Assembly: GCA_015233155.1 (NCBI GenBank)
Contig: JADFYG010000025.1
Span: forward strand, 17,750-81,749
Source: Candidatus Rifleibacteriota bacterium
GTDB taxonomy: Bacteria > Muiribacteriota > Ozemobacteria > Ozemobacterales > Ozemobacteraceae
Direction of reading: 5' to 3'
DNA: 64,000 bases
Part shown: piece after piece, positions 1 through 64,000 of the stretch
Numbering within the stretch: position 1 is the stretch's first letter
Layout: each line of letters opens with the position of its first letter
Translations under genes and position numbers: made by a program
Notes under the pieces: generated by a model
The model's database searches: none
Told to the model about the DNA's origin: nothing
Seen by the model: the letters and a program-made list of their open reading frames with translations, nothing else

Positions 1-2481
1 CAGACCCGTGAGCGGATGAACGGTCAGCGCCTTTGCCATAGCCATCACCAGAGCCGCCGAGACTCCGTGGCCGGAAACATCTCCAACGATGATCGCAGCG
101 CGCCGCTCTCCAATGGCAAGATAATCGAAATAATCTCCACCCAACTCTGTAGCGCTCATCGAAACCCCATCAATACGCCAGCTTCCAGGCGATGGAGGAA
201 TACGAGGAAAAAGGTTCTCCTGAACGATTCGCGCCACTTCAAGATCGCTGAACCCTTCCATCATTTCATTGAATGCGCGAATCAGGTCGCCGAATTCCCC
301 TTGATCACCCTCCGGCAATCTCTCTGCAAATCGACGTTCACTCAGCGCCTCAACGCCATGCTGCAATTTGCTTATGGGCTCCAGAAACGTTCGTGCAAGC
401 AAAATCCCGATGGTCAGACTGATGAGGCTCATTGTCAATCCGGCAAAGCTGAATCGCCAACCAAGGGCCTGCAGCTCCGCGCGAATCATTCGATCGTTTC
501 CGACGGCGATCAGATGATAACCGGTGATATTCTCAGCTCTTACAGCTGTTATCAGACGAACTTCACCATTGTCTCCCTGTGCCCGAATACGAATAGTCGA
601 GCCACCGACGCGAATGCGACTCAGAAAAGGTTTCACCCAGGGTTCGACTCGGGATCGAACAGGCACGCATGATGTCGGAGAATCCGGATTCCATGCCCAT
701 AATTCGGTATCGGTAAGTCCACGCTGACAATTTGCAAGACGACGGTTCAAAAAATCGCGAACAAACTTTTCGCCGGTCCAGACCATGAGAACGAGGAAAT
801 GATTGTAGCGTCTGCTATCTATCATTGGCCATCCGGACACTATAATGTCGACGCCGCTGACCGTAAATCGGGCAACCCGGCACAGCATGCCACTCATACG
901 AGGCAGTAATAAATCAGATCCGGCGCCCGGATCAGCGGTAAACGTGCTGCTGGAGACATTCACGCTGTCACGATGCATTTCTGCGGCTTCCGGGAAATTA
1001 TTCACGGAAGAAGAGCCGACCTGGAGGGTGGAAGATTGAAGCGCCGCCAGGCTCCGCTCTCCGGTATTCATATTTTGCAAAATTTGACGCGCAAGTTTTG
1101 CCCAGAGGTTCAACCATTTGCCGTCCAGCGCTAATTTTGTTCCCCGACGCAGCTCAAGGCGAGGTCGACCGTCCGGATCATATAAAACTTCAAGATCCGC
1201 TGAAAACTTTTTGCTCAATGGTGTGATAAATGCAGCGGCAGAGGCAAATGGCGAGATATCCGGCAGACACAGCGGACTGAATTCCTTTCCAAGCTTTTCC
1301 GCCAAAGCTCCAAAAGACATAGGAAGCATTCGATCGAAACTCTGGAGTGTCTGCCCGACTTCGGAATGCCGGATTCGTTCAAGCACCTGTCGTCGTTCCG
1401 CGACATACGTTCCTGCCGTTGTCGCCATCACGATCAATGGTAAACCGGTAGCAAAAATGAAACCGGCAATAAGTCGCAATCGAATAGAGGGAATTCGACC
1501 GAAATCATGATAAAACGCGGTGCGGGTAAGATACGCGAGTATTACTGACAAGGCAATTGCGGTCAGAAGAACGAATTGTCGTTCCTCTTTCAGCCTTTCG
1601 ACCGGATTGGCGCGAAGCACTGCTGCAAGCAGAAACGATGGTCCGCATCGGCGCCATTTCCAGACGAATCCATTATCATTAATGACTTGTTCGTTGGTTT
1701 GCTCATATCTGAGCCGGCTTTTTTCCAACAGATAACGATTAAGCCCGGGCGGAACAGCTCGGGAAATGATACTGTCGGAACTCTCACATAAGGCCAGTCT
1801 CAATCGCGAATGCCGGGTGACGGCGCGAAGATTCGCCCGATATACCCTGTCGCGAAGCGGGAAGGCTTCCCAGTCCTGGACATGGTTCAGATGGACTATG
1901 AGCATTCCGCCATCGTAAGGTTGGGAAAGATACAAATAACGCTTCATATGGGATGAAGCCACATGATAGATATTCCCGTGAATCTGACTGCCTACGGGAG
2001 TGAAAATACCGAAAAAATTCCTTATCAGGAAACTCTCGCTGTCAAGTGCTTTCGAATCTCCGCGCAGAAAACGTATATAAGCTTCGAAAAATCGTCGTAA
2101 CATTCTGGATGGAACGACATCATCGCAAAGCTCAGAAACAACACCGCCCTTTCCGTCAAGGAAGGTAAAAGAGAAAACCCCGGGAAATCGGTTGCGCAGA
2201 TTGTCTCGAATCTGTCTGAATGACTTTTGCGAATTTTGTCCTGAAAATACCAGCCTCTCGACATTTCTTAACAGTCGGCAAAAAAAACGCTCGGGTTCGA
2301 CATCGGCTGCTAAAGCCGCAAGGGTATCATCCAGGCTCATTTCTATAGTTTGCTGACGTAATTCTGATCGTTCTTCCCAGGTTCCCAGGTAACCGAGTAG
2401 AGCGATCAGAATCGGAACCCCGAATGCAATTAAAGCAAATGACAACCAGTCGCGACCTTTGTCGACCGCTGATTTAATCAT
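1..2481 (-). CDS. Membrane HAMP-SpoIIE (PP2C-type) serine phosphatase, partial
   Basis: An uninterrupted minus-strand frame runs from an ATG at 2481 (preceded by GAGGCGAT) to the window edge, giving at least 827 codons. It is missing from the ORF track because its stop lies outside the window. The translation has an N-terminal membrane segment (about residues 10-30), an extracytoplasmic region, further hydrophobic segments near residues 285-330, and a last membrane segment running into a HAMP linker (EPISKLQHGVEALSERRF). A PP2C/SpoIIE start follows with ELGGDYFDY and GDVSGHGVSAAL, the metal-binding Asp/Gly motifs of this family. RsbU/SpoIIE phosphatases dephosphorylate STAS-domain anti-anti-sigma factors. 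This one would do so in response to an external signal. The catalytic domain is cut off, so its C-terminal motifs cannot be checked. A STAS/RsbW pair at 58 kb is a possible but unproven target. Confidence 0.88.
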   Translation of the reverse strand, partial: MIKSAVDKGRDWLSFALIAFGVPILIALLGYLGTWEERSELRQQTIEMSLDDTLAALAADVEPERFFCRLLRNVERLVFSGQNSQKSFRQIRDNLRNRFPGVFSFTFLDGKGGVVSELCDDVVPSRMLRRFFEAYIRFLRGDSKALDSESFLIRNFFGIFTPVGSQIHGNIYHVASSHMKRYLYLSQPYDGGMLIVHLNHVQDWEAFPLRDRVYRANLRAVTRHSRLRLALCESSDSIISRAVPPGLNRYLLEKSRLRYEQTNEQVINDNGFVWKWRRCGPSFLLAAVLRANPVERLKEERQFVLLTAIALSVILAYLTRTAFYHDFGRIPSIRLRLIAGFIFATGLPLIVMATTAGTYVAERRQVLERIRHSEVGQTLQSFDRMLPMSFGALAEKLGKEFSPLCLPDISPFASAAAFITPLSKKFSADLEVLYDPDGRPRLELRRGTKLALDGKWLNLWAKLARQILQNMNTGERSLAALQSSTLQVGSSSVNNFPEAAEMHRDSVNVSSSTFTADPGAGSDLLLPRMSGMLCRVARFTVSGVDIIVSGWPMIDSRRYNHFLVLMVWTGEKFVRDFLNRRLANCQRGLTDTELWAWNPDSPTSCVPVRSRVEPWVKPFLSRIRVGGSTIRIRAQGDNGEVRLITAVRAENITGYHLIAVGNDRMIRAELQALGWRFSFAGLTMSLISLTIGILLARTFLEPISKLQHGVEALSERRFAERLPEGDQGEFGDLIRAFNEMMEGFSDLEVARIVQENLFPRIPPSPGSWRIDGVSMSATELGGDYFDYLAIGERRAAIIVGDVSGHGVSAALVMAMAKALTVHPLTGL

Positions 2482-2557
2482 TATCGCCTCGTCGCCTGTC
2501 GCTACAGATGCTTAGTTGGGGCTTGTTAAGAAACAGTCAAACCATGCTCAATCGCAA

Positions 2558-4237
2558 TCAGAACCCGGGGGCGCGCCAGATCGGAAGGCCATCGAACAAT
2601 GTAAGGAGTACCTTCGCAGTATGGATTTCGAGCGGATGCATTTCGAAAAGATTCCGGTCGAGGAGTATGAGATCGGCTCGTTTTCCCGACTCGACTGAAC
2701 CGGTTTGCGAGTCGCGAAAATCGGCGAAAGCGGCACCACGCGTGTGTGCATCGATCATCTGTGCGAGAGTGACGCATTCGTTCGGGACATATGTTTCATC
2801 GATTCCGCGCCCGATGCCACGTCGTGTCACACCCGTGCGAATCGTATCGAGCGGGTTGAAAGTGATTACATCGCCTCCGAAGGGCCAGTCACTGGAACAC
2901 GCCACGGAAGCGCCTGACTGGAGGAAGCTGCGCATCGGATATAATGCGTGGGCTCGCTCTGGACCAAGGGGTCCGAGCACACTTTTAGTAAAGTTGCCAT
3001 CCATATAAAACCAGGATGGCTGGATATTCGCAACTACGCCAAGTCGGGCGAATCGCGGCAGATCATCACGGGAAACCATGTCCGCATGAGCTATCTGGTG
3101 GCTCGAATCACGAGGTCCGTTTTCGGAGCGGGCTTGTTCGAGACCGTCCAGTGCAAGTTTTACGGCCGCATCTCCTACCGCGTGAATATGCGCCTGCAAT
3201 CCGACGCGATCAAGCGCGGACACGACACGACGGAAGTTCACGGCATCCCAGATAGGTTCTCCGAAATTGCGTGGTTCGCCCTCATATGCTTGCCTGACCC
3301 AGGCGGTTTTCCCCTCGATAACGCCATCAAGGAAGAGTTTTCCGGTGTGGATGCGTAACAGTGAACGATCGTAACGTGCGCGAACGTCAAGCAGATCGAT
3401 AATCTGCTCAGGACCTCTATCCGGGTCGCAGAAGAGCGATGCGCAAACGCGGGCGGTCAATTTTCCGCGTTCCCAGAGGGTAGACCAGGCCTTCAAAAAT
3501 GGCGGCTTGCCCATCGCTTCATGAAATGCCGTGATGCCGAACGAGGCGGCCTTTTCGAGAAACAGCCGAGCGCCTTCGAGCTGCTCAGCGGGACCCGGCT
3601 TGGCCATGAGCCCTGACACAAGCCCCATGGCCGACCATTCACGCAGGGTTCCGGATGGCTCGCCCGTCGTCGCGTCGCGTTCTATAAGGCCGCCCGTCGG
3701 ATTTGGAGTGTCGCGGGTAATACCGGCTATCATCAGCGCTTTTGAGTTCACCCATGCAGAGTGACCATCAATGGCCTTTATAAATACCGGACGATCAGGA
3801 ACTACGGCGTCAAGCAGCTGTTTCGTCGGTCCCGAGGGCGGAAATGCGTTGTACAGCCAGCCACTACCCCGTATAAATGGCTTGTCGGAATGTTTCACGG
3901 CATACTCGCGAACATTTTCCAGATATGCGTCGACACCCTGAACTCCCTGGAGGGCGCATTCGAGCATGTCCAATGCTCCGATGAGAGGATGCAGGTGAGC
4001 ATCATGAAAGCCTGGCAGCAGAAGTTTTCCATGCATATCGATGGTTTCGGTGCGCAAGCCGACGAATGGCTTGAGATCTGTTTCAGGCCCGACGAAAACA
4101 ATTCGTCCCCCGGAAACAGCAACCGCCAGCGGCCGGGGACTTCCCCATCCCGGACTGTAAACGAAGCCGCCCCGGAATACGATGTCGGCCGGTTCAGATG
4201 TGAGTATGGCGTTCATGCGGTTTTGCTTCTGTGTCAT
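2558..4237 (-). CDS. YtcJ-like metal-dependent amidohydrolase
   Basis: This 559-residue protein of the amidohydrolase superfamily resembles the YtcJ/NfdA branch. It shows the metal-binding HxH as DAHLHP near residue 80, a Lys- and His-containing core (IHAVGDAAV, AHADMVSRDD) and a late SSDWPFG motif that supplies the conserved Asp. The C-terminal GSVESGKRADLILLDRN is the typical beta-sandwich closing segment. Length is normal for the family (about 530-580). The substrate cannot be read from sequence; characterised relatives hydrolyse N-substituted formamides or other amides. There is no signal peptide, so it is cytoplasmic. It is divergent to the CoA-transferase gene. A second ATG lies at codon 8, but neither start has a convincing Shine-Dalgarno sequence. 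Confidence 0.85.
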   Translation of the reverse strand: MTQKQNRMNAILTSEPADIVFRGGFVYSPGWGSPRPLAVAVSGGRIVFVGPETDLKPFVGLRTETIDMHGKLLLPGFHDAHLHPLIGALDMLECALQGVQGVDAYLENVREYAVKHSDKPFIRGSGWLYNAFPPSGPTKQLLDAVVPDRPVFIKAIDGHSAWVNSKALMIAGITRDTPNPTGGLIERDATTGEPSGTLREWSAMGLVSGLMAKPGPAEQLEGARLFLEKAASFGITAFHEAMGKPPFLKAWSTLWERGKLTARVCASLFCDPDRGPEQIIDLLDVRARYDRSLLRIHTGKLFLDGVIEGKTAWVRQAYEGEPRNFGEPIWDAVNFRRVVSALDRVGLQAHIHAVGDAAVKLALDGLEQARSENGPRDSSHQIAHADMVSRDDLPRFARLGVVANIQPSWFYMDGNFTKSVLGPLGPERAHALYPMRSFLQSGASVACSSDWPFGGDVITFNPLDTIRTGVTRRGIGRGIDETYVPNECVTLAQMIDAHTRGAAFADFRDSQTGSVESGKRADLILLDRNLFEMHPLEIHTAKVLLTLFDGLPIWRAPGF

Positions 4238-4246
4238 GACGGCATT

Positions 4247-4255
4247 AGTATATCA
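4247..4255 (-). promoter_or_regulatory. Extended -10 element directly upstream of the amidohydrolase start
   Basis: On the minus strand the sequence reads TGATATACT, a TGn extended -10 with a near-consensus hexamer. Only 9 bases separate the hexamer from the ATG at 4237, so transcription would begin at or within a few bases of the start codon. That predicts a leaderless or nearly leaderless mRNA, consistent with the missing Shine-Dalgarno sequence. The -35 candidate is weak (TTTGAA at a spacing of 16). Confidence 0.45.
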
Positions 4256-4317
4256 TGGATGAGCAACTTTCAAAATTACTGTAACATGTTGATATGGAAC
4301 GACAGAAGGAGAATCCT

Positions 4318-6351
4318 ATGAACGCCCCGATTCATCCCGTGATTAAGCACCCGCTTCTTAACTCCCCGCTTACTGCGCGCCTGAAAAAAAACAAAATAGT
4401 TACCGCGGAAGAAGCAGTCCGTGTCATTCGCGACGGAGACACTATTGCAACGGGCGGTTTCGTCGGGATCGGTTTTCCGGAAGGTATTGCCGTAACAATC
4501 GAAAAGACATTTCTGGAACATGGGCGCCCATGCAACTTGACGCTCGTGTATGCGGCCGGTCAAGGTGACGGCGGAGATCGCGGCCTCAACCACCTGGGGC
4601 ATGAAGGTCTGGTGAAAAAGGTGATCGGTGGCCATTGGGGATTGGTTCCGAAATTGCAGAAGATGGCAATCGAGAACAAGATTGCCGCATATAACCTGCC
4701 GCAGGGTGTGATTTCCCACCTGTATCGAGATATTGCCGCGAAAAAGCCGCGCACGATCACTGGCGTTGGTATCGGAACCTTCGTCGATCCGCGTTTTGGC
4801 GGCGGAAAAATTAATGCGAAAACAACTGAAGACCTCGTAGAGTTGATTTCTTTCGACGGACAGGAATATCTGGCCTATCGCACATTTCCCATCAATGTTG
4901 CAATTTTGCGCGGCACCACGGCGGACACAGAGGGCAACATAAGCATGGAAAAGGAGGCTCTTACACTCGAAGCGCTTTCCATAGCAATGGCAGCCCGGAA
5001 TTCAGGTGGTTTTGTAATAGTGCAGGTCGAGCGCATCGCCGAGCGGGGAACCCTGCATCCGCGTCAGGTGAAGATTCCCGGCATTTTTGTCGACTGCGTT
5101 GTGGTCGGGAAACCCGAGCAGCATTGGCAGACATTTGCGAGCGTGTATAATCCCGCATACAGCGGCGAACTTCGGGCGCCCATGCAATCTATTGAACCCA
5201 TGGAAATGAGCGAGCGAAAAATCATCGCTCGTCGGGCCGCATTCGAACTCGCCGTCAACAGTGTTGTCAATCTCGGAATAGGCATGCCTGAAGGCGTTGC
5301 AAGCATCGCCAACGAAGAAAAAATGATCGACTTGATTACTCTTACCACGGAACCAGGTGTCATTGGGGGTATTCCGGCGGGCGGCCTCAACTTCGGCGCA
5401 GGTGTCAACGTTGATGCAGTAATCGACCAGCCATACCAGTTCGATTTCTACGACGGAGGCGGCCTGGATACCGCCTTTCTCGGTCTGGCCCAGACCGACG
5501 TCGAGGGCAACCTCAATGTCAGCAAATTCGGTCCGAAACTTGCCGGTGCGGGTGGCTTCATCAACATAAGTCAGAATGCGAAAAAAGTCGTATTTGTCGG
5601 AACCTTTACGGCAAGCGGTCTTGAAGTCGCAACGGAAAACGGGCATCTGAAGATCGTCAAAGAGGGGCGCGTCAGGAAGTTCATCAGGAAGGTTGAGCAT
5701 GTCACGTTCAGCGGCTCAGTTGCACGTACGCGGCGACAGCAGGTCTTTTATGTCACAGAACGAGCGGTGTTTCGGCTCGCGGATGACGGAATGGAGCTGA
5801 TCGAAATAGCGCCAGGCATAGATCTCGAACGCGACATTCTCGCCCAGATGGAGTTCAAACCGATCATTCGCGGCACTCCACGACTCATGGATGCCCGCAT
5901 TTTCAATGATGAACCAATGGGACTGAAAGAAGAACTCCTCTCTTTACCTCTGTCGGAACGCCTTGTATATAACACTGCGGACGAAATTTTCTTCGTTAAC
6001 TTCGAGGGTTACTCCGTCAAAACCTCTGCCCAGATTCGCGATATAGAAGAACGGGTCATAGCGATTCTTTCCCAGCTTCAGAAACGGGTGAGTGCCATCG
6101 TAAATTACGACAATTTCATGATACTGCCCGATGTGGTTGACGAGTATTCCGCTATGGTCCGACGACTGTGCGACAAATATTATTCAGATGTCACACGCTA
6201 CACTACGAGCACGTTCTTGCGCATGAAACTCGGAGATGCTCTTTCCAGGAGAGGAGTCGCTCCGCATATCTATGCTTCGCGTGAGGAGGCGGGTTCGGTA
6301 CTGGCCGATCTCAGAAAGCCTGACTCTGTCAGAAAGCCAAACCAGGGCTGA
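4318..6351 (+). CDS. Fused acyl-CoA:acetate/3-ketoacid CoA-transferase with C-terminal extension
   Basis: This is a 677-residue class I CoA-transferase with alpha and beta halves in one chain, as in YdiF/propionate CoA-transferase. The alpha half opens with the CoA-transferase GxGxxG-type loop ([12 protein letters not shown]), and the beta half carries [13 protein letters not shown] and [14 protein letters not shown], whose Glu is the expected catalytic residue that forms the glutamyl-CoA thioester. The ORF-track start at 4294 reads through the AAGGAG ribosome binding site. The ATG at 4318, eight bases after it, is the better start. Relatives exchange CoA between short-chain acyl-CoAs and acetate, which would fit the butyrate genes at 24-26 kb. 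About 130 residues at the C terminus lie beyond the usual end of the family (about 520-530) and are unassigned. Confidence 0.88.
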
Positions 6352-6389
6352 AACCATCAAAACACTGGTTTCATCTCACAAGCGAATAT

Positions 6390-7127
6390 TTACGGCTTTT
6401 GTCCGGTGAAATAAAGGGCATGGGAATCAGGCTTCAGCGCACTTTTGTCAGTATCAGCAAACAAAGTGATGTTTTGAAAACCGGAACTTTCCAAACCTGT
6501 TTTCAGTTCCTGCATGGTCAGCGGATAAAGAAAAACTCTGTTGGTCTGGCTTTCTCCTGACGCAAATTCAGTCAGGACAGTCTCAAAGATCAATCGGGAT
6601 TCCTGTTCGGGATAGATGTAACGTCTTTCAAACCTGATTCCGTTCTGCTCGATGACAGGCAGACCTGGAAGCCTGTCGCGGAGAATTCTATCGTAATGGA
6701 TAATCTGACCGAAGAAGATTCCGTCAGGTTGCAGTATAGAAAATACCTGGCTGGCCATTGCTCTCACCGAGGCCGGATCCGGAAGATGGGCCATTGTATT
6801 CCCGAGACAGACTACCGCTTCGAACTCGGCGGGTGAAAACAGGTTTTTCAACTGTAGCATGTTTCCCGCCTGAAATGAAACTCGGGTATTTTGATATTTC
6901 CGCGCCAGACGGACCATCGCAGCATCAAGGTCGATACCGGTGACTGAATGTCCCATCCGGCCCAGGGCATTGGCTAGTACGCCCGTAGCACAGCCTATGT
7001 CAAGGACTTTTCCACCAGCGGCCGGCAGATATCCGTGAATAAACGGAGCCAGATCTTCATCGAGAGGAAATATCCGGTTATACATTGCCGCGATATTTGA
7101 ATAAAAAGCCACGACAGCCTCCTTCAC
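6390..7127 (-). CDS. Class I SAM-dependent methyltransferase
   Basis: This 245-residue cytoplasmic protein has a Rossmann methyltransferase fold. Motif I is KVLDIGCATGVLANAL near residues 40-55, followed by the acidic ribose-binding VTGIDLD and a motif IV-like FEAVVCLGNTMAHL. The second half is a beta-rich segment common in small-molecule methyltransferases, and nothing indicates the substrate. It faces the CoA-transferase gene tail to tail, with a short hairpin (GAAACCA/TGGTTTC, 6350-6372) between the two stops that has no T tract. Upstream it is separated from ppnP by the 155 bp inverted-repeat element. Confidence 0.82.
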   Translation of the reverse strand: MKEAVVAFYSNIAAMYNRIFPLDEDLAPFIHGYLPAAGGKVLDIGCATGVLANALGRMGHSVTGIDLDAAMVRLARKYQNTRVSFQAGNMLQLKNLFSPAEFEAVVCLGNTMAHLPDPASVRAMASQVFSILQPDGIFFGQIIHYDRILRDRLPGLPVIEQNGIRFERRYIYPEQESRLIFETVLTEFASGESQTNRVFLYPLTMQELKTGLESSGFQNITLFADTDKSALKPDSHALYFTGQKP

Positions 7128-7188
7128 GAAGATGGTTTTCCATAATAATCCAATCAGGGCGTGGGAACAATCCCATTTTCATCAGCCC

Positions 7189-7343
7189 CAGGGTCATTTA
7201 ATTCTCGACAGGTAGAGCAGCGACCGCCGGGCGCGCCGCATTTTTTGCCACGAGCTTTCTCGGCGGGCCCGGCGGTCCCGCCCTACCATTCGTTGAAATC
7301 AGTCTATTCAAGCCATTCTACGGTCGAGAATTAAATGACCCTG
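7189..7343. repeat. 155 bp MITE-like element with perfect 21 bp terminal inverted repeats
   Basis: The sequence cagggtcatttaattctcgac at 7189-7209 is the exact reverse complement of 7323-7343. Inside these ends a second inverted pair (ggtagagcagcgaccgccgggc at 7211 against gcccggcggtcccgccctacc near 7267-7287) also matches almost completely. The whole unit could therefore fold into a long hairpin around a short loop. It has no coding capacity and fills about half of the 322 bp gap between the methyltransferase and ppnP. The structure is that of a non-autonomous mobile element or a large REP/BIME-type repeat. The rest of the gap shows only the ppnP leader. Confidence 0.75.
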
Positions 7344-7449
7344 CATCGTTCCCGGGAATCAGCTGAGTCAGGTTATAACGGGTTGATTCAAAGATAGATT
7401 CGCTGTATTATTTCGGCGGTAATTTCATTTTCTGACGGAGGAGTCAAAG

Positions 7450-7731
7450 ATGTTCAAGTCCAACGAGTATTTTGATGGAAAAGTAAAATCCATAGCCTTC
7501 ACTACCGATGAAGGACCGGCGACCATTGGCGTAATGGCACCGGGCGAGTATGAATTCGGAACATCAAAACTTGAAATAATGACTGTAATCAGTGGCAAGC
7601 TAACGGTAAAACTTCCAGATTCCAAGGAGTGGAAAGAGTTCCGGAAAAACGACAGTTTCACCGTTCAGGCCGGGAAAAAATTCAATCTGAAAGTGGAGGG
7701 TGATACCTCCTATCTCTGTTTGTACAAATGA
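7450..7731 (+). CDS. ppnP: Pyrimidine/purine nucleoside phosphorylase PpnP (DUF1255)
   Basis: This 93-residue single-domain cupin matches the PpnP/YaiE family in length and pattern. It begins [13 protein letters not shown], has the central [23 protein letters not shown] and ends [10 protein letters not shown]. PpnP enzymes carry out phosphorolysis of several nucleosides to free base and ribose-1-phosphate in the cytoplasm. A strong ribosome binding site (GGAGGAG) precedes the ATG. The gene lies just 14 bases before the next, unrelated-looking gene on the same strand. Confidence 0.92.
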
Positions 7732-7745
7732 GCTGAGTCTTCAAC

Positions 7746-10295
7746 ATGAACGCACGACACAATAAGCTGCGACAACAATCAATTCTTGTTCTTGTTCTTT
7801 TTTCATTCCTTTTTTCCATCTTCAGTCCGGCTTTTGCCGGAAACCAATCACCCCTTACTACCATTGAAGCAAGCTATCAGCGGGCTTATCAGGCCTATTT
7901 GTCGAGCGTGGTCTCAGGTGCTTCCAGCGACGAAATACAAAAAAACCTTGATGCATACCTTAAGGTTTATGGTGAGTATCTAAAAACTCAGAGCCCTAAG
8001 GGGCCTGTTCAAAATCCGGTTACATCGAGTTATTCAACCGGCTCGGGCGCTGCTTTAAAAACAGCTGATCAGCAGGCATTATCGGCCACTTCCATCGCCA
8101 CGGGGCCACAATCGCTGATAAAAACCACACAGAGCTGGCTTGGGAAGATTTTTACAAAGGCCAAACAAATCCTCTTTGGCGGCGAAAAAAATGCAATGCC
8201 GCTACCGGAAAAAATCCTCTGGAATATTGGCAAGGCACTTGTTCCTGCTTTCGGAGTGATGTTCAGCGCGGCACTGCTTGTTTCGGTATCCCCGCTGCTG
8301 ATGATTTTCGGTGGAATCGCTGTTGGAGCAAGCCTCGGGGGACTGCTTACATATTCATATGAAAAAAGGATGAATTCCAAATATCGCGAAACCCCCAAGG
8401 AAAACGGTAAAATCTGGAGGGATGTCGCCGTCCAAGCCGCTGTTGATGCAGTCATAGCACCTTTTAATCTTGCCACGGTCGGATTGTTCGGAATGATAGG
8501 GCCCACCGTTGGCGCTGCCATTGGGCGGGTCGCTTTGACTCAGGCCGGACTGACCTTTGCCGGGAGCGCCGTTTCTTCCGGAGTGGGCGGACTGGTTAAA
8601 CACGCTTTTGCCACCAATTATTTCCATTACCCGGAAAAGATTGCCTCCGATGAAAAAAAGATCGATGATATGCTCGATGCACATATTGCCGCTGGAACCA
8701 CCCTTTCTGACGCAGAACTGAAAGAGCTTGATCGACTCAGGGCTGACATCGATTCCATGAAAAGTGAAGATTATACACCGGCCGATCTTGGGAAAGATTT
8801 GAAACGTGCGGCTGTTTCTGCGGTCATAAGCGGTTTTGCCGGATCAGTTTTCGCCGACAAGGCTTACACTGCTGATTCAGGCCGATGGGCCGACCGGATT
8901 GCATTAAAAGTTTTTGGAACCGCAGCCCACGGGAAACAGATTTCCGCTCTGGTTTCAACCGTTCCGGTGAATTTCGTGAGCGGAGTCTCCGGAGCCGCTC
9001 TTGAAAAACATTTTATCAGCCAGGACATCCTGAATCTTCAGAGTCAGCAGAGCCAATACCAGGCCGGTACCATCGGACATCAATATTATGATGGACTCAT
9101 CAGGCAAATGGAAGCAAAGCGCGACTCCATTAATCTGACGAACGCCGGTGTTGATTCCATGGTGAACAATTTTGCAATTCGCGCCGCCCAGATTACTGTA
9201 CAGGGTCTGAAATACAATCTGGTCGACGCCCCACAAGCAAAAAAACAAATCCTTGATGATAAATATCGATCCCAGAATCCTGAATGGCAAAAGGCTTCGG
9301 GGCTTTATGACAAGTATCAGAATGTCATGAAAGGGATTCCTAATCCCGTTAAATTCAAGAGTCCCGTTGCATACGCCAAAGCCCAGGCCGATTATGTAAA
9401 AAATCTCGAATCTGCCAGACGTGAATGGCTGGGACAATGCCTGAATGCGCAAAATGTGGAAAATCAGCCCAACAATCAGTTGTTGAAGCAGCAAATCGAA
9501 ACCCAGTATGATCATGATCTGAAAATGAACCAGATACTCGAACTGGGCCGCTTAAAGGGGGGCATGGCCCACATCGATGCCATGAAAACCATCATCAAGG
9601 ACCAAAATCCAAAACTTCAGATGAATGATCAGGATTTGACCAAATTAGCTTGTCAGGCCATTGCCAAATCTTATTCTGACAAATTCACTTCCTGCACTAC
9701 GAAAGTTCAGGAAATTGAAGGCACAATAAAAAAATATGATGATTACAAGGCCGGACGCCTTACCCTCAGTGACGCTGAAGCCAGAAGTCTGGAAGCTCAG
9801 CGTGATCTCATAAGTCCTTCTCAATACAAAGCGGCCCTTGTAGAAAAACAGGTGTATGAACTGAAATCCAGCAATGTTCGTTGGGATGATGTTGAAAAAA
9901 GAATGCCGGAAATTCTTGCCCAATCCGAAAGGATGACACTTGATAAATACGGCGGCAACTGGGGAAAAGTTCTTATTGCTGAAATGTATGCCAATGGACT
10001 CGCTCAGTATAAATATAATCCTGATGGATCTGTCCATTTTAAGGATGAAATGAAAAATATCGCAGCGAAAGTGCCGGGTATGATTGAATCCGGAGTGGTA
10101 AATGACTACAAGACACGGGTTAACAATGCCATAATTTCATCCATAATCCCTGCAAACTCTGCTCAGCAAAATGTGTTTGAAAGAAATATGCAGAGTGTTG
10201 CCAAAACCGCGATCACAGAGGGAACTGGTGGGATCATCGATTCAGTTTACGGCGCCTCCAAGGACAAGATCATTGGAGGATTCTCCGGACATTAG
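7746..10295 (+). CDS. Large exported protein of unknown function
   Basis: This 849-residue protein has an N-terminal signal peptide (hydrophobic LVLVLFSFLFSIFSPAFA, likely cleaved after AFA). Two glycine/alanine-rich hydrophobic stretches lie at about residues 155-200 (LVPAFGVMFSAALLVSVSP) and 230-285. The remaining two thirds is hydrophilic, helical and rich in Lys, Gln and Asp, with likely coiled-coil parts. I recognise no enzymatic domain or repeat. The Ala/Gly-rich segments recall membrane-inserting or pore-forming regions, which is inference only. It starts 14 bases after ppnP, and 13 bases after its stop is a small membrane protein, so the two probably form a pair. Base composition is somewhat more AT-rich than neighbouring genes. 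Confidence 0.7.
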   Translation: MNARHNKLRQQSILVLVLFSFLFSIFSPAFAGNQSPLTTIEASYQRAYQAYLSSVVSGASSDEIQKNLDAYLKVYGEYLKTQSPKGPVQNPVTSSYSTGSGAALKTADQQALSATSIATGPQSLIKTTQSWLGKIFTKAKQILFGGEKNAMPLPEKILWNIGKALVPAFGVMFSAALLVSVSPLLMIFGGIAVGASLGGLLTYSYEKRMNSKYRETPKENGKIWRDVAVQAAVDAVIAPFNLATVGLFGMIGPTVGAAIGRVALTQAGLTFAGSAVSSGVGGLVKHAFATNYFHYPEKIASDEKKIDDMLDAHIAAGTTLSDAELKELDRLRADIDSMKSEDYTPADLGKDLKRAAVSAVISGFAGSVFADKAYTADSGRWADRIALKVFGTAAHGKQISALVSTVPVNFVSGVSGAALEKHFISQDILNLQSQQSQYQAGTIGHQYYDGLIRQMEAKRDSINLTNAGVDSMVNNFAIRAAQITVQGLKYNLVDAPQAKKQILDDKYRSQNPEWQKASGLYDKYQNVMKGIPNPVKFKSPVAYAKAQADYVKNLESARREWLGQCLNAQNVENQPNNQLLKQQIETQYDHDLKMNQILELGRLKGGMAHIDAMKTIIKDQNPKLQMNDQDLTKLACQAIAKSYSDKFTSCTTKVQEIEGTIKKYDDYKAGRLTLSDAEARSLEAQRDLISPSQYKAALVEKQVYELKSSNVRWDDVEKRMPEILAQSERMTLDKYGGNWGKVLIAEMYANGLAQYKYNPDGSVHFKDEMKNIAAKVPGMIESGVVNDYKTRVNNAIISSIIPANSAQQNVFERNMQSVAKTAITEGTGGIIDSVYGASKDKIIGGFSGH

Positions 10296-10308
10296 GGGAT
10301 GATCATAG

Positions 10309-10578
10309 ATGCGCCTGGGAATATTTTTGTGCCTGGCCGGCGGTTTCACACTCATATTTCTGAACCCCGAGGATTTCCTGGCACTGACTTTTCGTGCCCT
10401 GATCTTTGTTTTTCCCGCCCTCTTTTGCATATATAATGCCGTGGCTGACAAGGACTACTTTTTTGAATCAGACAGTGCGCTGCCTTTTGTCTTTCTTTTT
10501 GGTCGCGACGGGGCGCGAGTCTATTATATTTGTTTTGGCATCTTAATCCTTTATTTGGCCTTCACTTATTTCAGATGA
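10309..10578 (+). CDS. Small membrane protein resembling immunity protein family Imm17
   Basis: This 89-residue protein has two or three hydrophobic segments: residues 1-20, 25-45 and 68-88. The closing LFGRDGARVYYICFGILILYLAF resembles the Imm17 pattern, in which a small two-helix protein ends with a GRxGxR motif and a last helix. An AGGGG sequence lies 10 bases before the ATG. It sits 13 bases after the large exported protein, an arrangement typical of effector-immunity pairs, but the partner shows no recognisable toxin domain. The family link is from memory of the pattern and needs a profile search. Confidence 0.55.
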   Translation: MRLGIFLCLAGGFTLIFLNPEDFLALTFRALIFVFPALFCIYNAVADKDYFFESDSALPFVFLFGRDGARVYYICFGILILYLAFTYFR

Positions 10579-10629
10579 TGGGGGCTGCGATGGTTTTCAT
10601 CACCAACTCAATTGTCGTTTTTCCGGATA

Positions 10630-11526
10630 TCAGCCTTTTTGAGTAAGAAAAACACCTGAAATGACAAGAGCAGCGCCAACGAAAAAGGAGATTGGAACGA
10701 TTTCGCCGAGAACCAGCCAACCCATCGCAGTTGCAACAACCGGTTGAAGATTAGAAATAACAGCCACTTTTCCGGTTTCAAGATAGCCCAGGGCCCATGT
10801 CCAGACAAGGTAAGCCACGATGGAAGTCAGGAAAGACTGATAAAACAAGGAGCCAACCCCTGCCATGGATACGTGGGAATAATCCTCGACCAGAAGATGG
10901 GGAATTCCAAGGGGCAAAAAAAGTACGGAGCCGATCGATAAAGAAAGCGCCGTGACATAAAGTGGACGATATTTTTTTAATAATCGCTTATTTATAATCG
11001 TGTAGAAACCCCAGGCAATAACTGCCAACCCTATAAAACCGTCTCCTCTGAGCGTCAGCGCTGAAAGGGAAACACCTTTTTCAAGAAGTATCACCAACAC
11101 ACCAGAAAACCCAAGTGCGATGCCAACGCACTTCAGCAAGGTAATACTCTCACTCAAAAAAACAAAAGACAAAAACATTACCACCATTGGCGTGGTTGCA
11201 TATAATAGCGCTCCATGGGCAGCTGGAGCATCTTTGATTCCATAGAGAAACAAACCCTGATTCAGTGGAACCCCAAGTAAAGCGGCGAGAAAAAAATCGC
11301 CATAATCCTCGCGTCGCGGTAATTGCATCTCGCCCAGAAAGGCTAAAATGGAGATCAGTACAACTCCTGCAAGCAGAAACCTGATGCAACCAAACGAAAT
11401 CGGAGTTAATTCGCGCAACCCTATTTTAGCTACAATGTATGTGGATCCGGTTATCAGTTGACAGGCAACCAGAGACCAAAGGGCCACATTCGCCTGAGAA
11501 GAAATCTCAAATTCAAGATTATTCAT
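10630..11526 (-). CDS. EamA/DMT-superfamily permease
   Basis: This 298-residue protein has ten predicted membrane helices arranged as two EamA repeats, the standard length for drug/metabolite transporters. Typical features are the early GSTYIVAKIGLRELTP, the KDAPAAHGALLYATTPMVVMFLSFVFLSE segment in the first repeat and its counterpart YLETGKVAVISNLQPVVATAMGWLVLGE in the second. The substrate is unknown; relatives export amino acids or metabolites. It is transcribed away from the saccharopine dehydrogenase gene upstream, from which it is separated by a near-perfect palindrome that could terminate transcription. Confidence 0.88.
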   Translation of the reverse strand: MNNLEFEISSQANVALWSLVACQLITGSTYIVAKIGLRELTPISFGCIRFLLAGVVLISILAFLGEMQLPRREDYGDFFLAALLGVPLNQGLFLYGIKDAPAAHGALLYATTPMVVMFLSFVFLSESITLLKCVGIALGFSGVLVILLEKGVSLSALTLRGDGFIGLAVIAWGFYTIINKRLLKKYRPLYVTALSLSIGSVLFLPLGIPHLLVEDYSHVSMAGVGSLFYQSFLTSIVAYLVWTWALGYLETGKVAVISNLQPVVATAMGWLVLGEIVPISFFVGAALVISGVFLTQKG

Positions 11527-11580
11527 TTGTGAGAAATCATTCTATCACCCACCATCCCCAAAAAACGACGAGATTAAGAT

Positions 11581-11631
11581 TAATAGGGGTCAGACCACAT
11601 TAATCAGATTAATGTGGTCTGACACCTATTA
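11581..11631. repeat. REP-like palindrome (24 bp arms, 3 bp loop)
   Basis: The sequence taataggggtcagaccacat at 11581 continues to 11604 and pairs with 11608-11631 with one mismatch around the loop CAG. The core GGTCAGACCACATTAAT resembles palindromes that flank REP-associated tyrosine transposases (IS200-like) in several phyla. No transposase is present here, so this is an isolated copy. It stands between the stop of the saccharopine dehydrogenase gene and the start of the permease gene, both on the minus strand. Confidence 0.7.
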
Positions 11632-11675
11632 ATTCACATCTGCGTCAAACTGTGCCATCTGCGGATGGACTCTCC

Positions 11676-12839
11676 CTATGTTGGTAACAGAGCGAGTTTT
11701 TCTTCTTGATGACTGAAGACAACGCCACGTTCCTGTAGTCCATCGACAATGGCCTGGAAAATCTTTGGTTGTCCTCCAAACCGCTCGGGAGGAAAGACTC
11801 CATGACTTTCGAACGAGCCATTCAGTATCAGGCGCGCCATGATCGCGTTGGGGAAGCCGGTCGTCCTGGACATCGAGGAAAAACCTGTCCGCGGATCGTT
11901 CCGATCAAGCAGATCGTAAGTGTGACGAATCCTATCACCTTTATGAGTACCGGTGACCTGAACCCGCATGACGGTAAATTCCTCTTCTCCGGGCTGCAAT
12001 TTCCATTTGGGGAAGAGAAGTCGCGTGGTGAGATCAAGAGGCGCAACGTTATGCCCTTTTACATCGATCGGCGTCTTGGAAAAGAAGCCCGTCTCCCGCA
12101 AAATCCTCATGATTTCAATGTGTCCGGGAAACCGAAGGGTTTTTTCCTTCATGTTGGGACATCGGATAGTATCAATCAATGATCGCAGGCCGTCGGTGTT
12201 GAATGCTTCCAGAGTTCCGACGCCCGGCAGATCGACGAGCTCCGGCTCAGTCAACGCCGGCATGTTGACGATATTTCCATCGCGGACATAACGGGCCGGG
12301 CGTGTGTATTCCTCGAGGACATCGATGGGAGAAAACGGGGCCTTATACTCATATGGCCATGTTCGCACACGTGGAAGGCCGCCCACCAGTATCAGAGCCT
12401 CTTCAAAGGAGTCAAATTCGGCGGCGTGTTTGCCCAGAATAAGATTTGACATTCCTGGCGCAACTCCGCAATCTACAACTGCCGTTACCTTTTTTTTCAC
12501 GGCCAGGCCGTCCAGTTGCAGATAGTCCTCGGGCATGAAGGCGATGTCGGCGAAATTTTTCCCCGACTCGATGACCAGTTTCAGAGTCTGAAATCCAAGA
12601 TATCCTGGAACAGCACCTATTACGAGATCTGCAGGACCGATAAGTTCTCGCACCTTGGCCTGATCGGCCAAATCAGCGATGACTGTTTTCACTGAAGCCC
12701 GCGCAGCAAGTCTGGACAAGACTTCTCCGTCACGATCCGCCACGGTGACACGGAAGGACGACTCACGAGCGAGATCCTCCGCCATTACAGCGCCAACCAT
12801 TCCCGCGCCCAGGACAACGATGCTTTTCTGGTTTCCCAT
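11676..12839 (-). CDS. Saccharopine dehydrogenase family oxidoreductase
   Basis: This 387-residue protein has an N-terminal Rossmann NAD(P)-binding motif (VVLGAGMVGAVMAEDLA) and the family's inner signature DCGVAPGMSNLILG, followed by the catalytic-domain region LPGVGTLEAFNTDGLRSLIDT. Length and pattern match the lysine 6-dehydrogenase / saccharopine reductase-like group rather than the longer fungal-type bifunctional enzymes. The reaction is NAD(P)-dependent oxidation or reduction at an amino-acid-derived imine; the exact substrate is not readable. AGGAACC precedes the ATG. No other lysine genes are nearby. Confidence 0.85.
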   Translation of the reverse strand: MGNQKSIVVLGAGMVGAVMAEDLARESSFRVTVADRDGEVLSRLAARASVKTVIADLADQAKVRELIGPADLVIGAVPGYLGFQTLKLVIESGKNFADIAFMPEDYLQLDGLAVKKKVTAVVDCGVAPGMSNLILGKHAAEFDSFEEALILVGGLPRVRTWPYEYKAPFSPIDVLEEYTRPARYVRDGNIVNMPALTEPELVDLPGVGTLEAFNTDGLRSLIDTIRCPNMKEKTLRFPGHIEIMRILRETGFFSKTPIDVKGHNVAPLDLTTRLLFPKWKLQPGEEEFTVMRVQVTGTHKGDRIRHTYDLLDRNDPRTGFSSMSRTTGFPNAIMARLILNGSFESHGVFPPERFGGQPKIFQAIVDGLQERGVVFSHQEEKLALLPT

Positions 12840-13061
12840 GGTTCCTGTTTTCCTTTCCCTTGTTCGGTTCCCGAACCATATTCGTTCCGACTGCGTAGAA
12901 TGTAATATGAGCGGCTCGAATAATCAACCCGCTGGTAGCGGAAATTCAGTCAACCCTGCTTGTCCTTCAGAACCGGGTTTGGTATCCTGAGCCCGCTATA
13001 ATTATTCCTGTCACGCAGATTAGCAGAATGCGTTTTATCTGAATTATCATAGGAGGTTCTT

Positions 13062-13322
13062 GTGGAAGGTTTTGTACCGTCAGTAGTTTGGGCAACTGGC
13101 TTTACTGTACTCGGAGCATTGCTTGGCATATCCGGGCTGTTGTTGGGGGTTTATTTCGTTCCCAGACTGGTGGACAGATTTACGCCACACATCGACGAAG
13201 AAATGGAGATCCTCAAAGGGAATCAGGCCGTTGCCACCTATTTTGGCTGGATCGTTGGTTGTACTATTATTGGAATCAGTCTGATTATTTCCGCGTCGAT
13301 TATTGCCGGAATACATGGGTAG
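13062..13322 (+). CDS. DUF350 family small membrane protein
   Basis: This 86-residue protein starts at a GTG preceded by AGGAGGTT. It has two membrane helices (residues 8-33 and 58-84) joined by a polar loop ending in TPHIDEEMEILKGNQAVA, which matches the DUF350 half-repeat pattern with its conserved EI..GN.A. DUF350 proteins are inner-membrane proteins of unknown role, usually with four helices. This one is a single unit. A -10 like TATAAT lies about 60 bases upstream without a clear -35. It converges on the next gene. Confidence 0.72.
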   Translation: MEGFVPSVVWATGFTVLGALLGISGLLLGVYFVPRLVDRFTPHIDEEMEILKGNQAVATYFGWIVGCTIIGISLIISASIIAGIHG

Positions 13323-13359
13323 CGCAGTGCGCCACTTTTTTCCACACTGGGGCGTATGT

Positions 13360-13875
13360 CTAATGCGAAACCGGCGTGGGTGAAGAAGCTGGCGGAGCTG
13401 CTTGTATCGCGGGTTGAGCGACAACTGCCGGCACGGATGGTGGTGATGACTGTGCCGGAGGCGAAGCCGGTGCCGCCTTAGCCGCGTGCTGATCGGGTTT
13501 CTTTCGTTTGGTCGTTCCAGCTTTCTTCTCTCTCACCGGCTGTTCGCTTTCGACCTTGACCGGCTGCTCGCTTTCGACCTTGACCGGCTGCTCGCTTTCG
13601 ACTTTGACCGGGCGAACTGGTTTCGATCTATCTGTCCTCGGCTTTTTTAATTTCACTTTTACTGGCACTTCTGCCGGAGCTACTACGGATGACTCCGCAG
13701 CAATATTATTTTGCCCCTCGACAGTCACTTGAATTGCATGATCTTTAACTGGTTCGGCATCATCAGTGATACATAGCTGACCGCTTTCATCGATCCAGGT
13801 ATGGAATTCCGCAAATGCCGGAATAGCCATACTTATTAAAACTATCATCAGCAAAACTAATCGGCGATTACACAT
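13360..13875 (-). CDS. Secreted Lys/Pro-rich protein with DUF4124-like N terminus
   Basis: This 171-residue protein carries a signal peptide (VLLMIVLISMAIPAFA). The mature N terminus FHTWIDESGQLCITDD resembles DUF4124, a short domain with a Trp/Asp-Glu-x-Gly pattern found at the start of many periplasmic proteins. The rest is low complexity: three 8-residue repeats of VKVESEQP, a basic stretch and a Pro/Ala/Ser tail. It likely acts in the periplasm, perhaps as an extended, envelope-associated linker. No enzyme domain is visible. Confidence 0.7.
   Translation of the reverse strand: MCNRRLVLLMIVLISMAIPAFAEFHTWIDESGQLCITDDAEPVKDHAIQVTVEGQNNIAAESSVVAPAEVPVKVKLKKPRTDRSKPVRPVKVESEQPVKVESEQPVKVESEQPVREKKAGTTKRKKPDQHAAKAAPASPPAQSSPPSVPAVVAQPAIQAAPPASSPTPVSH
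13537..13608. repeat. Three tandem 24 bp repeats inside the secreted protein gene
   Basis: The unit cggctgctcgctttcgacct, continuing with tgac, occurs three times in a row at 13537, 13561 and 13585 with one base change in each outer copy. It encodes the octapeptide VKVESEQP read on the minus strand. Such near-identical in-frame units are prone to copy-number change. Confidence 0.85.
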
Positions 13876-14044
13876 ACAATATACTTTCAGATATCATCGA
13901 AAAAATAATACCTCAATAACAAGATAAGAAGACAAGAAGTTACGAAATTCAACTACGGAAATAATATACCTGAAGCTTCACTCTCGCAACATTTCTCTTA
14001 TCAATTTATCGAATAAGCACCACCAAAGTTTGAGCAACTCCTTT

Positions 14045-14803
14045 TCATTTCTTCACTCTGCCGAGCAGACGCAGCAATCCATCAAGAATTGTGATTGGAT
14101 GCGGCGGACAGCCTGGAATATACAAATTGACTGGAAGAATATCAGTTATACCGTTGTTCTGTTCCGGGTGATCCCGATACACTCCTCCGCTGATGGCGCA
14201 GGCTCCGACTGCAATGACGAGCTTAGGGGCGGGGACGGCAGCGTAGGTTTTCAGCGTGGCCAGTTTCATGTTCGTCGTGATGGGACCGGTTACAATGAGC
14301 CCATCGGCATGACGTGGCGACGCCACGATATTGATTCCAAATCGGCTGAGATCGAAAACGACGGTAGTGAGAACGTTGACATCGACTTCGCAGCCGTTGC
14401 ATCCGCCGGAACTGACCTGGCGGAGCTTTAACGATCGACCAAATATGCGCATCATTTCTGAATTGAGTTCTGCCGCCAGCTCTATTTCCCGTTGACCTAC
14501 GGTCAGGTGTTCCCGTCTTCGAACAGCAAGACGATGGTCATTTGTAAAATTCAGAGCTCCGCTGGGACAGACTTCGACGCAGGCATTACAGAAAATGCAC
14601 CTCCCGAGGTCGATGCGGATTCCATCCTGATTGGTTATTGCCTCGGTAGGACAAGCTTCTATACAAGCCGCACATTTCTGCCGACATAAATCCGCACGAA
14701 AAGCAGGCAGTCCCCGCAGGCGATCCGGAACGAGTGGCGCCGAATCCGGATAAGAAATCGTTCGATGTCCCTGTTGCCAGCGGGCTCTCAGAATGCTCAG
14801 CAT
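14045..14803 (-). CDS. Hydrogenase-4-like small subunit fused to a 2[4Fe-4S] ferredoxin domain
   Basis: This 252-residue protein joins two modules. Residues 25-95 are a HyfH/HycF-like ferredoxin with two clusters (CAACIEACPTEA and CIFCNACVEVCPSG). Residues 115-250 are the NuoB/HycG-type small subunit with all four ligands of the proximal N2-like cluster: SGGCNGCE, VGACAISGG and PGCPPHP. It would carry electrons from a soluble donor to the large subunit in the membrane arm complex. It is the last gene of the operon, 121 bases after the large-subunit gene. AGGTG precedes its ATG. The equivalent functions are separate genes (hyfH, hyfI) in E. coli. Confidence 0.88.
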   Translation of the reverse strand: MLSILRARWQQGHRTISYPDSAPLVPDRLRGLPAFRADLCRQKCAACIEACPTEAITNQDGIRIDLGRCIFCNACVEVCPSGALNFTNDHRLAVRRREHLTVGQREIELAAELNSEMMRIFGRSLKLRQVSSGGCNGCEVDVNVLTTVVFDLSRFGINIVASPRHADGLIVTGPITTNMKLATLKTYAAVPAPKLVIAVGACAISGGVYRDHPEQNNGITDILPVNLYIPGCPPHPITILDGLLRLLGRVKK

Positions 14804-14862
14804 TGTTCACCTGCTACGACTACGGAACACAGTTCCTTGAAATTACACAGTATCCGTGCGCA

Positions 14863-14891
14863 TTTACAGGCGATCCACCGGGGCGCCCCTA
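14863..14891. repeat. Copy of a dispersed GC-rich repeat
   Basis: The segment tttacaggcgatccaccg, then gggcgcccctatgcc, matches part of the repeat at 56321-56346 (tttacaggtggggctcgcccctac). It lies in the gap between the large and small hydrogenase-like subunit genes. It holds no gene. Confidence 0.4.
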
Positions 14892-14924
14892 TGCCAGGAA
14901 TGTGTTTTTTATGACAGATCTGGT

Positions 14925-16505
14925 TCATAGATCAAAACCGCAATAAGAGAGATTGAAACTCTTGTTACAGAGAGGAAAATCAGAAATTTCCTGATTGCGC
15001 ATGGCCATCTCCAAACCGATCCAGTTATGGAACGAGGGATCGACAATCTTGTACCGTGCAAATGCTCCGTGCGCATCGGTAACGATCGTGTGACATATCT
15101 CGCCCCGCCATCCTTCGACGAGCGATACGACGAGGGAATCCGGCTCGAGTGTTCGAGACAGATGCGCTGCCTCGGGTTCGATAATTTCTCCCGGCGGGAG
15201 TTGCTGCAGAATCTCCCGCAGGAACAACAGTGAGTTCTGAATCTCTGCCCAGCGTACGAACGCACGGCTTGCGACATCTCCGATTCGCCGCTCAAACGCG
15301 GGCAGTAAAATTTTGGAGGTCCGGTATGCTCCGCGGGGAAAATCCCGGCGTATGTCCTGCTCGCTTCCGCAGGCACGCGCAGCCGGGCCGACCAACCCGA
15401 GTTCAAGACAGACTTTCCGTGATACAACCCCGGTATCCTCAAATCGCGACATCACCGAAGGTGTTTCCCAGAGCACTTCGACAGCCACGTGAACATCTTT
15501 CGAGGCCCGGGAGAGTCCGTCAGTGAGTCTGGTCAGTCTCTCCGAATCGACGTCGAAGCCCACTCCGCCGGGACGGATAAAACTTCGTCCCAGCCTGCTT
15601 CCGCAGATCAAAGCAGTAAGATTCAGAAAGTCTCCGCGAATTCTTCCGCAGTATGAAGCCGTCGGAAGAAATCCGACGTCTCCCGCCAATGCGCCAAGAT
15701 CGCCTGTATGGTTTGCGAGTCGCTCGAGTTCAAGACCGACTGCCCGCAGAACTTTGGCTCGCCTGGAAACCTTGCATCCGCTCAGAGCCTCGATGGCCTG
15801 GCTGTATGCCAGCGTATGACCTACCGTTGTATCTCCCGCGAGAGTCTCCATATGATGCAATGTTCTTCTGTGAGGACCCCCAAGAATGGCTCTTTCGATA
15901 CCGCGATGCTGGTATCCGAGCGATATTTCGAGGTGGAATACATCCTCTCCATGGCATTGAAAACGGAAATGTCCAGGTTCTATAACCCCGGCATGTACTG
16001 GCCCGACAGCTACTTCGTGGATTCCCTCTCCTTCAATGCGAAAGAAATCGGTTACTCCCGGCAGACCAGCTGTGTTAGCTGATATAGGATACCCGTCGTT
16101 CGATCTGAGTGGAGGTTGGAAGCGGACAGGCGTTAATCGTGGATGTCCCTCGGGCAGGACGGACCATTGCTCCGCTATTTCCCGTTCAAACATATGGGCT
16201 TGCGGACAAGTGGGCGTGAGAGCTGGATAGCTTGTGCCTATATCAGTGGATATTACGGTCAATGTTTTTCCGGCGTCATTGGCAAGAATCGCTACCAGTC
16301 TAAGTGGGCGAATGAGCGTCGGTGGCGTCTTGCCGGAAGAGGGGGCCGATCCACTCGTTTCCATGACAAACAGTGAGCTGATTCTTGTACCGTGATGCCC
16401 CGTTTCGACGATATGTCTATGAAATTCATCGAAGGGAACACAAGGTACCCTGGAAAACGGGATAGCCTGGCTGTTTTCGATGGGACAGGCTTTCGCTAAA
16501 CTCAT
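14925..16505 (-). CDS. NiFe-hydrogenase-like large subunit lacking metal ligands (NuoCD/HyfG-like, Ehr type)
   Basis: This 526-residue protein has a NuoC-like N-terminal half (HMFEREIAEQWSVLPEGHPRL) and a NuoD/HycE-like C-terminal half (EISLGYQHRGIERA, LELERLANHTGDLGALAGDVGF). In true [NiFe] hydrogenases two CxxC motifs hold nickel and iron. Here the first site reads METLAGDTTVGHTLA and the second DPSFHNW, and no CxxC occurs anywhere. It therefore cannot bind a NiFe centre. The closest known concept is the energy-converting hydrogenase-related (Ehr) complexes, whose function is unknown. Its ATG overlaps the stop of the hyfF-like gene (ATGA), so translation is probably coupled. Confidence 0.9.
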   Translation of the reverse strand: MSLAKACPIENSQAIPFSRVPCVPFDEFHRHIVETGHHGTRISSLFVMETSGSAPSSGKTPPTLIRPLRLVAILANDAGKTLTVISTDIGTSYPALTPTCPQAHMFEREIAEQWSVLPEGHPRLTPVRFQPPLRSNDGYPISANTAGLPGVTDFFRIEGEGIHEVAVGPVHAGVIEPGHFRFQCHGEDVFHLEISLGYQHRGIERAILGGPHRRTLHHMETLAGDTTVGHTLAYSQAIEALSGCKVSRRAKVLRAVGLELERLANHTGDLGALAGDVGFLPTASYCGRIRGDFLNLTALICGSRLGRSFIRPGGVGFDVDSERLTRLTDGLSRASKDVHVAVEVLWETPSVMSRFEDTGVVSRKVCLELGLVGPAARACGSEQDIRRDFPRGAYRTSKILLPAFERRIGDVASRAFVRWAEIQNSLLFLREILQQLPPGEIIEPEAAHLSRTLEPDSLVVSLVEGWRGEICHTIVTDAHGAFARYKIVDPSFHNWIGLEMAMRNQEISDFPLCNKSFNLSYCGFDL

Positions 16506-18001
16506 GGGGCGTCTCCAATGTCATGGGTGTTGTGGATGACGGCAGCGGCCTGGCGCATTAAGGAATGCAGAGGCTGGGGCATCCAGAGTCCTAGGACTAA
16601 GAGAACGATCAGAGGGGCTGCGACGAGAAGGCGATCGAGCCAGTTGATGGACGCAGAGTCGACATATTCGCCGGGTTTTCCCCAGGCAATCGAGAGGGCG
16701 TGACGAAGAATGCCAACAAAAACTGTACTGATTCCCAACAGGAAAAGAATGACGACCCCGACCCTCTCCCCGTCGACGGCGGCTTTAAGAATCTGGAATT
16801 CGCTCATGAAGACGGAAAACGGAACAACGCCGATAAGCGCCAGAAGACTGGCAAAGATGCCCAGACCCCAGATCGGTGAAATCTTGACGCTGCCAGCCAT
16901 GCGATCCATTTTATAAGTGCCGTAGACTTGTCCAAGGCGGCCTGCGGCGAAAAATGAGAGGGTTTTACTCAGGGAGTGATTCAATGTGTGGAAGAGTGCA
17001 GCGTAGGTTCCTGCCCCGCCGATTCCGAAGCCAAGTGTTATGATTCCGATGTGCTCGACGCTGCAATAAGCCAGAAGTCGTTTGAGATCGTGCTGATGCA
17101 GGATGAATGTCGATGCCAGCAGAATGGAAAAAAGTCCGAATCCTGTCAGGAGTCGGAGAGACCACCCGGTGTTGCCCGTGGTCGCCTCGACGATCGGAAC
17201 GAAGCGCATGATGCAGTAGAGAGCGGCGTTAAGCATAAACCCTGAGAAAATCGCTGAAACCGGTGATGGAGCCTTGCTGTGAGCATCAGGAAGCCATGTA
17301 TGCATTGGGGCAAGACCGGCTTTTGTGCCGTAACCGACCAGCGCGAAGATGAATGCGGCCTTGATCAGGGCAGGTGCCAAAGATTTGGTGTTAGCCATGA
17401 GATTGGTCCAGAGCAGTGCCTGATTGGGATCGAGTGGAAGATCCTTGGCTGCAAGTCGAAGCAAAAGAGTTCCAAGAAAGGCGAAGGCGATGCCGACTGA
17501 ACAGATCAGCAGATATTTCCACATAGCTTCAAGGGATTCGCGGGTCATGTGGACACAGATAAGAAAAGAGGTCAGCAACGTCGTGGCTTCCATGCCCACC
17601 CACATAATGCCGAGATTGTTTGAAATGAGAACGAGTATCATGGCCGCCATAGCCGGAGTCCATAATCCGGAAAAGGTTCTTATCTGGCTGAGAGTGAGAT
17701 AACTGTGCTCTAGTTCCTCACCGAAATACCTGATCGAAAAGAGGGAACTGAGACCAAAGACCATCAGTAGAACCGCAAGGTGAAAAGCGGACAAGGGATC
17801 GAGAAAAAGCCAGTCAGAAAGACCAAAAATAGTTCCCTGAGTGATTGTTCTATGTATGGCTACGGCTCCGAATGCGGCAGTGATCATCACACCAGTCGCC
17901 GATATGAGTAGTGTCAGCCATTTGGAGGCAAAAAACTGAGACACCAATCCCGATACGAGAGGAATGATAACCAGCAAGGACAGGAGCAGTTCGTTACTCA
18001 C
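16502..18001 (-). CDS. hyfF: Hydrogenase-4 subunit F-like antiporter-type membrane subunit
   Basis: This 499-residue polytopic protein (about 14 helices) of the NuoL/M/N-Mrp family is closest in pattern to HyfF. It keeps the residues thought to move protons: the Glu in GIMWVGMEATTLLTS and the Lys in GYGTKAGLAPMHTWLPDAHSKAPSPVSA, plus a His/Lys-containing later helix (LLAYCSVEHIGI). The start is GTG at 18001, ten bases after the hyfE-like stop. It forms part of the membrane arm of the complex encoded by this operon. Confidence 0.9.
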   Translation of the reverse strand: MSNELLLSLLVIIPLVSGLVSQFFASKWLTLLISATGVMITAAFGAVAIHRTITQGTIFGLSDWLFLDPLSAFHLAVLLMVFGLSSLFSIRYFGEELEHSYLTLSQIRTFSGLWTPAMAAMILVLISNNLGIMWVGMEATTLLTSFLICVHMTRESLEAMWKYLLICSVGIAFAFLGTLLLRLAAKDLPLDPNQALLWTNLMANTKSLAPALIKAAFIFALVGYGTKAGLAPMHTWLPDAHSKAPSPVSAIFSGFMLNAALYCIMRFVPIVEATTGNTGWSLRLLTGFGLFSILLASTFILHQHDLKRLLAYCSVEHIGIITLGFGIGGAGTYAALFHTLNHSLSKTLSFFAAGRLGQVYGTYKMDRMAGSVKISPIWGLGIFASLLALIGVVPFSVFMSEFQILKAAVDGERVGVVILFLLGISTVFVGILRHALSIAWGKPGEYVDSASINWLDRLLVAAPLIVLLVLGLWMPQPLHSLMRQAAAVIHNTHDIGDAP

Positions 18002-18010
18002 GTGAGTTAA

Positions 18011-18646
18011 TCAACCTTTCAGGCGACTCAGTTCATGCGTGTCGATATGATGGAACGCGCGATTCATGTCTGTGATCAAAACCGTCATGATCAGCACTGC
18101 GAGAAACATGTCCAACAGGACTCCGCTTTCGACGAAGAAGGGGGCATAATAGAGAGTGCCGACACCTATCATGAAAGCTCCGTTTTCCATCACGAGGAAT
18201 CCAACAGCCTGCGAGATGGCCATTTTTCGGCTTATTATCAGAAACTGTCCGGTGAAAATAGAAAACAGGGTTCCGGGAACGAGCAGATGAGATGTATCTG
18301 TTCCGGGAATCGGGAGACGTGTTCCGAGCCAGAGAGAAACTACGAGAGCAACCATCCCGATCAGGAGCGAACCGATCGGACCAACATAAGGCTCGGTCTC
18401 TCTGCTTGTAACAACTATCTTTGTCGTATGGAGCAGAAAGGCGGGAAATACTAACCCCTTCAATAAAAGAGCGCCGAGCCCAATGATGAAGACATCGACG
18501 GAGAGATGGGCCTGGCGTGAGTATAATGCGAAAACTCCAAGGATGACTCCCTGGACGGCTGTCCAGGAGATGAGCGACTCGATACGACCGGTCGCCAGAA
18601 GCCGCACGTTGATCAGTATCACCAGGACGATCAGAAAATCAAACAT
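18011..18646 (-). CDS. hyfE: Hydrogenase-4 subunit E-like membrane protein
   Basis: This 211-residue protein has about six to seven helices (IVLVILINVRLLATG, LIGMVALVVSLWLGTRL and others). The C-terminal half resembles the NuoK-type unit found in HyfE (MAISQAVGFLVMENGAFMIGV), including its membrane Glu. The length matches HyfE (about 216). It lies between the hyfC-like and hyfF-like genes, exactly as in hyf and related operons. Confidence 0.88.
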   Translation of the reverse strand: MFDFLIVLVILINVRLLATGRIESLISWTAVQGVILGVFALYSRQAHLSVDVFIIGLGALLLKGLVFPAFLLHTTKIVVTSRETEPYVGPIGSLLIGMVALVVSLWLGTRLPIPGTDTSHLLVPGTLFSIFTGQFLIISRKMAISQAVGFLVMENGAFMIGVGTLYYAPFFVESGVLLDMFLAVLIMTVLITDMNRAFHHIDTHELSRLKG

Positions 18647-18666
18647 GAAGCATTACTCTCCAACGC

Positions 18667-19566
18667 TCATTGAATCAGGAATCCGATAACCGAGAAAATG
18701 CACGCCCCAACCAGGAGTTGTGGAACCTGCAAGAGTCGCAGTCGGGCCATGATTGAGCCGACGATCCCAATGATGACAGCCAAACAAATTAGTCCGAGAC
18801 ACATGGCGGAAATGTCGATTCCCGGGATTCCGGTGCGTACGGGAATGGCGATTCCAACTATGACGGAGCCGAGTATCCAGAGTTTGAGGGCTGCCGCGTA
18901 TTCGATGAATCCAAAGTCTACGCCGCTGTGATCAAGTACCATCACTTCATGGATCATAGTGAGTTCTAGATGAGTGGAAGGGTCATCAACCGGAATGCGT
19001 GAGTTCTCGGCAAGGAAGACCAGAAACAGTCCGACGACAACCAGAGCGAGAGAACCGACGTGAGTCTGCCAAAGGTTGATATTAATGCCATGGATGAGCT
19101 GATCAAGAGAGAGAGTTCCGGTCAGACGCGCTATTGTTGCCAGACCGAAGAAAAATGCGGGTTCAGCCAGAGCGGAAAAGGACATCTCGCGACTGGCTCC
19201 CATTCCTTCAAAAGCGCTTCCTGTATCCATCGCGGCAATGACGGTAAAGAATCTATGCAGGGACAACAGATAGATCAGAAAAATCAGATCGCCATGGAAG
19301 GAAACCATGGCGGGCATGTTTCCCAGCGGTAAAAAAATCAGACACAGAATGCCGATAGTCAACCCAATCGCTGGCCCGGCACGAAATACCCAGGTTGTCG
19401 TTTCACTGAAAACGGCTCCTTTGCGAAAGAGTCTGGCGAGATCATGATATGGCTGGATGACGGGAGGCCCCTGTCTTCCGGCAAAAAAGGCCTGGGTTTT
19501 CATGATAATCCCCTGCAAAAGCGGAGCAAAGAGCAGCGCCAACAGCGGATGGAGAAGCCTGATCAT
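18667..19566 (-). CDS. hyfC: Hydrogenase-4 subunit C / NuoH-like membrane subunit
   Basis: This 299-residue protein with eight helices belongs to the NuoH/HycD family. The conserved cytoplasmic loops are present: KTQAFFAGRQGPPVIQPYHDLARLFRKG near the N terminus and DDPSTHLELTMIHEVMVLD in the middle. The latter holds acidic residues that line the quinone-site/proton path in complex I relatives. It would anchor the soluble arm to the membrane. Start ATG at 19566 is two bases after the hyfB-like stop codon. Confidence 0.92.
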   Translation of the reverse strand: MIRLLHPLLALLFAPLLQGIIMKTQAFFAGRQGPPVIQPYHDLARLFRKGAVFSETTTWVFRAGPAIGLTIGILCLIFLPLGNMPAMVSFHGDLIFLIYLLSLHRFFTVIAAMDTGSAFEGMGASREMSFSALAEPAFFFGLATIARLTGTLSLDQLIHGININLWQTHVGSLALVVVGLFLVFLAENSRIPVDDPSTHLELTMIHEVMVLDHSGVDFGFIEYAAALKLWILGSVIVGIAIPVRTGIPGIDISAMCLGLICLAVIIGIVGSIMARLRLLQVPQLLVGACIFSVIGFLIQ

Positions 19567-19568
19567 GA

Positions 19569-21560
19569 CTACATCAGCCCTCCGATCAATAGAAATACCA
19601 GGGTAATTGTAATGTAGAAAACATAGGCTTGAACAACACCGTTTTGAATCCAGGAAAAACGGTGAGAAAGTGTTTCGATTCGAGTAAAAGCGGGCTTAAA
19701 CAGCTTTTCGATAAAAATGTTGGCGGAGTGTGACAGGAAACTGCCTTTCCGGGGAAAATACCCGTCGACTCCGCTCATTTGCGTTTCTGTACCAAGAACC
19801 GAGTTGAATAGTTCAACGAGGGGCTGTGAAAAGGAAGATCCAGTGTACTGCATCTTCACGGAAGGTTGAGCATATCCGCAGTCCCATGTGACGCTCGTCT
19901 CAACCTTTCGATTTGCAAGAAGCCCGACTCGCGTCATGACTATTGATCCAAGTATTGTGAAGAAGAGAAAACCACTGGCTGTGATTATGAAGAGAGGCGT
20001 TGCTACCTGGGCAAGTGAAGAGGTTACATCAGGTCCCGTCGAAAATTCGGGGAAGACCCCGAGCACCCGTTCGAATATTCCCAGGAGTGAGGGCGCGACG
20101 AACGAGATCACGGCACATAGCGAAGCAAGCACCATCATCGGTCCCCTCATCGACCACGCAACTTCCTGGGCCTCAGCAGCCCGAGCCTGGCGTGGATTTC
20201 CCAGGAAAATAATGCTGAACGCCTTTGCAAAGCAGCTGGCCGCAAGCCCGCCTATGAGAGAAAGACCAACGATGATGAATAAACCGGGAACTGCCAAAGA
20301 TAGAGATCCATTCAAAACTGCCGCAAATGCGGCAAAATATATGAAAAATTCACTGATAAACCCGTTGAAAGGCGGCAATCCGCAGATTGAAAGACAACCG
20401 ACGAGAAAGGTTGCCCCTGTATAGGGCATCCGCTTCAGAAGCCCTCCCATGCGATCCATGTCGCGGGTGCCTGTCTGTTCGAGAACTGCTCCTGATCCTA
20501 AAAAGAGCAATCCCTTGAACACTGCGTGATTCAATACGTGAAGAAGCCCTCCCGCGAAGCCCAATACGGCAACGTCCCGGTTGCCAAGGCTTAATCCGAG
20601 CAATCCCAGGCCCAGACCCATGGCGATGATTCCGATGTTTTCCACGCTGCAGTAGGCGAGGAGTTTCTTTATATCGTTCTGGGAAAGGGCAAAGAGTATG
20701 CCCAGAACGCCGGAAACCAGGCCAATTGTGATGAGAAGCCAGCCCCACCAGGGCGACGGATGTCCAAGAAAATAGAGTATCCTGACAATGCCGTAGATGC
20801 CGGTTTTGATCATTACGCCGGACATCAGTGCTGACACGTGGCTCGGCGCTGCCGGGTGAGCTTCCGGAAGCCATACGTGAAACGGAATAAATCCCGCTTT
20901 GGTGCCAAAGCCCAGGACGGCCAGCAGAAACAGGAAACCTTTGAAAGCCGGAGAAAGAAGCGCTGCGTGGGAAAATGCTGAGAAGTCGAGTGATCCGGTT
21001 TCCCGCTCAAGCAGTAAAAAGCATAGGATTATGAACACGGTCCCGAGGTGTGACGCCGTCAGGTAGATCCAGCCTGCTTGTCGATTGACCTCATTATCGC
21101 GATCGAGAACGACGAGAAAAAACGATGAAAGAACTGTCAATTCCCAGGCGATGAGGAAAAGCAGTCCGTTTGCGGCAAGCATGACAGTGACCATGCTTGC
21201 CACAAGGATGTGAAAGCTGCACCAGGCAGCGCCAAGGTTCGCCTCGTCAGTGGCATGGCGAAGATATGGCACTCCGAAAACTGCAGCCGCCATGCTCAGA
21301 CCCAATATCGGAACCAGGAAAAAAGCGGACAATGCATCGAGATTTAGAGCAAAAGAACAGAACGGCATCTGCCATGGGGCGACGAAGGTCATGCCCGGAT
21401 GCCCTGTAAGTACGCTTACACAGGGGACAAGTCCGATGCCATCGGCAACGACTGCAATAATCGCGGATAACTTCGCACGGGTCTGCGGCTTTGCTACAGG
21501 CACAATAGCGACAACTGCCGCAAACAACATCAATCCAAGCGATACCAAAAGCGGAAACAT
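19569..21560 (-). CDS. hyfB: Hydrogenase-4 subunit B-like antiporter-type membrane subunit
   Basis: This large polytopic NuoL-family protein (663 residues from the chosen start) keeps the functional Glu in LIAWELTVLSSFF, the Lys in GFGTKAGFIPFHVWLPEAHPAAPSHVSA, and the late-helix LLAYCSVENIGI. The ORF track begins at a TTG at 21644 with no good ribosome site. The ATG at 21560 has GGAGG ten bases upstream and begins directly with the first membrane helix, so I prefer it. First gene of the six-gene hydrogenase-like operon. The vapC stop lies just upstream, so read-through from vapBC is possible. Confidence 0.88.
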   Translation of the reverse strand: MFPLLVSLGLMLFAAVVAIVPVAKPQTRAKLSAIIAVVADGIGLVPCVSVLTGHPGMTFVAPWQMPFCSFALNLDALSAFFLVPILGLSMAAAVFGVPYLRHATDEANLGAAWCSFHILVASMVTVMLAANGLLFLIAWELTVLSSFFLVVLDRDNEVNRQAGWIYLTASHLGTVFIILCFLLLERETGSLDFSAFSHAALLSPAFKGFLFLLAVLGFGTKAGFIPFHVWLPEAHPAAPSHVSALMSGVMIKTGIYGIVRILYFLGHPSPWWGWLLITIGLVSGVLGILFALSQNDIKKLLAYCSVENIGIIAMGLGLGLLGLSLGNRDVAVLGFAGGLLHVLNHAVFKGLLFLGSGAVLEQTGTRDMDRMGGLLKRMPYTGATFLVGCLSICGLPPFNGFISEFFIYFAAFAAVLNGSLSLAVPGLFIIVGLSLIGGLAASCFAKAFSIIFLGNPRQARAAEAQEVAWSMRGPMMVLASLCAVISFVAPSLLGIFERVLGVFPEFSTGPDVTSSLAQVATPLFIITASGFLFFTILGSIVMTRVGLLANRKVETSVTWDCGYAQPSVKMQYTGSSFSQPLVELFNSVLGTETQMSGVDGYFPRKGSFLSHSANIFIEKLFKPAFTRIETLSHRFSWIQNGVVQAYVFYITITLVFLLIGGLM

Positions 21561-21645
21561 TACCAGAGCGCCTCCGAGTATTTCGGCGAAGAATATACGC
21601 CCATGTGACCCGAAGCGCAATAAAATTCTAGAGAATGTCTCCAAA

Positions 21646-22035
21646 TCACCAGAGGATCTTCACGCCATAGTGGGCGAAGACTCTGTCTGCCGATACAATA
21701 GTCAGCTTTTCCGTCATCGCTTGGGAGATCAACAGTCGATCAAACGGATCGCGATGATGAAAAGGCAGCTTTTCTATCTTTGCCGCATGGTGCAACTCGA
21801 TGTTCAACAGCGTAAAACCGTTGGCTGCCAGATGCTCCGAGACAAAACGCTCTATTGGCATGGCCAACTGTAACTTGCCAAGACTCGATTTTATCGCCAG
21901 CTCCCAGCAACTGGCCAAGCTCAGATAACACTCATTGTTTACATCAGCTATCGCTCGCCGGGCCGCCGCAGTAAGCTCTGGAGCGTCATCGACCCACCAG
22001 AGGAAAACATGTGTATCGAGGAGAAAACGCAACAT
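21646..22035 (-). CDS. vapC: VapC-type PIN-domain toxin
   Basis: This 129-residue PIN-domain ribonuclease has acidic residues in their normal places: Asp in FLLDTHVFLWW, Glu in SCWELAIKSSLGKL, and Asp residues in HHRDPFDRLLISQA with a final VSADRVF. The start ATG overlaps the antitoxin stop (TGATG), which couples translation. The ORF-track start at 22044 is an upstream TTG. VapC toxins cleave specific RNAs; the target is not predictable here. Confidence 0.9.
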   Translation of the reverse strand: MLRFLLDTHVFLWWVDDAPELTAAARRAIADVNNECYLSLASCWELAIKSSLGKLQLAMPIERFVSEHLAANGFTLLNIELHHAAKIEKLPFHHRDPFDRLLISQAMTEKLTIVSADRVFAHYGVKILW

Positions 22036-22262
22036 CAGACACAATCCTTGAAATCCGCCGGTAGTGCATCAAAATCGGGTGCTATGGATAGAATCTGACC
22101 CTTTGCTGAACCGGGACGCCGCTTTCTTATTATCTTGTTCACCGGCAGCAGCCTGAGGAGAGGCTTGTTATCCCTTGCTATAACAATTTCTTCTCCAAGC
22201 AAAGCCAGTTTGACAAGCTCAGAGAAATGGGACTTAGCTTCAGCGATATTGTATTGCTTCAT
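22035..22262 (-). CDS. vapB: Phd/YefM-type antitoxin of the VapBC pair
   Basis: This 75-residue protein begins with the Phd/YefM dimerisation and DNA-binding fold (MKQYNIAEAKSHFSELVKLA and GEEIVIARDNKPLLRLLPV). The C-terminal tail should wrap the toxin. It overlaps vapC by one base. It probably represses its own promoter by binding the perfect palindrome just upstream. Confidence 0.9.
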   Translation of the reverse strand: MKQYNIAEAKSHFSELVKLALLGEEIVIARDNKPLLRLLPVNKIIRKRRPGSAKGQILSIAPDFDALPADFKDCV

Positions 22263-22266
22263 GATT

Positions 22267-22311
22267 CACCTCTATAGTAGTCATTTTATATGACTACTAT
22301 AGAGGTGTCAA
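22267..22311 (-). promoter_or_regulatory. vapBC promoter inside a perfect 17 bp inverted-repeat operator
   Basis: The arms cacctctatagtagtca (22267-22283) and tgactactatagaggtg (22291-22307) are exact inverted repeats separated by 7 bases. On the minus strand, TTGACA (22311-22306) and TAAAAT are spaced by 17 bases. This near-consensus promoter overlaps the palindrome at both elements, and the downstream arm also contains the AGAGGTG ribosome binding site of vapB. Binding of the antitoxin would block both transcription start and the leader. Confidence 0.85.
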
Positions 22312-22330
22312 GATCCAAATAAACCCGCGT

Positions 22331-22594
22331 TCAGTTCTTCGCGCCTGACATTAACACAAAAGCTTCTACAGACCGTGTCTTTCCCTTGATAGGTGGCAGC
22401 TCCAGTTTTCGCAGACAATCGTGAGCCAGAGTTACATGAGTTTTTGCGAAGCCTGTCGCCACGACGGCTTCCACTACAACAGCTCCGACACCATCGCCTG
22501 CATCTGCACGCACCACGCCTGCGTCATCGACACTCAAAGCAAGATCCCCCAGACGTGACGCCAGATTCACCGTTTCACCACCAAATTTTTCCAA
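22331..22594 (-). pseudogene. Possible fragment of an adenylate/guanylate cyclase C terminus
   Basis: This 87-codon frame starts at a TTG and has an in-frame stop nine codons upstream. GGETVNLASRLGDLA resembles the G(D)xVNxASRLE motif of class III cyclases, and the end LPPIKGKTRSVEAFVL resembles their closing vKGk.epv.vyel strand. The middle is degenerate and the catalytic core is missing. It is probably a decayed remnant with no function. Confidence 0.4.
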
Positions 22595-22664
22595 ACCGGC
22601 CTTATAAGCGCTTCACCAATATAGCTGCACTGGATACTGTTCCTGGAAATCATAAGACGCCGAA

Positions 22665-22697
22665 GTATCGGGGAGAAAACACGACATCAGACATAAT
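22665..22697 (-). pseudogene. Remnant of a second vapC 5' end
   Basis: The 33 bases here match 22013-22045, the vapB/vapC junction, at 29 positions in the same orientation. Translated on the minus strand they start MSCFLPDT, like MLRFLLDT of the intact vapC, and then run into unrelated sequence and a stop. This suggests that a second vapBC-like locus or a duplication once existed here. Confidence 0.5.
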
Positions 22698-22762
22698 TTG
22701 CACTAAAAATTCAGATTTATGATTATCTTGCCACGCGGTTAGACAGCTATTACAATGTATTC

Positions 22763-24052
22763 ATGTCTCCAAGAACCCTTATATTGAAGAAAGACAAGGA
22801 ATTTTCACTTCTGCGCGGCCACCCATGGATTTATCGCGAGGCCGTGAAAGAGCCGCCGCCTGATCTGGCCATGGGCGAAGAAGTAATTCTTCGCTCACAC
22901 AAAGGTTTCGACTTGGGATGCGGCTATGTTGATCCTGACTCGCCGATCCTGGTTCGGCGTGTGGAAGGCGCCGCCAATGCCGATCTTCGTGCCCGACTTT
23001 GCGACCGCATCGCTGCCGCGGTGGCATTACGGCGATCTCTTTTTGACGAAAAAACGACGAATGCATGGCGTGCCATAAACGGCGAAGGAGACGGCATCCC
23101 CGGACTGGTCGTAGACAGGTATGGAACAGCTCTTTCCCTGCAAATATACAGTCTCGGCCTCGAACCCTATCTCGATATCATTGTCACTGCGCTCCGGAAG
23201 GCCCTTCCCGAGGTCACATTGATCCGCAGACGCGATCAGGTGCGGCGAGCCCGAACCGCGGCGGGAAGTAGCCATGGTCACGCTTTCGATCCTCATTCCA
23301 GATTGTCAAAAACGAACGAAACAAGCGATCGATCCAGAAAAACCGGAAAAGACCAAAAGAACACGGAAGACCACGATGCTTTACTTCTGGGTCGCACGAT
23401 GCCTCCATTCGTGGCTTTTTCCGAAAATGGTATGAAATTTCGCGCAGATCTCGTCGGTGGCCAGAAAACCGGCTTCTTTCTCGATCAACGCGATAATCGC
23501 GATCTCATTCGTCGGGTCGCCCGTGGGCGGCGTTGCGCCAACGTCTGCGGATACACAGGTGCTTTCACCGTCGCGGCATTGGCTGGCGGCGCAAAGAGCT
23601 GTGTAACCGTTGATATTGCCGAACCTGCGCTGCGCGAAGCCGAAAAAATAATTCAGTTGAACGGATTTGCAGCGGCAAAACACGACTTCATCACTGCCGA
23701 CATGTTCAAATTTCTCGAAAATACAAAGAACGGCCCATATGACCTTTTGATCGTCGATCCACCTTCTATGGCGAAAAGCCGGCGAGATGTTCCCCTTGCA
23801 TTGAAGGCTTACACAAGGCTCAACCGGCTCGCTTTCTCGCGAGTCGCCCCCGGAGGCCTGCTTTTCACAGCTTCATGCTCGGCACAGGTGGGTCGCGACG
23901 ATTTTATCAGCGCAGTAACAGACGCACTGCGATCGACAGGTCGTTTCGCGCGCTTCCTCGTGGAATCGCATCATGCTCCCGATCATCCTATCGCCGTCGG
24001 ACACCCTGAGGGTCGCTACCTTCATGGTTTATTGATCGAGGTGGGACCATGA
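22763..24052 (+). CDS. rlmI: RlmI-like class I SAM-dependent rRNA methyltransferase
   Basis: This 429-residue protein has an N-terminal PUA domain (KDKEFSLLRGHPWIYREAV), a central EEHEE-type domain (WRAINGEGDGIPGLVVDRYG) and a C-terminal Rossmann methyltransferase with NVCGYTGAFTVAALAGGAKSC, VDIAEPAL and the catalytic-site motif DPPSMAKS. Relatives methylate C5 of cytosine 1962 in 23S rRNA. About 60 charged, low-complexity residues (around 160-220, RSRKTGKDQKNTEDHD) are inserted before the methyltransferase domain, which explains the extra length over the usual 395. The stop overlaps the mutT start (ATGA). Confidence 0.88.
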   Translation: MSPRTLILKKDKEFSLLRGHPWIYREAVKEPPPDLAMGEEVILRSHKGFDLGCGYVDPDSPILVRRVEGAANADLRARLCDRIAAAVALRRSLFDEKTTNAWRAINGEGDGIPGLVVDRYGTALSLQIYSLGLEPYLDIIVTALRKALPEVTLIRRRDQVRRARTAAGSSHGHAFDPHSRLSKTNETSDRSRKTGKDQKNTEDHDALLLGRTMPPFVAFSENGMKFRADLVGGQKTGFFLDQRDNRDLIRRVARGRRCANVCGYTGAFTVAALAGGAKSCVTVDIAEPALREAEKIIQLNGFAAAKHDFITADMFKFLENTKNGPYDLLIVDPPSMAKSRRDVPLALKAYTRLNRLAFSRVAPGGLLFTASCSAQVGRDDFISAVTDALRSTGRFARFLVESHHAPDHPIAVGHPEGRYLHGLLIEVGP

Positions 24053-24537
24053 GACTACCCCCCATCGAAGTAGCGGCGGCGGTCATCGCACGCGACGGGA
24101 AGATTCTCCTGGCAAAGCGTCGCGGAGGAGACCTCGACGGCCTCTGGGAATTCCCCGGAGGTAAAATCGAACAGGACGAAACCTGGGCGCACGCAGTCGA
24201 ACGCGAGATTCTCGAAGAATTGGCGCTCCCGGTCATCGCCGGAACCAGACTGCTGATCCTCGAACATGAATATCCCGACAAACGGGTGCGTCTGCATTTT
24301 GTGAGATGTGTGCTGAAACATGAGTTGCCTGCTGACGAAACGAAACATTCAGTACATGAAACTGAGTTACATTTTGTGCAATCCATGCCGAAACATGAGT
24401 CACATACAGAAGAAAGTGGCTGGTTCGAACCCGGCCATTTTCCACTATCCAACTTTTGTCCCGCAGATCGGATAGCCATAAACCACATCGACTGGAAATC
24501 AGTCCTGGAGCATTCAAAGGATATAAACAGCAGATGA
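24049..24537 (+). CDS. mutT: MutT-like Nudix hydrolase
   Basis: This 162-residue protein carries a Nudix box (GGKIEQDETWAHAVEREILEEL) that binds the metal for pyrophosphate-bond cleavage. The N terminus EVAAAVIARDGKILLAKRRGGDLDGLWEFPGG is the typical 8-oxo-dGTP diphosphatase pattern. The protein is about 30 residues longer than usual because its C-terminal part holds a duplicated segment (LHFVRCVLKHE and LHFVQSMPKHE, 25 codons apart). The start overlaps rlmI by 4 bases and the stop overlaps buk by 4 bases. Confidence 0.88.
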   Translation: MRLPPIEVAAAVIARDGKILLAKRRGGDLDGLWEFPGGKIEQDETWAHAVEREILEELALPVIAGTRLLILEHEYPDKRVRLHFVRCVLKHELPADETKHSVHETELHFVQSMPKHESHTEESGWFEPGHFPLSNFCPADRIAINHIDWKSVLEHSKDINSR

Positions 24538-25604
24538 AAAAGCCATTGATTCTCGTTATCAACCCCGGTTCCACATCAACGAAGATTGCGATTTACAATG
24601 ACCAGGATTGTGTCAACTCCATGGATATATCGCATACGGCAGAAGAACTGTCTGTATTTAAACGGAATCTTGACCAGATGGAATTTCGAACTGAAGCGGT
24701 TCATGAGGCTCTTGCCGACTGGAAAATCGAGATCGGAACGCTTTCCGCGATCATTGGGCGCGGAGGCCCTCTCAAGCCACTCACAGGCGGAGTCTATCGG
24801 GTCGACGATACGCTGATGTCTGATCTTCTTTCCGGTGTATTCACTGATCACGCCTCCATACTTGGCGGAATCATCGCCGGAAAACTTGCAAAATCTGCTT
24901 CCCTGCCTGCGTTCATCGCCGATCCGGTATCCGTCGATGAATTCGACGACATCGCCAGAATCAGCGGCTGCCCTGAGCTCCCACGCTATTCACTTTCACA
25001 CGCGCTGAACATAAAGTCAGTAGCATCACAGTATGCCCATGAGACAGGAAAGCGCGTAGAAGATCTTAATCTCGTAGTCGCGCACCTCGGCGGCGGTATA
25101 TCGATCGCCGCCCACAAGCAAGGCAGACAAGTTGATGTAAATAATGCAAATGACGGCGGTCCGTTTTCACCGGAACGCGTGGGCACTCTTCCCCTTACCG
25201 GACTTTTAAAAATGTGTTTTTCGGGCGAATATACCCACAATGAATTGAAAAAGAAGCTGATCGGAAAAGGCGGTCTGATGGCTCATCTCGGCACGGCGGA
25301 TGCTCGCGAAGTTGTTGCCCGTATCGAGTCAGGAGACAAAAAAGCCGCTTTGATACTCGATGCAATGATCTATACGATCTCCAAAGAAATCGGAGCCATG
25401 GCGGTCGTCATGTTCGGAAAAGTCGACGCGATAATACTCACGGGCGGCCTCGCTCATCAGAAGCGAATCGTCGACGGGATTTCCGAACGCGTTTCGTTCA
25501 TCGCCCCGATTATAGTGAAGCCCGGACAGAACGAGATGAAGGCGCTGGCCACTCATGCATTGAATGCACTTGAGAATCCTTCCATAATCAAAAAATACGT
25601 CTGA
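24534..25604 (+). CDS. buk: Butyrate kinase
   Basis: This 356-residue protein is of the acetate/butyrate kinase (ASKHA) family, the usual length for Buk. It starts VINPGSTSTKIAIYNDQ (phosphate-1 motif) and has HLGGGISIAAHKQGR and LTGGLAHQKRIVDGI in the expected places. It converts butyryl phosphate and ADP to butyrate and ATP, or the reverse. The true start is the ATG overlapping the mutT stop; the longer ORF-track start lies inside mutT. With ptb 187 bases downstream it forms the substrate-level phosphorylation route from butyryl-CoA. Branched-chain 2-methylpropanoate is an alternative substrate. Confidence 0.92.
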   Translation: MKKPLILVINPGSTSTKIAIYNDQDCVNSMDISHTAEELSVFKRNLDQMEFRTEAVHEALADWKIEIGTLSAIIGRGGPLKPLTGGVYRVDDTLMSDLLSGVFTDHASILGGIIAGKLAKSASLPAFIADPVSVDEFDDIARISGCPELPRYSLSHALNIKSVASQYAHETGKRVEDLNLVVAHLGGGISIAAHKQGRQVDVNNANDGGPFSPERVGTLPLTGLLKMCFSGEYTHNELKKKLIGKGGLMAHLGTADAREVVARIESGDKKAALILDAMIYTISKEIGAMAVVMFGKVDAIILTGGLAHQKRIVDGISERVSFIAPIIVKPGQNEMKALATHALNALENPSIIKKYV

Positions 25605-25791
25605 ACGAGTTTTAATAAGACATGTCTGCAGTGACATTTTATGAAAAGGTTCTTGCTAAATTCACGATATATGATAGGTAAGATTACTGTATCGTCTGAA
25701 ACCGGGCGAATGGTTATTCACCCCCGCGAACACCATGGTCTGCTATCAGCAAAACGATGATTAAAAGCAAGGAAAGGATGATTCACTTATC

Positions 25792-26673
25792 ATGAACTTC
25801 GCCTGGCTCGATACACATCTCGAGGCTCGCAGAATACCGCTCGCGGTCTGCATGCCCGAGGAAGCCGAGATAGTGTCCGCTGCAAAGGAAGCCTCGGAAC
25901 TCGGCTACGTCGATTGTCTGTTCGTCGGAAACCGCGAAAAAATGCAGGCAGCCATTGCATTGGCCGCTCCCGGTTTCGCTCCTGAAATGATAGAAACGTC
26001 AAGTGATGAGGAAGCCGCCGCCGCGTCTGTAAGGCTGGTTCGCGAAGGACGGGCAAAAGCCCTCATGAAGGGCGTCATTCCTACGCCAACGCTTCTCAAG
26101 GCCATCTTGAACAATGAAACCGGCATCAAGAAATCGTCCGTGCTTTCTCATGTGCTCATATTCGAATATCAGGGCCGATTTCGTTTTTTAACGGATGGCG
26201 GCATGATTCCACATCCCACCCTGGCCGAGAAACAAGAAATACTGGCTAACGCCGTTTTTCTGGCCCAGCGTCTTGGCTTCGAAAAGCCCCGCGTTGCGGT
26301 ACTTGCGGCCATCGAGACGGTGAATCCTAAAATGGCTTGCACGAGCGATGCCGCTATTCTATCCAAGATGGGTGAGCGCAAACAGTTCGGCTCATGTATC
26401 GTGGATGGGCCGCTCGCACTGGATAACGCCATTTCACTCGAAGCGGCTCATCATAAAGGCCTGTTCAATGAGGTGGTAGGCGAAGCGGAAATACTTATTT
26501 GTCCTGATATCGACTGCGGGAACATTCTCGGAAAATCCATCATTTATTTCAGCAAGTGCCCGGCCGGCGGGATGATCGTCGGCGCGCAGGCCCCAGTGAT
26601 CCTGCTTTCACGCTCAGACACCAAGGAAGTGCGGATAAACTCCATAAAACTCGCACTTGCGGCCGGATGTTGA
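25792..26673 (+). CDS. ptb: Phosphate butyryltransferase
   Basis: This 293-residue protein is of the phosphate acetyl/butyryltransferase family. Recognisable pieces are LMKGVIPTPTLLKAILN, SHVLIFEY, DGGMIPHPTLAEKQEI and the closing PVILLSRSDTKEVRINSIKLA. It exchanges CoA for phosphate on butyryl-CoA, feeding Buk. The upstream AAGGAAAGG is 13 or more bases from the ATG. A five-codon ORF (ATG ATT CAC TTA TCA TGA) begins right after it and overlaps the ptb start as ATGA, so ptb may be translated by coupling to this mini-ORF. The 187-base gap from buk may hold its own promoter. Confidence 0.92.
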   Translation: MNFAWLDTHLEARRIPLAVCMPEEAEIVSAAKEASELGYVDCLFVGNREKMQAAIALAAPGFAPEMIETSSDEEAAAASVRLVREGRAKALMKGVIPTPTLLKAILNNETGIKKSSVLSHVLIFEYQGRFRFLTDGGMIPHPTLAEKQEILANAVFLAQRLGFEKPRVAVLAAIETVNPKMACTSDAAILSKMGERKQFGSCIVDGPLALDNAISLEAAHHKGLFNEVVGEAEILICPDIDCGNILGKSIIYFSKCPAGGMIVGAQAPVILLSRSDTKEVRINSIKLALAAGC

Positions 26674-27926
26674 ATAAATCTCGCGAGCGGGGGCCGGCAT
26701 TGCTGACCTTTGACGAGGCATTGGAACGCGTTATCTCCGAAGCCTCTCACCACAAGCTTTCTTCGGAGGGTGTGTCTCTCGATGCCGCATGCGGAAGAGT
26801 TCTTGCAGCCGCCCTGGCGGCTCCGGGAGACCAGCCTGCATGCGATAATTCCGCAATGGATGGATATTGCATCCGGCATTCAGATGCGGCGTCTGCAAGG
26901 CCCGAAGCACCGATCACGTTGCCTGTCGCGGGTGAAGCCATGGCAGGGCGTCCGCTGGCTGCACTTCCCGACATGAACGCTGCATACATTGCCACCGGCG
27001 GCATGCTTCCAGAAAACGCTGATACCGTTGTCAAGATCGAAGACGTCTCCGTCAGCGCTGACGGCAAGTCGGTGACCTTTTCCTCCATCCCACCCGTCGG
27101 AACCTATATTCGCCGCCAGGGAAAAGATGTGCGAGCCGGTGATATTGTACTTCCGGCCGGTGAATCTTTATCACCTTTCGCCATCGGAACTGTAGCTTCG
27201 CTGGGTCGGATGGTCATTCCCGTAACACGACAGCCGCGCATCGCGCTCATGACATCCGGGGACGAAATTGTGATGCCCTTTGACGAGCCAAAGCCGTGGC
27301 AGGTCCGCAACGCAAACTCGTATGCGCTCGCGTCTCTGATTCGCGAATCGGGAGGAGTACCAGTCGATTTCGGCATCGTGCGCGATTGCCCGAAACGGGC
27401 CATGGCTGTTCTTCGCGATGCTTTCTCGACCTGCGATCTTATTGTGACATGCGGCGGCGTATCCATGGGAAAAAAAGACCCTTTCATCGCGGCGTTTCGC
27501 GAACTGGGAGTAGATATCCGTGTTCACGGCGTCGCCATCAGGCCCGGCAAACCTTTCTTTTTCGGCCTGTTTGAGGGGAAGCCACTGTTCGGCCTGCCGG
27601 GAAACCAGGCGAGCTGCGTCGTGACTTTTGAAATATTTGCGCGACCATTCATACGCCGCGTTCTTGGCGATCGCTGCCCTGACAGGCTTTTAATGCGCCT
27701 CTCCCCTACCCTGCCCCTTGTCAATCATACGGGCCGCGATCACTTCATGCGCGCACGCCTGACCGTCGATCCCGCGAACGATGGCCGACCTTGTGCTGAC
27801 GTTTTTCAGCAGCAGGATTCCCACCTTCTCACGTCTTTGATCGGCGCCAATCTGCTGGTTCGACACCCAGGCTCGCTTGAATCTGCCGGTACCGATACCT
27901 TGCTTGAGTGCCGCCTTACTTCCTGA
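26667..27926 (+). CDS. moeA: Molybdopterin molybdotransferase MoeA
   Basis: This 419-residue MoeA inserts molybdate into adenylylated molybdopterin. Family motifs are present: DNSAMDGYCIR, PVAGEAMAGRPL, TSGDEI, TCGGVSMGKKD (MPT-binding) and GLPGNQAS. The start is taken as the ATG at 26667, which overlaps the ptb stop region. The ORF-track start lies inside ptb. Its last about 35 codons form one copy of a 140 bp direct repeat found again at 32900, so the present C terminus may derive from inserted DNA. Confidence 0.92.
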   Translation: MLNKSRERGPALLTFDEALERVISEASHHKLSSEGVSLDAACGRVLAAALAAPGDQPACDNSAMDGYCIRHSDAASARPEAPITLPVAGEAMAGRPLAALPDMNAAYIATGGMLPENADTVVKIEDVSVSADGKSVTFSSIPPVGTYIRRQGKDVRAGDIVLPAGESLSPFAIGTVASLGRMVIPVTRQPRIALMTSGDEIVMPFDEPKPWQVRNANSYALASLIRESGGVPVDFGIVRDCPKRAMAVLRDAFSTCDLIVTCGGVSMGKKDPFIAAFRELGVDIRVHGVAIRPGKPFFFGLFEGKPLFGLPGNQASCVVTFEIFARPFIRRVLGDRCPDRLLMRLSPTLPLVNHTGRDHFMRARLTVDPANDGRPCADVFQQQDSHLLTSLIGANLLVRHPGSLESAGTDTLLECRLTS

Positions 27927-27940
27927 TTTTCCGAAGTTTC
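27801..27940. repeat. Left copy of a 140 bp direct repeat (moeA 3' end)
   Basis: From 27812 to 27940 this copy aligns without gaps to 32911-33039 with about 20 differences in 129 bases, roughly 84% identity. It covers the last codons of moeA, the stop and some bases after it. With the right copy it brackets three minus-strand genes. Confidence 0.85.
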
Positions 27941-27971
27941 AATTTTCAGTTTGGAGGCAAAAAGCCAGTCA

Positions 27972-28970
27972 TTATTTCCCGGACTCAGTGGTTCGGAAAG
28001 CTCGAATTTCCGCCTTTTGGCTGCCGCGATGAGGAACGGCAACGAAAAGCGTTCCTGAACTCGCGTCCAAAAGCGAAGTTCGGGCTCCATTCGCGGTCTC
28101 GATCGTACCGGCACTCATGTAACTGTCAGCGTCGATCTGGGTGAATAGGCTGACCTGGCCTGCTCCACCGGAGACATACACTTTTTTGCAGGTCGGATCA
28201 TAGAACACATCGTCCGCATCGCCGACAATTTTAAGGCTCGCAACCGCTTTGCCGTTATCGGTGTTGTACACCAGGAGCATGGCGGGTTTCCGGCATCCGA
28301 CGAAGAGGCGGTGGCTTTGCTCATCCAGGGCCATTGGAAAGTTTGACCTGGCATTCGTAATCGGCCACCTTGCAACCACGGCTCCTTTATCCCGGTCAAT
28401 AACCGCGACATGTCCCGCTTCCGGGACGTTTACGAATATTCGCCTCCCGTTTTTTTCCAGCTGAAAGGATTCCGGATGGCCGTCTAGTTTTATCTCTCCG
28501 ACCTTCGTACCGGTTTGAGGATCAATAAGGGCCACACCCCCTTCCCCAAAGCCGACAAACACTTTTTTTGCGATCGGGTCATATCGGACGTTGTCGGCGT
28601 CCGGGAGATTGTCGATCGACGCCAGAAGCTTGAGCATCGCATCGTAGATCCGGCACTTGCCGTCCCCGCCGCTTGCAACGACCAGGCGCTGCACATCGGA
28701 AAGAAATTCAAGCCCTTGCGGTTCCTCGAAGCCCTTGATCGAATCAAGCTTCTTGCCGGTCGTCATATCGACAACTTCTACCGTATTGTTCCCAAGCCCC
28801 GCGATAAAGAGTCTTCCGGCCTTGGCGTCGACGGCCATATGGTCGATTCGACCTTCCACCTCGTCCAGCGCGATGACCTGCGCCGGTTCGTGTGTCGGAT
28901 CAGCGACCGCCGACGCGGCAAACCCGCAGACCATGAAAGCCGTCAGAATCATTAAGAGGAAATGTCGCAT
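27972..28970 (-). CDS. Exported YVTN/YncE-like beta-propeller protein
   Basis: This 332-residue protein has a signal peptide (LLMILTAFMVCGFAASAVA). The rest is a seven-blade-like propeller with repeating strands such as GRLFIAGLGNNTVEVVDM, KKVFVGFGEGGVALIDP and KKVYVSGGAGQVSLFTQ. The ATG at 28970 is preceded by AGGAGA. The ORF-track start lies 21 codons upstream and would bury the signal peptide. Members act in the periplasm, usually as binding scaffolds. The ligand is unknown. It is the last gene of the repeat-flanked cargo. Confidence 0.82.
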   Translation of the reverse strand: MRHFLLMILTAFMVCGFAASAVADPTHEPAQVIALDEVEGRIDHMAVDAKAGRLFIAGLGNNTVEVVDMTTGKKLDSIKGFEEPQGLEFLSDVQRLVVASGGDGKCRIYDAMLKLLASIDNLPDADNVRYDPIAKKVFVGFGEGGVALIDPQTGTKVGEIKLDGHPESFQLEKNGRRIFVNVPEAGHVAVIDRDKGAVVARWPITNARSNFPMALDEQSHRLFVGCRKPAMLLVYNTDNGKAVASLKIVGDADDVFYDPTCKKVYVSGGAGQVSLFTQIDADSYMSAGTIETANGARTSLLDASSGTLFVAVPHRGSQKAEIRAFRTTESGK

Positions 28971-29047
28971 GGTTTCTCCTTTGCGAAGGCCGAGGTCAAG
29001 CCGTTGGATGTTAACAAGTTCTGCTTTTACCACTTCCCTCGCGACGG

Positions 29048-30889
29048 TTAAAATGAATCGTCAAACGCCGTTGCCGACGCCGAATCAAAACCCTCGGAGG
29101 TGGAGGCCGGACACGGAAGGTTAAAGGAATAGGTGGCAATGTTCCCTGTTACATAGAAGCGGAACCCGTTCGCCCCGTCGAAAGAAACGACTGGCTGGCG
29201 CGGATCGGCCGGAATATTCGCGGAGGCTTTCATCATCACTTTTCCATACGACTTATTTATTGATTGGATGATATATTCAAAACCCCTCAATGTCCTGGCA
29301 TCCTCATCGATATTGACCGGAGTAACGCGAATCACCCCGGAACCGTTCTTGAAATTCTTGTACATGTTGAGTTGAGATGCTTCGTCCAGGCTTTTCTTGT
29401 TCGCAATTTCACCGTAGGGCGCACGAAACAGACCACCCACATCGAACATCAGCGGCCTTCTTTCGAGAATTTCAAGAGCGCTGACGGCGGCATACACGGC
29501 TCGGTCCTCCCCTTTCACGATAATGTGTTTCTGTCCGGTATCAAACATCGCTTTTCCGTCGAAACCTAATGAAGCCATGATATCGTTTATTATTTTTGAA
29601 GCCTTTTCCACAGAAACCTCTTTTAAGTCTGGCGAAACAAACGGTTTTAAATAATAGCCTCTCATTCCGGAAATGGCCTTGGGAAGACCGACCAACCAGG
29701 TGCCTCCCTCATGGGATGCTTCGAAGTCTCTCGATGCGGCAATAGCCTGAACCAGAGAGTAAAATGGAATACTTTCTCCGTAACAGATTAACGTCACGGT
29801 TCCGGAAACCACATCATCGCAAAGAAGTTTTTCCCCTTCTGAGGCAATTATGGATTCAAGTATTGAAGTGATCGGGGTTTCAAAATAGGCAAATCCGGAA
29901 GGAATTAGCGAAGAGTCACTGACATTACATTCTTCTTCTTTTGCATCTCCAATGGATTCACGTTCATTAAGGGAGATCATTGGAAAAGTCGCTGGCGCGG
30001 CTTTGATAAAGCCGGAAGAAACATGTTCAACTCCCCATTTGATGATGAACTCCCCGGAGGCAAGCCCAACGCATTGCGTTCCCATGTGAAGTTTCAGGGG
30101 ATGATCCTTTATAAAAAGTGAATGTTCAAGCTGAATTGATTCAGACGAACTCTTATTTGAAAAATGGAGGTTCGTTTTAAGAGTTGCCTCCTCGTCAAAA
30201 GTGATGTCACCGATGCCTTCGCCAGAAAAAGACCATTCAGAAGGCGTCTGAGGAACAATGGCGAATTTGAACGGCTGATTTCCCTGCGCATAAAATGAAA
30301 ATGAGGCAATCATTATTGATTCAGGCTTCTTTTCCACGTTGCATGAAATCCGTAATGAGCGACAGATTAAATCGTGAGAATATTGAAACATTTCAAAATC
30401 TGATCTTTCCGGAGATCTACCCGCCAAAAAAATTAGATTTCCTTCGGGACTGAAGAATTTTTTTGCCAGGGGAAAAGCCTTCCGGTAAAGATCGAACAGC
30501 TCCAATTTATTTCGTAAAGTCTTCCTGATAATCTTAAACTGTTCTTTTTTACATTGCTCTTCCTGTTCGTCTGAATGGAGCAAAAAAACGTTCGCTATTT
30601 TCGTCATCCGGAAAGGAATGACTTGTCCCAAAAGATTAACCATCTCTTCCCAACAGCCATCACCGGAGCATCTCAAAATCAGCTTTTCAATTTTTACCGG
30701 AGGAAGGGCGGTTATAACGTTGAACTTTCCCAATTTAGCCATTTCCAGAAGAGCTTTGTGAATGGTTTTTCCGGAATAATCGACTTGTCTGTCTGCCTCT
30801 TCTGCCGCTAGAAACGATTGTAAAACTATAATCACAATAAACAGAGCGAAGAAAAGAATAATGTGCCGCCCTGTTTTACATTCTCTCAT
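29048..30889 (-). CDS. Exported protein with secretin-like N domains, unknown function (paralogue 1)
   Basis: This 613-residue protein has a signal peptide or N-terminal anchor (IILFFALFIVIIVLQSFLA). Residues 40-105 (GKTIHKALLEMAKLGKFNVI) look like an STN/secretin N0-type domain. A second such unit lies near residues 345-420 (ILESIIASEGEKLLC) and an N1-like ring-building module (VEKASKIINDIMASLG, YAAVSALEILERRP) near 440-500. No secretin beta-barrel domain follows. It ends TAFDDSF, like its neighbour. The start ATG at 30889 has GGAGAGGAAAG before it; the longer ORF-track start is a TTG. The two proteins may form a periplasmic pair. Confidence 0.65.
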   Translation of the reverse strand: MRECKTGRHIILFFALFIVIIVLQSFLAAEEADRQVDYSGKTIHKALLEMAKLGKFNVITALPPVKIEKLILRCSGDGCWEEMVNLLGQVIPFRMTKIANVFLLHSDEQEEQCKKEQFKIIRKTLRNKLELFDLYRKAFPLAKKFFSPEGNLIFLAGRSPERSDFEMFQYSHDLICRSLRISCNVEKKPESIMIASFSFYAQGNQPFKFAIVPQTPSEWSFSGEGIGDITFDEEATLKTNLHFSNKSSSESIQLEHSLFIKDHPLKLHMGTQCVGLASGEFIIKWGVEHVSSGFIKAAPATFPMISLNERESIGDAKEEECNVSDSSLIPSGFAYFETPITSILESIIASEGEKLLCDDVVSGTVTLICYGESIPFYSLVQAIAASRDFEASHEGGTWLVGLPKAISGMRGYYLKPFVSPDLKEVSVEKASKIINDIMASLGFDGKAMFDTGQKHIIVKGEDRAVYAAVSALEILERRPLMFDVGGLFRAPYGEIANKKSLDEASQLNMYKNFKNGSGVIRVTPVNIDEDARTLRGFEYIIQSINKSYGKVMMKASANIPADPRQPVVSFDGANGFRFYVTGNIATYSFNLPCPASTSEGFDSASATAFDDSF

Positions 30890-30930
30890 GATTCTTTCCT
30901 CTCCATTCATCTCCAACTCATTCCACTCTA

Positions 30931-32829
30931 CTAAAAACTGCTGTCAAACGCATGATCAAATGCGTCTTTATTTGTCGTAGATGTCGTAGATGTCGTAGAT
31001 GCCATGGATGCAGAATCGCTTGAAATAATGTCTGAAACGAGAGAGTCGTCCGCTTTTGCCTCATATGTCGGACTTCCGATACCCCCGAAATACAGTTTAG
31101 CCTCAGCAGGATTTTCCAGATGTATCATCAATCTATCGGGGGCGGGGCCAAAGGGGGTAAAGGCTTCTATCGCCGTTTTCCCCCAACCCGTGTTCAACAG
31201 TTCAAAATCAACCTTTGCACCGGCGTATCCTTTGCAACCGAAAACAAATGGAACAACCTCAAACCTCGAGACCTCTTGAAGTTTATTCAATCTGATCATG
31301 TAGGGAATATTCTCAGGAGCGGAAGCAATCTGTTTCACCCGTTCACCGGAAGTTTGGATTATAACGTTCAACCCAAACAGAGTCGGCGGTCTGTCAAGAA
31401 TATCGATGAGATCGCGAACGCATTCCGCGCTGATCAATCCATCCCAACTGATGAAGACTGAATTGATTCGCGGATCAGCACTCATTTTCTCCGAAAGACC
31501 AAGCCGCGCTGACATTTCGTTGACCATCCGGGTAAAGCTTTCCGAATCGTTGTATGAGAGGTATTTGGAAAAAATGATGCAGCCGCGATCTATGCACTCC
31601 CTTTTTGCCAAAACGTATTTGTTCCCAACGATCCAGCAGTTACCGACTTTTCGAATGGCGAGCCCTCTGATACTGGCGAGAAGGCGCATTAATTCCTCGT
31701 AATAGATCCCGGGGCCGCGTAGGATAAGCGTTATCGGTTCTCTACAAGCCTGCGCACAGACAAGGGAGCCGGACGAGGCGGAAGCGACGAATTCGAAAAC
31801 TTCGGAGAGAGGCCGATCAAGGTACGTGAGGTTTTTCAGAGCATCCGGGTCTGAATCAGAAGAGACAGAACCGCCACTCCCCGCTGCTTTTTCATGGCTC
31901 TTCGAATGGTCCTGCGAATGATCTTTCGAAGATTCCGAGCCAATAACGTCCAGTAATGGGTGCTCGAAATCTTTCATGGGTATGAAAATCGGCGTCATCT
32001 CAAGCGAAAGCATTTTGGCACCCAGCTTCACAACCTTGGATACCAAAACTCCGCTTTTGGTCTGCGATGCCTCAATGGATTCGCACTTCATTCCCGAGGA
32101 AGGAATGGAAAATGAGATACTGGAATTCAGATAAATCGAGCCGCCGTTTTTTTCAAAATGAGCAGTCACCGTCCCACGAGCATTTAACGCCTCAAAAGCG
32201 TTGGGGGCCAAGGAAAAAGTAACCGGCCGGTTGTTCAGTGTTATAACCGACAAAGAGGCAATAACAGAGGAGTCGCCGATACTCTTAACTTGAAGCGACA
32301 GTTGAATAAAATCCTTGGGTACATCCATGGAAAGGAATTGCCGATGGACTTCATTCATGTCATCTCGAAAGCCGAACATTACAAGAATGTTTCTGGAAAG
32401 ATCGCTCCAGATTCTTACGGGATAAGATGAAATGCAGGACAGTTTCTGAGAAAAGTCTTCGAAAATTCCATAGTGAGAACGGAGGATCGTTGTGTTTTTG
32501 CCAATGAGACGGCCTTTCTCACCATGAGGAACCAGACACCATGTACCATGATAATCATGAGCTTCCACGCCACAATGCTCTGCCAGGGTTGACAAGATCT
32601 CGTCGCCATTAACTGCCGATTTAACGGAAAAAGAGGCAATCGGGGAAAGCGGTACATCGGCAATGATATTCAGTCTTCCGGCTGAGGCAATTTCCACAAG
32701 AGCTTCACCCAGGTTTTTCCCGGTGAAGTCCCATGTCCTTGGTTTATCCTCTCCAAAACATCTTGAGAAGCAAATTACAAAGAGCATAATCGAAATAAAT
32801 AAAGACTTAGAGCTTGCTCCGACTGCCAT
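30931..32829 (-). CDS. Exported protein with secretin-like N domains, unknown function (paralogue 2)
   Basis: This 632-residue protein shares the layout of the next gene: signal peptide (LFISIMLFVICFSRCFG), an STN/N0-like domain (GKNLGEALVEIASAGRLNIIADVP), a beta-rich centre, a His/Ser-rich linker (DHSQDHSKSHEK), a second N0-like unit (LSEVFEFVASASSGSLVC) and an N1-like module (RDLIDILDRPPTLF). It ends HAFDSSF after a Ser/Thr repeat, like the neighbour's TAFDDSF. It has no secretin pore domain. First gene of the cargo. Likely periplasmic or outer-membrane associated. Unknown role; I find no pilus or secretion genes around it. Confidence 0.65.
   Translation of the reverse strand: MAVGASSKSLFISIMLFVICFSRCFGEDKPRTWDFTGKNLGEALVEIASAGRLNIIADVPLSPIASFSVKSAVNGDEILSTLAEHCGVEAHDYHGTWCLVPHGEKGRLIGKNTTILRSHYGIFEDFSQKLSCISSYPVRIWSDLSRNILVMFGFRDDMNEVHRQFLSMDVPKDFIQLSLQVKSIGDSSVIASLSVITLNNRPVTFSLAPNAFEALNARGTVTAHFEKNGGSIYLNSSISFSIPSSGMKCESIEASQTKSGVLVSKVVKLGAKMLSLEMTPIFIPMKDFEHPLLDVIGSESSKDHSQDHSKSHEKAAGSGGSVSSDSDPDALKNLTYLDRPLSEVFEFVASASSGSLVCAQACREPITLILRGPGIYYEELMRLLASIRGLAIRKVGNCWIVGNKYVLAKRECIDRGCIIFSKYLSYNDSESFTRMVNEMSARLGLSEKMSADPRINSVFISWDGLISAECVRDLIDILDRPPTLFGLNVIIQTSGERVKQIASAPENIPYMIRLNKLQEVSRFEVVPFVFGCKGYAGAKVDFELLNTGWGKTAIEAFTPFGPAPDRLMIHLENPAEAKLYFGGIGSPTYEAKADDSLVSDIISSDSASMASTTSTTSTTNKDAFDHAFDSSF
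30974..31000. repeat. Three tandem 9 bp repeats in coding DNA
   Basis: The unit gtcgtagat occurs three times in a row and encodes the STTSTT tail of the second exported paralogue. This is a short in-frame microsatellite that can change length without breaking the frame. Confidence 0.8.
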
Positions 32830-32899
32830 TAGCACTACCTCACCTGACTATTTTAGAGTAAATTATATTGAAATACAAATCGAAAGTGAAGTTACGTAC

Positions 32900-33039
32900 T
32901 TTTTCCAGAAGCAGGATTCACACCTTCTCACGTCTTTGATCGGAGCCAATTTACTGGTTCGGCACCCCGGTTCGCTTGAATCGTCCGGGACCAAAACCTT
33001 GCTTTAATGCCGCCTGACCACCTGAATTCCGGAAGTTTC
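32900..33039 (+). pseudogene. Right copy of the direct repeat: orphan moeA 3' fragment
   Basis: The plus strand encodes SHLLTSLIGANLLVRHPGSL and ends ESSGTKTLL, the C-terminal residues of MoeA, with no moeA body upstream. It is the partner of 27801-27940. The orphan ends exactly where the convergent phosphohexomutase-like gene ends. This suggests that moeA once ended here and was separated from this tail by inserted DNA. Confidence 0.82.
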
Positions 33040-34000
33040 AGGAACTCCAGGATTCCAACAGGTAGGCAAGCGTCAACAGGCCGTCTCCGAAGGGGCCATG
33101 GCCCTGATGGGCGATAATGCCTGGTTCCCACCAGCCCATGAGAAGGTCGGCAAAGCCTGCCCTGTAACTCATTTCCAGAGGACCGTCATGCACTTCGATG
33201 ATTTCGATACCATCGGAGAAGGGCTTTACCAGATCGACAGTACCGGGGGGGCCGATTATCGTCCCCCGTCCGGAACGCTGTTCATGTAAATATTGGCCGA
33301 CCGCTGCCACCATTTCTGTAGTCGCGAAATGCTTTCCGGCCGGCCATTCGATTTCGAGACCCTGGCCGTCCGGGGAAATTCTGGCGCGAGGGCCGGAAGT
33401 ATTACGCTCACGGAGAACGATGCATCTCCCTGAATCGGCCTTTTCCCGCAGATATTGTTCGATTTCCGGGAATGGACATTCCAGGGTTGAAAGGCGAGGT
33501 CCCTCGCCAATATTGGGATCAAGCAAGCCTTCCAGTGTCTGCAGATATGGCTTTATAATTTCGGTTTCGCCAAGCACACCGGTCTGACGCAATGGTTTCG
33601 TGACAACCTCTTCCTGAATCGCGTTTTCGACCGGCCCGCCGTGCGCGGCCAGCGGAAGAAGAGTCCAGAAACCTTCGGCGTCCTCGTCGAGATACAAGCC
33701 GATCTTCATTCCGCGGCGTGCTATCGCCACGGAAAGTGCGATAACCGGAACCGCCGCGCGCGGATGAAATACATTCAGCCCCAACGCAGTGAGACCCTGA
33801 GCTACAGTATTTGTCACGCTTTTGGCTCCACCGCGCGCGGCGTGAGCAAGAATCAGCGACGGAGATGACGCTCCTGTGCGAAGAAGATGCGCCTTTAGTT
33901 CGAGACCGTTTTCCAGATCGTCCAGTTTGAAGCCGTTGCCAATATCACCGCTCCGGAAGCGGCATGGCATTACGATATTTGTCGATTTGTCAGCACTCAC
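33038..34000 (-). CDS. Degenerate alpha-D-phosphohexomutase-like protein
   Basis: The 320-residue product has a domain I-like section (SLILAHAARGGAKSVTNTVA, LTALGLNVFHPRAAVPVIALSVAIARRGMKIG) in which the family's TASHNP phosphoserine loop is replaced by LYLDEDAEG. A domain III/IV-like end, WWEPGIIAHQGHGPFGDGLLTLAYLLE, corresponds to the GGE.SGHI...GDGLLTAL region of GlmM and phosphomannomutases. Middle parts are shortened (families are about 450 residues). It is unlikely to be a catalytic mutase. It could be a binding or regulatory derivative, and the long intact frame argues that it is still expressed. Start GTG at 34000. Confidence 0.6.
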   Translation of the reverse strand: MSADKSTNIVMPCRFRSGDIGNGFKLDDLENGLELKAHLLRTGASSPSLILAHAARGGAKSVTNTVAQGLTALGLNVFHPRAAVPVIALSVAIARRGMKIGLYLDEDAEGFWTLLPLAAHGGPVENAIQEEVVTKPLRQTGVLGETEIIKPYLQTLEGLLDPNIGEGPRLSTLECPFPEIEQYLREKADSGRCIVLRERNTSGPRARISPDGQGLEIEWPAGKHFATTEMVAAVGQYLHEQRSGRGTIIGPPGTVDLVKPFSDGIEIIEVHDGPLEMSYRAGFADLLMGWWEPGIIAHQGHGPFGDGLLTLAYLLESWSS

Positions 34001-34020
34001 CAGAGTTCATCCATAATATA

Positions 34021-34995
34021 TCAACGCCCCGGATGAGTAGCGCAAAAAAGAGCAGCACTGCCGATGACGGCGGCATCCTCTTCACATGCGGCCATAACGA
34101 CGATATTGTCACGCAATGCCACCGGAAGAATATGTTTTTCCATAGCTTCTATTAGGGAAGGCATTATGAATTCCCGCAACGCCATCACACCCCCTCCCAA
34201 AGCTATACGCTGAGGATTCAGCATGGTATGTACATTTGCAATAGCCAGTCCAAGATACATTCCCGCCCGCCGGAGCGTCGCAAGAGCCAGTTCATCACCT
34301 TCCCGGGCAGCCATGCCAATTACTTTCCCGGTCACTTTGCGCGGATCGCCTTCCACGATATCGTTGATGCTGCTTTTGACTCCGTGTACGAGCTGCGTCA
34401 TGACATAGCGTTCCATGCCACGTCCCGAGGAAAAAACTTCGAAACATCCTTTTTTTCCGCAACCACAGGGTGGCCCGTCGGTTTCGAGACAAATGTGGCC
34501 AATCTCGCCGGCGGAATTGGTGGCGCCGTCGAGCAGCTTTCCGTTCAAGACGAAGCCTGAGCCGATACCCGTTCCGACAAATATATTAACGAAATCGGAC
34601 AGTCCTCTGCCGGATCCATATCGATACTCGGCTATGGTCGCGGCCCGCACATCGTTTACTACCTTTACGGGCAATGAAAGACCAGCTTTCAGTTTTTCCG
34701 CAAGCGGAACATGATTCCAGTATAAATTCGGCGCATAGATGACCTCGCCTGTTTTCGGATCAATCTGGCCTGCTGCGCCAACACCAACGCCCGCGACCTC
34801 AGACGATTCAATGCCTGTCATGGCTTCGCGCGCAGCCTTGATCATGGCATTAATAACAGCTTCGGGACCACTATTTGCCGGAGTAGGGGTCACGATTTTC
34901 TTTTCGATCTGCTCGCCTCGACAAAGTCCTACGGCTATTTTGGTACCGCCCAGGTCGATGCCGAGAGCAAAAGGCTTGTTTTGCCTGACTTCCAT
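34021..34995 (-). CDS. ROK family sugar kinase
   Basis: This 324-residue protein has an N-terminal phosphate loop (LGIDLGGTKIAVGL), the ROK signature with its zinc-binding cysteines (CGCGKKGCFEVFSSG), the preceding EIGH motif and VGTGIGSGFVLNG. Glucokinase is the most common activity, but N-acetylhexosamines are possible. There is no helix-turn-helix, so it is not a repressor. AAAGGATG precedes the ATG. It lies 20 bases upstream of the phosphohexomutase-like gene on the same strand, hinting at a sugar-phosphate role for both. Confidence 0.88.
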   Translation of the reverse strand: MEVRQNKPFALGIDLGGTKIAVGLCRGEQIEKKIVTPTPANSGPEAVINAMIKAAREAMTGIESSEVAGVGVGAAGQIDPKTGEVIYAPNLYWNHVPLAEKLKAGLSLPVKVVNDVRAATIAEYRYGSGRGLSDFVNIFVGTGIGSGFVLNGKLLDGATNSAGEIGHICLETDGPPCGCGKKGCFEVFSSGRGMERYVMTQLVHGVKSSINDIVEGDPRKVTGKVIGMAAREGDELALATLRRAGMYLGLAIANVHTMLNPQRIALGGGVMALREFIMPSLIEAMEKHILPVALRDNIVVMAACEEDAAVIGSAALFCATHPGR

Positions 34996-35024
34996 GAAAT
35001 CATCCTTTCAAACAATCAACCATT

Positions 35025-36011
35025 TCAGCCACCGATGTCAGAAAGCGATTGACAGCCGGCACGCCTGAACTCCGGACAGCTTTTTCCAATGGCGAGCTTT
35101 TCTTCGGCCAGGCGACGAATGACACTTCCCACTTCTTTTTTCGAGAGATTGTGCACGTCGATCCCGTGGTCTGCGTCAAGGCATGGAAGCAAGGTTCCGG
35201 ATGCAGTCAGACGCAGTCGATTGCATCTGCGACAGAATGGATTCGTGCGCGAGCTGATGAAGCCAATCCGACCTGAACCTCCATTGATCGAAAACATCTG
35301 TGCAGGCCCACCAGCGGCTGATTCCTGGGCCGGCGTGAGTGAGAATCGACTGGCAAGACGTTCCATCAGATATTCCTGAGATACAAATTCTTTGTCAGAT
35401 TTACTCTGGCGTATAGGCGATGTTGGCTGTGCGATGGAGAACGGCATCCGCTCTATGAACCGCACATGGATGGATTTATCCATTGCAAGCGCGGCGAAAT
35501 CGAACAACTCGTCGTCATTCTCTCCTGGAATCAACACCACATTGATCTTCACAGGACTGAGCCCGGCTTCGATTGCGGAATCGATGCCGCGAAGAACGGC
35601 GCCGATTTCGCCGCCCCGCGTGAAAGCACGAAATCGCTCCGGCCGGAGAGAATCGAGACTGACATTTATGCGCTTCAGGCCTGCATTGGCAAGTTCGTAT
35701 GCCCGGTCGGCAAGCAATATTCCATTCGTGGTAAGTGCCAGATCAATAACTCCGGGAATTCGAGCCAATTCTGCGATAAAAGATGTCAGGCCACGCCGCA
35801 CTAATGGTTCTCCGCCGGTTACACGAACGCGAAAAACGCCTTCAGCTACGGCGGCGCGAACAATCGTAAGCATCTCTTCATATCGCATCACCTGCGAATG
35901 CTTGAGCTTCGGTACGCCTTCCGCTGGCATGCAGTAGACGCAACGAAGATTGCATCGATCCGTCACCGAAAGTCGGAGATATTCGAAAACCGCTCTTGTA
36001 TTAGTTTCCAT
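35025..36011 (-). CDS. moaA: GTP 3',8-cyclase MoaA
   Basis: This 328-residue radical SAM enzyme starts molybdopterin synthesis. It has the N-terminal CNLRCVYC cluster motif, VRVTGGEPLVRRGL, and the C-terminal second-cluster motif NPFCRRCNRLRLTASGTLLPC. Length is as expected. It lies 8 kb from moeA. Without the inserted cargo the two would be about 3 kb apart, so an ancestral molybdenum-cofactor locus is plausible. Confidence 0.94.
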   Translation of the reverse strand: METNTRAVFEYLRLSVTDRCNLRCVYCMPAEGVPKLKHSQVMRYEEMLTIVRAAVAEGVFRVRVTGGEPLVRRGLTSFIAELARIPGVIDLALTTNGILLADRAYELANAGLKRINVSLDSLRPERFRAFTRGGEIGAVLRGIDSAIEAGLSPVKINVVLIPGENDDELFDFAALAMDKSIHVRFIERMPFSIAQPTSPIRQSKSDKEFVSQEYLMERLASRFSLTPAQESAAGGPAQMFSINGGSGRIGFISSRTNPFCRRCNRLRLTASGTLLPCLDADHGIDVHNLSKKEVGSVIRRLAEEKLAIGKSCPEFRRAGCQSLSDIGG

Positions 36012-36046
36012 GGGTTATATACCGAAACATCTCAACAGACCGTATC

Positions 36047-36120
36047 CAATTTCAGGGCGCTCAGGGCGCGAATCATCGTGCCCTGAGCGCCCTGAAATTG
36101 GGGCGCGATGATTCGCGCCC
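36047..36120. repeat. Compound palindrome with two mutually exclusive hairpins
   Basis: Arms 36047-36067 and 36080-36100 are perfect 21-base inverted repeats around the loop gcgaatcatcgt. A second perfect pair (gggcgcgaatcatcg at 36064-36078 and cgatgattcgcgccc at 36106-36120) uses the loop plus part of the first arm, so only one hairpin can form at a time. It sits between moaA and the 3' end of the Cys-rich protein gene on the same strand. It is related in sequence to the repeat at 56301. Confidence 0.75.
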
Positions 36121-36129
36121 CAGCAGAAT

Positions 36130-36666
36130 TCACTTACTGTCCTTTTTCTCTTCCTTATTCATGTTCATGGATCCGCTGGCGTCAGGACATACACCTGGTT
36201 TTGCGCCGGGTTTGATGCATGCCGGGCAACAATAGAAGGTGATCTTGTTGTCATTTATGCTGAATACGTCAGCCTTTGCGGGTTCACCGGTCTGTGGGCA
36301 TTTGCCATCCTTATTCGTGATAGTCAAAGGAACTTCTTTTGCATCCTTAATTTTAGCGATCGCGGCCTTCGGATCCTTGGTGAATTCAGGAATACATCCC
36401 TTGCAGCAGAAGTGATAAACCTTGCCATCATAAATCAGCGCAAATTCGGGTTTGGCCTCTTTCCCCTTGATGGGGCAGAGTTTATACTGAACATCCACAA
36501 GTTTTTCCGGAAGTGTTGCGGCTGGGGCAGCGGCATCGGTTTTCGCGGCTGGCGCTGGAACATCAGCTTTCGCGGCGGTCTGTGCCGGGGCCTTTTCTTC
36601 TGCGGAAACCATCATCGGGAAAGCAAATAGACCGAACAGTGCAAGGAAAGGCAAACAACGTTTCAT
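36130..36666 (-). CDS. Secreted Cys-rich (YHS/TRASH-like) metal-binding protein
   Basis: This 178-residue protein has a signal peptide (LALFGLFAFPMMVSA) and an Ala/Pro/Lys linker. Two similar Cys modules follow: CPIKGKEAKPEFALIYDGKV with HFCCKGCIPEF, then CPQTGEPAKADVFSINDNKI with FYCCPACIKP. This spacing is that of YHS/TRASH treble-clef metal sites, associated with copper or other soft metals. The ATG at 36666 has GGAGGAATCT before it; the ORF-track start 219 codons upstream is not real. Periplasmic metal binding is inferred. Confidence 0.78.
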   Translation of the reverse strand: MKRCLPFLALFGLFAFPMMVSAEEKAPAQTAAKADVPAPAAKTDAAAPAATLPEKLVDVQYKLCPIKGKEAKPEFALIYDGKVYHFCCKGCIPEFTKDPKAAIAKIKDAKEVPLTITNKDGKCPQTGEPAKADVFSINDNKITFYCCPACIKPGAKPGVCPDASGSMNMNKEEKKDSK

Positions 36667-36797
36667 AGATTCCTCCTGAAATAATTTTCGATGCTGATAG
36701 CACCGAATGAGTTCTGATGATACCACACCCAAAAAATTTGGACAGCTGTTGAAAAACCGTTTTTCATTTGAGGTCAGTTCCATTGCGGCTGGCAAAT

Positions 36798-36806
36798 TGA
36801 TATAAT
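36798..36806 (+). promoter_or_regulatory. Extended -10 promoter for the receiver-HPt gene
   Basis: TGATATAAT is a TGn plus consensus -10, with a weak TTCCAT at a spacing of 17. It lies 45 bases before the ATG at 36851 in the divergent gap with the Cys-rich protein gene. Confidence 0.55.
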
Positions 36807-36850
36807 TGATCCACGGAAGACACAACCCATAGAAAGACGACAGGGCACAC

Positions 36851-38635
36851 ATGGCTAATAACTGTGATCTCGCGAACTTCAGCGTCCAAAACATGACCAG
36901 ATGCGGACGAGATATCCGTTTGCTGGGTGATAGCGCGGATTGCATGGAGGAAGCCGCAAATAGAATTGCGACATACCTGCGTAGCACTCTTTTGTGCGGC
37001 GAGACTGGCTCAAAGGCATGTGCCCTCGTCCGTTTATTTAAAACCAGCAGTTTTTCGAGTCTTGAGTCAGATCTGCAAAATTTTGTCCGCAGTCGCCTGG
37101 AAAATGAGTCTGTATCACCGGATATGAAATGTCTTGTTCTCCTTGCAACAGCCGGGGAAGAATATGAATGGAACTCAAAAGGTAAATCGACAGGACATAT
37201 GGTGATTCCTCTTCCGAACGAGGAAGTCATTCGGAAGGTGCCCATGATACACAATCTTATCAGCGAGATGGGATTAAGTATTAGCAGTGTAATCAGGCCT
37301 GATCCTGGTCTGATAATGTGCATGGAACAGAAACAATATGGTGTCTTTTTTGTGCCTGAGGCGCGTGGCTGTTCTCACATTCCCGCGCAAAATGAATTTG
37401 TCATACCTTATGGTATACGGTCTGTACTTGGATTTGGAGGACAATTTCCATCGGGCGATATCTACGTGGTTATAATGTTTTTAAAGATCCCACTTTCAGT
37501 TGAAACTGCCGATCTTTTCAAGCCCCTGGCTCTTGACGTGAAGGTTGCGCTGCTGCCTCACGCAGATGCTGTTTTCGGGAACATGGATGCCACGACAAAC
37601 AGAGCAAGCCAAAAGCGAAAAGAAGCTCTCAGATCTGAAATCGGAGCTTTGAAAGAGCTGCTTGAAACCCGTGAAAAGAGTGTAATTGAGCAATCTGACA
37701 GACTATATAAGGAAATTTCCACCAGAAAACGGGTGGAGAAAGACCTCTTACAAGCCAAGGAAGAAGCCGATGAGGCCAATCGTGTCGTGAACGAATATAT
37801 TACCGACATGAATTCGGAGTCAGACAAAGCACAATTTGCACCAGGACGGACGCTACCGAAGTGTAGTCAACGCAGTTTGAGAGTACTTCTTGCGGAAGAC
37901 AATTCCGTGAACCGAACTATAGTCAGGTCCATGCTCGAAAAATGCGGTCATACTGTGACCGTCGCCGTTGATGGAAAAGAGGCGATTTCTTTTTTCGAAA
38001 ACGAAAAGCCCTTTGATCTCATCCTCATGGATGTGCAGATGCCCGAAATGGACGGACTGGAAGCTACGGCATTTATTAGAAAAAAAGAAAAGAGTTCCGG
38101 AGGACATGTTCCTATTATAGCTCTTACCGGTCAATCCATGAAAGAAGCCCGGGATATATGCATGAAAGCGGGTATGGACGACTATATTTCCAAACCCCTC
38201 AGAGCTGATAACATTTTCTCTATTATAGAAAGAGTTGTTCCATCACCGCCTGCGAACGCTACAAATACAAAGTCCGCGTTTGACACACCCGGAGGAGATG
38301 TTTTCGATCTGGAAGACGCCCTTTCCTTCATGAACAAAGACCTGAATATCCTAGGGCATGCAGTGAAAATATTTATCCGGGAGTGCCCGGTCATGCTATC
38401 GGATATCCGTTCCGCCATCGATGCCGGGAAACCCACTGCACTCAGTATGGCCGCACACAAGCTCAAAGGATCGGTTGCTAATTTCTCCGCCCGGCATGTT
38501 CATGAGCGTGCCCTGGCACTTGAGAAGTTAGGCAAAGGTGGCGACCTGAACGGAGCGAAGGAAGGACTGACAGCCCTGGAAAAGGAAATTGATCGATTAC
38601 TCATAGCGTTTGCTCCGTTTGCCGCAACAAATTGA
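36851..38635 (+). CDS. Receiver-HPt signalling protein without kinase core
   Basis: This 594-residue protein has an unrecognised N-terminal domain (1-245, probably sensory and cytoplasmic), then a coiled coil (255-315). Where a hybrid kinase would carry its H-box there is NEYITDMNSESDKAQF, and no ATPase domain follows. A receiver domain (345-460) has the phospho-acceptor Asp394 in LILMDVQMPEMDG and Lys449 in SKPL. The HPt domain (490-590) has His536 in AAHKLKGSVANF. It looks like a hybrid kinase whose HisKA and HATPase domains were deleted in frame. It would work as a phosphorelay intermediate fed by a separate kinase. Weak ribosome site (AGGG). Confidence 0.78.
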   Translation: MANNCDLANFSVQNMTRCGRDIRLLGDSADCMEEAANRIATYLRSTLLCGETGSKACALVRLFKTSSFSSLESDLQNFVRSRLENESVSPDMKCLVLLATAGEEYEWNSKGKSTGHMVIPLPNEEVIRKVPMIHNLISEMGLSISSVIRPDPGLIMCMEQKQYGVFFVPEARGCSHIPAQNEFVIPYGIRSVLGFGGQFPSGDIYVVIMFLKIPLSVETADLFKPLALDVKVALLPHADAVFGNMDATTNRASQKRKEALRSEIGALKELLETREKSVIEQSDRLYKEISTRKRVEKDLLQAKEEADEANRVVNEYITDMNSESDKAQFAPGRTLPKCSQRSLRVLLAEDNSVNRTIVRSMLEKCGHTVTVAVDGKEAISFFENEKPFDLILMDVQMPEMDGLEATAFIRKKEKSSGGHVPIIALTGQSMKEARDICMKAGMDDYISKPLRADNIFSIIERVVPSPPANATNTKSAFDTPGGDVFDLEDALSFMNKDLNILGHAVKIFIRECPVMLSDIRSAIDAGKPTALSMAAHKLKGSVANFSARHVHERALALEKLGKGGDLNGAKEGLTALEKEIDRLLIAFAPFAATN

Positions 38636-38704
38636 GGCAAAACAGCGAGACTCGCAAACCATTGTGAATTGGCGACATGATTAGACGTCAAACAGGGGAT
38701 TATC

Positions 38705-39184
38705 GTGAATAGTATTCGACAGGCGACAATCGATGATTTAGAAATAATTGTCAAAATGCGAATTGCCTTTTTTGAAGAAATGAAAAACAATCCGAATATA
38801 AAAGACGATTCACATTTTGTCCAAAAAACGAGAGAATATTTCAATAAGAAGCTTGGAAATAAAGACATAATTATCTGGTTAATAGAGCGAGAATCTTTCG
38901 TCGTTTCAACGGGTGGTTTAATACTGTTCGAAGGTGCTCCGACTCTTAAAAATGTTAATGGACTGGAAGGATATATCTTTAACATGTTTACCGTTTCAAA
39001 ATATCGCCGACAAGGCCTGTCACAAATAATTATAAATGAAATAATCAGTTACGCTAAATTCAACCATATTTCAAGATTATGGCTGAAGTCAACCAAAGAT
39101 GGCTTCTCCGGATATTTGAAGAATGGCTTTACATTGATTAACGGGGAACTTGACGAAAATCCGCATATGGAGCTGATATTCTGA
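38705..39184 (+). CDS. GNAT family N-acetyltransferase
   Basis: This 159-residue protein has the acetyl-CoA loop region FTVSKYRRQGLSQIIINEII (V-x-x-x-x-R-x-x-G-x-A/S). The opening SIRQATIDDLEIIVKMR is the usual GNAT first strand and helix. It starts with GTG. The gene is clearly richer in A and T than those around it and uses many AAA/AAT/ATA codons, which suggests acquisition by transfer. The substrate is unknown. Confidence 0.8.
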   Translation: MNSIRQATIDDLEIIVKMRIAFFEEMKNNPNIKDDSHFVQKTREYFNKKLGNKDIIIWLIERESFVVSTGGLILFEGAPTLKNVNGLEGYIFNMFTVSKYRRQGLSQIIINEIISYAKFNHISRLWLKSTKDGFSGYLKNGFTLINGELDENPHMELIF

Positions 39185-39215
39185 GATGATTAGTCACGTC
39201 AAAAGAGATTGAGCT

Positions 39216-39857
39216 GTGCATAATATACGTTTTTCCACATGGGTATTTTGCGCTGTCATACTTTTTTCCGTTATCTTCGCCGCCGACTGTTCGACCGGCA
39301 CCTCCGGCTCAGGAAAGATAAAGACTGAGCACAGAACACTGGGCGAATTCAAGTACATTAACCTTACCGGAAACTATATCGTGACTATCGAAACCGGACA
39401 ATCAGAACATGCCGTAGACGTAACCATTGATGACAATCTGGTGACCCTGGTCAAGACCGAGACAGTCGACGGAATTCTGAAGGTTTCCCACCAATCCGAC
39501 ATAAAACCAACCAAGCGAATCGGGCTCAGGATCTCGATGAAGGAGATTGCCACCCTGAGCGTTGTTGGCATGGGGCAGATAGAAGCAAAAAACATTTCAG
39601 GCAATACTTTCAAACTCAGGCTTGTCGGCGGCGCAACAAATATTTTCTTAAGCGGAGCCGTCGATAACTTATTGGTAGCAGGGGAGGCCGGAAATATCAA
39701 AGCCGGCGATCTCAAAGCAAAATGCGTCGACATCGCTCTTGGCTCTGGACACGCCGAGGTTTTCGCGTCCGAGTCGCTGACCGCACAGGGCAACGTCGAG
39801 TATTATGGCAATCCACTTAAGGTAGTCAGCAGCGGAAATGTTACCAGGAAAAATTGA
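39216..39857 (+). CDS. GIN-domain (DUF2807) envelope protein, possible lipoprotein
   Basis: This 213-residue protein begins at a GTG with a hydrophobic signal (WVFCAVILFSVIFAADC). The Cys at its end could be lipidated, but the box AADC is not canonical. The rest is a right-handed beta-solenoid typical of the GIN 'auto-transporter adhesin head' family: EFKYINLTGNYIVTIETGQ, LVGGATNIFLSGAVDNLLVAG and GSGHAEVFASESLTAQG. Likely outer-envelope located. Role unknown. Confidence 0.8.
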   Translation: MHNIRFSTWVFCAVILFSVIFAADCSTGTSGSGKIKTEHRTLGEFKYINLTGNYIVTIETGQSEHAVDVTIDDNLVTLVKTETVDGILKVSHQSDIKPTKRIGLRISMKEIATLSVVGMGQIEAKNISGNTFKLRLVGGATNIFLSGAVDNLLVAGEAGNIKAGDLKAKCVDIALGSGHAEVFASESLTAQGNVEYYGNPLKVVSSGNVTRKN

Positions 39858-39876
39858 TGATTTTGGATGATTCTTT

Positions 39877-42747
39877 TTGATCAGGGAAAAATTGAGAGCC
39901 GAAACAGTTGAGATGGAGCGGCTTTTCGCAGGTCTCGTCAGACTTCTCGAAGTGGAAGGTGAGTATGTATCCCATCTGACTGCGCTGTATTTCCTTGGGC
40001 AGTGGCCGCATCTTCCGGATGTGTTAACCGTCGTTTCTCCCCGCAGACGTCGGCCAAGAACTCTTGAGGGCCGGCCTCTTGTATTCATTTTACTTCCCCC
40101 TGAACGCCTGAAACCGGTACAAAAAATTTCAATGTCGTCAGGTACGCTGACGGTATCAACGCTTGAAAAAACTCTGATAGATATGGCTGCATATCTCGAT
40201 TATGCGCCCCCAATAGATGATTTTGCAGGTCTGTTCGTCTCGTCGTTCTTTTCTCCATCTCTCCTGTTGCAGACGGCCATCCACAGCACGGATTCAGTGC
40301 TTAAACGTATCTCATGGTTTCTTGGATTCACCGGTTTAACGGCCTCTCCTGAAATTCCATGGGAATCCATGACTCGTACCCCCATCAAGCTGGACCCGCG
40401 TGTGAATAGCGAAGATACCCTCTGGGACGCGCGCTTTTACTTGCGTTTTCCGAAGAAGTTACTTTCTCTCTGTCTGCCAGAGCCAGTGAGAGGCTTGCCG
40501 GATGAAATATGTGAATGGATCGAGTTGCGCCAATATCGAGGCTTTATTGATGAGACCATCAGAGCAGGTTCTGTAATTTTGCGTGAAGAGTCCTCTGCAG
40601 TCGCCAAATCCCGCATGGAGGATTTTTTCAGGCAAATGCTGGAAGATGTCGTGAACACTGCTCTTGAATCTTTTCTACTGGCTCATGTCGATGAACTTAT
40701 ATACAACCGGCGCAAAGAATCCCGGGTTCACCCGACGAAGTTGATTGGCGTGAGTTCATCAAGCCCCGCCACACACAGAAAGGCCGGTCATGGCACTCCC
40801 GGAAATGGAGTGCCTCTTATTTTCAACCGATGGTTTGAGCAACACCCGGAAGCATTCGAGCGCATTCGCCCAGCCATCACAGCATGGGTCCGCCGGCATC
40901 TGCGATCATCCAACCCGGAAAAACTCGAAACAGCATTTTATTTCGGGCATCGCCTGGGCCTCACCGATGAAGTCCTGGAATCCATAGGTTCCAGGGGCAC
41001 GGCGCTCATGAACAGTGGCCGGGAACGCGTTATCGCGAGTATCGTCACCTGGCATCTCGCGCGTGGCGTTCCCCTCCCCCACTCCGTATATATTGTCGCG
41101 GCAAGGTCAGCCGGACGCCGAGGTTGTCTGGACGAAGCCCTGGAGATTGTCGAAACAGGGCGCAAAGTCGGAGAAGTTCGCGGAATCACCGCAACTGAGA
41201 CGGGTGAGCTTGCCTATGCGGCAGGGAACGCGTTGCGCATGCTGCATCGATTCGATCGGGCACTTCCCGAACTCTTCCTCTCTCGTGAATGCTTCGAAGT
41301 TGCTAAAGATATTCGCGGACTGGTGGCGGTTAATACGGCCATGGGAAATCTCTATTTCGATCGGGGAATGAGTCGGCAAGCCCGTACTTGGTATATGCGG
41401 GCTCTCAGTTGTGCCCGTGAGGTCCGAGACATGGATGCCCAGGCGTCACTACTCGGACATCTTGCAATGATCGAGAGTGATTCGTGCCATCTGCGACGCG
41501 CGATCCTGCTTTTTTCGCGTGCGCTCATGTTGCAGAAAGCCGGACGCAACCGTTGGAGCACCGGCATAATTTTGATAGCCCGGGGGAAAGCGTACCTTCA
41601 GACAGGATATATAACGAAGGCCTCGCGAGATTTTCAGGAAGCGCTTGCTATAAAGACGGAGCTACGCCATCAGGCCGGGATTGACGAATGTATGGCGATG
41701 CTCGCCTGGATCTCGGAACTCAACGGTCGTTCCGCCGCCGCCAAGTCATGGTGGTCAGCGATTCATGAAAGCAACCAGGGGAAGGAACCGCGTGTCATAT
41801 TCCTCGTGAAAACCATTCGATCGATGGCAACATTGTTTCGGGGCAACTTCGAAGAAGCTGTTACGCAGTATCGCGAAACGCTTGATTTTGCACGCGCCAA
41901 TGATATTTCTTCAAACGACGAGGGTGTCTCGCTTCACGGCATCGGAATGTGTCTGGCGTGGCTGGGCAAACCAGGTGCAATCGAATCACTCCTGGAAGCA
42001 AAGTCGCTCATAGGACCAGACTCCGGACGTCTTCAAATGAGGCTGGTCAATATCTTCGGATTTCTCCATTTTCCTGAGGCATTCGCCGACGTTTCGATTC
42101 AATCTGAACTTGAAGCAGTTATTGAAGCGCAGGCCTTTGACCCCTTCTGGGGCTGGTATGCGTGCAGTCTGCGCGAGCTGAATAATCCAGCCGCTGATAC
42201 ATTTCTGTCATATCACATGCAGCGCACCCCTCCGACAATGCTGCAACTTCTTCAGGAGTTGATTCCTGCTATCGGTTCGGTAATTGCGGGTTTCGAAAAG
42301 CGGTTGGAGCGGGCAGCCGAATTTTTCACTCATGTTATTGACGGTGAAACACGGCCAATGCATGTCGACGATTACCGGATATGGGCACACAACCGGCATC
42401 CTGGGACTCTTGTATTCGACGCTCCCGGTGGACATGTGACATATGAGGCGCGAAGCATGAAAGTGAAGCATGGCTCGCTCGCTCACGGTATCCTGACAAG
42501 TCTTGTTTCAGCGTATCCACGGCCGGTACAAGCGGATGCGCTGTTCCGGTCGGTATGGGGAACTCCTTTCGATCCCGAGTGCGATCCGGCGGCGTTGAAA
42601 AGTGCCATAGGAAGACTCAGGCGACAGCTTCGCTCCATTCATCCCGGTATATGGCTTCGGAGAAAAATTTCCGGTCAGGAAACTCATAACATCCCCGGCA
42701 GCATTCGACTTGTTTTTCCGTGCCGATGGGAGGCTGTACTCTCATGA
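39877..42747 (+). CDS. AbiEi-like / TPR / winged-helix regulator
   Basis: This 956-residue protein has three recognisable parts. Residues 25-120 (VSHLTALYFLGQWPHLPDV, TLTVSTLEKTLIDMAAYLD) resemble the core of AbiEi-type type IV antitoxins. Residues about 330-770 are a chain of TPR-like helices (ALRMLHRFDRALPELFLSRE, RALMLQKAGRNRWSTGIILI). Residues 840-950 form an OmpR-type winged-helix DNA-binding domain (PVQADALFRSVWG, LKSAIGRLRRQLRSI). The start is unclear: TTG at 39877 or ATG at 39913. There is no AbiEii nucleotidyltransferase next to it. It could be a stand-alone transcription factor derived from an antitoxin. Confidence 0.72.
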   Translation: MIREKLRAETVEMERLFAGLVRLLEVEGEYVSHLTALYFLGQWPHLPDVLTVVSPRRRRPRTLEGRPLVFILLPPERLKPVQKISMSSGTLTVSTLEKTLIDMAAYLDYAPPIDDFAGLFVSSFFSPSLLLQTAIHSTDSVLKRISWFLGFTGLTASPEIPWESMTRTPIKLDPRVNSEDTLWDARFYLRFPKKLLSLCLPEPVRGLPDEICEWIELRQYRGFIDETIRAGSVILREESSAVAKSRMEDFFRQMLEDVVNTALESFLLAHVDELIYNRRKESRVHPTKLIGVSSSSPATHRKAGHGTPGNGVPLIFNRWFEQHPEAFERIRPAITAWVRRHLRSSNPEKLETAFYFGHRLGLTDEVLESIGSRGTALMNSGRERVIASIVTWHLARGVPLPHSVYIVAARSAGRRGCLDEALEIVETGRKVGEVRGITATETGELAYAAGNALRMLHRFDRALPELFLSRECFEVAKDIRGLVAVNTAMGNLYFDRGMSRQARTWYMRALSCAREVRDMDAQASLLGHLAMIESDSCHLRRAILLFSRALMLQKAGRNRWSTGIILIARGKAYLQTGYITKASRDFQEALAIKTELRHQAGIDECMAMLAWISELNGRSAAAKSWWSAIHESNQGKEPRVIFLVKTIRSMATLFRGNFEEAVTQYRETLDFARANDISSNDEGVSLHGIGMCLAWLGKPGAIESLLEAKSLIGPDSGRLQMRLVNIFGFLHFPEAFADVSIQSELEAVIEAQAFDPFWGWYACSLRELNNPAADTFLSYHMQRTPPTMLQLLQELIPAIGSVIAGFEKRLERAAEFFTHVIDGETRPMHVDDYRIWAHNRHPGTLVFDAPGGHVTYEARSMKVKHGSLAHGILTSLVSAYPRPVQADALFRSVWGTPFDPECDPAALKSAIGRLRRQLRSIHPGIWLRRKISGQETHNIPGSIRLVFPCRWEAVLS

Positions 42748-42876
42748 CTGCGGAAAGGGTACCCTCATGCGCACCGCTTCCTCGCATATTTTGTGTAACA
42801 TGTTTTAATAATTCCTGGCATCTGGTCTTTTGTGATGGCCTTGTCGCTACACTTGTAGATGCACCCTTTATAGAAC

Positions 42877-42905
42877 TTGTCGGTTGTTCTAACGATTGAT
42901 ATACT
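42877..42905 (+). promoter_or_regulatory. Sigma-70-type promoter of the secreted protein gene
   Basis: TTGTCG and TATACT are separated by 17 bases, with TGA just before the -10 (extended). The transcript would start near 42912, some 39 bases before the ATG at 42951. Confidence 0.7.
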
Positions 42906-42950
42906 TACCTCTGAACGCAGCTTTTTTGTATTGAATAAGGAGTATTGAGC

Positions 42951-43838
42951 ATGCAGATTCGACGTTCTCTCTTGGCAGTGTTGACGCTTTGTCTTTTTAT
43001 CGGTATGTCTCCGGCTTTTGCTTTTGACGGACTTGGCCCGAAGGATAAGGGATTTGATGTCCAGGCCCAGGTTTTTTCGCTGGTTCACCAGCGCTGGATG
43101 ATCGTCGACATGCTGATCAAACTCCAGGAAAATCCTTCCACCGAGGCCCAGGAAAAGTATAACAAAGAGCTTGATATCTTCAAGGAAAATGGGGTTGAGC
43201 TCGGTAAGCGTATCATCAACAGCCTCGAAGATCCGAATCGCGAAGTCATAGAGCTTGTAAGTGCGATCTACAAGTCCATGGATTCCGTAGGCCGACAGAG
43301 TTTGTATGATGCACTTGGTTATATCAAGACCTCATGCAATGTTGAGTTCCAGTCACGACTTTCCGATAAAGAGTTCCGCGATTATTTCCCTGGCTACGGT
43401 TATTCCGACCCAGGCTACAAGTATCGCAAGGGGCATGAAGTTTCCCGCGAATTCAAAGGGAATCTCTGGCAGTATGAAGAGCACACAATCACTTCTACTT
43501 TCCAGGTTGACCTTACCGTTTCTCTTGATGTGCTCGGCATGCTCAAGGGCTATGCTGCAAACGGCACTATAAAGAATCTGACCATTGGCGATCAATCAGA
43601 AATGAATGTCGGTGGGACTCCGATGATCTGCGTTAAAGTGTCATTCCAGATCGTAAAGAGCCTTGTTACGAAGACCAATCGAAAATTTGATGTGAACAAG
43701 ATCTGGTTCGAGCTTCTCCGCAGCAAGGATTCCGGCTGGGGCAACAGCGGAACCTGGGAACTCTGCGGTCAAACCTACGAAATCATCAATGAAGCTACAG
43801 GTGAAGCCGTTACAACTGAAGTAAAGCCGAGCAACTGA
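42951..43838 (+). CDS. Secreted protein of unknown function
   Basis: This 295-residue protein has a clear signal peptide (SLLAVLTLCLFIGMSPAFA, cleavage before FDGLG). The mature part is helical then beta-rich, with Tyr/Gly-rich YFPGYGYSDPGYKYRKGHE. I recognise no family. The ATG at 42951 is preceded by AAGGAG at a good distance; the ORF-track TTG is too early. A strong promoter, strong ribosome site and a good terminator suggest a well-expressed single-gene unit. Confidence 0.78.
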   Translation: MQIRRSLLAVLTLCLFIGMSPAFAFDGLGPKDKGFDVQAQVFSLVHQRWMIVDMLIKLQENPSTEAQEKYNKELDIFKENGVELGKRIINSLEDPNREVIELVSAIYKSMDSVGRQSLYDALGYIKTSCNVEFQSRLSDKEFRDYFPGYGYSDPGYKYRKGHEVSREFKGNLWQYEEHTITSTFQVDLTVSLDVLGMLKGYAANGTIKNLTIGDQSEMNVGGTPMICVKVSFQIVKSLVTKTNRKFDVNKIWFELLRSKDSGWGNSGTWELCGQTYEIINEATGEAVTTEVKPSN

Positions 43839-43861
43839 TCATATAAGCGATAAACCTTAAC

Positions 43862-43902
43862 GGGGCCGGAGCGCGCAAGCGATATCCGGCCCCTTTTATT
43901 TT
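43862..43902 (+). terminator. Rho-independent terminator
   Basis: The stem ggggccgga / tccggcccc (9 bp, perfect) has a 14-base loop and is followed by TTTTATTTT. It lies 24 bases after the stop of the secreted protein gene. Confidence 0.85.
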
Positions 43903-43992
43903 CCAAAAGTGCGAAGTCAGAGCTCAACAGCCCTCAAAAGTCATAGTTTCGCTCCTTCGGGCACTTTTTGCCCCGGGTTCAGATTTTTGCGC

Positions 43993-44021
43993 TTGAACCC
44001 CCTGATCAGGAGCGGTATAAT
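43993..44021 (+). promoter_or_regulatory. Promoter of the pntAB operon
   Basis: TTGAAC and TATAAT are separated by 17 bases. The start of transcription would be near 44028, giving a leader of about 32 bases with the AAGGAAGG ribosome site. Upstream, 43941-43965 (tcatagtttcgctccttcgg, then gcact) is repeated at 53638-53662. Confidence 0.75.
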
Positions 44022-44059
44022 GCCCATCTTCTAAGTTTGTAATTAAGGAAGGTACCCAT

Positions 44060-45622
44060 ATGCGAATCGGCGTTCCCAAAGAAATACATCAGGGCGAAAA
44101 GCGCGTCGCAACCACCCCTGACATTGCGGAAAAACTTATTAAATTAGGCTTTTCTGTAGCCGTTGAAAAAGGTGCCGGTGATCAGGCGAACTTTGCTGAC
44201 GACACTTATAAAGAAGTTGGGGTTGAAATCGTTGAAAACGTCAAGACTTTATGGGCGTCTTCCGACATCATTCTCAAGGTCAGGGCCCCGGAAGAATATC
44301 CGGAGCTTTGCATAGATGAAACCAAGCTTCTGCGTGAAGGCGGGACACTGATCAGCTTCATCTGGCCTGCTCAAAATCCGGAATTGCTGAAACGCTTAGT
44401 CGAGCGAAAATCAACAGTACTGGCAATGGACTGTGTTCCACGTATTTCCCGGGCACAGAAACTGGATGCTCTCAGTTCCATGGCCAATATTGCCGGATAT
44501 CGTGCAGTCATAGAAGCGGCACACGTTTTTGGGCGGTTTTTTACAGGTCAGATAACCGCGGCCGGGAAAGTGCCCCCTGCCAAAGTTTTTATCATCGGTG
44601 TCGGTGTCGCCGGCCTTGCCGCCATCGGGACAGCGAACGGTCTTGGTGCTATTGTCAGAGCAAATGACACCCGCCCCGAAGTAAAAGATCAGGTCAAAAG
44701 CATGGGCGCAGAATTCGTCGATGTGGACTATAAAGAAGATGGCTCAGGTGTTGGTGGTTACGCCAAAATCATGAGCGAAGGCTATCAGAAGGCGCAGAAA
44801 GAATTATTTGCCCGACAGGCTATGGAAGTGGATATAATTATCACCACGGCTCTGATACCCGGGAAACCTGCGCCAAAGCTGATAACCGCTGGCATGGTTG
44901 AATCCATGAAGCCGGGAAGCGTTATCGTGGATCTTGCGGCCGAACAGGGTGGGAACTGTGAACTTACCGTGCCTAATGAAGTCGTTGTCCGGCATGGCGT
45001 GACGATTATCGGCTATTCAGACTTGCCCAGTCGACTGGCAAAGCAGTCGAGCACGCTTTATTCCACGAATCTGTTACGAATTATCGAAGAACTCTGTCCT
45101 GCCAAAGACGGCGTAATAAGAGTAAATATGGAAGATGAGGTCATTCGCGGAACAACGGTTGTGAAGGAAGGCAGTATCACCTGGCCTCCACCTCCGGTGA
45201 AAGTCGTCGCCCCCCCCGCAAAGACTGAAGTTGCCACGGTGCCGAAGAAGGAGCTGAAAAAGCCGGCTGCCGGGCTTCCCGAGCATGTTAAGTCCGGGAT
45301 CATACTTGCACTGGGCGTCCTGATCTTCTATTTCCTGGGTGTGTCGACCCCGTCAGCTTTTATGGGCCACTTTAACGTGTTTGTACTGGCTTGCTTTGTC
45401 GGGTATCTGGTTATCTGGAATGTGAAACCCGCCCTTCATACCCCACTCATGAGTGTCACCAATGCAATCAGCAGCATTATTGCAATAGGTGCCTTGATCC
45501 AACTTTCGACTTCAAGCACTTTGCTCACTATCCTGGCAAGCCTGGCCCTGGTTTTAACCACCATCAATATGACGGGTGGTTTCTGGGTTACTCAGCGCAT
45601 GCTTGAAATGTTCAGGAAATAA
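44060..45622 (+). CDS. pntA: NAD(P) transhydrogenase subunit alpha
   Basis: This 520-residue protein has an N-terminal NAD(H)-binding domain I ([50 protein letters not shown]) followed by a Pro/Ala/Lys linker and three to four membrane helices ([20 protein letters not shown] onward). It is the single-chain alpha of the E. coli type (about 510). With PntB it uses the proton gradient to drive hydride transfer from NADH to NADP+. AAGGAAGG lies before the ATG. pntB begins 11 bases after its stop. Confidence 0.94.
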
Positions 45623-45633
45623 GGAGAAACCTC

Positions 45634-47022
45634 ATGAACGAAGGACTCGTTTCAATAACATATATTGGTGCAACGTCATTATTTATATTGAGTCTAGGCG
45701 GTCTTTCCGACCCAGAAACAGCCCGACGCGGCAACTTCTACGGAATTTTCGGCATGACTATCGCCATTTTGGCGACGGTCTTTGGCCCACAGGTGACAAA
45801 TTATGTTCCCGTAATAATCTCCATGGTGATTGGCGCAGCTATCGGAATATATGCGGCGACCAGAGTCAAAATGACCGAAATGCCCGAGCTTGTCGCTTTG
45901 ATGCACAGCCTTGTGGGCCTGGCCGCAGTTCTGGTCGGATTCGCCAGTTTCATGGACCCGCCAGCAAATTTATTGGGCGCCGAAAAAACCATTCACCTGC
46001 TGGAAATATTTCTCGGAATCCTGATTGGTGCGGTAACATTTTCCGGATCTCTGGTTGCTTTCGGAAAACTTTCCGGGAAAATCAGTGGCAAGCCCTTATT
46101 GTTGCCGGGTCGCCATTTCATCAATCTCGCCGGCCTCATTGTGGTTATCTTTCTTGCTCAATGGTTTCTTCCATCAGAAGGCAGTGCCCCCCTGTTTCTC
46201 ATGACACTTATTTCTCTGGCTTTCGGAGTTCATATGGTCATGGCTATCGGCGGGGCGGATATGCCGGTTGTCGTCTCCATGCTCAACAGTTACTCCGGAT
46301 GGGCAGCGGCAGCCACCGGCTTCATGCTCTCGAATGACCTGCTCATTGTCGTTGGTGCTCTTGTCGGCTCCAGTGGCGCAATTCTAAGCTCCATCATGTG
46401 TCGTGCGATGAACCGAAACTTTTTGTCCGTCATAGCCGGCGGATTTGGAACGGAAGGCGGCACAGTTGCGACGGGAGGAGCCGCTCCTGCCGGCGATGTA
46501 AAACCGGTTACCCCGAGCGAAGCCGCCGACCTGTTGCGTTCGGCCAAAAGCGTTATCATTATTCCCGGATATGGAATGGCTGTCGCACAGGCTCAACACA
46601 CAGTATTCGAGATTACCAAACTGCTCCGAGAGAGGAATGTCAATGTGCGCTTCGCAATCCATCCAGTTGCCGGACGTATGCCCGGCCACATGAATGTTCT
46701 TTTGGCTGAGGCGAGAGTCCCTTATGACATAGTTCTTGAAATGGATGAAATCAATAAGGATTTCCCTGAAACAGATGTGGTTATAGTCATTGGTGCCAAT
46801 GATATTGTTAACCCCGACGCGCAGGATGATCCCAACAGTCCCATTGCCGGAATGCCCGTCCTGGAGGCCTGGAAAGCAAAGACTTCTATTGTCATGAAAA
46901 GAAGTATGGCATCGGGATATGCGGGTGTAGATAACCCGCTTTTTTATAAAGAGAACAACAGAATGTTGTTTGGCGATGCAAAAAAAATGATTGATGAGGT
47001 ATTTGCAATCCTCAAAAGTTAA
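45634..47022 (+). CDS. pntB: NAD(P) transhydrogenase subunit beta
   Basis: This 462-residue protein has eight to nine membrane helices (residues 1-265) containing the domain II proton path ([30 protein letters not shown]), then the NADP(H)-binding domain III ([65 protein letters not shown]). All landmark motifs are intact. AAGGAG lies before the ATG. It is co-transcribed with pntA. Confidence 0.95.
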
Positions 47023-47067
47023 TACACGGACTATATGAGATTTTATAAATACACAGCAGTTGGTACA

Positions 47068-47076
47068 TGATATACT
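47068..47076 (+). promoter_or_regulatory. Extended -10 promoter for hppA
   Basis: TGATATACT is a TGn extended -10 and lies about 120 bases before the hppA ATG. There is no good -35. The same TGATATA(C/A)T string occurs upstream of three other genes in the window. The gap otherwise has short CTGC-rich direct repeats but no gene. Confidence 0.5.
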
Positions 47077-47195
47077 TGTTGCGATTCATCTGCCGTTGAG
47101 TCTGCCTGCATTAAGCAATCTGCCGATGAATAAGTGAGATTCTGCAGGTCGGGAGGCAATGGGTGCCGCCTATTTCATTGAGGGAGAAGCGAAAG

Positions 47196-49862
47196 ATGTC
47201 AAAGTATTCCCTACGAAACCTCTTCATGAAGTACAAGCTGCTTACAGTCATAAGTCTGATGGTAGTGACTGTGGCACTGTTCCAGGTCCCGGATTTTATG
47301 GCATCACGGGCGGCGGCTCAAGAACCAGGCGGTTCCAATGCGATTACAGCAGTCGGCTCAACATTGCCGACATGTTCAGTCAAACCAGACGCCCCGGGAG
47401 AATTCAGATTTTTCGAGTTTTATTACTCTGATAAATTCAGTAACGGTGAGCGGTATGCCCTCTTTGCGGTCATTTTTATCGCCCTGTCCGGCCTCTTGTA
47501 TGCATGGTTTCTCATGCGCCAGGTATATGCCGCGGACACCGGCACTGCGAAAATGCAGGCGGTCGCCGATGCCGTCCGCGAGGGAGCTGTCGCCTATCTC
47601 AAGCGTCAGCTGATGATCGTAGGATTCCTGATCATATTGCTGGTCATCCTTTTGTTCCTGACCAAAGCCATGACTTCAGAACTCGGCTTCTATGATCCAT
47701 TTGCCTGGGGCCGCGCTGGCTCCTTCCTGCTCGGCGCAATATTCTCAGGCACCGTCGGTTTCGTCGGTATGCGTCTGGCAACGATCGGCAACCTCCGCGT
47801 CGCCGCAGCCGCCCAGGTAGGTTTCGGTCGCGCACTGATCCTCGGCTATCGCACAGGTACGGTTACCGGTATGTTGACTGATGGTCTGGGTCTCCTCGGC
47901 GGCACAATCATATTCATGATCTTTGGCGAGCATGCTTACGAAGCACTGCTCGGCTTCGGTTTCGGCGGCACTCTGCTCGCTCTGTTTATGCGCGTCGGCG
48001 GAGGTATCTTCACCAAGGCGGCTGACGTCGGCGCCGATCTGGTCGGAAAGATCGAAAAAGACATTCCTGAAGACGATCCCCGCAACGCGGCGACGATTGC
48101 CGACAACGTCGGTGACAACGTTGGCGACTGTGCCGGTATGGCCGCCGATATATTCGAGTCCTACGAGGTGACTATCGTTGCGGCAATGATCCTGGGCTGG
48201 GTAGCCTTCGGTCATAAGGGCGTCATGTTTCCGATTCTCGTTCGCTCTATTGGCGTAATGGCCTCTATTATCTCAACATATCTTGTGCGGGCTGGCGATC
48301 AAGGTGGCGTAGGCGAAGCCATGGATTCAATCAACCTCGGCTTCTACGCCGGCTCAGTACTCTCGGTTTTGGGTTTCATCCTGCTTGGAGGGTTCTATCT
48401 GTATTTCGGGCCGGATCCATCGCGCCCCTGGCTTACCCAGGTTCCATACTGGGCCAATTTCAACATGGTGTCGCCCATAGGCTGGGTGCTCGACATGCGC
48501 CCCGCATACACATGTCTGATCGGTATCATCCTCTGTGTAGCCCTCAATCGCTGTACTGAGTATTTTACAGGCACCGAGTTTACACCGGTGAAGCAACTTG
48601 TGAAGAACTGCACTACAGGCCATGCGACGAACATTATCGAAGGTATGGCCCTCGGCTTTGAATCCGCTGTAGTCACTGCGATCATCCTCAGCATCGCCAT
48701 TTTCTCCTCAGTCATCGTCTACTCCGGCACCAACGCGATATGTATCGCTTATGGAGTGGCCATGTGCGGTATCGGCATGCTTACCATGACCGGCAACACG
48801 ATCTCAATGGATGTATTCGGCCCGGTCGCGGACAATGCCAATGGCATCGGTGAAATGGGTTATGACGAGAAAGAAATGGGTCCCGAAAATTACAAGAGAG
48901 CGCGACAGGTGCTTTCCGACCTTGATGCAGTCGGCAATACTACGAAGGCCGTCACCAAGGGCGTGGCAATCGGGTCAGCGGTCATTGCTGCCGTTTCTCT
49001 CTACGCCAGCTTTATCACGGTTGTAGGGTCGGGTGGTGGCGGGGAATCCGCTGCGATTCCGATTGCCATGTTCGACAAAGTCGCTGGGCTGATGTCTATC
49101 TCTGATCCACGTCTGCTCATCGGCATGTTGCTCGGTGGCAGCGTACCGATGCTCTTTTCTTCGATGACCATCCGCGCAGTCGGACGTGCCGCATTCCTGA
49201 TCGTTCATGAGTGTCGCGCTCAGTTTCGTCGGCCCGGAGTCATGGAAGGAACGGTCAAGCCCGAATATGGCCGCGTCGTGGCCATTTGCACAGCCGCAGC
49301 GCAGAAGGAACTCGTCGGCCCGGCCTTCCTCGCCGTCTTCGCTCCGGTCCTCGTCGGCTTTTTGCTCGGCCCTATTGCCTTGGCCGGCTTTCTCGGTGGC
49401 GCAATCGTTGTCGGCCAACTGATGGCCTCGTTCATGTGCAATGCCGGCGGTGCCTGGGACAATTGCAAGAAAACCATCGAAGATGCTCCCCGGAATATCG
49501 AGCAGAATAGGGGCAAGGGAAGCGAAATGCACAAGGCTTCCGTTACCGGCGATACGGTCGGCGACCCACTTAAAGACACTGCCGGTCCGGCAATCAACCC
49601 TTTGCTCAAGGTTATGAATATGGTCTCTATTCTAGCCGTTCCTTTGTTGATCGGCTACGACAGGCGCATAGTCGACGCGGTCAAAAAGTTCGCAATCGAA
49701 GAGCACTACAACCTCAATGTGACCTTCGGTTTCAAGGAACACGATGGATTCTACTTCCTCGTCGTATTCGTCTCCACTATCGCCCTGCTTTGGTCATACT
49801 GGCAGTCCAGACGTGAAGTCAAGCGCGATGCGATGATGGTGGACATTCCACAGCACCGCTGA
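47196..49862 (+). CDS. hppA: Membrane-bound proton-pumping pyrophosphatase
   Basis: This 888-residue protein has about 16 membrane helices. The pyrophosphate and magnesium sites are intact: DVGADLVGKIEKDIPEDDPR, then ADNVGDNVGDCAG, and late GDTVGDPLKDTAGPAINPLLK. GNTTKAVTKG carries a Lys where K+-dependent enzymes have Ala, so it is predicted to be K+-independent and proton-pumping. It is longer than usual because of an N-terminal stretch with a signal-like helix (KLLTVISLMVVTVALFQV) and extra periplasmic loops. The ATG at 47196 has AGGGAG before it; the ORF-track GTG is less likely. Confidence 0.93.
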   Translation: MSKYSLRNLFMKYKLLTVISLMVVTVALFQVPDFMASRAAAQEPGGSNAITAVGSTLPTCSVKPDAPGEFRFFEFYYSDKFSNGERYALFAVIFIALSGLLYAWFLMRQVYAADTGTAKMQAVADAVREGAVAYLKRQLMIVGFLIILLVILLFLTKAMTSELGFYDPFAWGRAGSFLLGAIFSGTVGFVGMRLATIGNLRVAAAAQVGFGRALILGYRTGTVTGMLTDGLGLLGGTIIFMIFGEHAYEALLGFGFGGTLLALFMRVGGGIFTKAADVGADLVGKIEKDIPEDDPRNAATIADNVGDNVGDCAGMAADIFESYEVTIVAAMILGWVAFGHKGVMFPILVRSIGVMASIISTYLVRAGDQGGVGEAMDSINLGFYAGSVLSVLGFILLGGFYLYFGPDPSRPWLTQVPYWANFNMVSPIGWVLDMRPAYTCLIGIILCVALNRCTEYFTGTEFTPVKQLVKNCTTGHATNIIEGMALGFESAVVTAIILSIAIFSSVIVYSGTNAICIAYGVAMCGIGMLTMTGNTISMDVFGPVADNANGIGEMGYDEKEMGPENYKRARQVLSDLDAVGNTTKAVTKGVAIGSAVIAAVSLYASFITVVGSGGGGESAAIPIAMFDKVAGLMSISDPRLLIGMLLGGSVPMLFSSMTIRAVGRAAFLIVHECRAQFRRPGVMEGTVKPEYGRVVAICTAAAQKELVGPAFLAVFAPVLVGFLLGPIALAGFLGGAIVVGQLMASFMCNAGGAWDNCKKTIEDAPRNIEQNRGKGSEMHKASVTGDTVGDPLKDTAGPAINPLLKVMNMVSILAVPLLIGYDRRIVDAVKKFAIEEHYNLNVTFGFKEHDGFYFLVVFVSTIALLWSYWQSRREVKRDAMMVDIPQHR

Positions 49863-49907
49863 TCACCCGATAAAGCCTGGGGCATTACCCCACGCGTCTG
49901 TAGAGTA

Positions 49908-49942
49908 ATCCATGTGCGTCGGAAATCCTGGCGCACATGGAT
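49908..49942. terminator. Hairpin between hppA and the convergent permease gene
   Basis: atccatgtgcg and cgcacatggat are perfect 11-base inverted repeats with a 13-base loop. The T tract is poor on either strand. It is likely a bidirectional terminator or transcript end-stabilising hairpin. Confidence 0.55.
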
Positions 49943-49989
49943 TATCTAAATACTGATGGGACCTAATAACTCCATAAAATAAACGGAGA

Positions 49990-51978
49990 TCAAACGATCA
50001 CGGGCATCAGAATAAATGGAATCCCCTCGAGAAAGAAGTTGCGCTGGACAGCGGAAGCGATGTTGTTGTGCAGCAACTGATTGACGAATGAATCCTCCGG
50101 AAAGACAAGCTGCCCGCTGAAAAATGTGGTATTTGTAAATCTTTCCCTTATCCTGTTAGCCAGCGTCATGGTCTCTTCAACTACATCCACAGCGATGGCG
50201 GATACCCCTTCAGCATAGTATCCCTGCTTGTTCATGAAGTTCACATATTTCTGGACTGCCTCTCTGGAATGCTGCTCCAGTCCCTGAACTTCGCTTACAC
50301 CTTTAAAATTGCCGGCGTCGATCATGCCAACATGTAGAAAGATGTAATTTCTGAATGAATTGTCGAACATTTTGATCACTTGGAGAAGCGTGTGAACGCC
50401 TTGGCCGTTGAAACCGTTCACCAGAAACACTGCTGTCCGGCTTCTCAGATCGCAGGTAAATCCCTGCCCCGCAACATCGATTTCTTTGGGATGGAGCTTT
50501 TCTATCTGGGTAACATCCACCAGTGACTGGAATTTCTGAAGCAGTCCATATGCACGGTTGTAATGGCTCTTAATTCTCAGAGCTATTGCCACCAGTGAGC
50601 CGGTAATTACAATTGTTAACCAGCCACCCTCGAAGAATTTTATTATGGTCACGGAAATCAGGATAAAAAGGGTCATGAGAAGTCCAATGCCGTTGATCAG
50701 GGCTTTTTTCTTCCAGTTAGGGGTTTCAGCCCGGACATTCCACCAGTGCTTGACCATGCCAAGTTGAGAAAGGGTAAAAGTGAGGAAGACGTTGATACTG
50801 TATAGGACAACGAGAAAAGAAACAACGCCATGCGTGTAGAACATCAGAAGTCCGGATGCAAAGCCCATCAGCAGTATGCCGTTCTGAGTCACAAGGCGGT
50901 CACTCAACATGGAGAATCTGGTAGGAAACCAGCGATCCTGAGCCATATTGGCCAGCACCCTGGGTCCATCAAGAAAACCGGCTTGCGCGGCTACAAAAAG
51001 AAGTGTCGCCTCCGAAATCAAAGTAATGAATATAATACCGGTTCCCAGGGGTCCGAAACCTCCCAATGCCTTTTCAAATAGAACTGCATTCAGAGTTTTA
51101 TCAGGATCAGGATGGACATCAAATAGAAGGTAGGCCGTCATTAAACCTAATACGATTGACGCCAGGGAAACCGCCATGTAGGTCATTGTCCGCTTTCCAG
51201 TCTCAACCCGAGGCTCTCGAAGAATTGGAAGTCCGTTGCTTACCGCCTCAATGCCGGTGTAGGTTCCGGCGCTCATACTGTAGGCTTTCATAAGAATCCA
51301 GAACATTCCCAGCCATCCCAGTTCAGTATGTGTCTGATGGATATCAGTCATCACGCGGGTTTTTATGACTGAAAATTCCATAAAGTGGGATGAGAGAGCA
51401 TAAATAATTATTGCCGCATGTGAAACGATAAATACAAGGAAAATCGGCACCAGAGGTATAACCGACTCTTTGACTCCTCGCATATTCATCAGGGTCAGCA
51501 GGATAAGCCCAAACACGGCAAACCAGAACTTCAAAGGCTGCCATGCCGGTCCGAAAAAACTGAAAAGGGCATCTGCTCCGCTGGCAATCGAGAGAGTGAT
51601 TGTCAGCACGTAGTCGACCAGCAAGGCGCACCCGGAAACCATCCCAAGGTTGGGTGACAACAGTTTGCTGGCCACGAGATAGCCCCCGCCCCCCGATGGG
51701 AACAGTTCAATTATCTGTGAATAACTGCTGGCTATGACAAAAACAGTGATGGCACTTGCCAGCCCGACAAAAATGCTCAGGCTGGAATGGCCGCTGAGAG
51801 CTCTAAAAGCCTCTTCAGGGCCATAGCAGGAGGAGGAAATACCATCGGCGCCAAGACCTACCCATGCGAGGAATGCTATCAGAGAAATATCATGAAAGAC
51901 ATCCTTGTCATGCGGATCGCGTGCATCACCAATAACAATGCGCTTGAAATTATTAAGAAATGAAGTTTTTGTCGGCAT
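49990..51978 (-). CDS. APC-superfamily permease, KimA-like potassium/amino acid transporter
   Basis: This 662-residue protein has an N-terminal GLGADGISSSCYGPEEAFRAL, then about 12 helices and a 150-residue cytoplasmic C-terminal domain (from about 480: LKSHYNRAYG-like start, FLVNGFNGQGVHTLLQVI). This layout is that of the KimA/YdaO group, where known members import K+ with protons. APC amino-acid permeases are the alternative. GAGGTG lies before the ATG. A good sigma-54 promoter lies upstream, and I see no c-di-AMP riboswitch in the leader. Confidence 0.8.
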   Translation of the reverse strand: MPTKTSFLNNFKRIVIGDARDPHDKDVFHDISLIAFLAWVGLGADGISSSCYGPEEAFRALSGHSSLSIFVGLASAITVFVIASSYSQIIELFPSGGGGYLVASKLLSPNLGMVSGCALLVDYVLTITLSIASGADALFSFFGPAWQPLKFWFAVFGLILLTLMNMRGVKESVIPLVPIFLVFIVSHAAIIIYALSSHFMEFSVIKTRVMTDIHQTHTELGWLGMFWILMKAYSMSAGTYTGIEAVSNGLPILREPRVETGKRTMTYMAVSLASIVLGLMTAYLLFDVHPDPDKTLNAVLFEKALGGFGPLGTGIIFITLISEATLLFVAAQAGFLDGPRVLANMAQDRWFPTRFSMLSDRLVTQNGILLMGFASGLLMFYTHGVVSFLVVLYSINVFLTFTLSQLGMVKHWWNVRAETPNWKKKALINGIGLLMTLFILISVTIIKFFEGGWLTIVITGSLVAIALRIKSHYNRAYGLLQKFQSLVDVTQIEKLHPKEIDVAGQGFTCDLRSRTAVFLVNGFNGQGVHTLLQVIKMFDNSFRNYIFLHVGMIDAGNFKGVSEVQGLEQHSREAVQKYVNFMNKQGYYAEGVSAIAVDVVEETMTLANRIRERFTNTTFFSGQLVFPEDSFVNQLLHNNIASAVQRNFFLEGIPFILMPVIV

Positions 51979-52105
51979 GGAATGTCACACCTCATGATCA
52001 GCTATTAAAGGCTTCCTGGTATTTTTCCCGTGAGATCAATTAACACTGTTGCATCTTACCCAACGTAGCGGGAACTCAGTTTGTCCGGCCGGGGTACTAT
52101 CCAGT

Positions 52106-52121
52106 AGCAACTAGTATGCCA
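52106..52121 (-). promoter_or_regulatory. Sigma-54 (-24/-12) promoter for the KimA-like permease
   Basis: On the minus strand TGGCATACTAGTTGCT fits the consensus TGGCAYRN4TTGCW at every defined position, with GG and GC ten bases apart. It predicts a start near 52095 and a leader of about 117 bases. The 323 bp gap (51979-52301) also holds the promoter of the kinase gene and nothing else that I can identify. Confidence 0.6.
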
Positions 52122-52230
52122 TTCACCAAAATGGCAGTAGATCCAAATTTTGAAGAGAAAAAAGCAGGCGTGCATTGCAAAATGAAATGTGTATTGACGT
52201 TACGAATTGCGTTATGCAATTATCTGATTG

Positions 52231-52259
52231 TTGAACGAAAGACAGAAATCGCATAAAAT
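52231..52259 (+). promoter_or_regulatory. Promoter of the receiver-histidine kinase gene
   Basis: TTGAAC and TAAAAT are separated by 17 bases, 42 bases before the ATG at 52302. Confidence 0.7.
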
Positions 52260-52301
52260 GCACAGGATAAATAAGTTTTTTCTTCTTTTGCGGAGGACAA
52301 A

Positions 52302-53444
52302 ATGGATGTCGTTAAATCCAATAAAATGCCTAATGTAATGCTGATTGATGACACCCCAGAAAATCTGTCACTTCTGGAGTTGATCTTACGCGGAGAGTAT
52401 GAGGTTTGCGCTTTCCCTGATGGCGCGATAGCACTTGAAGCGGCTGATAAATTTCCACCGGATATCGTTCTTCTCGATATCAATATGCCCGGAATGAACG
52501 GCTATGAAGTTTGCCGGAAATTCAAAGAGAATCCAAAACTTAACCATATTCCCATTCTTTTTCTTTCCGCACTTGCATCGACTGAGAATAAACTGGAAGC
52601 CTTTCGGGAAGGAGGGGTGGATTACATAACCAAGCCATTCCAGGCCCATGAAGTCCTGGCGCGTGTTCGAACCCATTTGAAGATTCACATATTGCAGTCT
52701 GAACTAACCCAGAAAAACCTGGAGCTTTCTACAGCATATGCCTCCCTCCGCGAACTGGAGGCATTACGCGATACTTTAGTAAACTCCGTAATCCACGACA
52801 TGCGGGGTCCTTTGCAAAATATTTCGGGGTTTATTGATATAGTCTTGGAAAGTTTGAGAGATGATAATTTTTTCCAGACAGCGCCCGAATTACTTCGCAA
52901 AGTACAGTCAGAGACGGAAATGTTGGTGGAAATGGCCAGTGCCGTCCTCGATGTGAGCAAAATTGAAGCGAATCGGATGCAACTCTCCCTGACGCAATGC
53001 AATCTGAGCGAGTTGCTCCTGAATGTTGTAGATAAAATGAAGCATTCTAAAAAAGAACGAAAAATTACGGCTGTCGTTCCCGAAAAAGCAGTCACGGTTC
53101 GATGTGATCGAGATATCATCACGCGGGTTTTATACAACCTGATTATCAATGCCATGAAATTCACATCTAATGATAATGGAGAAGTGAGAACCTCTGTTAC
53201 TTCAAGTGACCGTGGGATAATGGTCTCTGTACAGGATAATGGCGCGGGAATTCGCGCGGAACATCTGGAAAAGATTTTTGACAAGTTCTGGCAGGGAGAA
53301 GCGAATAAACATGCTTACAGATACTCATCCGGCATGGGATTGACCTTCTGTAAAATGGCAGTCGAGGCCCACGGAGGAAAAATTGGAGTTGAAAGTCAGT
53401 TCGGCCATGGAAGTTCTTTCTGGTTCCTTTTGCCGGACAAGTGA
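52302..53444 (+). CDS. Response regulator-histidine kinase (REC-HisKA-HATPase)
   Basis: This 380-residue cytoplasmic protein has a receiver domain (10-125) with phospho-acceptor Asp59 (IVLLDINMPGMNG) and Lys111 (TKPF). A short coiled coil follows, then a HisKA with His165 (NSVIHDMRGPLQN) and an ATPase with N-box LIINAMKFT, G1 DNGAGI and G2 GMGLTFCKMA. A receiver in front of the kinase suggests that its activity is set by another phosphodonor. GGAGG precedes the ATG. It is a monocistronic unit and could pair with the kinase-less receiver-HPt protein at 36.9 kb. Confidence 0.9.
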   Translation: MDVVKSNKMPNVMLIDDTPENLSLLELILRGEYEVCAFPDGAIALEAADKFPPDIVLLDINMPGMNGYEVCRKFKENPKLNHIPILFLSALASTENKLEAFREGGVDYITKPFQAHEVLARVRTHLKIHILQSELTQKNLELSTAYASLRELEALRDTLVNSVIHDMRGPLQNISGFIDIVLESLRDDNFFQTAPELLRKVQSETEMLVEMASAVLDVSKIEANRMQLSLTQCNLSELLLNVVDKMKHSKKERKITAVVPEKAVTVRCDRDIITRVLYNLIINAMKFTSNDNGEVRTSVTSSDRGIMVSVQDNGAGIRAEHLEKIFDKFWQGEANKHAYRYSSGMGLTFCKMAVEAHGGKIGVESQFGHGSSFWFLLPDK

Positions 53445-53598
53445 TCAGGACGGATCAACACGACGCTGATGGCAAACGAAGATCGATATCGGACTGTCTT
53501 TCATCATTTGCACACACGCCATCCTAACGCCCGTTGTTTTATCGAAAATCTTCGCCCCTTATCGGTGATATTTTTTCAGACACAGAGGTTTAATTCGG

Positions 53599-53662
53599 TT
53601 GCCCTGACGGGCGACACAGGGCAAACACCCTACCATATCATAGTTTCGCCCTTGCGGGCACT
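53599..53662. repeat. Hairpin and dispersed repeat in the 364 bp gap before the receptor gene
   Basis: ttgccctg (53599-53606) and cagggcaa (53617-53624) form an 8 bp stem. Further on, tcatagtttcgcccttgcgg (from 53638) matches 43941 upstream of pntA at 22 of 25 positions. The 76-codon ORF of the track across this gap (53469-53699) has no features of a gene. The rest of the gap holds the promoter below. Confidence 0.45.
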
Positions 53663-53737
53663 TCGCAGTGTCGAGAGCCCTGTTATAGACCATTCCTGAG
53701 TTTTTAATGCGTTTGCCTTGGCTGATGACATTAGCTC

Positions 53738-53766
53738 TTGCAATTTTTCACAAGGCATAATAATCT
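53738..53766 (+). promoter_or_regulatory. Likely promoter of the chemosensory operon
   Basis: TTGCAA and TAATCT are separated by 17 bases; the transcript would begin about 35 bases before the receptor ATG. The match is moderate. Confidence 0.45.
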
Positions 53767-53808
53767 GAATAAGTCTTAAAAAATGACAATTGAGGGGGGC
53801 AGAGCATC

Positions 53809-56253
53809 ATGAAATTGGGAATGAAGGTTGTTTTTGCCATTGGAGCGCTTGTCGCCGTGCTTTTAATCATGGGCTACATAGGTTACAACGGTATGGTCGC
53901 CATGGATAAAGAAAGCAAGGACATCGCCCTGAATTTCCTCCCAAGCATCTCTTCGCTGGGCGTAATGAATGAGGCCCAGACAGCGGTACAGGCCGCTCAG
54001 GAAGTCTTTCAAAACGATGCTTCCACCGATGAGGATATTCAAGTCGCCAAGGCTCACCTGAAAGACGCATGGGAGCGGGCCGATAAAGCATGGAAAATTT
54101 ACGAGCCCCTTCCTCGGGGGAAAGAGGAAGATGAGCTCTGGAAGAAATTCGTCCCCGTCTGGAATAAATGGAAAGCCGACAGCGAAGAATACGCAAAAAT
54201 GATTACGGAGGAAGACAAACTCCGGCAGGAGTTAAAAAAAATGGAAAAGCTGGGTGAGGAGCTGCATCAAAAGCTCAGCAGTTGTGCTCTTGAAGATAAC
54301 AGTAAACTCTTCAAGGAAGCCAGAGGCGCTCTCGACAAGGTTCTTATGCAGTTTTCTCCAAAAGGCGATGCGGGAACAGTCACCGTTGATGCAACCAGTA
54401 GTGCAATCAATACAAAGGCCACGATCATACTTTTGCGGGTAAAAGAGTCAATGGGTGAGATTAAAACTGCCGAGAGAACTCTTCTGACTACAAATCTTCT
54501 CCCGGAAAGAGTTCAGCAGGAAATAGGTCATATTGCATCTGCCTGGGAGTCCTTAGAACAGGACTGGAAAGAATTTGAAGGTCTGTCGCTGAGTGAAGGT
54601 CAGAAAAATGCATTGGCGGCTTTTCAACCGACCTGGAACACATGGAGAGATGGTGATAAGAACTTTGTAAAGACTTCAGATGAATTTCGGAATGTCCAGA
54701 AACAAACAGCCTCTTCGTCTAAGATACAAGATCAGGCGGCAAAAAAGAATGACGATTTTATCAATGTGGATCTGGCAAAATCCCTCAAGACTTCAGAAGA
54801 GCTACTGAACGAAATTATCAACTTGAACGAGAAATACGCTGCCGATGGTGTAAGGGATTCAAATGCGGCATCAGAAAGTGCCCGACGAAATTTTGTTATC
54901 TGTATTTTGGTCGCCTTGATTGTTGCATTCGGTATGGGTTTTTACATCAATCGCAATATTTCTGAAATTCTCAACGGATTATTTGGCCAGACCCAGGAGT
55001 TGATCAACGCCACACTTGCCGGAAAACTTGATAAACGTTGTAACACCGATTCGATCAATTTTGAATTTCGCGAAATCGGAATCGGCGTAAATCGCATTCT
55101 TGATGCAATTATCGGGCCCTTGAATATGGCAGCCGAGTATGTCGATCGCATCAGCAAAGGCGATGTTCCCAGGAAAATCACGGAAAATTATCTCGGGGAT
55201 TTCAACGAGATCAAGAACAATATCAATATGCTGATCGAAGCCATGGAGAGCGTAACAAATTCCGCAAAAGAGATTGCCGGCGGGAATCTGACCACTAAAA
55301 TTCAGGAGCGATCGAGTCAGGATGAGTTGATGAAAGCCCTGTCCAATATGATCAGGAACCTTTCCCAGATGATCAGGGATATTTCTTCAGGCGTTCAGAC
55401 ATTGGGCACTTCTTCAAGCGATCTGACAGAGGTTTCGACTCAGATGACCAGCAAGACCCGGGAGGTGGCCTCCAAATCAGCCACTGTCGCCACAGCTTCC
55501 GAAGAAATGAGCGCAAATGCATCTTCTGTTGCCGTCAGCATGGAACAAGCAACCACCAACCTGACCACGATTGCCACCGCTACCGAGGAAATGACCTCTA
55601 CAATCAGCGAAATCGCCGGAAACTCTGAAAAGGCCCGTACTATCACGACAAATGCGGTTAATCAGGCTAACCAGGTATCGACCAGGATACGCAATCTTGG
55701 TAAATCCGCTCAGGAGATCGGAAAATTCACCGAAACGATTTCGAGTATCTCGGCTCAGACCAACATTCTTGCCCTGAATGCCACCATTGAGGCTGCCCGT
55801 GCCGGTGCCGCCGGAAGGGGCTTCGCAGTCGTCGCCAATGAGATAAAGGAACTTGCAAAACAAGCAGCGGCCGGTACTGAAGATATAAAGGCCGGAATAG
55901 CCGGAATCCAGTCTTCCACCGATGACGCCATTGTCGATATCGATAAAATCGCCCAGGTAATAAGAGAAGTTAGTGAAATCGTTTCCGCCATTGCCACTGC
56001 CATCGAAGAACAGACTGCGGTCACCAAACAGATCGCCGGAAACATTGCCCAGGCTTCAACGGGAGTCCGCGATTCCAACCAACGGGTTGCTCAAAGCTCC
56101 ATGGTTACGCAGTCAATAACCAAAGAAATCACCTTCGTCAGCGCTGCTGCTTCTGAACTTGAGCATTCAGGCACACAGGTTGACGGCAGCGCAAAGCAAC
56201 TATCGCAGCTTGCGGAAAGACTCAAGGGATTAGTTTCTAATTTCCGCATTTGA
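53809..56253 (+). CDS. Methyl-accepting chemotaxis protein
   Basis: This 814-residue receptor has membrane helix 1 ([20 protein letters not shown]), a long extracytoplasmic region (30-360) of two helical-bundle units with repeated W-containing helices, membrane helix 2 ([19 protein letters not shown]), a HAMP region and the signalling domain with the tip [37 protein letters not shown]. The C terminus has no CheR-docking pentapeptide. The N-terminal sensing part is probably a 4HB-type pair. First gene of the operon; its ATG is preceded by GAGGGGGG. Confidence 0.92.
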
Positions 56254-56300
56254 AATCTTTGGTGTTACTTGCAAGATAACAATATGCCGTAATCCTTCGC

Positions 56301-56345
56301 AGGGGCGATTCATGAATCGCTCGTTTACAGGTGGGGCTCGCCCCT
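56301..56345. repeat. Palindromic repeat between receptor and cheW genes
   Basis: aggggcg (56301) pairs with cgcccct (56339-56345), and inside is the 16-base palindrome gcgattcatgaatcgc (56305-56320). It is related to the repeats at 36064 and 14863. It lies within the operon leader of cheW. Confidence 0.55.
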
Positions 56346-56389
56346 ACAAAATATTGTGAATATTGCATGAACCTCTTTGGAGAACGATT

Positions 56390-56833
56390 ATGGAAGATGA
56401 AGTCCATGAGGATGGCCAGCAAACCCTCATCGTTACTTTTCTTGTCGGAGATTCCCGCTACGGTCTCGAAACCAGCAAAGTCCAGGAAGTAGTCAGGGCA
56501 ACCGAGATTACTCCGGTGTGCCACGCCCCCGATGAGGTTATCGGCGTAATGAATCTTCGGGGACGCATTGTAACCATCCTGGATCTTGGTAAAAAAATCG
56601 GATCAGGGGCACAGGAGATATCCTCTGAATCCCGGATTTTCATCGTTTCCATGGGCCAGGAGTATGTCGGACTCCTTGTCGATCAGGTATCCGATGTTGT
56701 TCCCCTTGAAGAAGGGGCTTTGTTTCCGCCGCCTGAAAATGTTCATAAGGGCCATATTCATTTATTGTCCGGAGTCTTTCAATCGGGAGAATTCCTGGTT
56801 GCCCAGCTTAACCTCGATGAAGTTCTGGCTTGA
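56390..56833 (+). CDS. cheW: Chemotaxis coupling protein CheW
   Basis: This 147-residue CheW domain protein (TLIVTFLVGDSRYGLETSKV, HAPDEVIGVMNLRGRIVTIL, GLLVDQVSDVV) links the receptor to CheA. The ATG at 56390 is preceded by TTGGAGA; the longer ORF-track start reaches into the repeat. It lies 137 bases after the receptor gene and 13 bases before the receiver-phosphatase gene. Confidence 0.92.
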   Translation: MEDEVHEDGQQTLIVTFLVGDSRYGLETSKVQEVVRATEITPVCHAPDEVIGVMNLRGRIVTILDLGKKIGSGAQEISSESRIFIVSMGQEYVGLLVDQVSDVVPLEEGALFPPPENVHKGHIHLLSGVFQSGEFLVAQLNLDEVLA

Positions 56834-56846
56834 TTAACACGACACT

Positions 56847-57968
56847 ATGAACTCCAACGTTCCTCTCATACTCATAATTGATGACGATGAAACGATTCAT
56901 CAGTTATTTCAAAAGATTTTTCAATCCGAGGGGTTTGAGACCAATTCCGCCTATAATTCGCTTCAAGGAATTATACTTGCGAAACATCTGAAACCAGATC
57001 TGATCCTGCTGGACGTAAATATGCCCGGCGAGTTGGGAACCGTCGTTTGCAAAAAACTCCAGGATCATCCCGATACCAACCGAATACCTATCATCATGTG
57101 TTCCGGGACTTCAAAAATCTCGACCAAAATTGAATCATTTGAGGCGGGAGCGGTTGACTATATTATCAAACCGTTCAGCGCCATTGAGCTGTTAGCCAGA
57201 GTTAAGACTCACATCCGCCTTAGACGGGCTTTGCTGGCCCAGGCAGAATTGCAAAGTCTCAGACTCCAGGGCTTGAAAGAGGCCCATGAGGCGATTATGA
57301 CCAAGCCATCCGATTTTCCGGATGCCAGATTTGGCGTTTATTACAAGCCGCTACAGGAGCTGGGCGGAGATTTCTATAACGTTCAGAAAATTCACGAGGA
57401 TATTTTCGATTATGTCGTAGCCGATGCCTGCGGCCATGATCTTCAGTCATCTGTTGTGGCATCCGCATTGAAATCCCTGCTGGCACAGAATAGTTCACCT
57501 CTGGTTACTCTTCCCGAGCTTCTTCAATCGCTCAATAAACCTCTTCAAAGCGTTTTATTCGAGGGGAAATTCGTGACAATGACAATTATTCGCCTGAATC
57601 GAAAAACGAGGCGAGCCCAAATCGCAAGTGCCGGAGGAGTTCCTCCGTTATTCGTTCCTCGAGATTCCACCAAAAGCCAGAGCATCAAGATATCCGGTGA
57701 TCTTCTGGGAGGATTCGATCGTGTGACTTTTCAATCCTGTGAACTGGAGATTGCAACGGGTGATCGATTCTATCTTGTTACCGATGGCTTAATCGAAATC
57801 AACGTTCCCGATTCCCAGGATTGGCGAGAATCACTGGAAGTCCTGCTGACTGATGTCAAAAACCTGAGCGGAAGTGACATTGACGAATGCGTGCGATCCG
57901 TTTCCCAAAAGGCAGTTTGCCATTCAACTCCCGCTGACGACATCCTTCTGATGGGGGTGGAAGTTTGA
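56847..57968 (+). CDS. Receiver-PP2C (SpoIIE/RsbU-type) phosphatase
   Basis: This 373-residue protein has a receiver domain (7-125) with Asp56 (LILLDVNMPG) and Lys (IIKPFSA), a helical link, and a PP2C-type domain (165-373) with ELGGDFYNV, VADACGHDLQSSVVAS, GGVPPLF, TDGLIEIN and the closing PADDILLMGVEV. The metal-binding Asp residues are present. The natural substrate is a phosphorylated STAS protein, here the one two genes downstream. Phosphorylation by CheA probably controls it, since there is no separate cheY. Confidence 0.92.
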   Translation: MNSNVPLILIIDDDETIHQLFQKIFQSEGFETNSAYNSLQGIILAKHLKPDLILLDVNMPGELGTVVCKKLQDHPDTNRIPIIMCSGTSKISTKIESFEAGAVDYIIKPFSAIELLARVKTHIRLRRALLAQAELQSLRLQGLKEAHEAIMTKPSDFPDARFGVYYKPLQELGGDFYNVQKIHEDIFDYVVADACGHDLQSSVVASALKSLLAQNSSPLVTLPELLQSLNKPLQSVLFEGKFVTMTIIRLNRKTRRAQIASAGGVPPLFVPRDSTKSQSIKISGDLLGGFDRVTFQSCELEIATGDRFYLVTDGLIEINVPDSQDWRESLEVLLTDVKNLSGSDIDECVRSVSQKAVCHSTPADDILLMGVEV

Positions 57969-58402
57969 GAGTCTTCCCTTCTCTCTTGTCTATCAAGCGC
58001 CGGCTTTTTCCTCGACTTGAAGTTATCGAGCCCCTTTGTGATGAAACAAGTCGGATACTTTCCAGGCGGCATTGGGACCAGGATATTTTTCCATTTACCA
58101 CTCTTTTGCGGGAAGTGCTTATGAATGCCATCCTTCACGGCTGCAAAGGAGTCAATGACTGTCGAATCCAATGTCAGATATTTTTTAGAAAATCATCCAT
58201 GAGTTTTACCGTAAAGGATGAAGGTCATGGTTTTTCCTGGCGAAAACAATTAAGACGAGCCGTCACTCCCGATATAGAAGGCGGCAGAGGTCTTCAGATT
58301 CTCCAACATTATGCTCACAAATTCACTTTTAATGAACAAGGCAATCGAATTCATGTTTTTCGGAGTGCCAGTGAAAATAGTCCCACGGAGGTACACAAAT
58401 GA
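57965..58402 (+). CDS. RsbW-like anti-sigma/serine kinase (HATPase)
   Basis: This 145-residue GHKL ATPase has the N-box LREVLMNAILHGC, the G1 motif VKDEGHGFSW and the G2 motif GGRGLQIL, all intact. Members phosphorylate STAS partners on Ser and sequester a target (often a sigma factor). It starts with TTG overlapping the preceding stop and ends overlapping the STAS gene start (ATGA), so all three are translated as a block. Its binding target is not known. No sigma factor gene is present in the window. Confidence 0.86.
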   Translation: MRVFPSLLSIKRRLFPRLEVIEPLCDETSRILSRRHWDQDIFPFTTLLREVLMNAILHGCKGVNDCRIQCQIFFRKSSMSFTVKDEGHGFSWRKQLRRAVTPDIEGGRGLQILQHYAHKFTFNEQGNRIHVFRSASENSPTEVHK

Positions 58403-58710
58403 GTTGTGCTCAGGTTAACCGCGAAAAGGAAAAGGCAACCGTAATCCTTCAGACAGACCTGGTGGCAGTTTCAACTGCCGAACTTCGCCCCATATTTCTC
58501 AATCTCATAAAAGACGGAGTAACCTCTCTCTGGTTGGATATGACAGCCGCAAAGAAGATAGATTCGCAGGGAATAAGTATCCTGGTAGCTTCGTGCAATT
58601 CACTCGACGCAGTCCACGGGGAGTTGGTTTTATTTGGTGTAAGCGCCCCCATTGTCAGTCTTTTCCAAACTTTGCAACTTTCAAGGAAATTCAAAATTAA
58701 TCCGGCATAA
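58399..58710 (+). CDS. STAS-domain anti-sigma factor antagonist
   Basis: This 103-residue STAS domain has the phospho-acceptor Ser in KKIDSQGISILVA (DSxG motif) and a typical opening (ATVILQTDLVAVSTAELRP). Phosphorylation by the RsbW-like kinase would inactivate it and dephosphorylation by the receiver-PP2C would activate it. It overlaps the kinase gene by 4 bases and lies 15 bases before cheA. Confidence 0.9.
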   Translation: MSCAQVNREKEKATVILQTDLVAVSTAELRPIFLNLIKDGVTSLWLDMTAAKKIDSQGISILVASCNSLDAVHGELVLFGVSAPIVSLFQTLQLSRKFKINPA

Positions 58711-58725
58711 TAACGAGAGGACTTT

Positions 58726-61700
58726 ATGAGCTCTGAAATGGATTTTTTGCTCAATGAATTCGTTGCCGAATCCAGAGAAATGCTGTCGAACATTGAGAGC
58801 GACCTGCTTATCATTGAAAAAAGCGGCGCCAACTTCAGCGACAAGTTGATCAACAATGTTTTTCGCGCCGCCCATTCCATAAAGGGAGCGAGCGGGTTAT
58901 TTGGTTTTACCAAGATGCAGGAACTTGCACACAAAACGGAAACTGTCCTTGACATGATTCGTACCCACCTGATCACTCCCGACGCTGAGGTGGTAAATAT
59001 TCTTCTCATGGCTTTTGACAAATTACGGGATATGATCAATCAACCAAATGCCAGCAATGAGCAGAACATTACAGAAAATATTATTTCTCTCACGGGCCTT
59101 GCAACAGCATTTCTGCCTACCGAGGAAAAAGGAGCGTTTTCGCGATCGACCTCTGTTAAATTACCGGACGGATTTTTGATTTCGATCCCGGAAATAGATC
59201 TGAATCTGGCAATAAAGCAGAAAACATTTATCTATTTTGCCGAATACGATCTTTTGAATGACATCGATCGGGCCGGAAAAGATCTTCTGGATGTCATGCG
59301 CGTATTGGTGGCTTTCGGAAAAGTGCTTGATGCCAGGGTAAACTACAGTGTCATTGGGAAGCTCGATGACGAAGTGAATACAAAGCTTCCCCTGCAGGTT
59401 TTGTTTGCCACAGATGTTGAGCCCAAAGAAATCGGATGCGCCATGGAGTTGCCAGGTGAGCGCGTAATTGTTGTGCATGATCCGCGCCAGGGAGAAAACA
59501 TTTTGTTGCCAATTCCGATAGCGCCATCATCAGGTGCAAAGGAATCCGCTATTCAGCAGCTGCCTTCGACCACCCTCCCCCAGGAAAACAAACCATCGAC
59601 TCCCCCGAAAACCGCTTCCGCTCAAGCATCCTCAGGCACGTCTTCAAGTGTGCCGTCAAGTCATCCGGCGCCGGAAAACGGTCGAAGTGGCGGTTTGGAA
59701 GAGGCATCCCATGGTGATTCAACAATACGAGTAAGTCTCGATATCCTGGAAAACCTCATGAATCTCGCTGGCGAACTTGTACTGAGCCGGAACCAGCTGC
59801 GGGAGGCTCTTTCACAAAAAGACGAGAAGGGAATTCTCTCTGGAAGCCAGCGGATCAATCTTGTAACCACGGAATTACAGGAAGTCATCATGCAAACCCG
59901 CATGCAGCCAATCGGAAATGTCTTCGGCAAATTTCCACGCCTTGTCCGGGATCTCACCAGAGAATTGAAAAAAGAAATCAATCTTCAGATCGAGGGCAAG
60001 GAAGTCGAGATGGACAAAACCCTTGTAGAGGGATTGAACGACCCGCTAACCCACATGGTGCGCAACGCCTGTGATCATGGAATCGAGTTGCCCGAAAAAC
60101 GCGTTGACTCAGGGAAAAAAGCCGCTGGCACAGTCTCATTAAGGGCCTACCATGAAGCCGGACAGGTTGTCATCGAAATCACAGATGATGGCAAAGGCAT
60201 TGACCCTGAACGACTTGCCGCTGCCGCAATAGAAAAGGGTCTGGTTTCCCAGGACGCACTTCAGGGCATGTCGGAAAAAGAAAAAATTGCGCTGATTTTC
60301 CTGCCCGGTCTGTCTACCGCGGAAAAGGTCACCGGCCTGTCAGGGCGCGGAGTAGGAATGGATGTAGTCAAGACAAACCTTGACCATCTTGGTGGAAAAA
60401 TCGAAATAGATTCAAAAATCGGCAAAGGCTCTCTGTTTCGCATCAAGCTTCCTTTAACCCTTGCCATAATTCCTTCCCTCCTTTTTTCAGCTGGACAACA
60501 GCGTTTTGCCATCCCGCAGATCAACGTGGTTGAAATTCTGCGTATTCCTGTCGCCCAGATTCAAAAGCGCATCGAGATTGTAAGCGGGGTTGAAGTGCTC
60601 AACCTGCGCGGCAAACTCGTGCCACTTGTCGTATTCAGAGAGATCCTTGGCCTGGAAACGAGTTATCTGGATAAAGAAACTCTTGAAGAGTTGCCTTCCA
60701 GACGTCAGGGAATTGCCAATCGAAGGTCTCGCGATGATTCCCAGAAAAATGCGCCTTCAGAAAAGGCAAAGAAAATGATAAATAAAGAGGACAAGCGCTC
60801 CGAAAGAGACCGGCGATTTGATGCTTCCGGGGATTTGAATATCATTATTGTAACTACCGGTCTCATGCAGTATGGGGTAGTCGTAGACCAGTTGTACAAC
60901 AATGAAGAAATAGTAGTAAAACCTCTTGGACGACATCTGAAGGGGTTACAGGAGTATGCCGGAGCCACTATCATGGGCGACGGGAAGGTGGCCCTGATTA
61001 TCGACAGCTCAGGACTGGCTGCAAAGTCGCATTTGAAAAGTGTCTCCGAGACCAAGCGTGCCTCCGAAGCCGAGGAAGAGGCGTTAAAAGAGCGACGCCA
61101 GGACATTCAGAATTTTCTCCTGTTCTTCAATGGCCCAAAGGAAGAGTGTGCCATCCCCCTGGAAATGGTTCGCAGAGTCGAGCGGATTACAAAGTCCCAG
61201 ATTGAGTTTCTCGGCGGGCGCAGGACCATGCAGTATCGAGGAGTTTCGTTGCCCCTTGTAACCCTCAGCGATGCCGCCAAAGTCCAGACAATCTCGGAAA
61301 ATCAGGAACTGCTGGTTGTGGTTTCAAGCGTCGAGGACAAAGAAGTGGGACTACTCGTCACAATGCCGGTCGATGCTCTTGAAACCAAGGTTGCCATTGA
61401 CCAGACAACCATGCGACAGAAAGGAGTTGCCGGCTCTTTCATTTTAAAGGGCAGAACCATCATGGTTGTAGATATATATGAATTGGTACAAACTGTTCAT
61501 GCGGACTGGGCCCCTGCGCAGAAGTTGCGAGCCGCCTCACTGGCAGGTGGGAAAGGTCCCACCATCATTCTGGCCGAAGATTCAGATTTCTTTCGCAGCC
61601 ATGTTAAGCGCCTGATTGAGAGTGAAGGCATTAATGTAATAGAAGCCTGCAACGGACTGATTGCCTGGCAATTACTCGAAAAGCATGCCAGTAAAGTGAA

Positions 61701-61944
61701 TGCGGTGCTGACAGACATCGAGATGCCAGAAATGACAGGGTTGGAACTGACCCGTCAGATACGCAAGGAACAACGTTTTGCGAACCTTCCGGTTATCGGT
61801 TTAACTTCCCTTGCCGGCGAACAAAATATTGAGGAGGGAAAGGCGGCCGGAATTACCGAATACCTTGTAAAACTGGACCAGGAAAAATTGCGAACTGCCC
61901 TGCATCGCTTTCTTTCCGATGAAGTAATAACTGATGTCTCGTGA
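58726..61944 (+). CDS. cheA: Chemotaxis histidine kinase CheA with two CheW-like domains and a C-terminal receiver
   Basis: This 1072-residue protein has HPt with His50 (RAAHSIKGASGL), an unassigned P2-like domain (145-260), a Pro/Ser-rich linker (265-335), a dimerisation region (LENLMNLAGELVLSRNQLR) and the ATPase (NACDHGIELPEKR, DDGKGIDPE, GRGVGMDVVKTNL). CheW-like domain 1 (585-780) carries a charged insertion of about 45 residues (RRSRDDSQKNAPSEKAKK). CheW-like domain 2 (795-925) follows, then a receiver (935-1065, AVLTDIEMPEMTG). Many kinases of alternative (non-flagellar) systems carry a receiver at the end; a second CheW-like domain is less common. Confidence 0.93.
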   Translation: MSSEMDFLLNEFVAESREMLSNIESDLLIIEKSGANFSDKLINNVFRAAHSIKGASGLFGFTKMQELAHKTETVLDMIRTHLITPDAEVVNILLMAFDKLRDMINQPNASNEQNITENIISLTGLATAFLPTEEKGAFSRSTSVKLPDGFLISIPEIDLNLAIKQKTFIYFAEYDLLNDIDRAGKDLLDVMRVLVAFGKVLDARVNYSVIGKLDDEVNTKLPLQVLFATDVEPKEIGCAMELPGERVIVVHDPRQGENILLPIPIAPSSGAKESAIQQLPSTTLPQENKPSTPPKTASAQASSGTSSSVPSSHPAPENGRSGGLEEASHGDSTIRVSLDILENLMNLAGELVLSRNQLREALSQKDEKGILSGSQRINLVTTELQEVIMQTRMQPIGNVFGKFPRLVRDLTRELKKEINLQIEGKEVEMDKTLVEGLNDPLTHMVRNACDHGIELPEKRVDSGKKAAGTVSLRAYHEAGQVVIEITDDGKGIDPERLAAAAIEKGLVSQDALQGMSEKEKIALIFLPGLSTAEKVTGLSGRGVGMDVVKTNLDHLGGKIEIDSKIGKGSLFRIKLPLTLAIIPSLLFSAGQQRFAIPQINVVEILRIPVAQIQKRIEIVSGVEVLNLRGKLVPLVVFREILGLETSYLDKETLEELPSRRQGIANRRSRDDSQKNAPSEKAKKMINKEDKRSERDRRFDASGDLNIIIVTTGLMQYGVVVDQLYNNEEIVVKPLGRHLKGLQEYAGATIMGDGKVALIIDSSGLAAKSHLKSVSETKRASEAEEEALKERRQDIQNFLLFFNGPKEECAIPLEMVRRVERITKSQIEFLGGRRTMQYRGVSLPLVTLSDAAKVQTISENQELLVVVSSVEDKEVGLLVTMPVDALETKVAIDQTTMRQKGVAGSFILKGRTIMVVDIYELVQTVHADWAPAQKLRAASLAGGKGPTIILAEDSDFFRSHVKRLIESEGINVIEACNGLIAWQLLEKHASKVNAVLTDIEMPEMTGLELTRQIRKEQRFANLPVIGLTSLAGEQNIEEGKAAGITEYLVKLDQEKLRTALHRFLSDEVITDVS

Positions 61945-61987
61945 TGTATAGGGGCACCGTGCGCCGTGCCCGTGGGAGAACGTAATT

Positions 61988-63133
61988 TTGTCTCTTCGTG
62001 TTCTGGTGGTCGAAGACTCGGCAGTTTTCCGCCGGGTCATTCAGGACGCTTTAAGAAAAATTCCCGGGATTGAGATTATCGGCACAGCCGGCACCGGGCA
62101 CCTCGCTTTGAGTAAGATTCGGGAAGCGAAACCCGATCTTGTCACCCTGGACATCGAATTGCCCGACATGACAGGTCTCCAGGTCCTGGACGAGCTCAGA
62201 CAATACAATCTTTTACCCGGAGTGATTGTCGTCAGCGCTCTCACATCCCGGGGCGGCAAATTGTCTATGAGTGCCATCGAGAAAGGAGCCATGGATTTCA
62301 TTACGAAACCTGAAGGGGGAAATTTTGAGGAAAACTGCCAGGCTCTTTTTACCTCCCTCGAACCTTTGGTTCGGGGATTCATACGTCGCCAGGAAATACG
62401 CTCCATTCTTCGGGCAAAGCCGTCCGGTGCTTCTGAACAGTCTTCGATTTTGCCAAAATCGTCTGCACAGGAGCCATCCCATCTAGATAATGTCGCTGAA
62501 CGAATGCGACGCCTGGAAAACTCACAAAAACCACAAATGGTACTCATAGGAGTTTCCACAGGCGGGCCGGTCGCGCTGGGCGAATTGTTGCCGATGCTTC
62601 CGGGAGATCTTCAAGTTCCCATTTTTATCGTTCAGCACATACCGCCATTGTTTACCAAACCACTGGTTGAAAGGCTGCAACTCAAATGTCGGATGAAAGT
62701 GAAAGAAGCGGAAAACGGGGAATTCGCGCAGCCCAACGTAGCCTACATATCTCCGGGTGGCGTGCATTTGCGTCTATCCAAAAATGCCAATTCCCGGATC
62801 ATTCTTCAGCTTACTGATGAGCCGCCGGAGAATAATTGCAGACCTTCAGTCGATGTATTGTTCCGCTCAGCCGCACATCTTTTTCCCGGTCAGGGAATGC
62901 CGATAATACTCACCGGAATGGGAAGCGACGGCACCATTGGCCTGCGCCTCCTCAAACGCCATCCATGCTGGTCGATCGCTCAGGATGAGGCAACATGCGC
63001 CGTTTTTGGAATGCCGAAGGCCGCAATTGAGTCTGGTATTATTGACCAGGTCCTGCCTCTCCAGGACATTGCTTCTGCAATAGTTTCCAGAATTCGGCTG
63101 GCCTTCCCGCGTCCCCAAGGAACTCGGATATGA
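61988..63133 (+). CDS. cheB: Chemotaxis methylesterase CheB
   Basis: This 381-residue protein has a receiver (1-125; Asp55 in LVTLDIELPDMTG; ITKPEG) and a methylesterase domain with the triad motifs GVSTGGPVALGELLP (Ser), VQHIPPLF (His) and TGMGSDGTIG (Asp). It resets receptor methylation and deamidates receptors. The start is TTG with GGGAGAA before it. The 43-base gap after cheA contains a small GC-rich inverted repeat (ggcac..gtgcc). Its stop overlaps cheR. Confidence 0.93.
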   Translation: MSLRVLVVEDSAVFRRVIQDALRKIPGIEIIGTAGTGHLALSKIREAKPDLVTLDIELPDMTGLQVLDELRQYNLLPGVIVVSALTSRGGKLSMSAIEKGAMDFITKPEGGNFEENCQALFTSLEPLVRGFIRRQEIRSILRAKPSGASEQSSILPKSSAQEPSHLDNVAERMRRLENSQKPQMVLIGVSTGGPVALGELLPMLPGDLQVPIFIVQHIPPLFTKPLVERLQLKCRMKVKEAENGEFAQPNVAYISPGGVHLRLSKNANSRIILQLTDEPPENNCRPSVDVLFRSAAHLFPGQGMPIILTGMGSDGTIGLRLLKRHPCWSIAQDEATCAVFGMPKAAIESGIIDQVLPLQDIASAIVSRIRLAFPRPQGTRI

Positions 63134-63996
63134 TTCCAATAAATACTGATGAAATCAAGGTTTGGTCAAGTCTCATTTATAATCTCTGCGGGATTTGTCT
63201 CGATGAAACCAAAGGCTATCTTTTGGAGAGCCGGCTGGGAAATCTCCTGAACGAAACGAATTCACAGACGTTCAGCGAATTATATTTCAAGGTAAAAGCC
63301 GATGGCGCCAATGTTTTGCGTAGAAAGGTCATCGACGTCCTGACCACTGGAGAAACATCCTTTTTTCGGGATACTTCCCCCTTTGACCTCTTACGAAATA
63401 AAATTCTTCCGGAATTGATAGATCGCCGAAAAAAAGGCCTTACAACCGTGCTTCCGGTTCCGATTCGAATCTGGAGCGCAGCCTGTTCAACCGGCCAGGA
63501 GGTGTATACAATCGCGATGGTCGTTCGCGAAATGATCCAGGGGAGTCCTCTGAAAATAGACGTCCAGATAACCGGTACGGATATTTCAGATCAGGCTCTG
63601 GCCAAGGCCAGCAGTGGTGTTTATACTCGGTTTGAGGTCGAAAGAGGGTTACCCCTTGATAAAGCGAAAAAATGTTTCACTCAACAGGGTGATAATTTCA
63701 AAATCAATGACGAAATTCGCAGCATGGCGTCTTTTCAGCGCATAAACCTCATGGACCCGTTCGATTTTGGCAACAAGTTCGATATCATTTTTTGTCGAAA
63801 TGTCGCCATCTATTTTCAGGAAAAAGACAAAAAAATCCTTTTTGAACGGCTGGGAAGAGCACTGGCGGCAGATGGAGCCCTCATAATCGGATCAACAGAG
63901 TCTATTTCCGGGCTTGGCCTCAATTTTGTTCCACAGCGTTATCTGCGAACCGTCTTTTATCAGCCCGGAAAGCCGGGTGAGGTCGGCCATCTATAG
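63130..63996 (+). CDS. cheR: Chemotaxis methyltransferase CheR
   Basis: This 288-residue protein has an N-terminal alpha domain (VWSSLIYNLCGICLDETKGY) and a SAM-binding domain with IRIWSAACSTGQEVYTIAM, ITGTDISDQALAKAS and FDIIFCRNVAIYF. It methylates receptor glutamates. The ATG overlaps the cheB stop. The stop lies just before the window edge, so the operon may continue. Confidence 0.93.
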   Translation: MIPINTDEIKVWSSLIYNLCGICLDETKGYLLESRLGNLLNETNSQTFSELYFKVKADGANVLRRKVIDVLTTGETSFFRDTSPFDLLRNKILPELIDRRKKGLTTVLPVPIRIWSAACSTGQEVYTIAMVVREMIQGSPLKIDVQITGTDISDQALAKASSGVYTRFEVERGLPLDKAKKCFTQQGDNFKINDEIRSMASFQRINLMDPFDFGNKFDIIFCRNVAIYFQEKDKKILFERLGRALAADGALIIGSTESISGLGLNFVPQRYLRTVFYQPGKPGEVGHL

Positions 63997-64000
63997 TGGC

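Follow-up and report, generated by a model that had tools for sequence, protein, structure and literature searches.

The window, a 64,000-nucleotide stretch of a Riflebacteria (Ozemobacteraceae) genome, carries six open, co-directional genes on the minus strand, which run head to tail from position 21560 down to 14045 (Table 1). Tiny gaps or overlaps separate them, except for 121 bases ahead of the last gene, that of the small subunit. The products are HyfB-, HyfC-, HyfE- and HyfF-like membrane subunits, a HyfG/HycE-like large subunit (EhrL) and a NuoB-like small subunit (EhrS). An earlier note on this DNA had recognized a Hyf/Hyc-type gene order and set of membrane subunits, and Pfam and NCBIfam/PRK profile matches agree with it on the genes, their order and their coordinates. 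The HyfB-like gene starts with the ATG at 21560, with GGAGG just upstream; an in-frame TTG at 21644 is a less likely start. The evidence supports the identification of the operon with the known Ehr (energy-converting-hydrogenase-related) complex. The operon is new as a member of this family only, Ehr itself being already known.

Table 1. Genes of the Ehr operon and sequence motifs of its large subunit (positions in the window)
Feature	Positions	Strand	Evidence
EhrS, small subunit, NuoB/HycG-like, 252 aa, with fused N-terminal 2x[4Fe-4S] ferredoxin domain	14045..14803	-	Pfam Oxidored_q6 and Fer4
EhrL, large subunit, HycE/HyfG-like, 526 aa	14925..16505	-	Complex1_49kDa
SFNLSYCGFDL, EhrL residues 516-526, extreme C-terminus, true counterpart of HycE SLDPCYSCTDR	14928..14960	-	alignment
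DPSFHNW, EhrL residues 489-495, not a ligand site, aligns with HycE AATYANW	15021..15041	-	alignment; Asp489 Ehr-specific and invariant
AGDTTVGH, EhrL residues 223-230, counterpart of HycE CGICGFAH	15816..15839	-	alignment; Asp225 invariant in 62 sequences
HyfF-like antiporter-type subunit, 499 aa	16502..18001	-	NCBIfam hydrogenase 4 subunit F is the best match, under cut-off; ion-path residues
HyfE-like membrane subunit, 211 aa	18011..18646	-	PRK11492 hydrogenase 4 membrane subunit, 6.6e-20
HyfC/HycD/NuoH-like subunit, 299 aa, altered acidic motif DDPSTHLELTMIHE	18667..19566	-	Pfam NADHdh
HyfB-like antiporter-type subunit	19569..21560	-	PRK06521 hydrogenase 4 subunit B, 1e-189

By sequence, EhrL is closest in the PDB to E. 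coli HycE and Pyrococcus MbhL. By fold, HycE is the top PDB match of the AlphaFold model (mean pLDDT 83.7), which was made without the partner subunit and has pLDDT below 50 for the last 11 residues. EhrL keeps the N-terminal NuoC-like part and is without a C-terminal extension. Alignment with E. coli HycE and HyfG shows that none of the four [NiFe] ligand cysteines is retained, the positions being now Ala, Thr, Ser and Gly. In the first ligand pair, CGIC of HycE becomes AGDT. In the second, DPCYSCTDR becomes NLSYCGFDL, with which the protein ends; HycE Cys531, the terminal Ni ligand, is replaced by Ser520 and HycE Cys534 by Gly523, and a different cysteine, Cys522, occupies the position of HycE Ser533. 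The earlier note had given AGDTTVGH and DPSFHNW as the replaced CxxC sites. The first assignment is correct. DPSFHNW is ruled out as the second site by the alignment, in which it lies about 30 residues ahead of the true one. The misassigned motif leaves unchanged the conclusion that every ligand has been lost, since the four positions are still non-Cys. A scan of all 526 residues likewise found no CxxC, as had been claimed, and the two CxxC pairs that hold Ni and Fe in an active group 4 [NiFe] hydrogenase are missing from EhrL. The chain stops at the point where mature HycE is cleaved, which leaves nothing for a maturation protease to remove. The ligand-less pattern recurs in 61 homologues, a few of which (L016, L017, L040 and L051) keep a single Cys as CGD[TS]. 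Because these sequences share it, a sequencing, frame or assembly error concealing CxxC motifs is ruled out.

The former metal site shows a distinct pattern of conservation. Asp225, Trp466, Asp489, Cys513 and Ser520 are invariant in 62 of 62 Ehr-type sequences, and at these positions Ehr differs from hydrogenases, the sister proteins described below and NuoD. Outside the Ehr clade Cys513 is variable, being Ile or Thr in some aerobes. In the structure of E. coli formate hydrogenlyase, HycE residues Glu193, Arg478, His284, Glu437 and Arg395 are described as a proton route (PMC9474812). Their EhrL counterparts, Glu176, Arg467, His266, Glu421 and Arg377, respectively, are kept in 61–62 of the 62 sequences. 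The canopy residue Asp529 of HycE, called strictly conserved in the same study, is Asn518 in EhrL and Asn in 60 of the 62. Because the five Ehr-specific residues are invariant, the site appears to be remodelled and strongly conserved rather than decaying.

EhrS has its best PDB matches in MbhJ and HycG, with HycF for the N-terminus. Its iron–sulfur ligands are complete (12 Cys, each conserved in 37–40 of 40 sequences), as the sequence had first suggested. The proximal-cluster motif, CNGC, has all four ligands and hydrogenase-type spacing, as opposed to the adjacent CC of complex I. The ion-path residues are Glu140, Lys221, Lys252 and Glu404 in the HyfB-like subunit and Glu138, Lys227 and Glu401 in the HyfF-like subunit, where Asn258 stands at the NuoM Lys265 position, as it does in E. 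coli HyfF; the antiporter-like subunits do keep the Glu and Lys residues of the proton path. In the NuoH-like subunit, Glu216 and Glu218 of NuoH are changed to Ser197 and His199, and the resulting motif, DDPxTHLELTMIHE, is nearly invariant among 36 sequences.

We computed a tree of group 4 large subunits without the columns of the [NiFe] ligand motifs, its rows being homologues without names and MAGs. EhrL falls within a Cys-less clade of 41 rows (99/97). The sister of this clade is a group of five rows with three or four ligand Cys, and the union of the two is at 100/99. The sister group consists of C106, a like protein in genome G001 and three proteins from the same phylum. C106 belongs to a second Hyf-like complex of the window's own genome and has three Cys plus an Asp (CGTC and CYAD), and the three same-phylum proteins keep all four Cys (CGVC and CYCSC). 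HycE/HyfG branch next, then Mbh/Ech-like proteins, with NuoD outside. The union of the C106 group with L081-083 is unsure and carries a long-branch warning; the Ehr position is stable when each is removed. Leaving out either half of the sister clade in turn does not change the placement of Ehr. EhrL is thus placed beside the Cys-keeping hydrogenases and not inside the active group 4 enzymes, which supports the earlier reading of an Ehr complex over a hydrogenase. It combines what characterizes Ehr: none of the four ligand Cys, jointly encoded membrane and small subunits of Hyf/Ech type, and membership of a Cys-less clade apart from NuoD. With the tree rooted on NuoD, the most likely course is that Ehr descends from a Hyf-like ancestor and gave up the [NiFe] site. 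Together with the sister proteins, Ehr gives a near-continuous series of metal-site loss from a hydrogenase core.

Ehr complexes are widespread across many phyla. Homologues of EhrL with 45–61% identity occur on contigs titled Planctomycetota, Deltaproteobacteria, Elusimicrobia, Verrucomicrobia, Lentisphaerae, Acidobacteria, Omnitrophota and others. Thirteen Ehr-bearing Riflebacteria genomes are at least 90% complete (G002-G005, G007, G010, G011, G013, G016, G017, G023, G026 and G030). MqnA/D are absent from all 13, MenD is above its cut-off in none, and HypD is missing in 11. Quinone and [NiFe] maturation therefore look dispensable. Most of these genomes have UbiA-superfamily genes, so they may make a quinone that escapes recognition, and most also have Rnf. 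In the window's own genome (6.3 Mb), only 84% complete, HypD was not found and futalosine-pathway genes are present (C115). Among the Ehr-bearing genomes of other phyla, over half have menaquinone-pathway genes. Next to Ehr operons no additional subunit gene is conserved. The recurrent neighbour is a regulator, not a candidate substrate subunit: an HTH_17 plus PTS EIIA gene precedes the HyfB-like gene in 23 of the 31 loci whose upstream sequence is long enough, and in several Riflebacteria it also accompanies the second Ehr operon. Unlike many other Ehr operons, that of the window has no HTH-EIIA gene upstream; the gene ahead of it codes for a PIN-domain protein.

The explanation that fits best, and that we hold to be probable, is a redox ion pump that is fed by ferredoxin and has a non-hydrogen acceptor. 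In its favour are the ligand columns, the tree, the five Ehr-specific invariants, the retained proton-route, iron–sulfur and antiporter residues, the lack of HypD in 11 and of MqnA/D and above-cut-off MenD in all of the 13 near-complete Riflebacteria genomes, and the absence of the Nqo4 quinone residues. Ehr, lacking [NiFe] ligands, has been suspected to couple redox chemistry to charge translocation (PMC6349859). We infer the direction, donor and acceptor of electron flow as follows. A reduced ferredoxin-like donor would pass electrons to the ferredoxin domain of EhrS and on to the proximal cluster, and from there they would reach a small non-hydrogen acceptor in the old [NiFe] cavity. Glu176, Arg467, His266, Glu421 and Arg377 would retain the old proton route in this cavity, and Asp225, Ser520 and Cys513 would take the place of the metal site. 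Reduction of the acceptor would, via the altered NuoH-like channel, make the two antiporter-like subunits move ions. In the Riflebacteria lineage the complex probably does not depend on a quinone as acceptor. The futalosine genes of the window's own genome, the UbiA-superfamily genes, the variability of Cys513 in some aerobes and the aerobic relatives without a ferredoxin domain speak against this explanation.

Among the alternatives, a ferredoxin:quinone oxidoreductase, with a pocket that reduces menaquinone as in complex I/NDH-1, survives best but is unlikely. Shared ancestry and fold with NuoD would suit it, as would the menaquinone-pathway genes of other phyla and of the window's own genome. 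However, the quinone residues of complex I, His38 and Tyr87 of Nqo4 (PMC7684303), correspond to Glu176, the retained hydrogenase Glu, and to Gly224; the strictly conserved canopy Asp (PMC9474812) is Asn; EhrS has CNGC in place of the adjacent Cys-Cys of the NuoB motif; and the 13 near-complete Riflebacteria genomes are without MqnA/D and MenD. Distinctly unlikely is a reverse run, in which the ion gradient would push electrons uphill from a milder donor to give reduced ferredoxin. Complex I-type machines are reversible, and since Rnf is also present in most of the genomes, a further ferredoxin-linked pump could run either way, but a donor-side gene is neither in the operon nor conserved beside it. 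An MBS-like sulfane-sulfur (polysulfide) reductase is very unlikely: MBS is also a ferredoxin-fed group 4 relative with a lost [NiFe] site, but its proximal [4Fe-4S] cluster has three Cys only and two [NiFe] Cys are kept (PMC7684303), whereas the window complex has the four-ligand, hydrogenase-spaced motif and no [NiFe] Cys. There is practically no chance of a dead, decaying hydrogenase, even though a 2026 paper terms Geobacter Ehr nonfunctional with its [NiFe] ligands missing (PMC13194489), since frameshifts and relaxed constraint would be expected across the family and the opposite is seen, with Ehr-specific residues invariant in many phyla, frames open and operons complete, and since Geobacter Ehr proteins are expressed at levels that shift with the electron donor (PMC7894505).

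Relatives in aerobes bear on the preferred reading, that of a ferredoxin-fed ion pump. Plasmid-borne Ehr-type complexes with 36–41% identity are found in Variovorax, Cupriavidus, Rhizobium, Azospirillum, Rhodococcus, Methylocalor and Allomeiothermus, likewise without [NiFe] ligands. Several of them have no ferredoxin domain, so ferredoxin cannot be the donor in every member of the wider family. All proximal-cluster Cys have gone from the small subunits of Allomeiothermus silvanus and Mycobacterium branderi, through different replacements, and the antiporter Glu/Lys/Glu residues remain. In these two branches the ion-conducting part may work without electron transfer. This does not apply to the window protein, the cluster ligands of which are complete. 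A wider scheme, which we consider unlikely, would have the hydrogenase-like core turn into a metal-free site, with Asp225, Ser520 and Cys513 around Glu176 and an acceptor that is neither protons nor quinone. Aerobes would then have shed the redox chain stepwise, the ferredoxin domain first and then the proximal-cluster ligands, separately in Allomeiothermus and M. branderi. If true, this would leave assemblies like complex I in which ions are moved but no electrons pass.

The name Ehr dates from the Geobacter work by Coppi (cited in PMC7894505 and PMC13194489), and Marreiros et al. 2013 (cited in PMC12361115) analysed related complexes. Ehr is present in about half of Nitrospirales genomes, and its function was still called unknown in 2025 (PMC12342949). 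With the replacement residues, the absence of menaquinone genes and HypD in many carriers and the Cys-keeping sister proteins, the search for the reaction comes down to particular mutants and acceptors. By published descriptions, the window operon resembles the Ehr of Geobacter sulfurreducens (GSU0739-0745), Nitrospira, Margulisbacteria/Saganbacteria and CPR in its Hyf/Ech-like subunit set and its group 4-related large subunit without [NiFe] Cys; these features and the unknown function are documented in PMC7894505, PMC10284858, PMC12342949, PMC6349859 and PMC7304191. With E. coli hydrogenase 4/formate hydrogenlyase (HyfA-J, HycA-I) it shares homologues of HyfB, C, E, F, G and I in the same order. 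It differs in having no HyfA/HycB, HyfD, separate HyfH, maturation protease or formate dehydrogenase, in the ferredoxin domain fused to its small subunit, and in a large subunit without any [NiFe] ligand or the cleaved C-terminal tail. Like MBS/Mbx of Pyrococcus furiosus, which is ferredoxin-fed, the window complex is a group 4 relative that is expected to make H2 no longer and putatively takes electrons from ferredoxin; MBS keeps two of the four [NiFe] Cys beside its three-Cys cluster, whereas the window complex has none of the four and a hydrogenase-type cluster motif. Compared with complex I (NuoB/CD/H/I/L/M), the window complex lacks the quinone His/Tyr pair and the NADH module, and its cluster ligand spacing and NuoH acidic motif are altered, but the two have in common the fold, the proton-path Arg/His/Glu residues and the antiporter-like subunits.

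In 23 of 31 Ehr loci, from different phyla, the HyfB-like gene is immediately preceded by a gene that fuses an excisionase-type HTH domain to a PTS EIIA domain. The window operon has no such gene, nor do L014 and L047, the close copies from Riflebacteria. The VapC-type PIN-domain gene beside the window operon is not conserved in relatives. The MoeA and MoaA-like genes of the window show no linkage to the operon.

Coordinates of the features (L, homologue loci; G, genomes, G000 being that of the window; C, contigs)
Feature	Location	Remark
HTH-PTS EIIA fusion gene, examples	L015:4234-4920; L035:847-1518; G005:C53:110843-111499	
Second Hyf-like complex, G000	C106 = L009:8566-16465	
Large subunits with Ehr-like tail and full [NiFe] cysteines	L081; L082; L083	genomes G027, G033, G031, respectively
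[NiFe]-hydrogenase-like large subunits, G000	C141:135817-137214; C22:95999-97375; C98:33522-34817; C64:1-888	
PIN-domain (VapC-type) gene	window 21646-22044	immediately upstream of Ehr operon
Molybdenum cofactor genes (MoeA, MoaA-like)	window 26556-27926; 35025-36011	
Ehr small subunit, Allomeiothermus silvanus pMESIL01	L116:11296-12168	WP_013159565.1
Ehr small subunit, Mycobacterium branderi pJCM12687	L127:8848-9642	

The C106 large subunit retains three [NiFe] cysteines, with Asp at the fourth position (ERQCGTC, KSFELCYADVDR), and G001 (L084) shows the same pattern. The L081, L082 and L083 proteins, of the same phylum, carry the KSFNL tail as in Ehr, yet keep all four [NiFe] cysteines (CGVC, KSFNLCYCSCDK) and one additional cysteine; they are possibly an intact sister of Ehr. 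Among the several [NiFe]-hydrogenase-like large subunits of G000, the C64 copy carries DPCFSCTDR. HypD was not found in this genome despite these subunits, an absence that may be a gap because the assembly is only 84% complete.

Plasmid pMESIL01 holds two copies of its Ehr operon through an inverted duplication. The proximal [4Fe-4S] cysteines are all gone from the small subunits of both A. silvanus (GNTGLDD/GNEA/PGSP at those sites) and M. branderi (SNGSD/GTDA/PGAP), and some ferredoxin ligands are missing as well. Both six-gene operons retain the antiporter Glu/Lys/Glu residues. These complexes are apparently redox-free, complex I-like assemblies.
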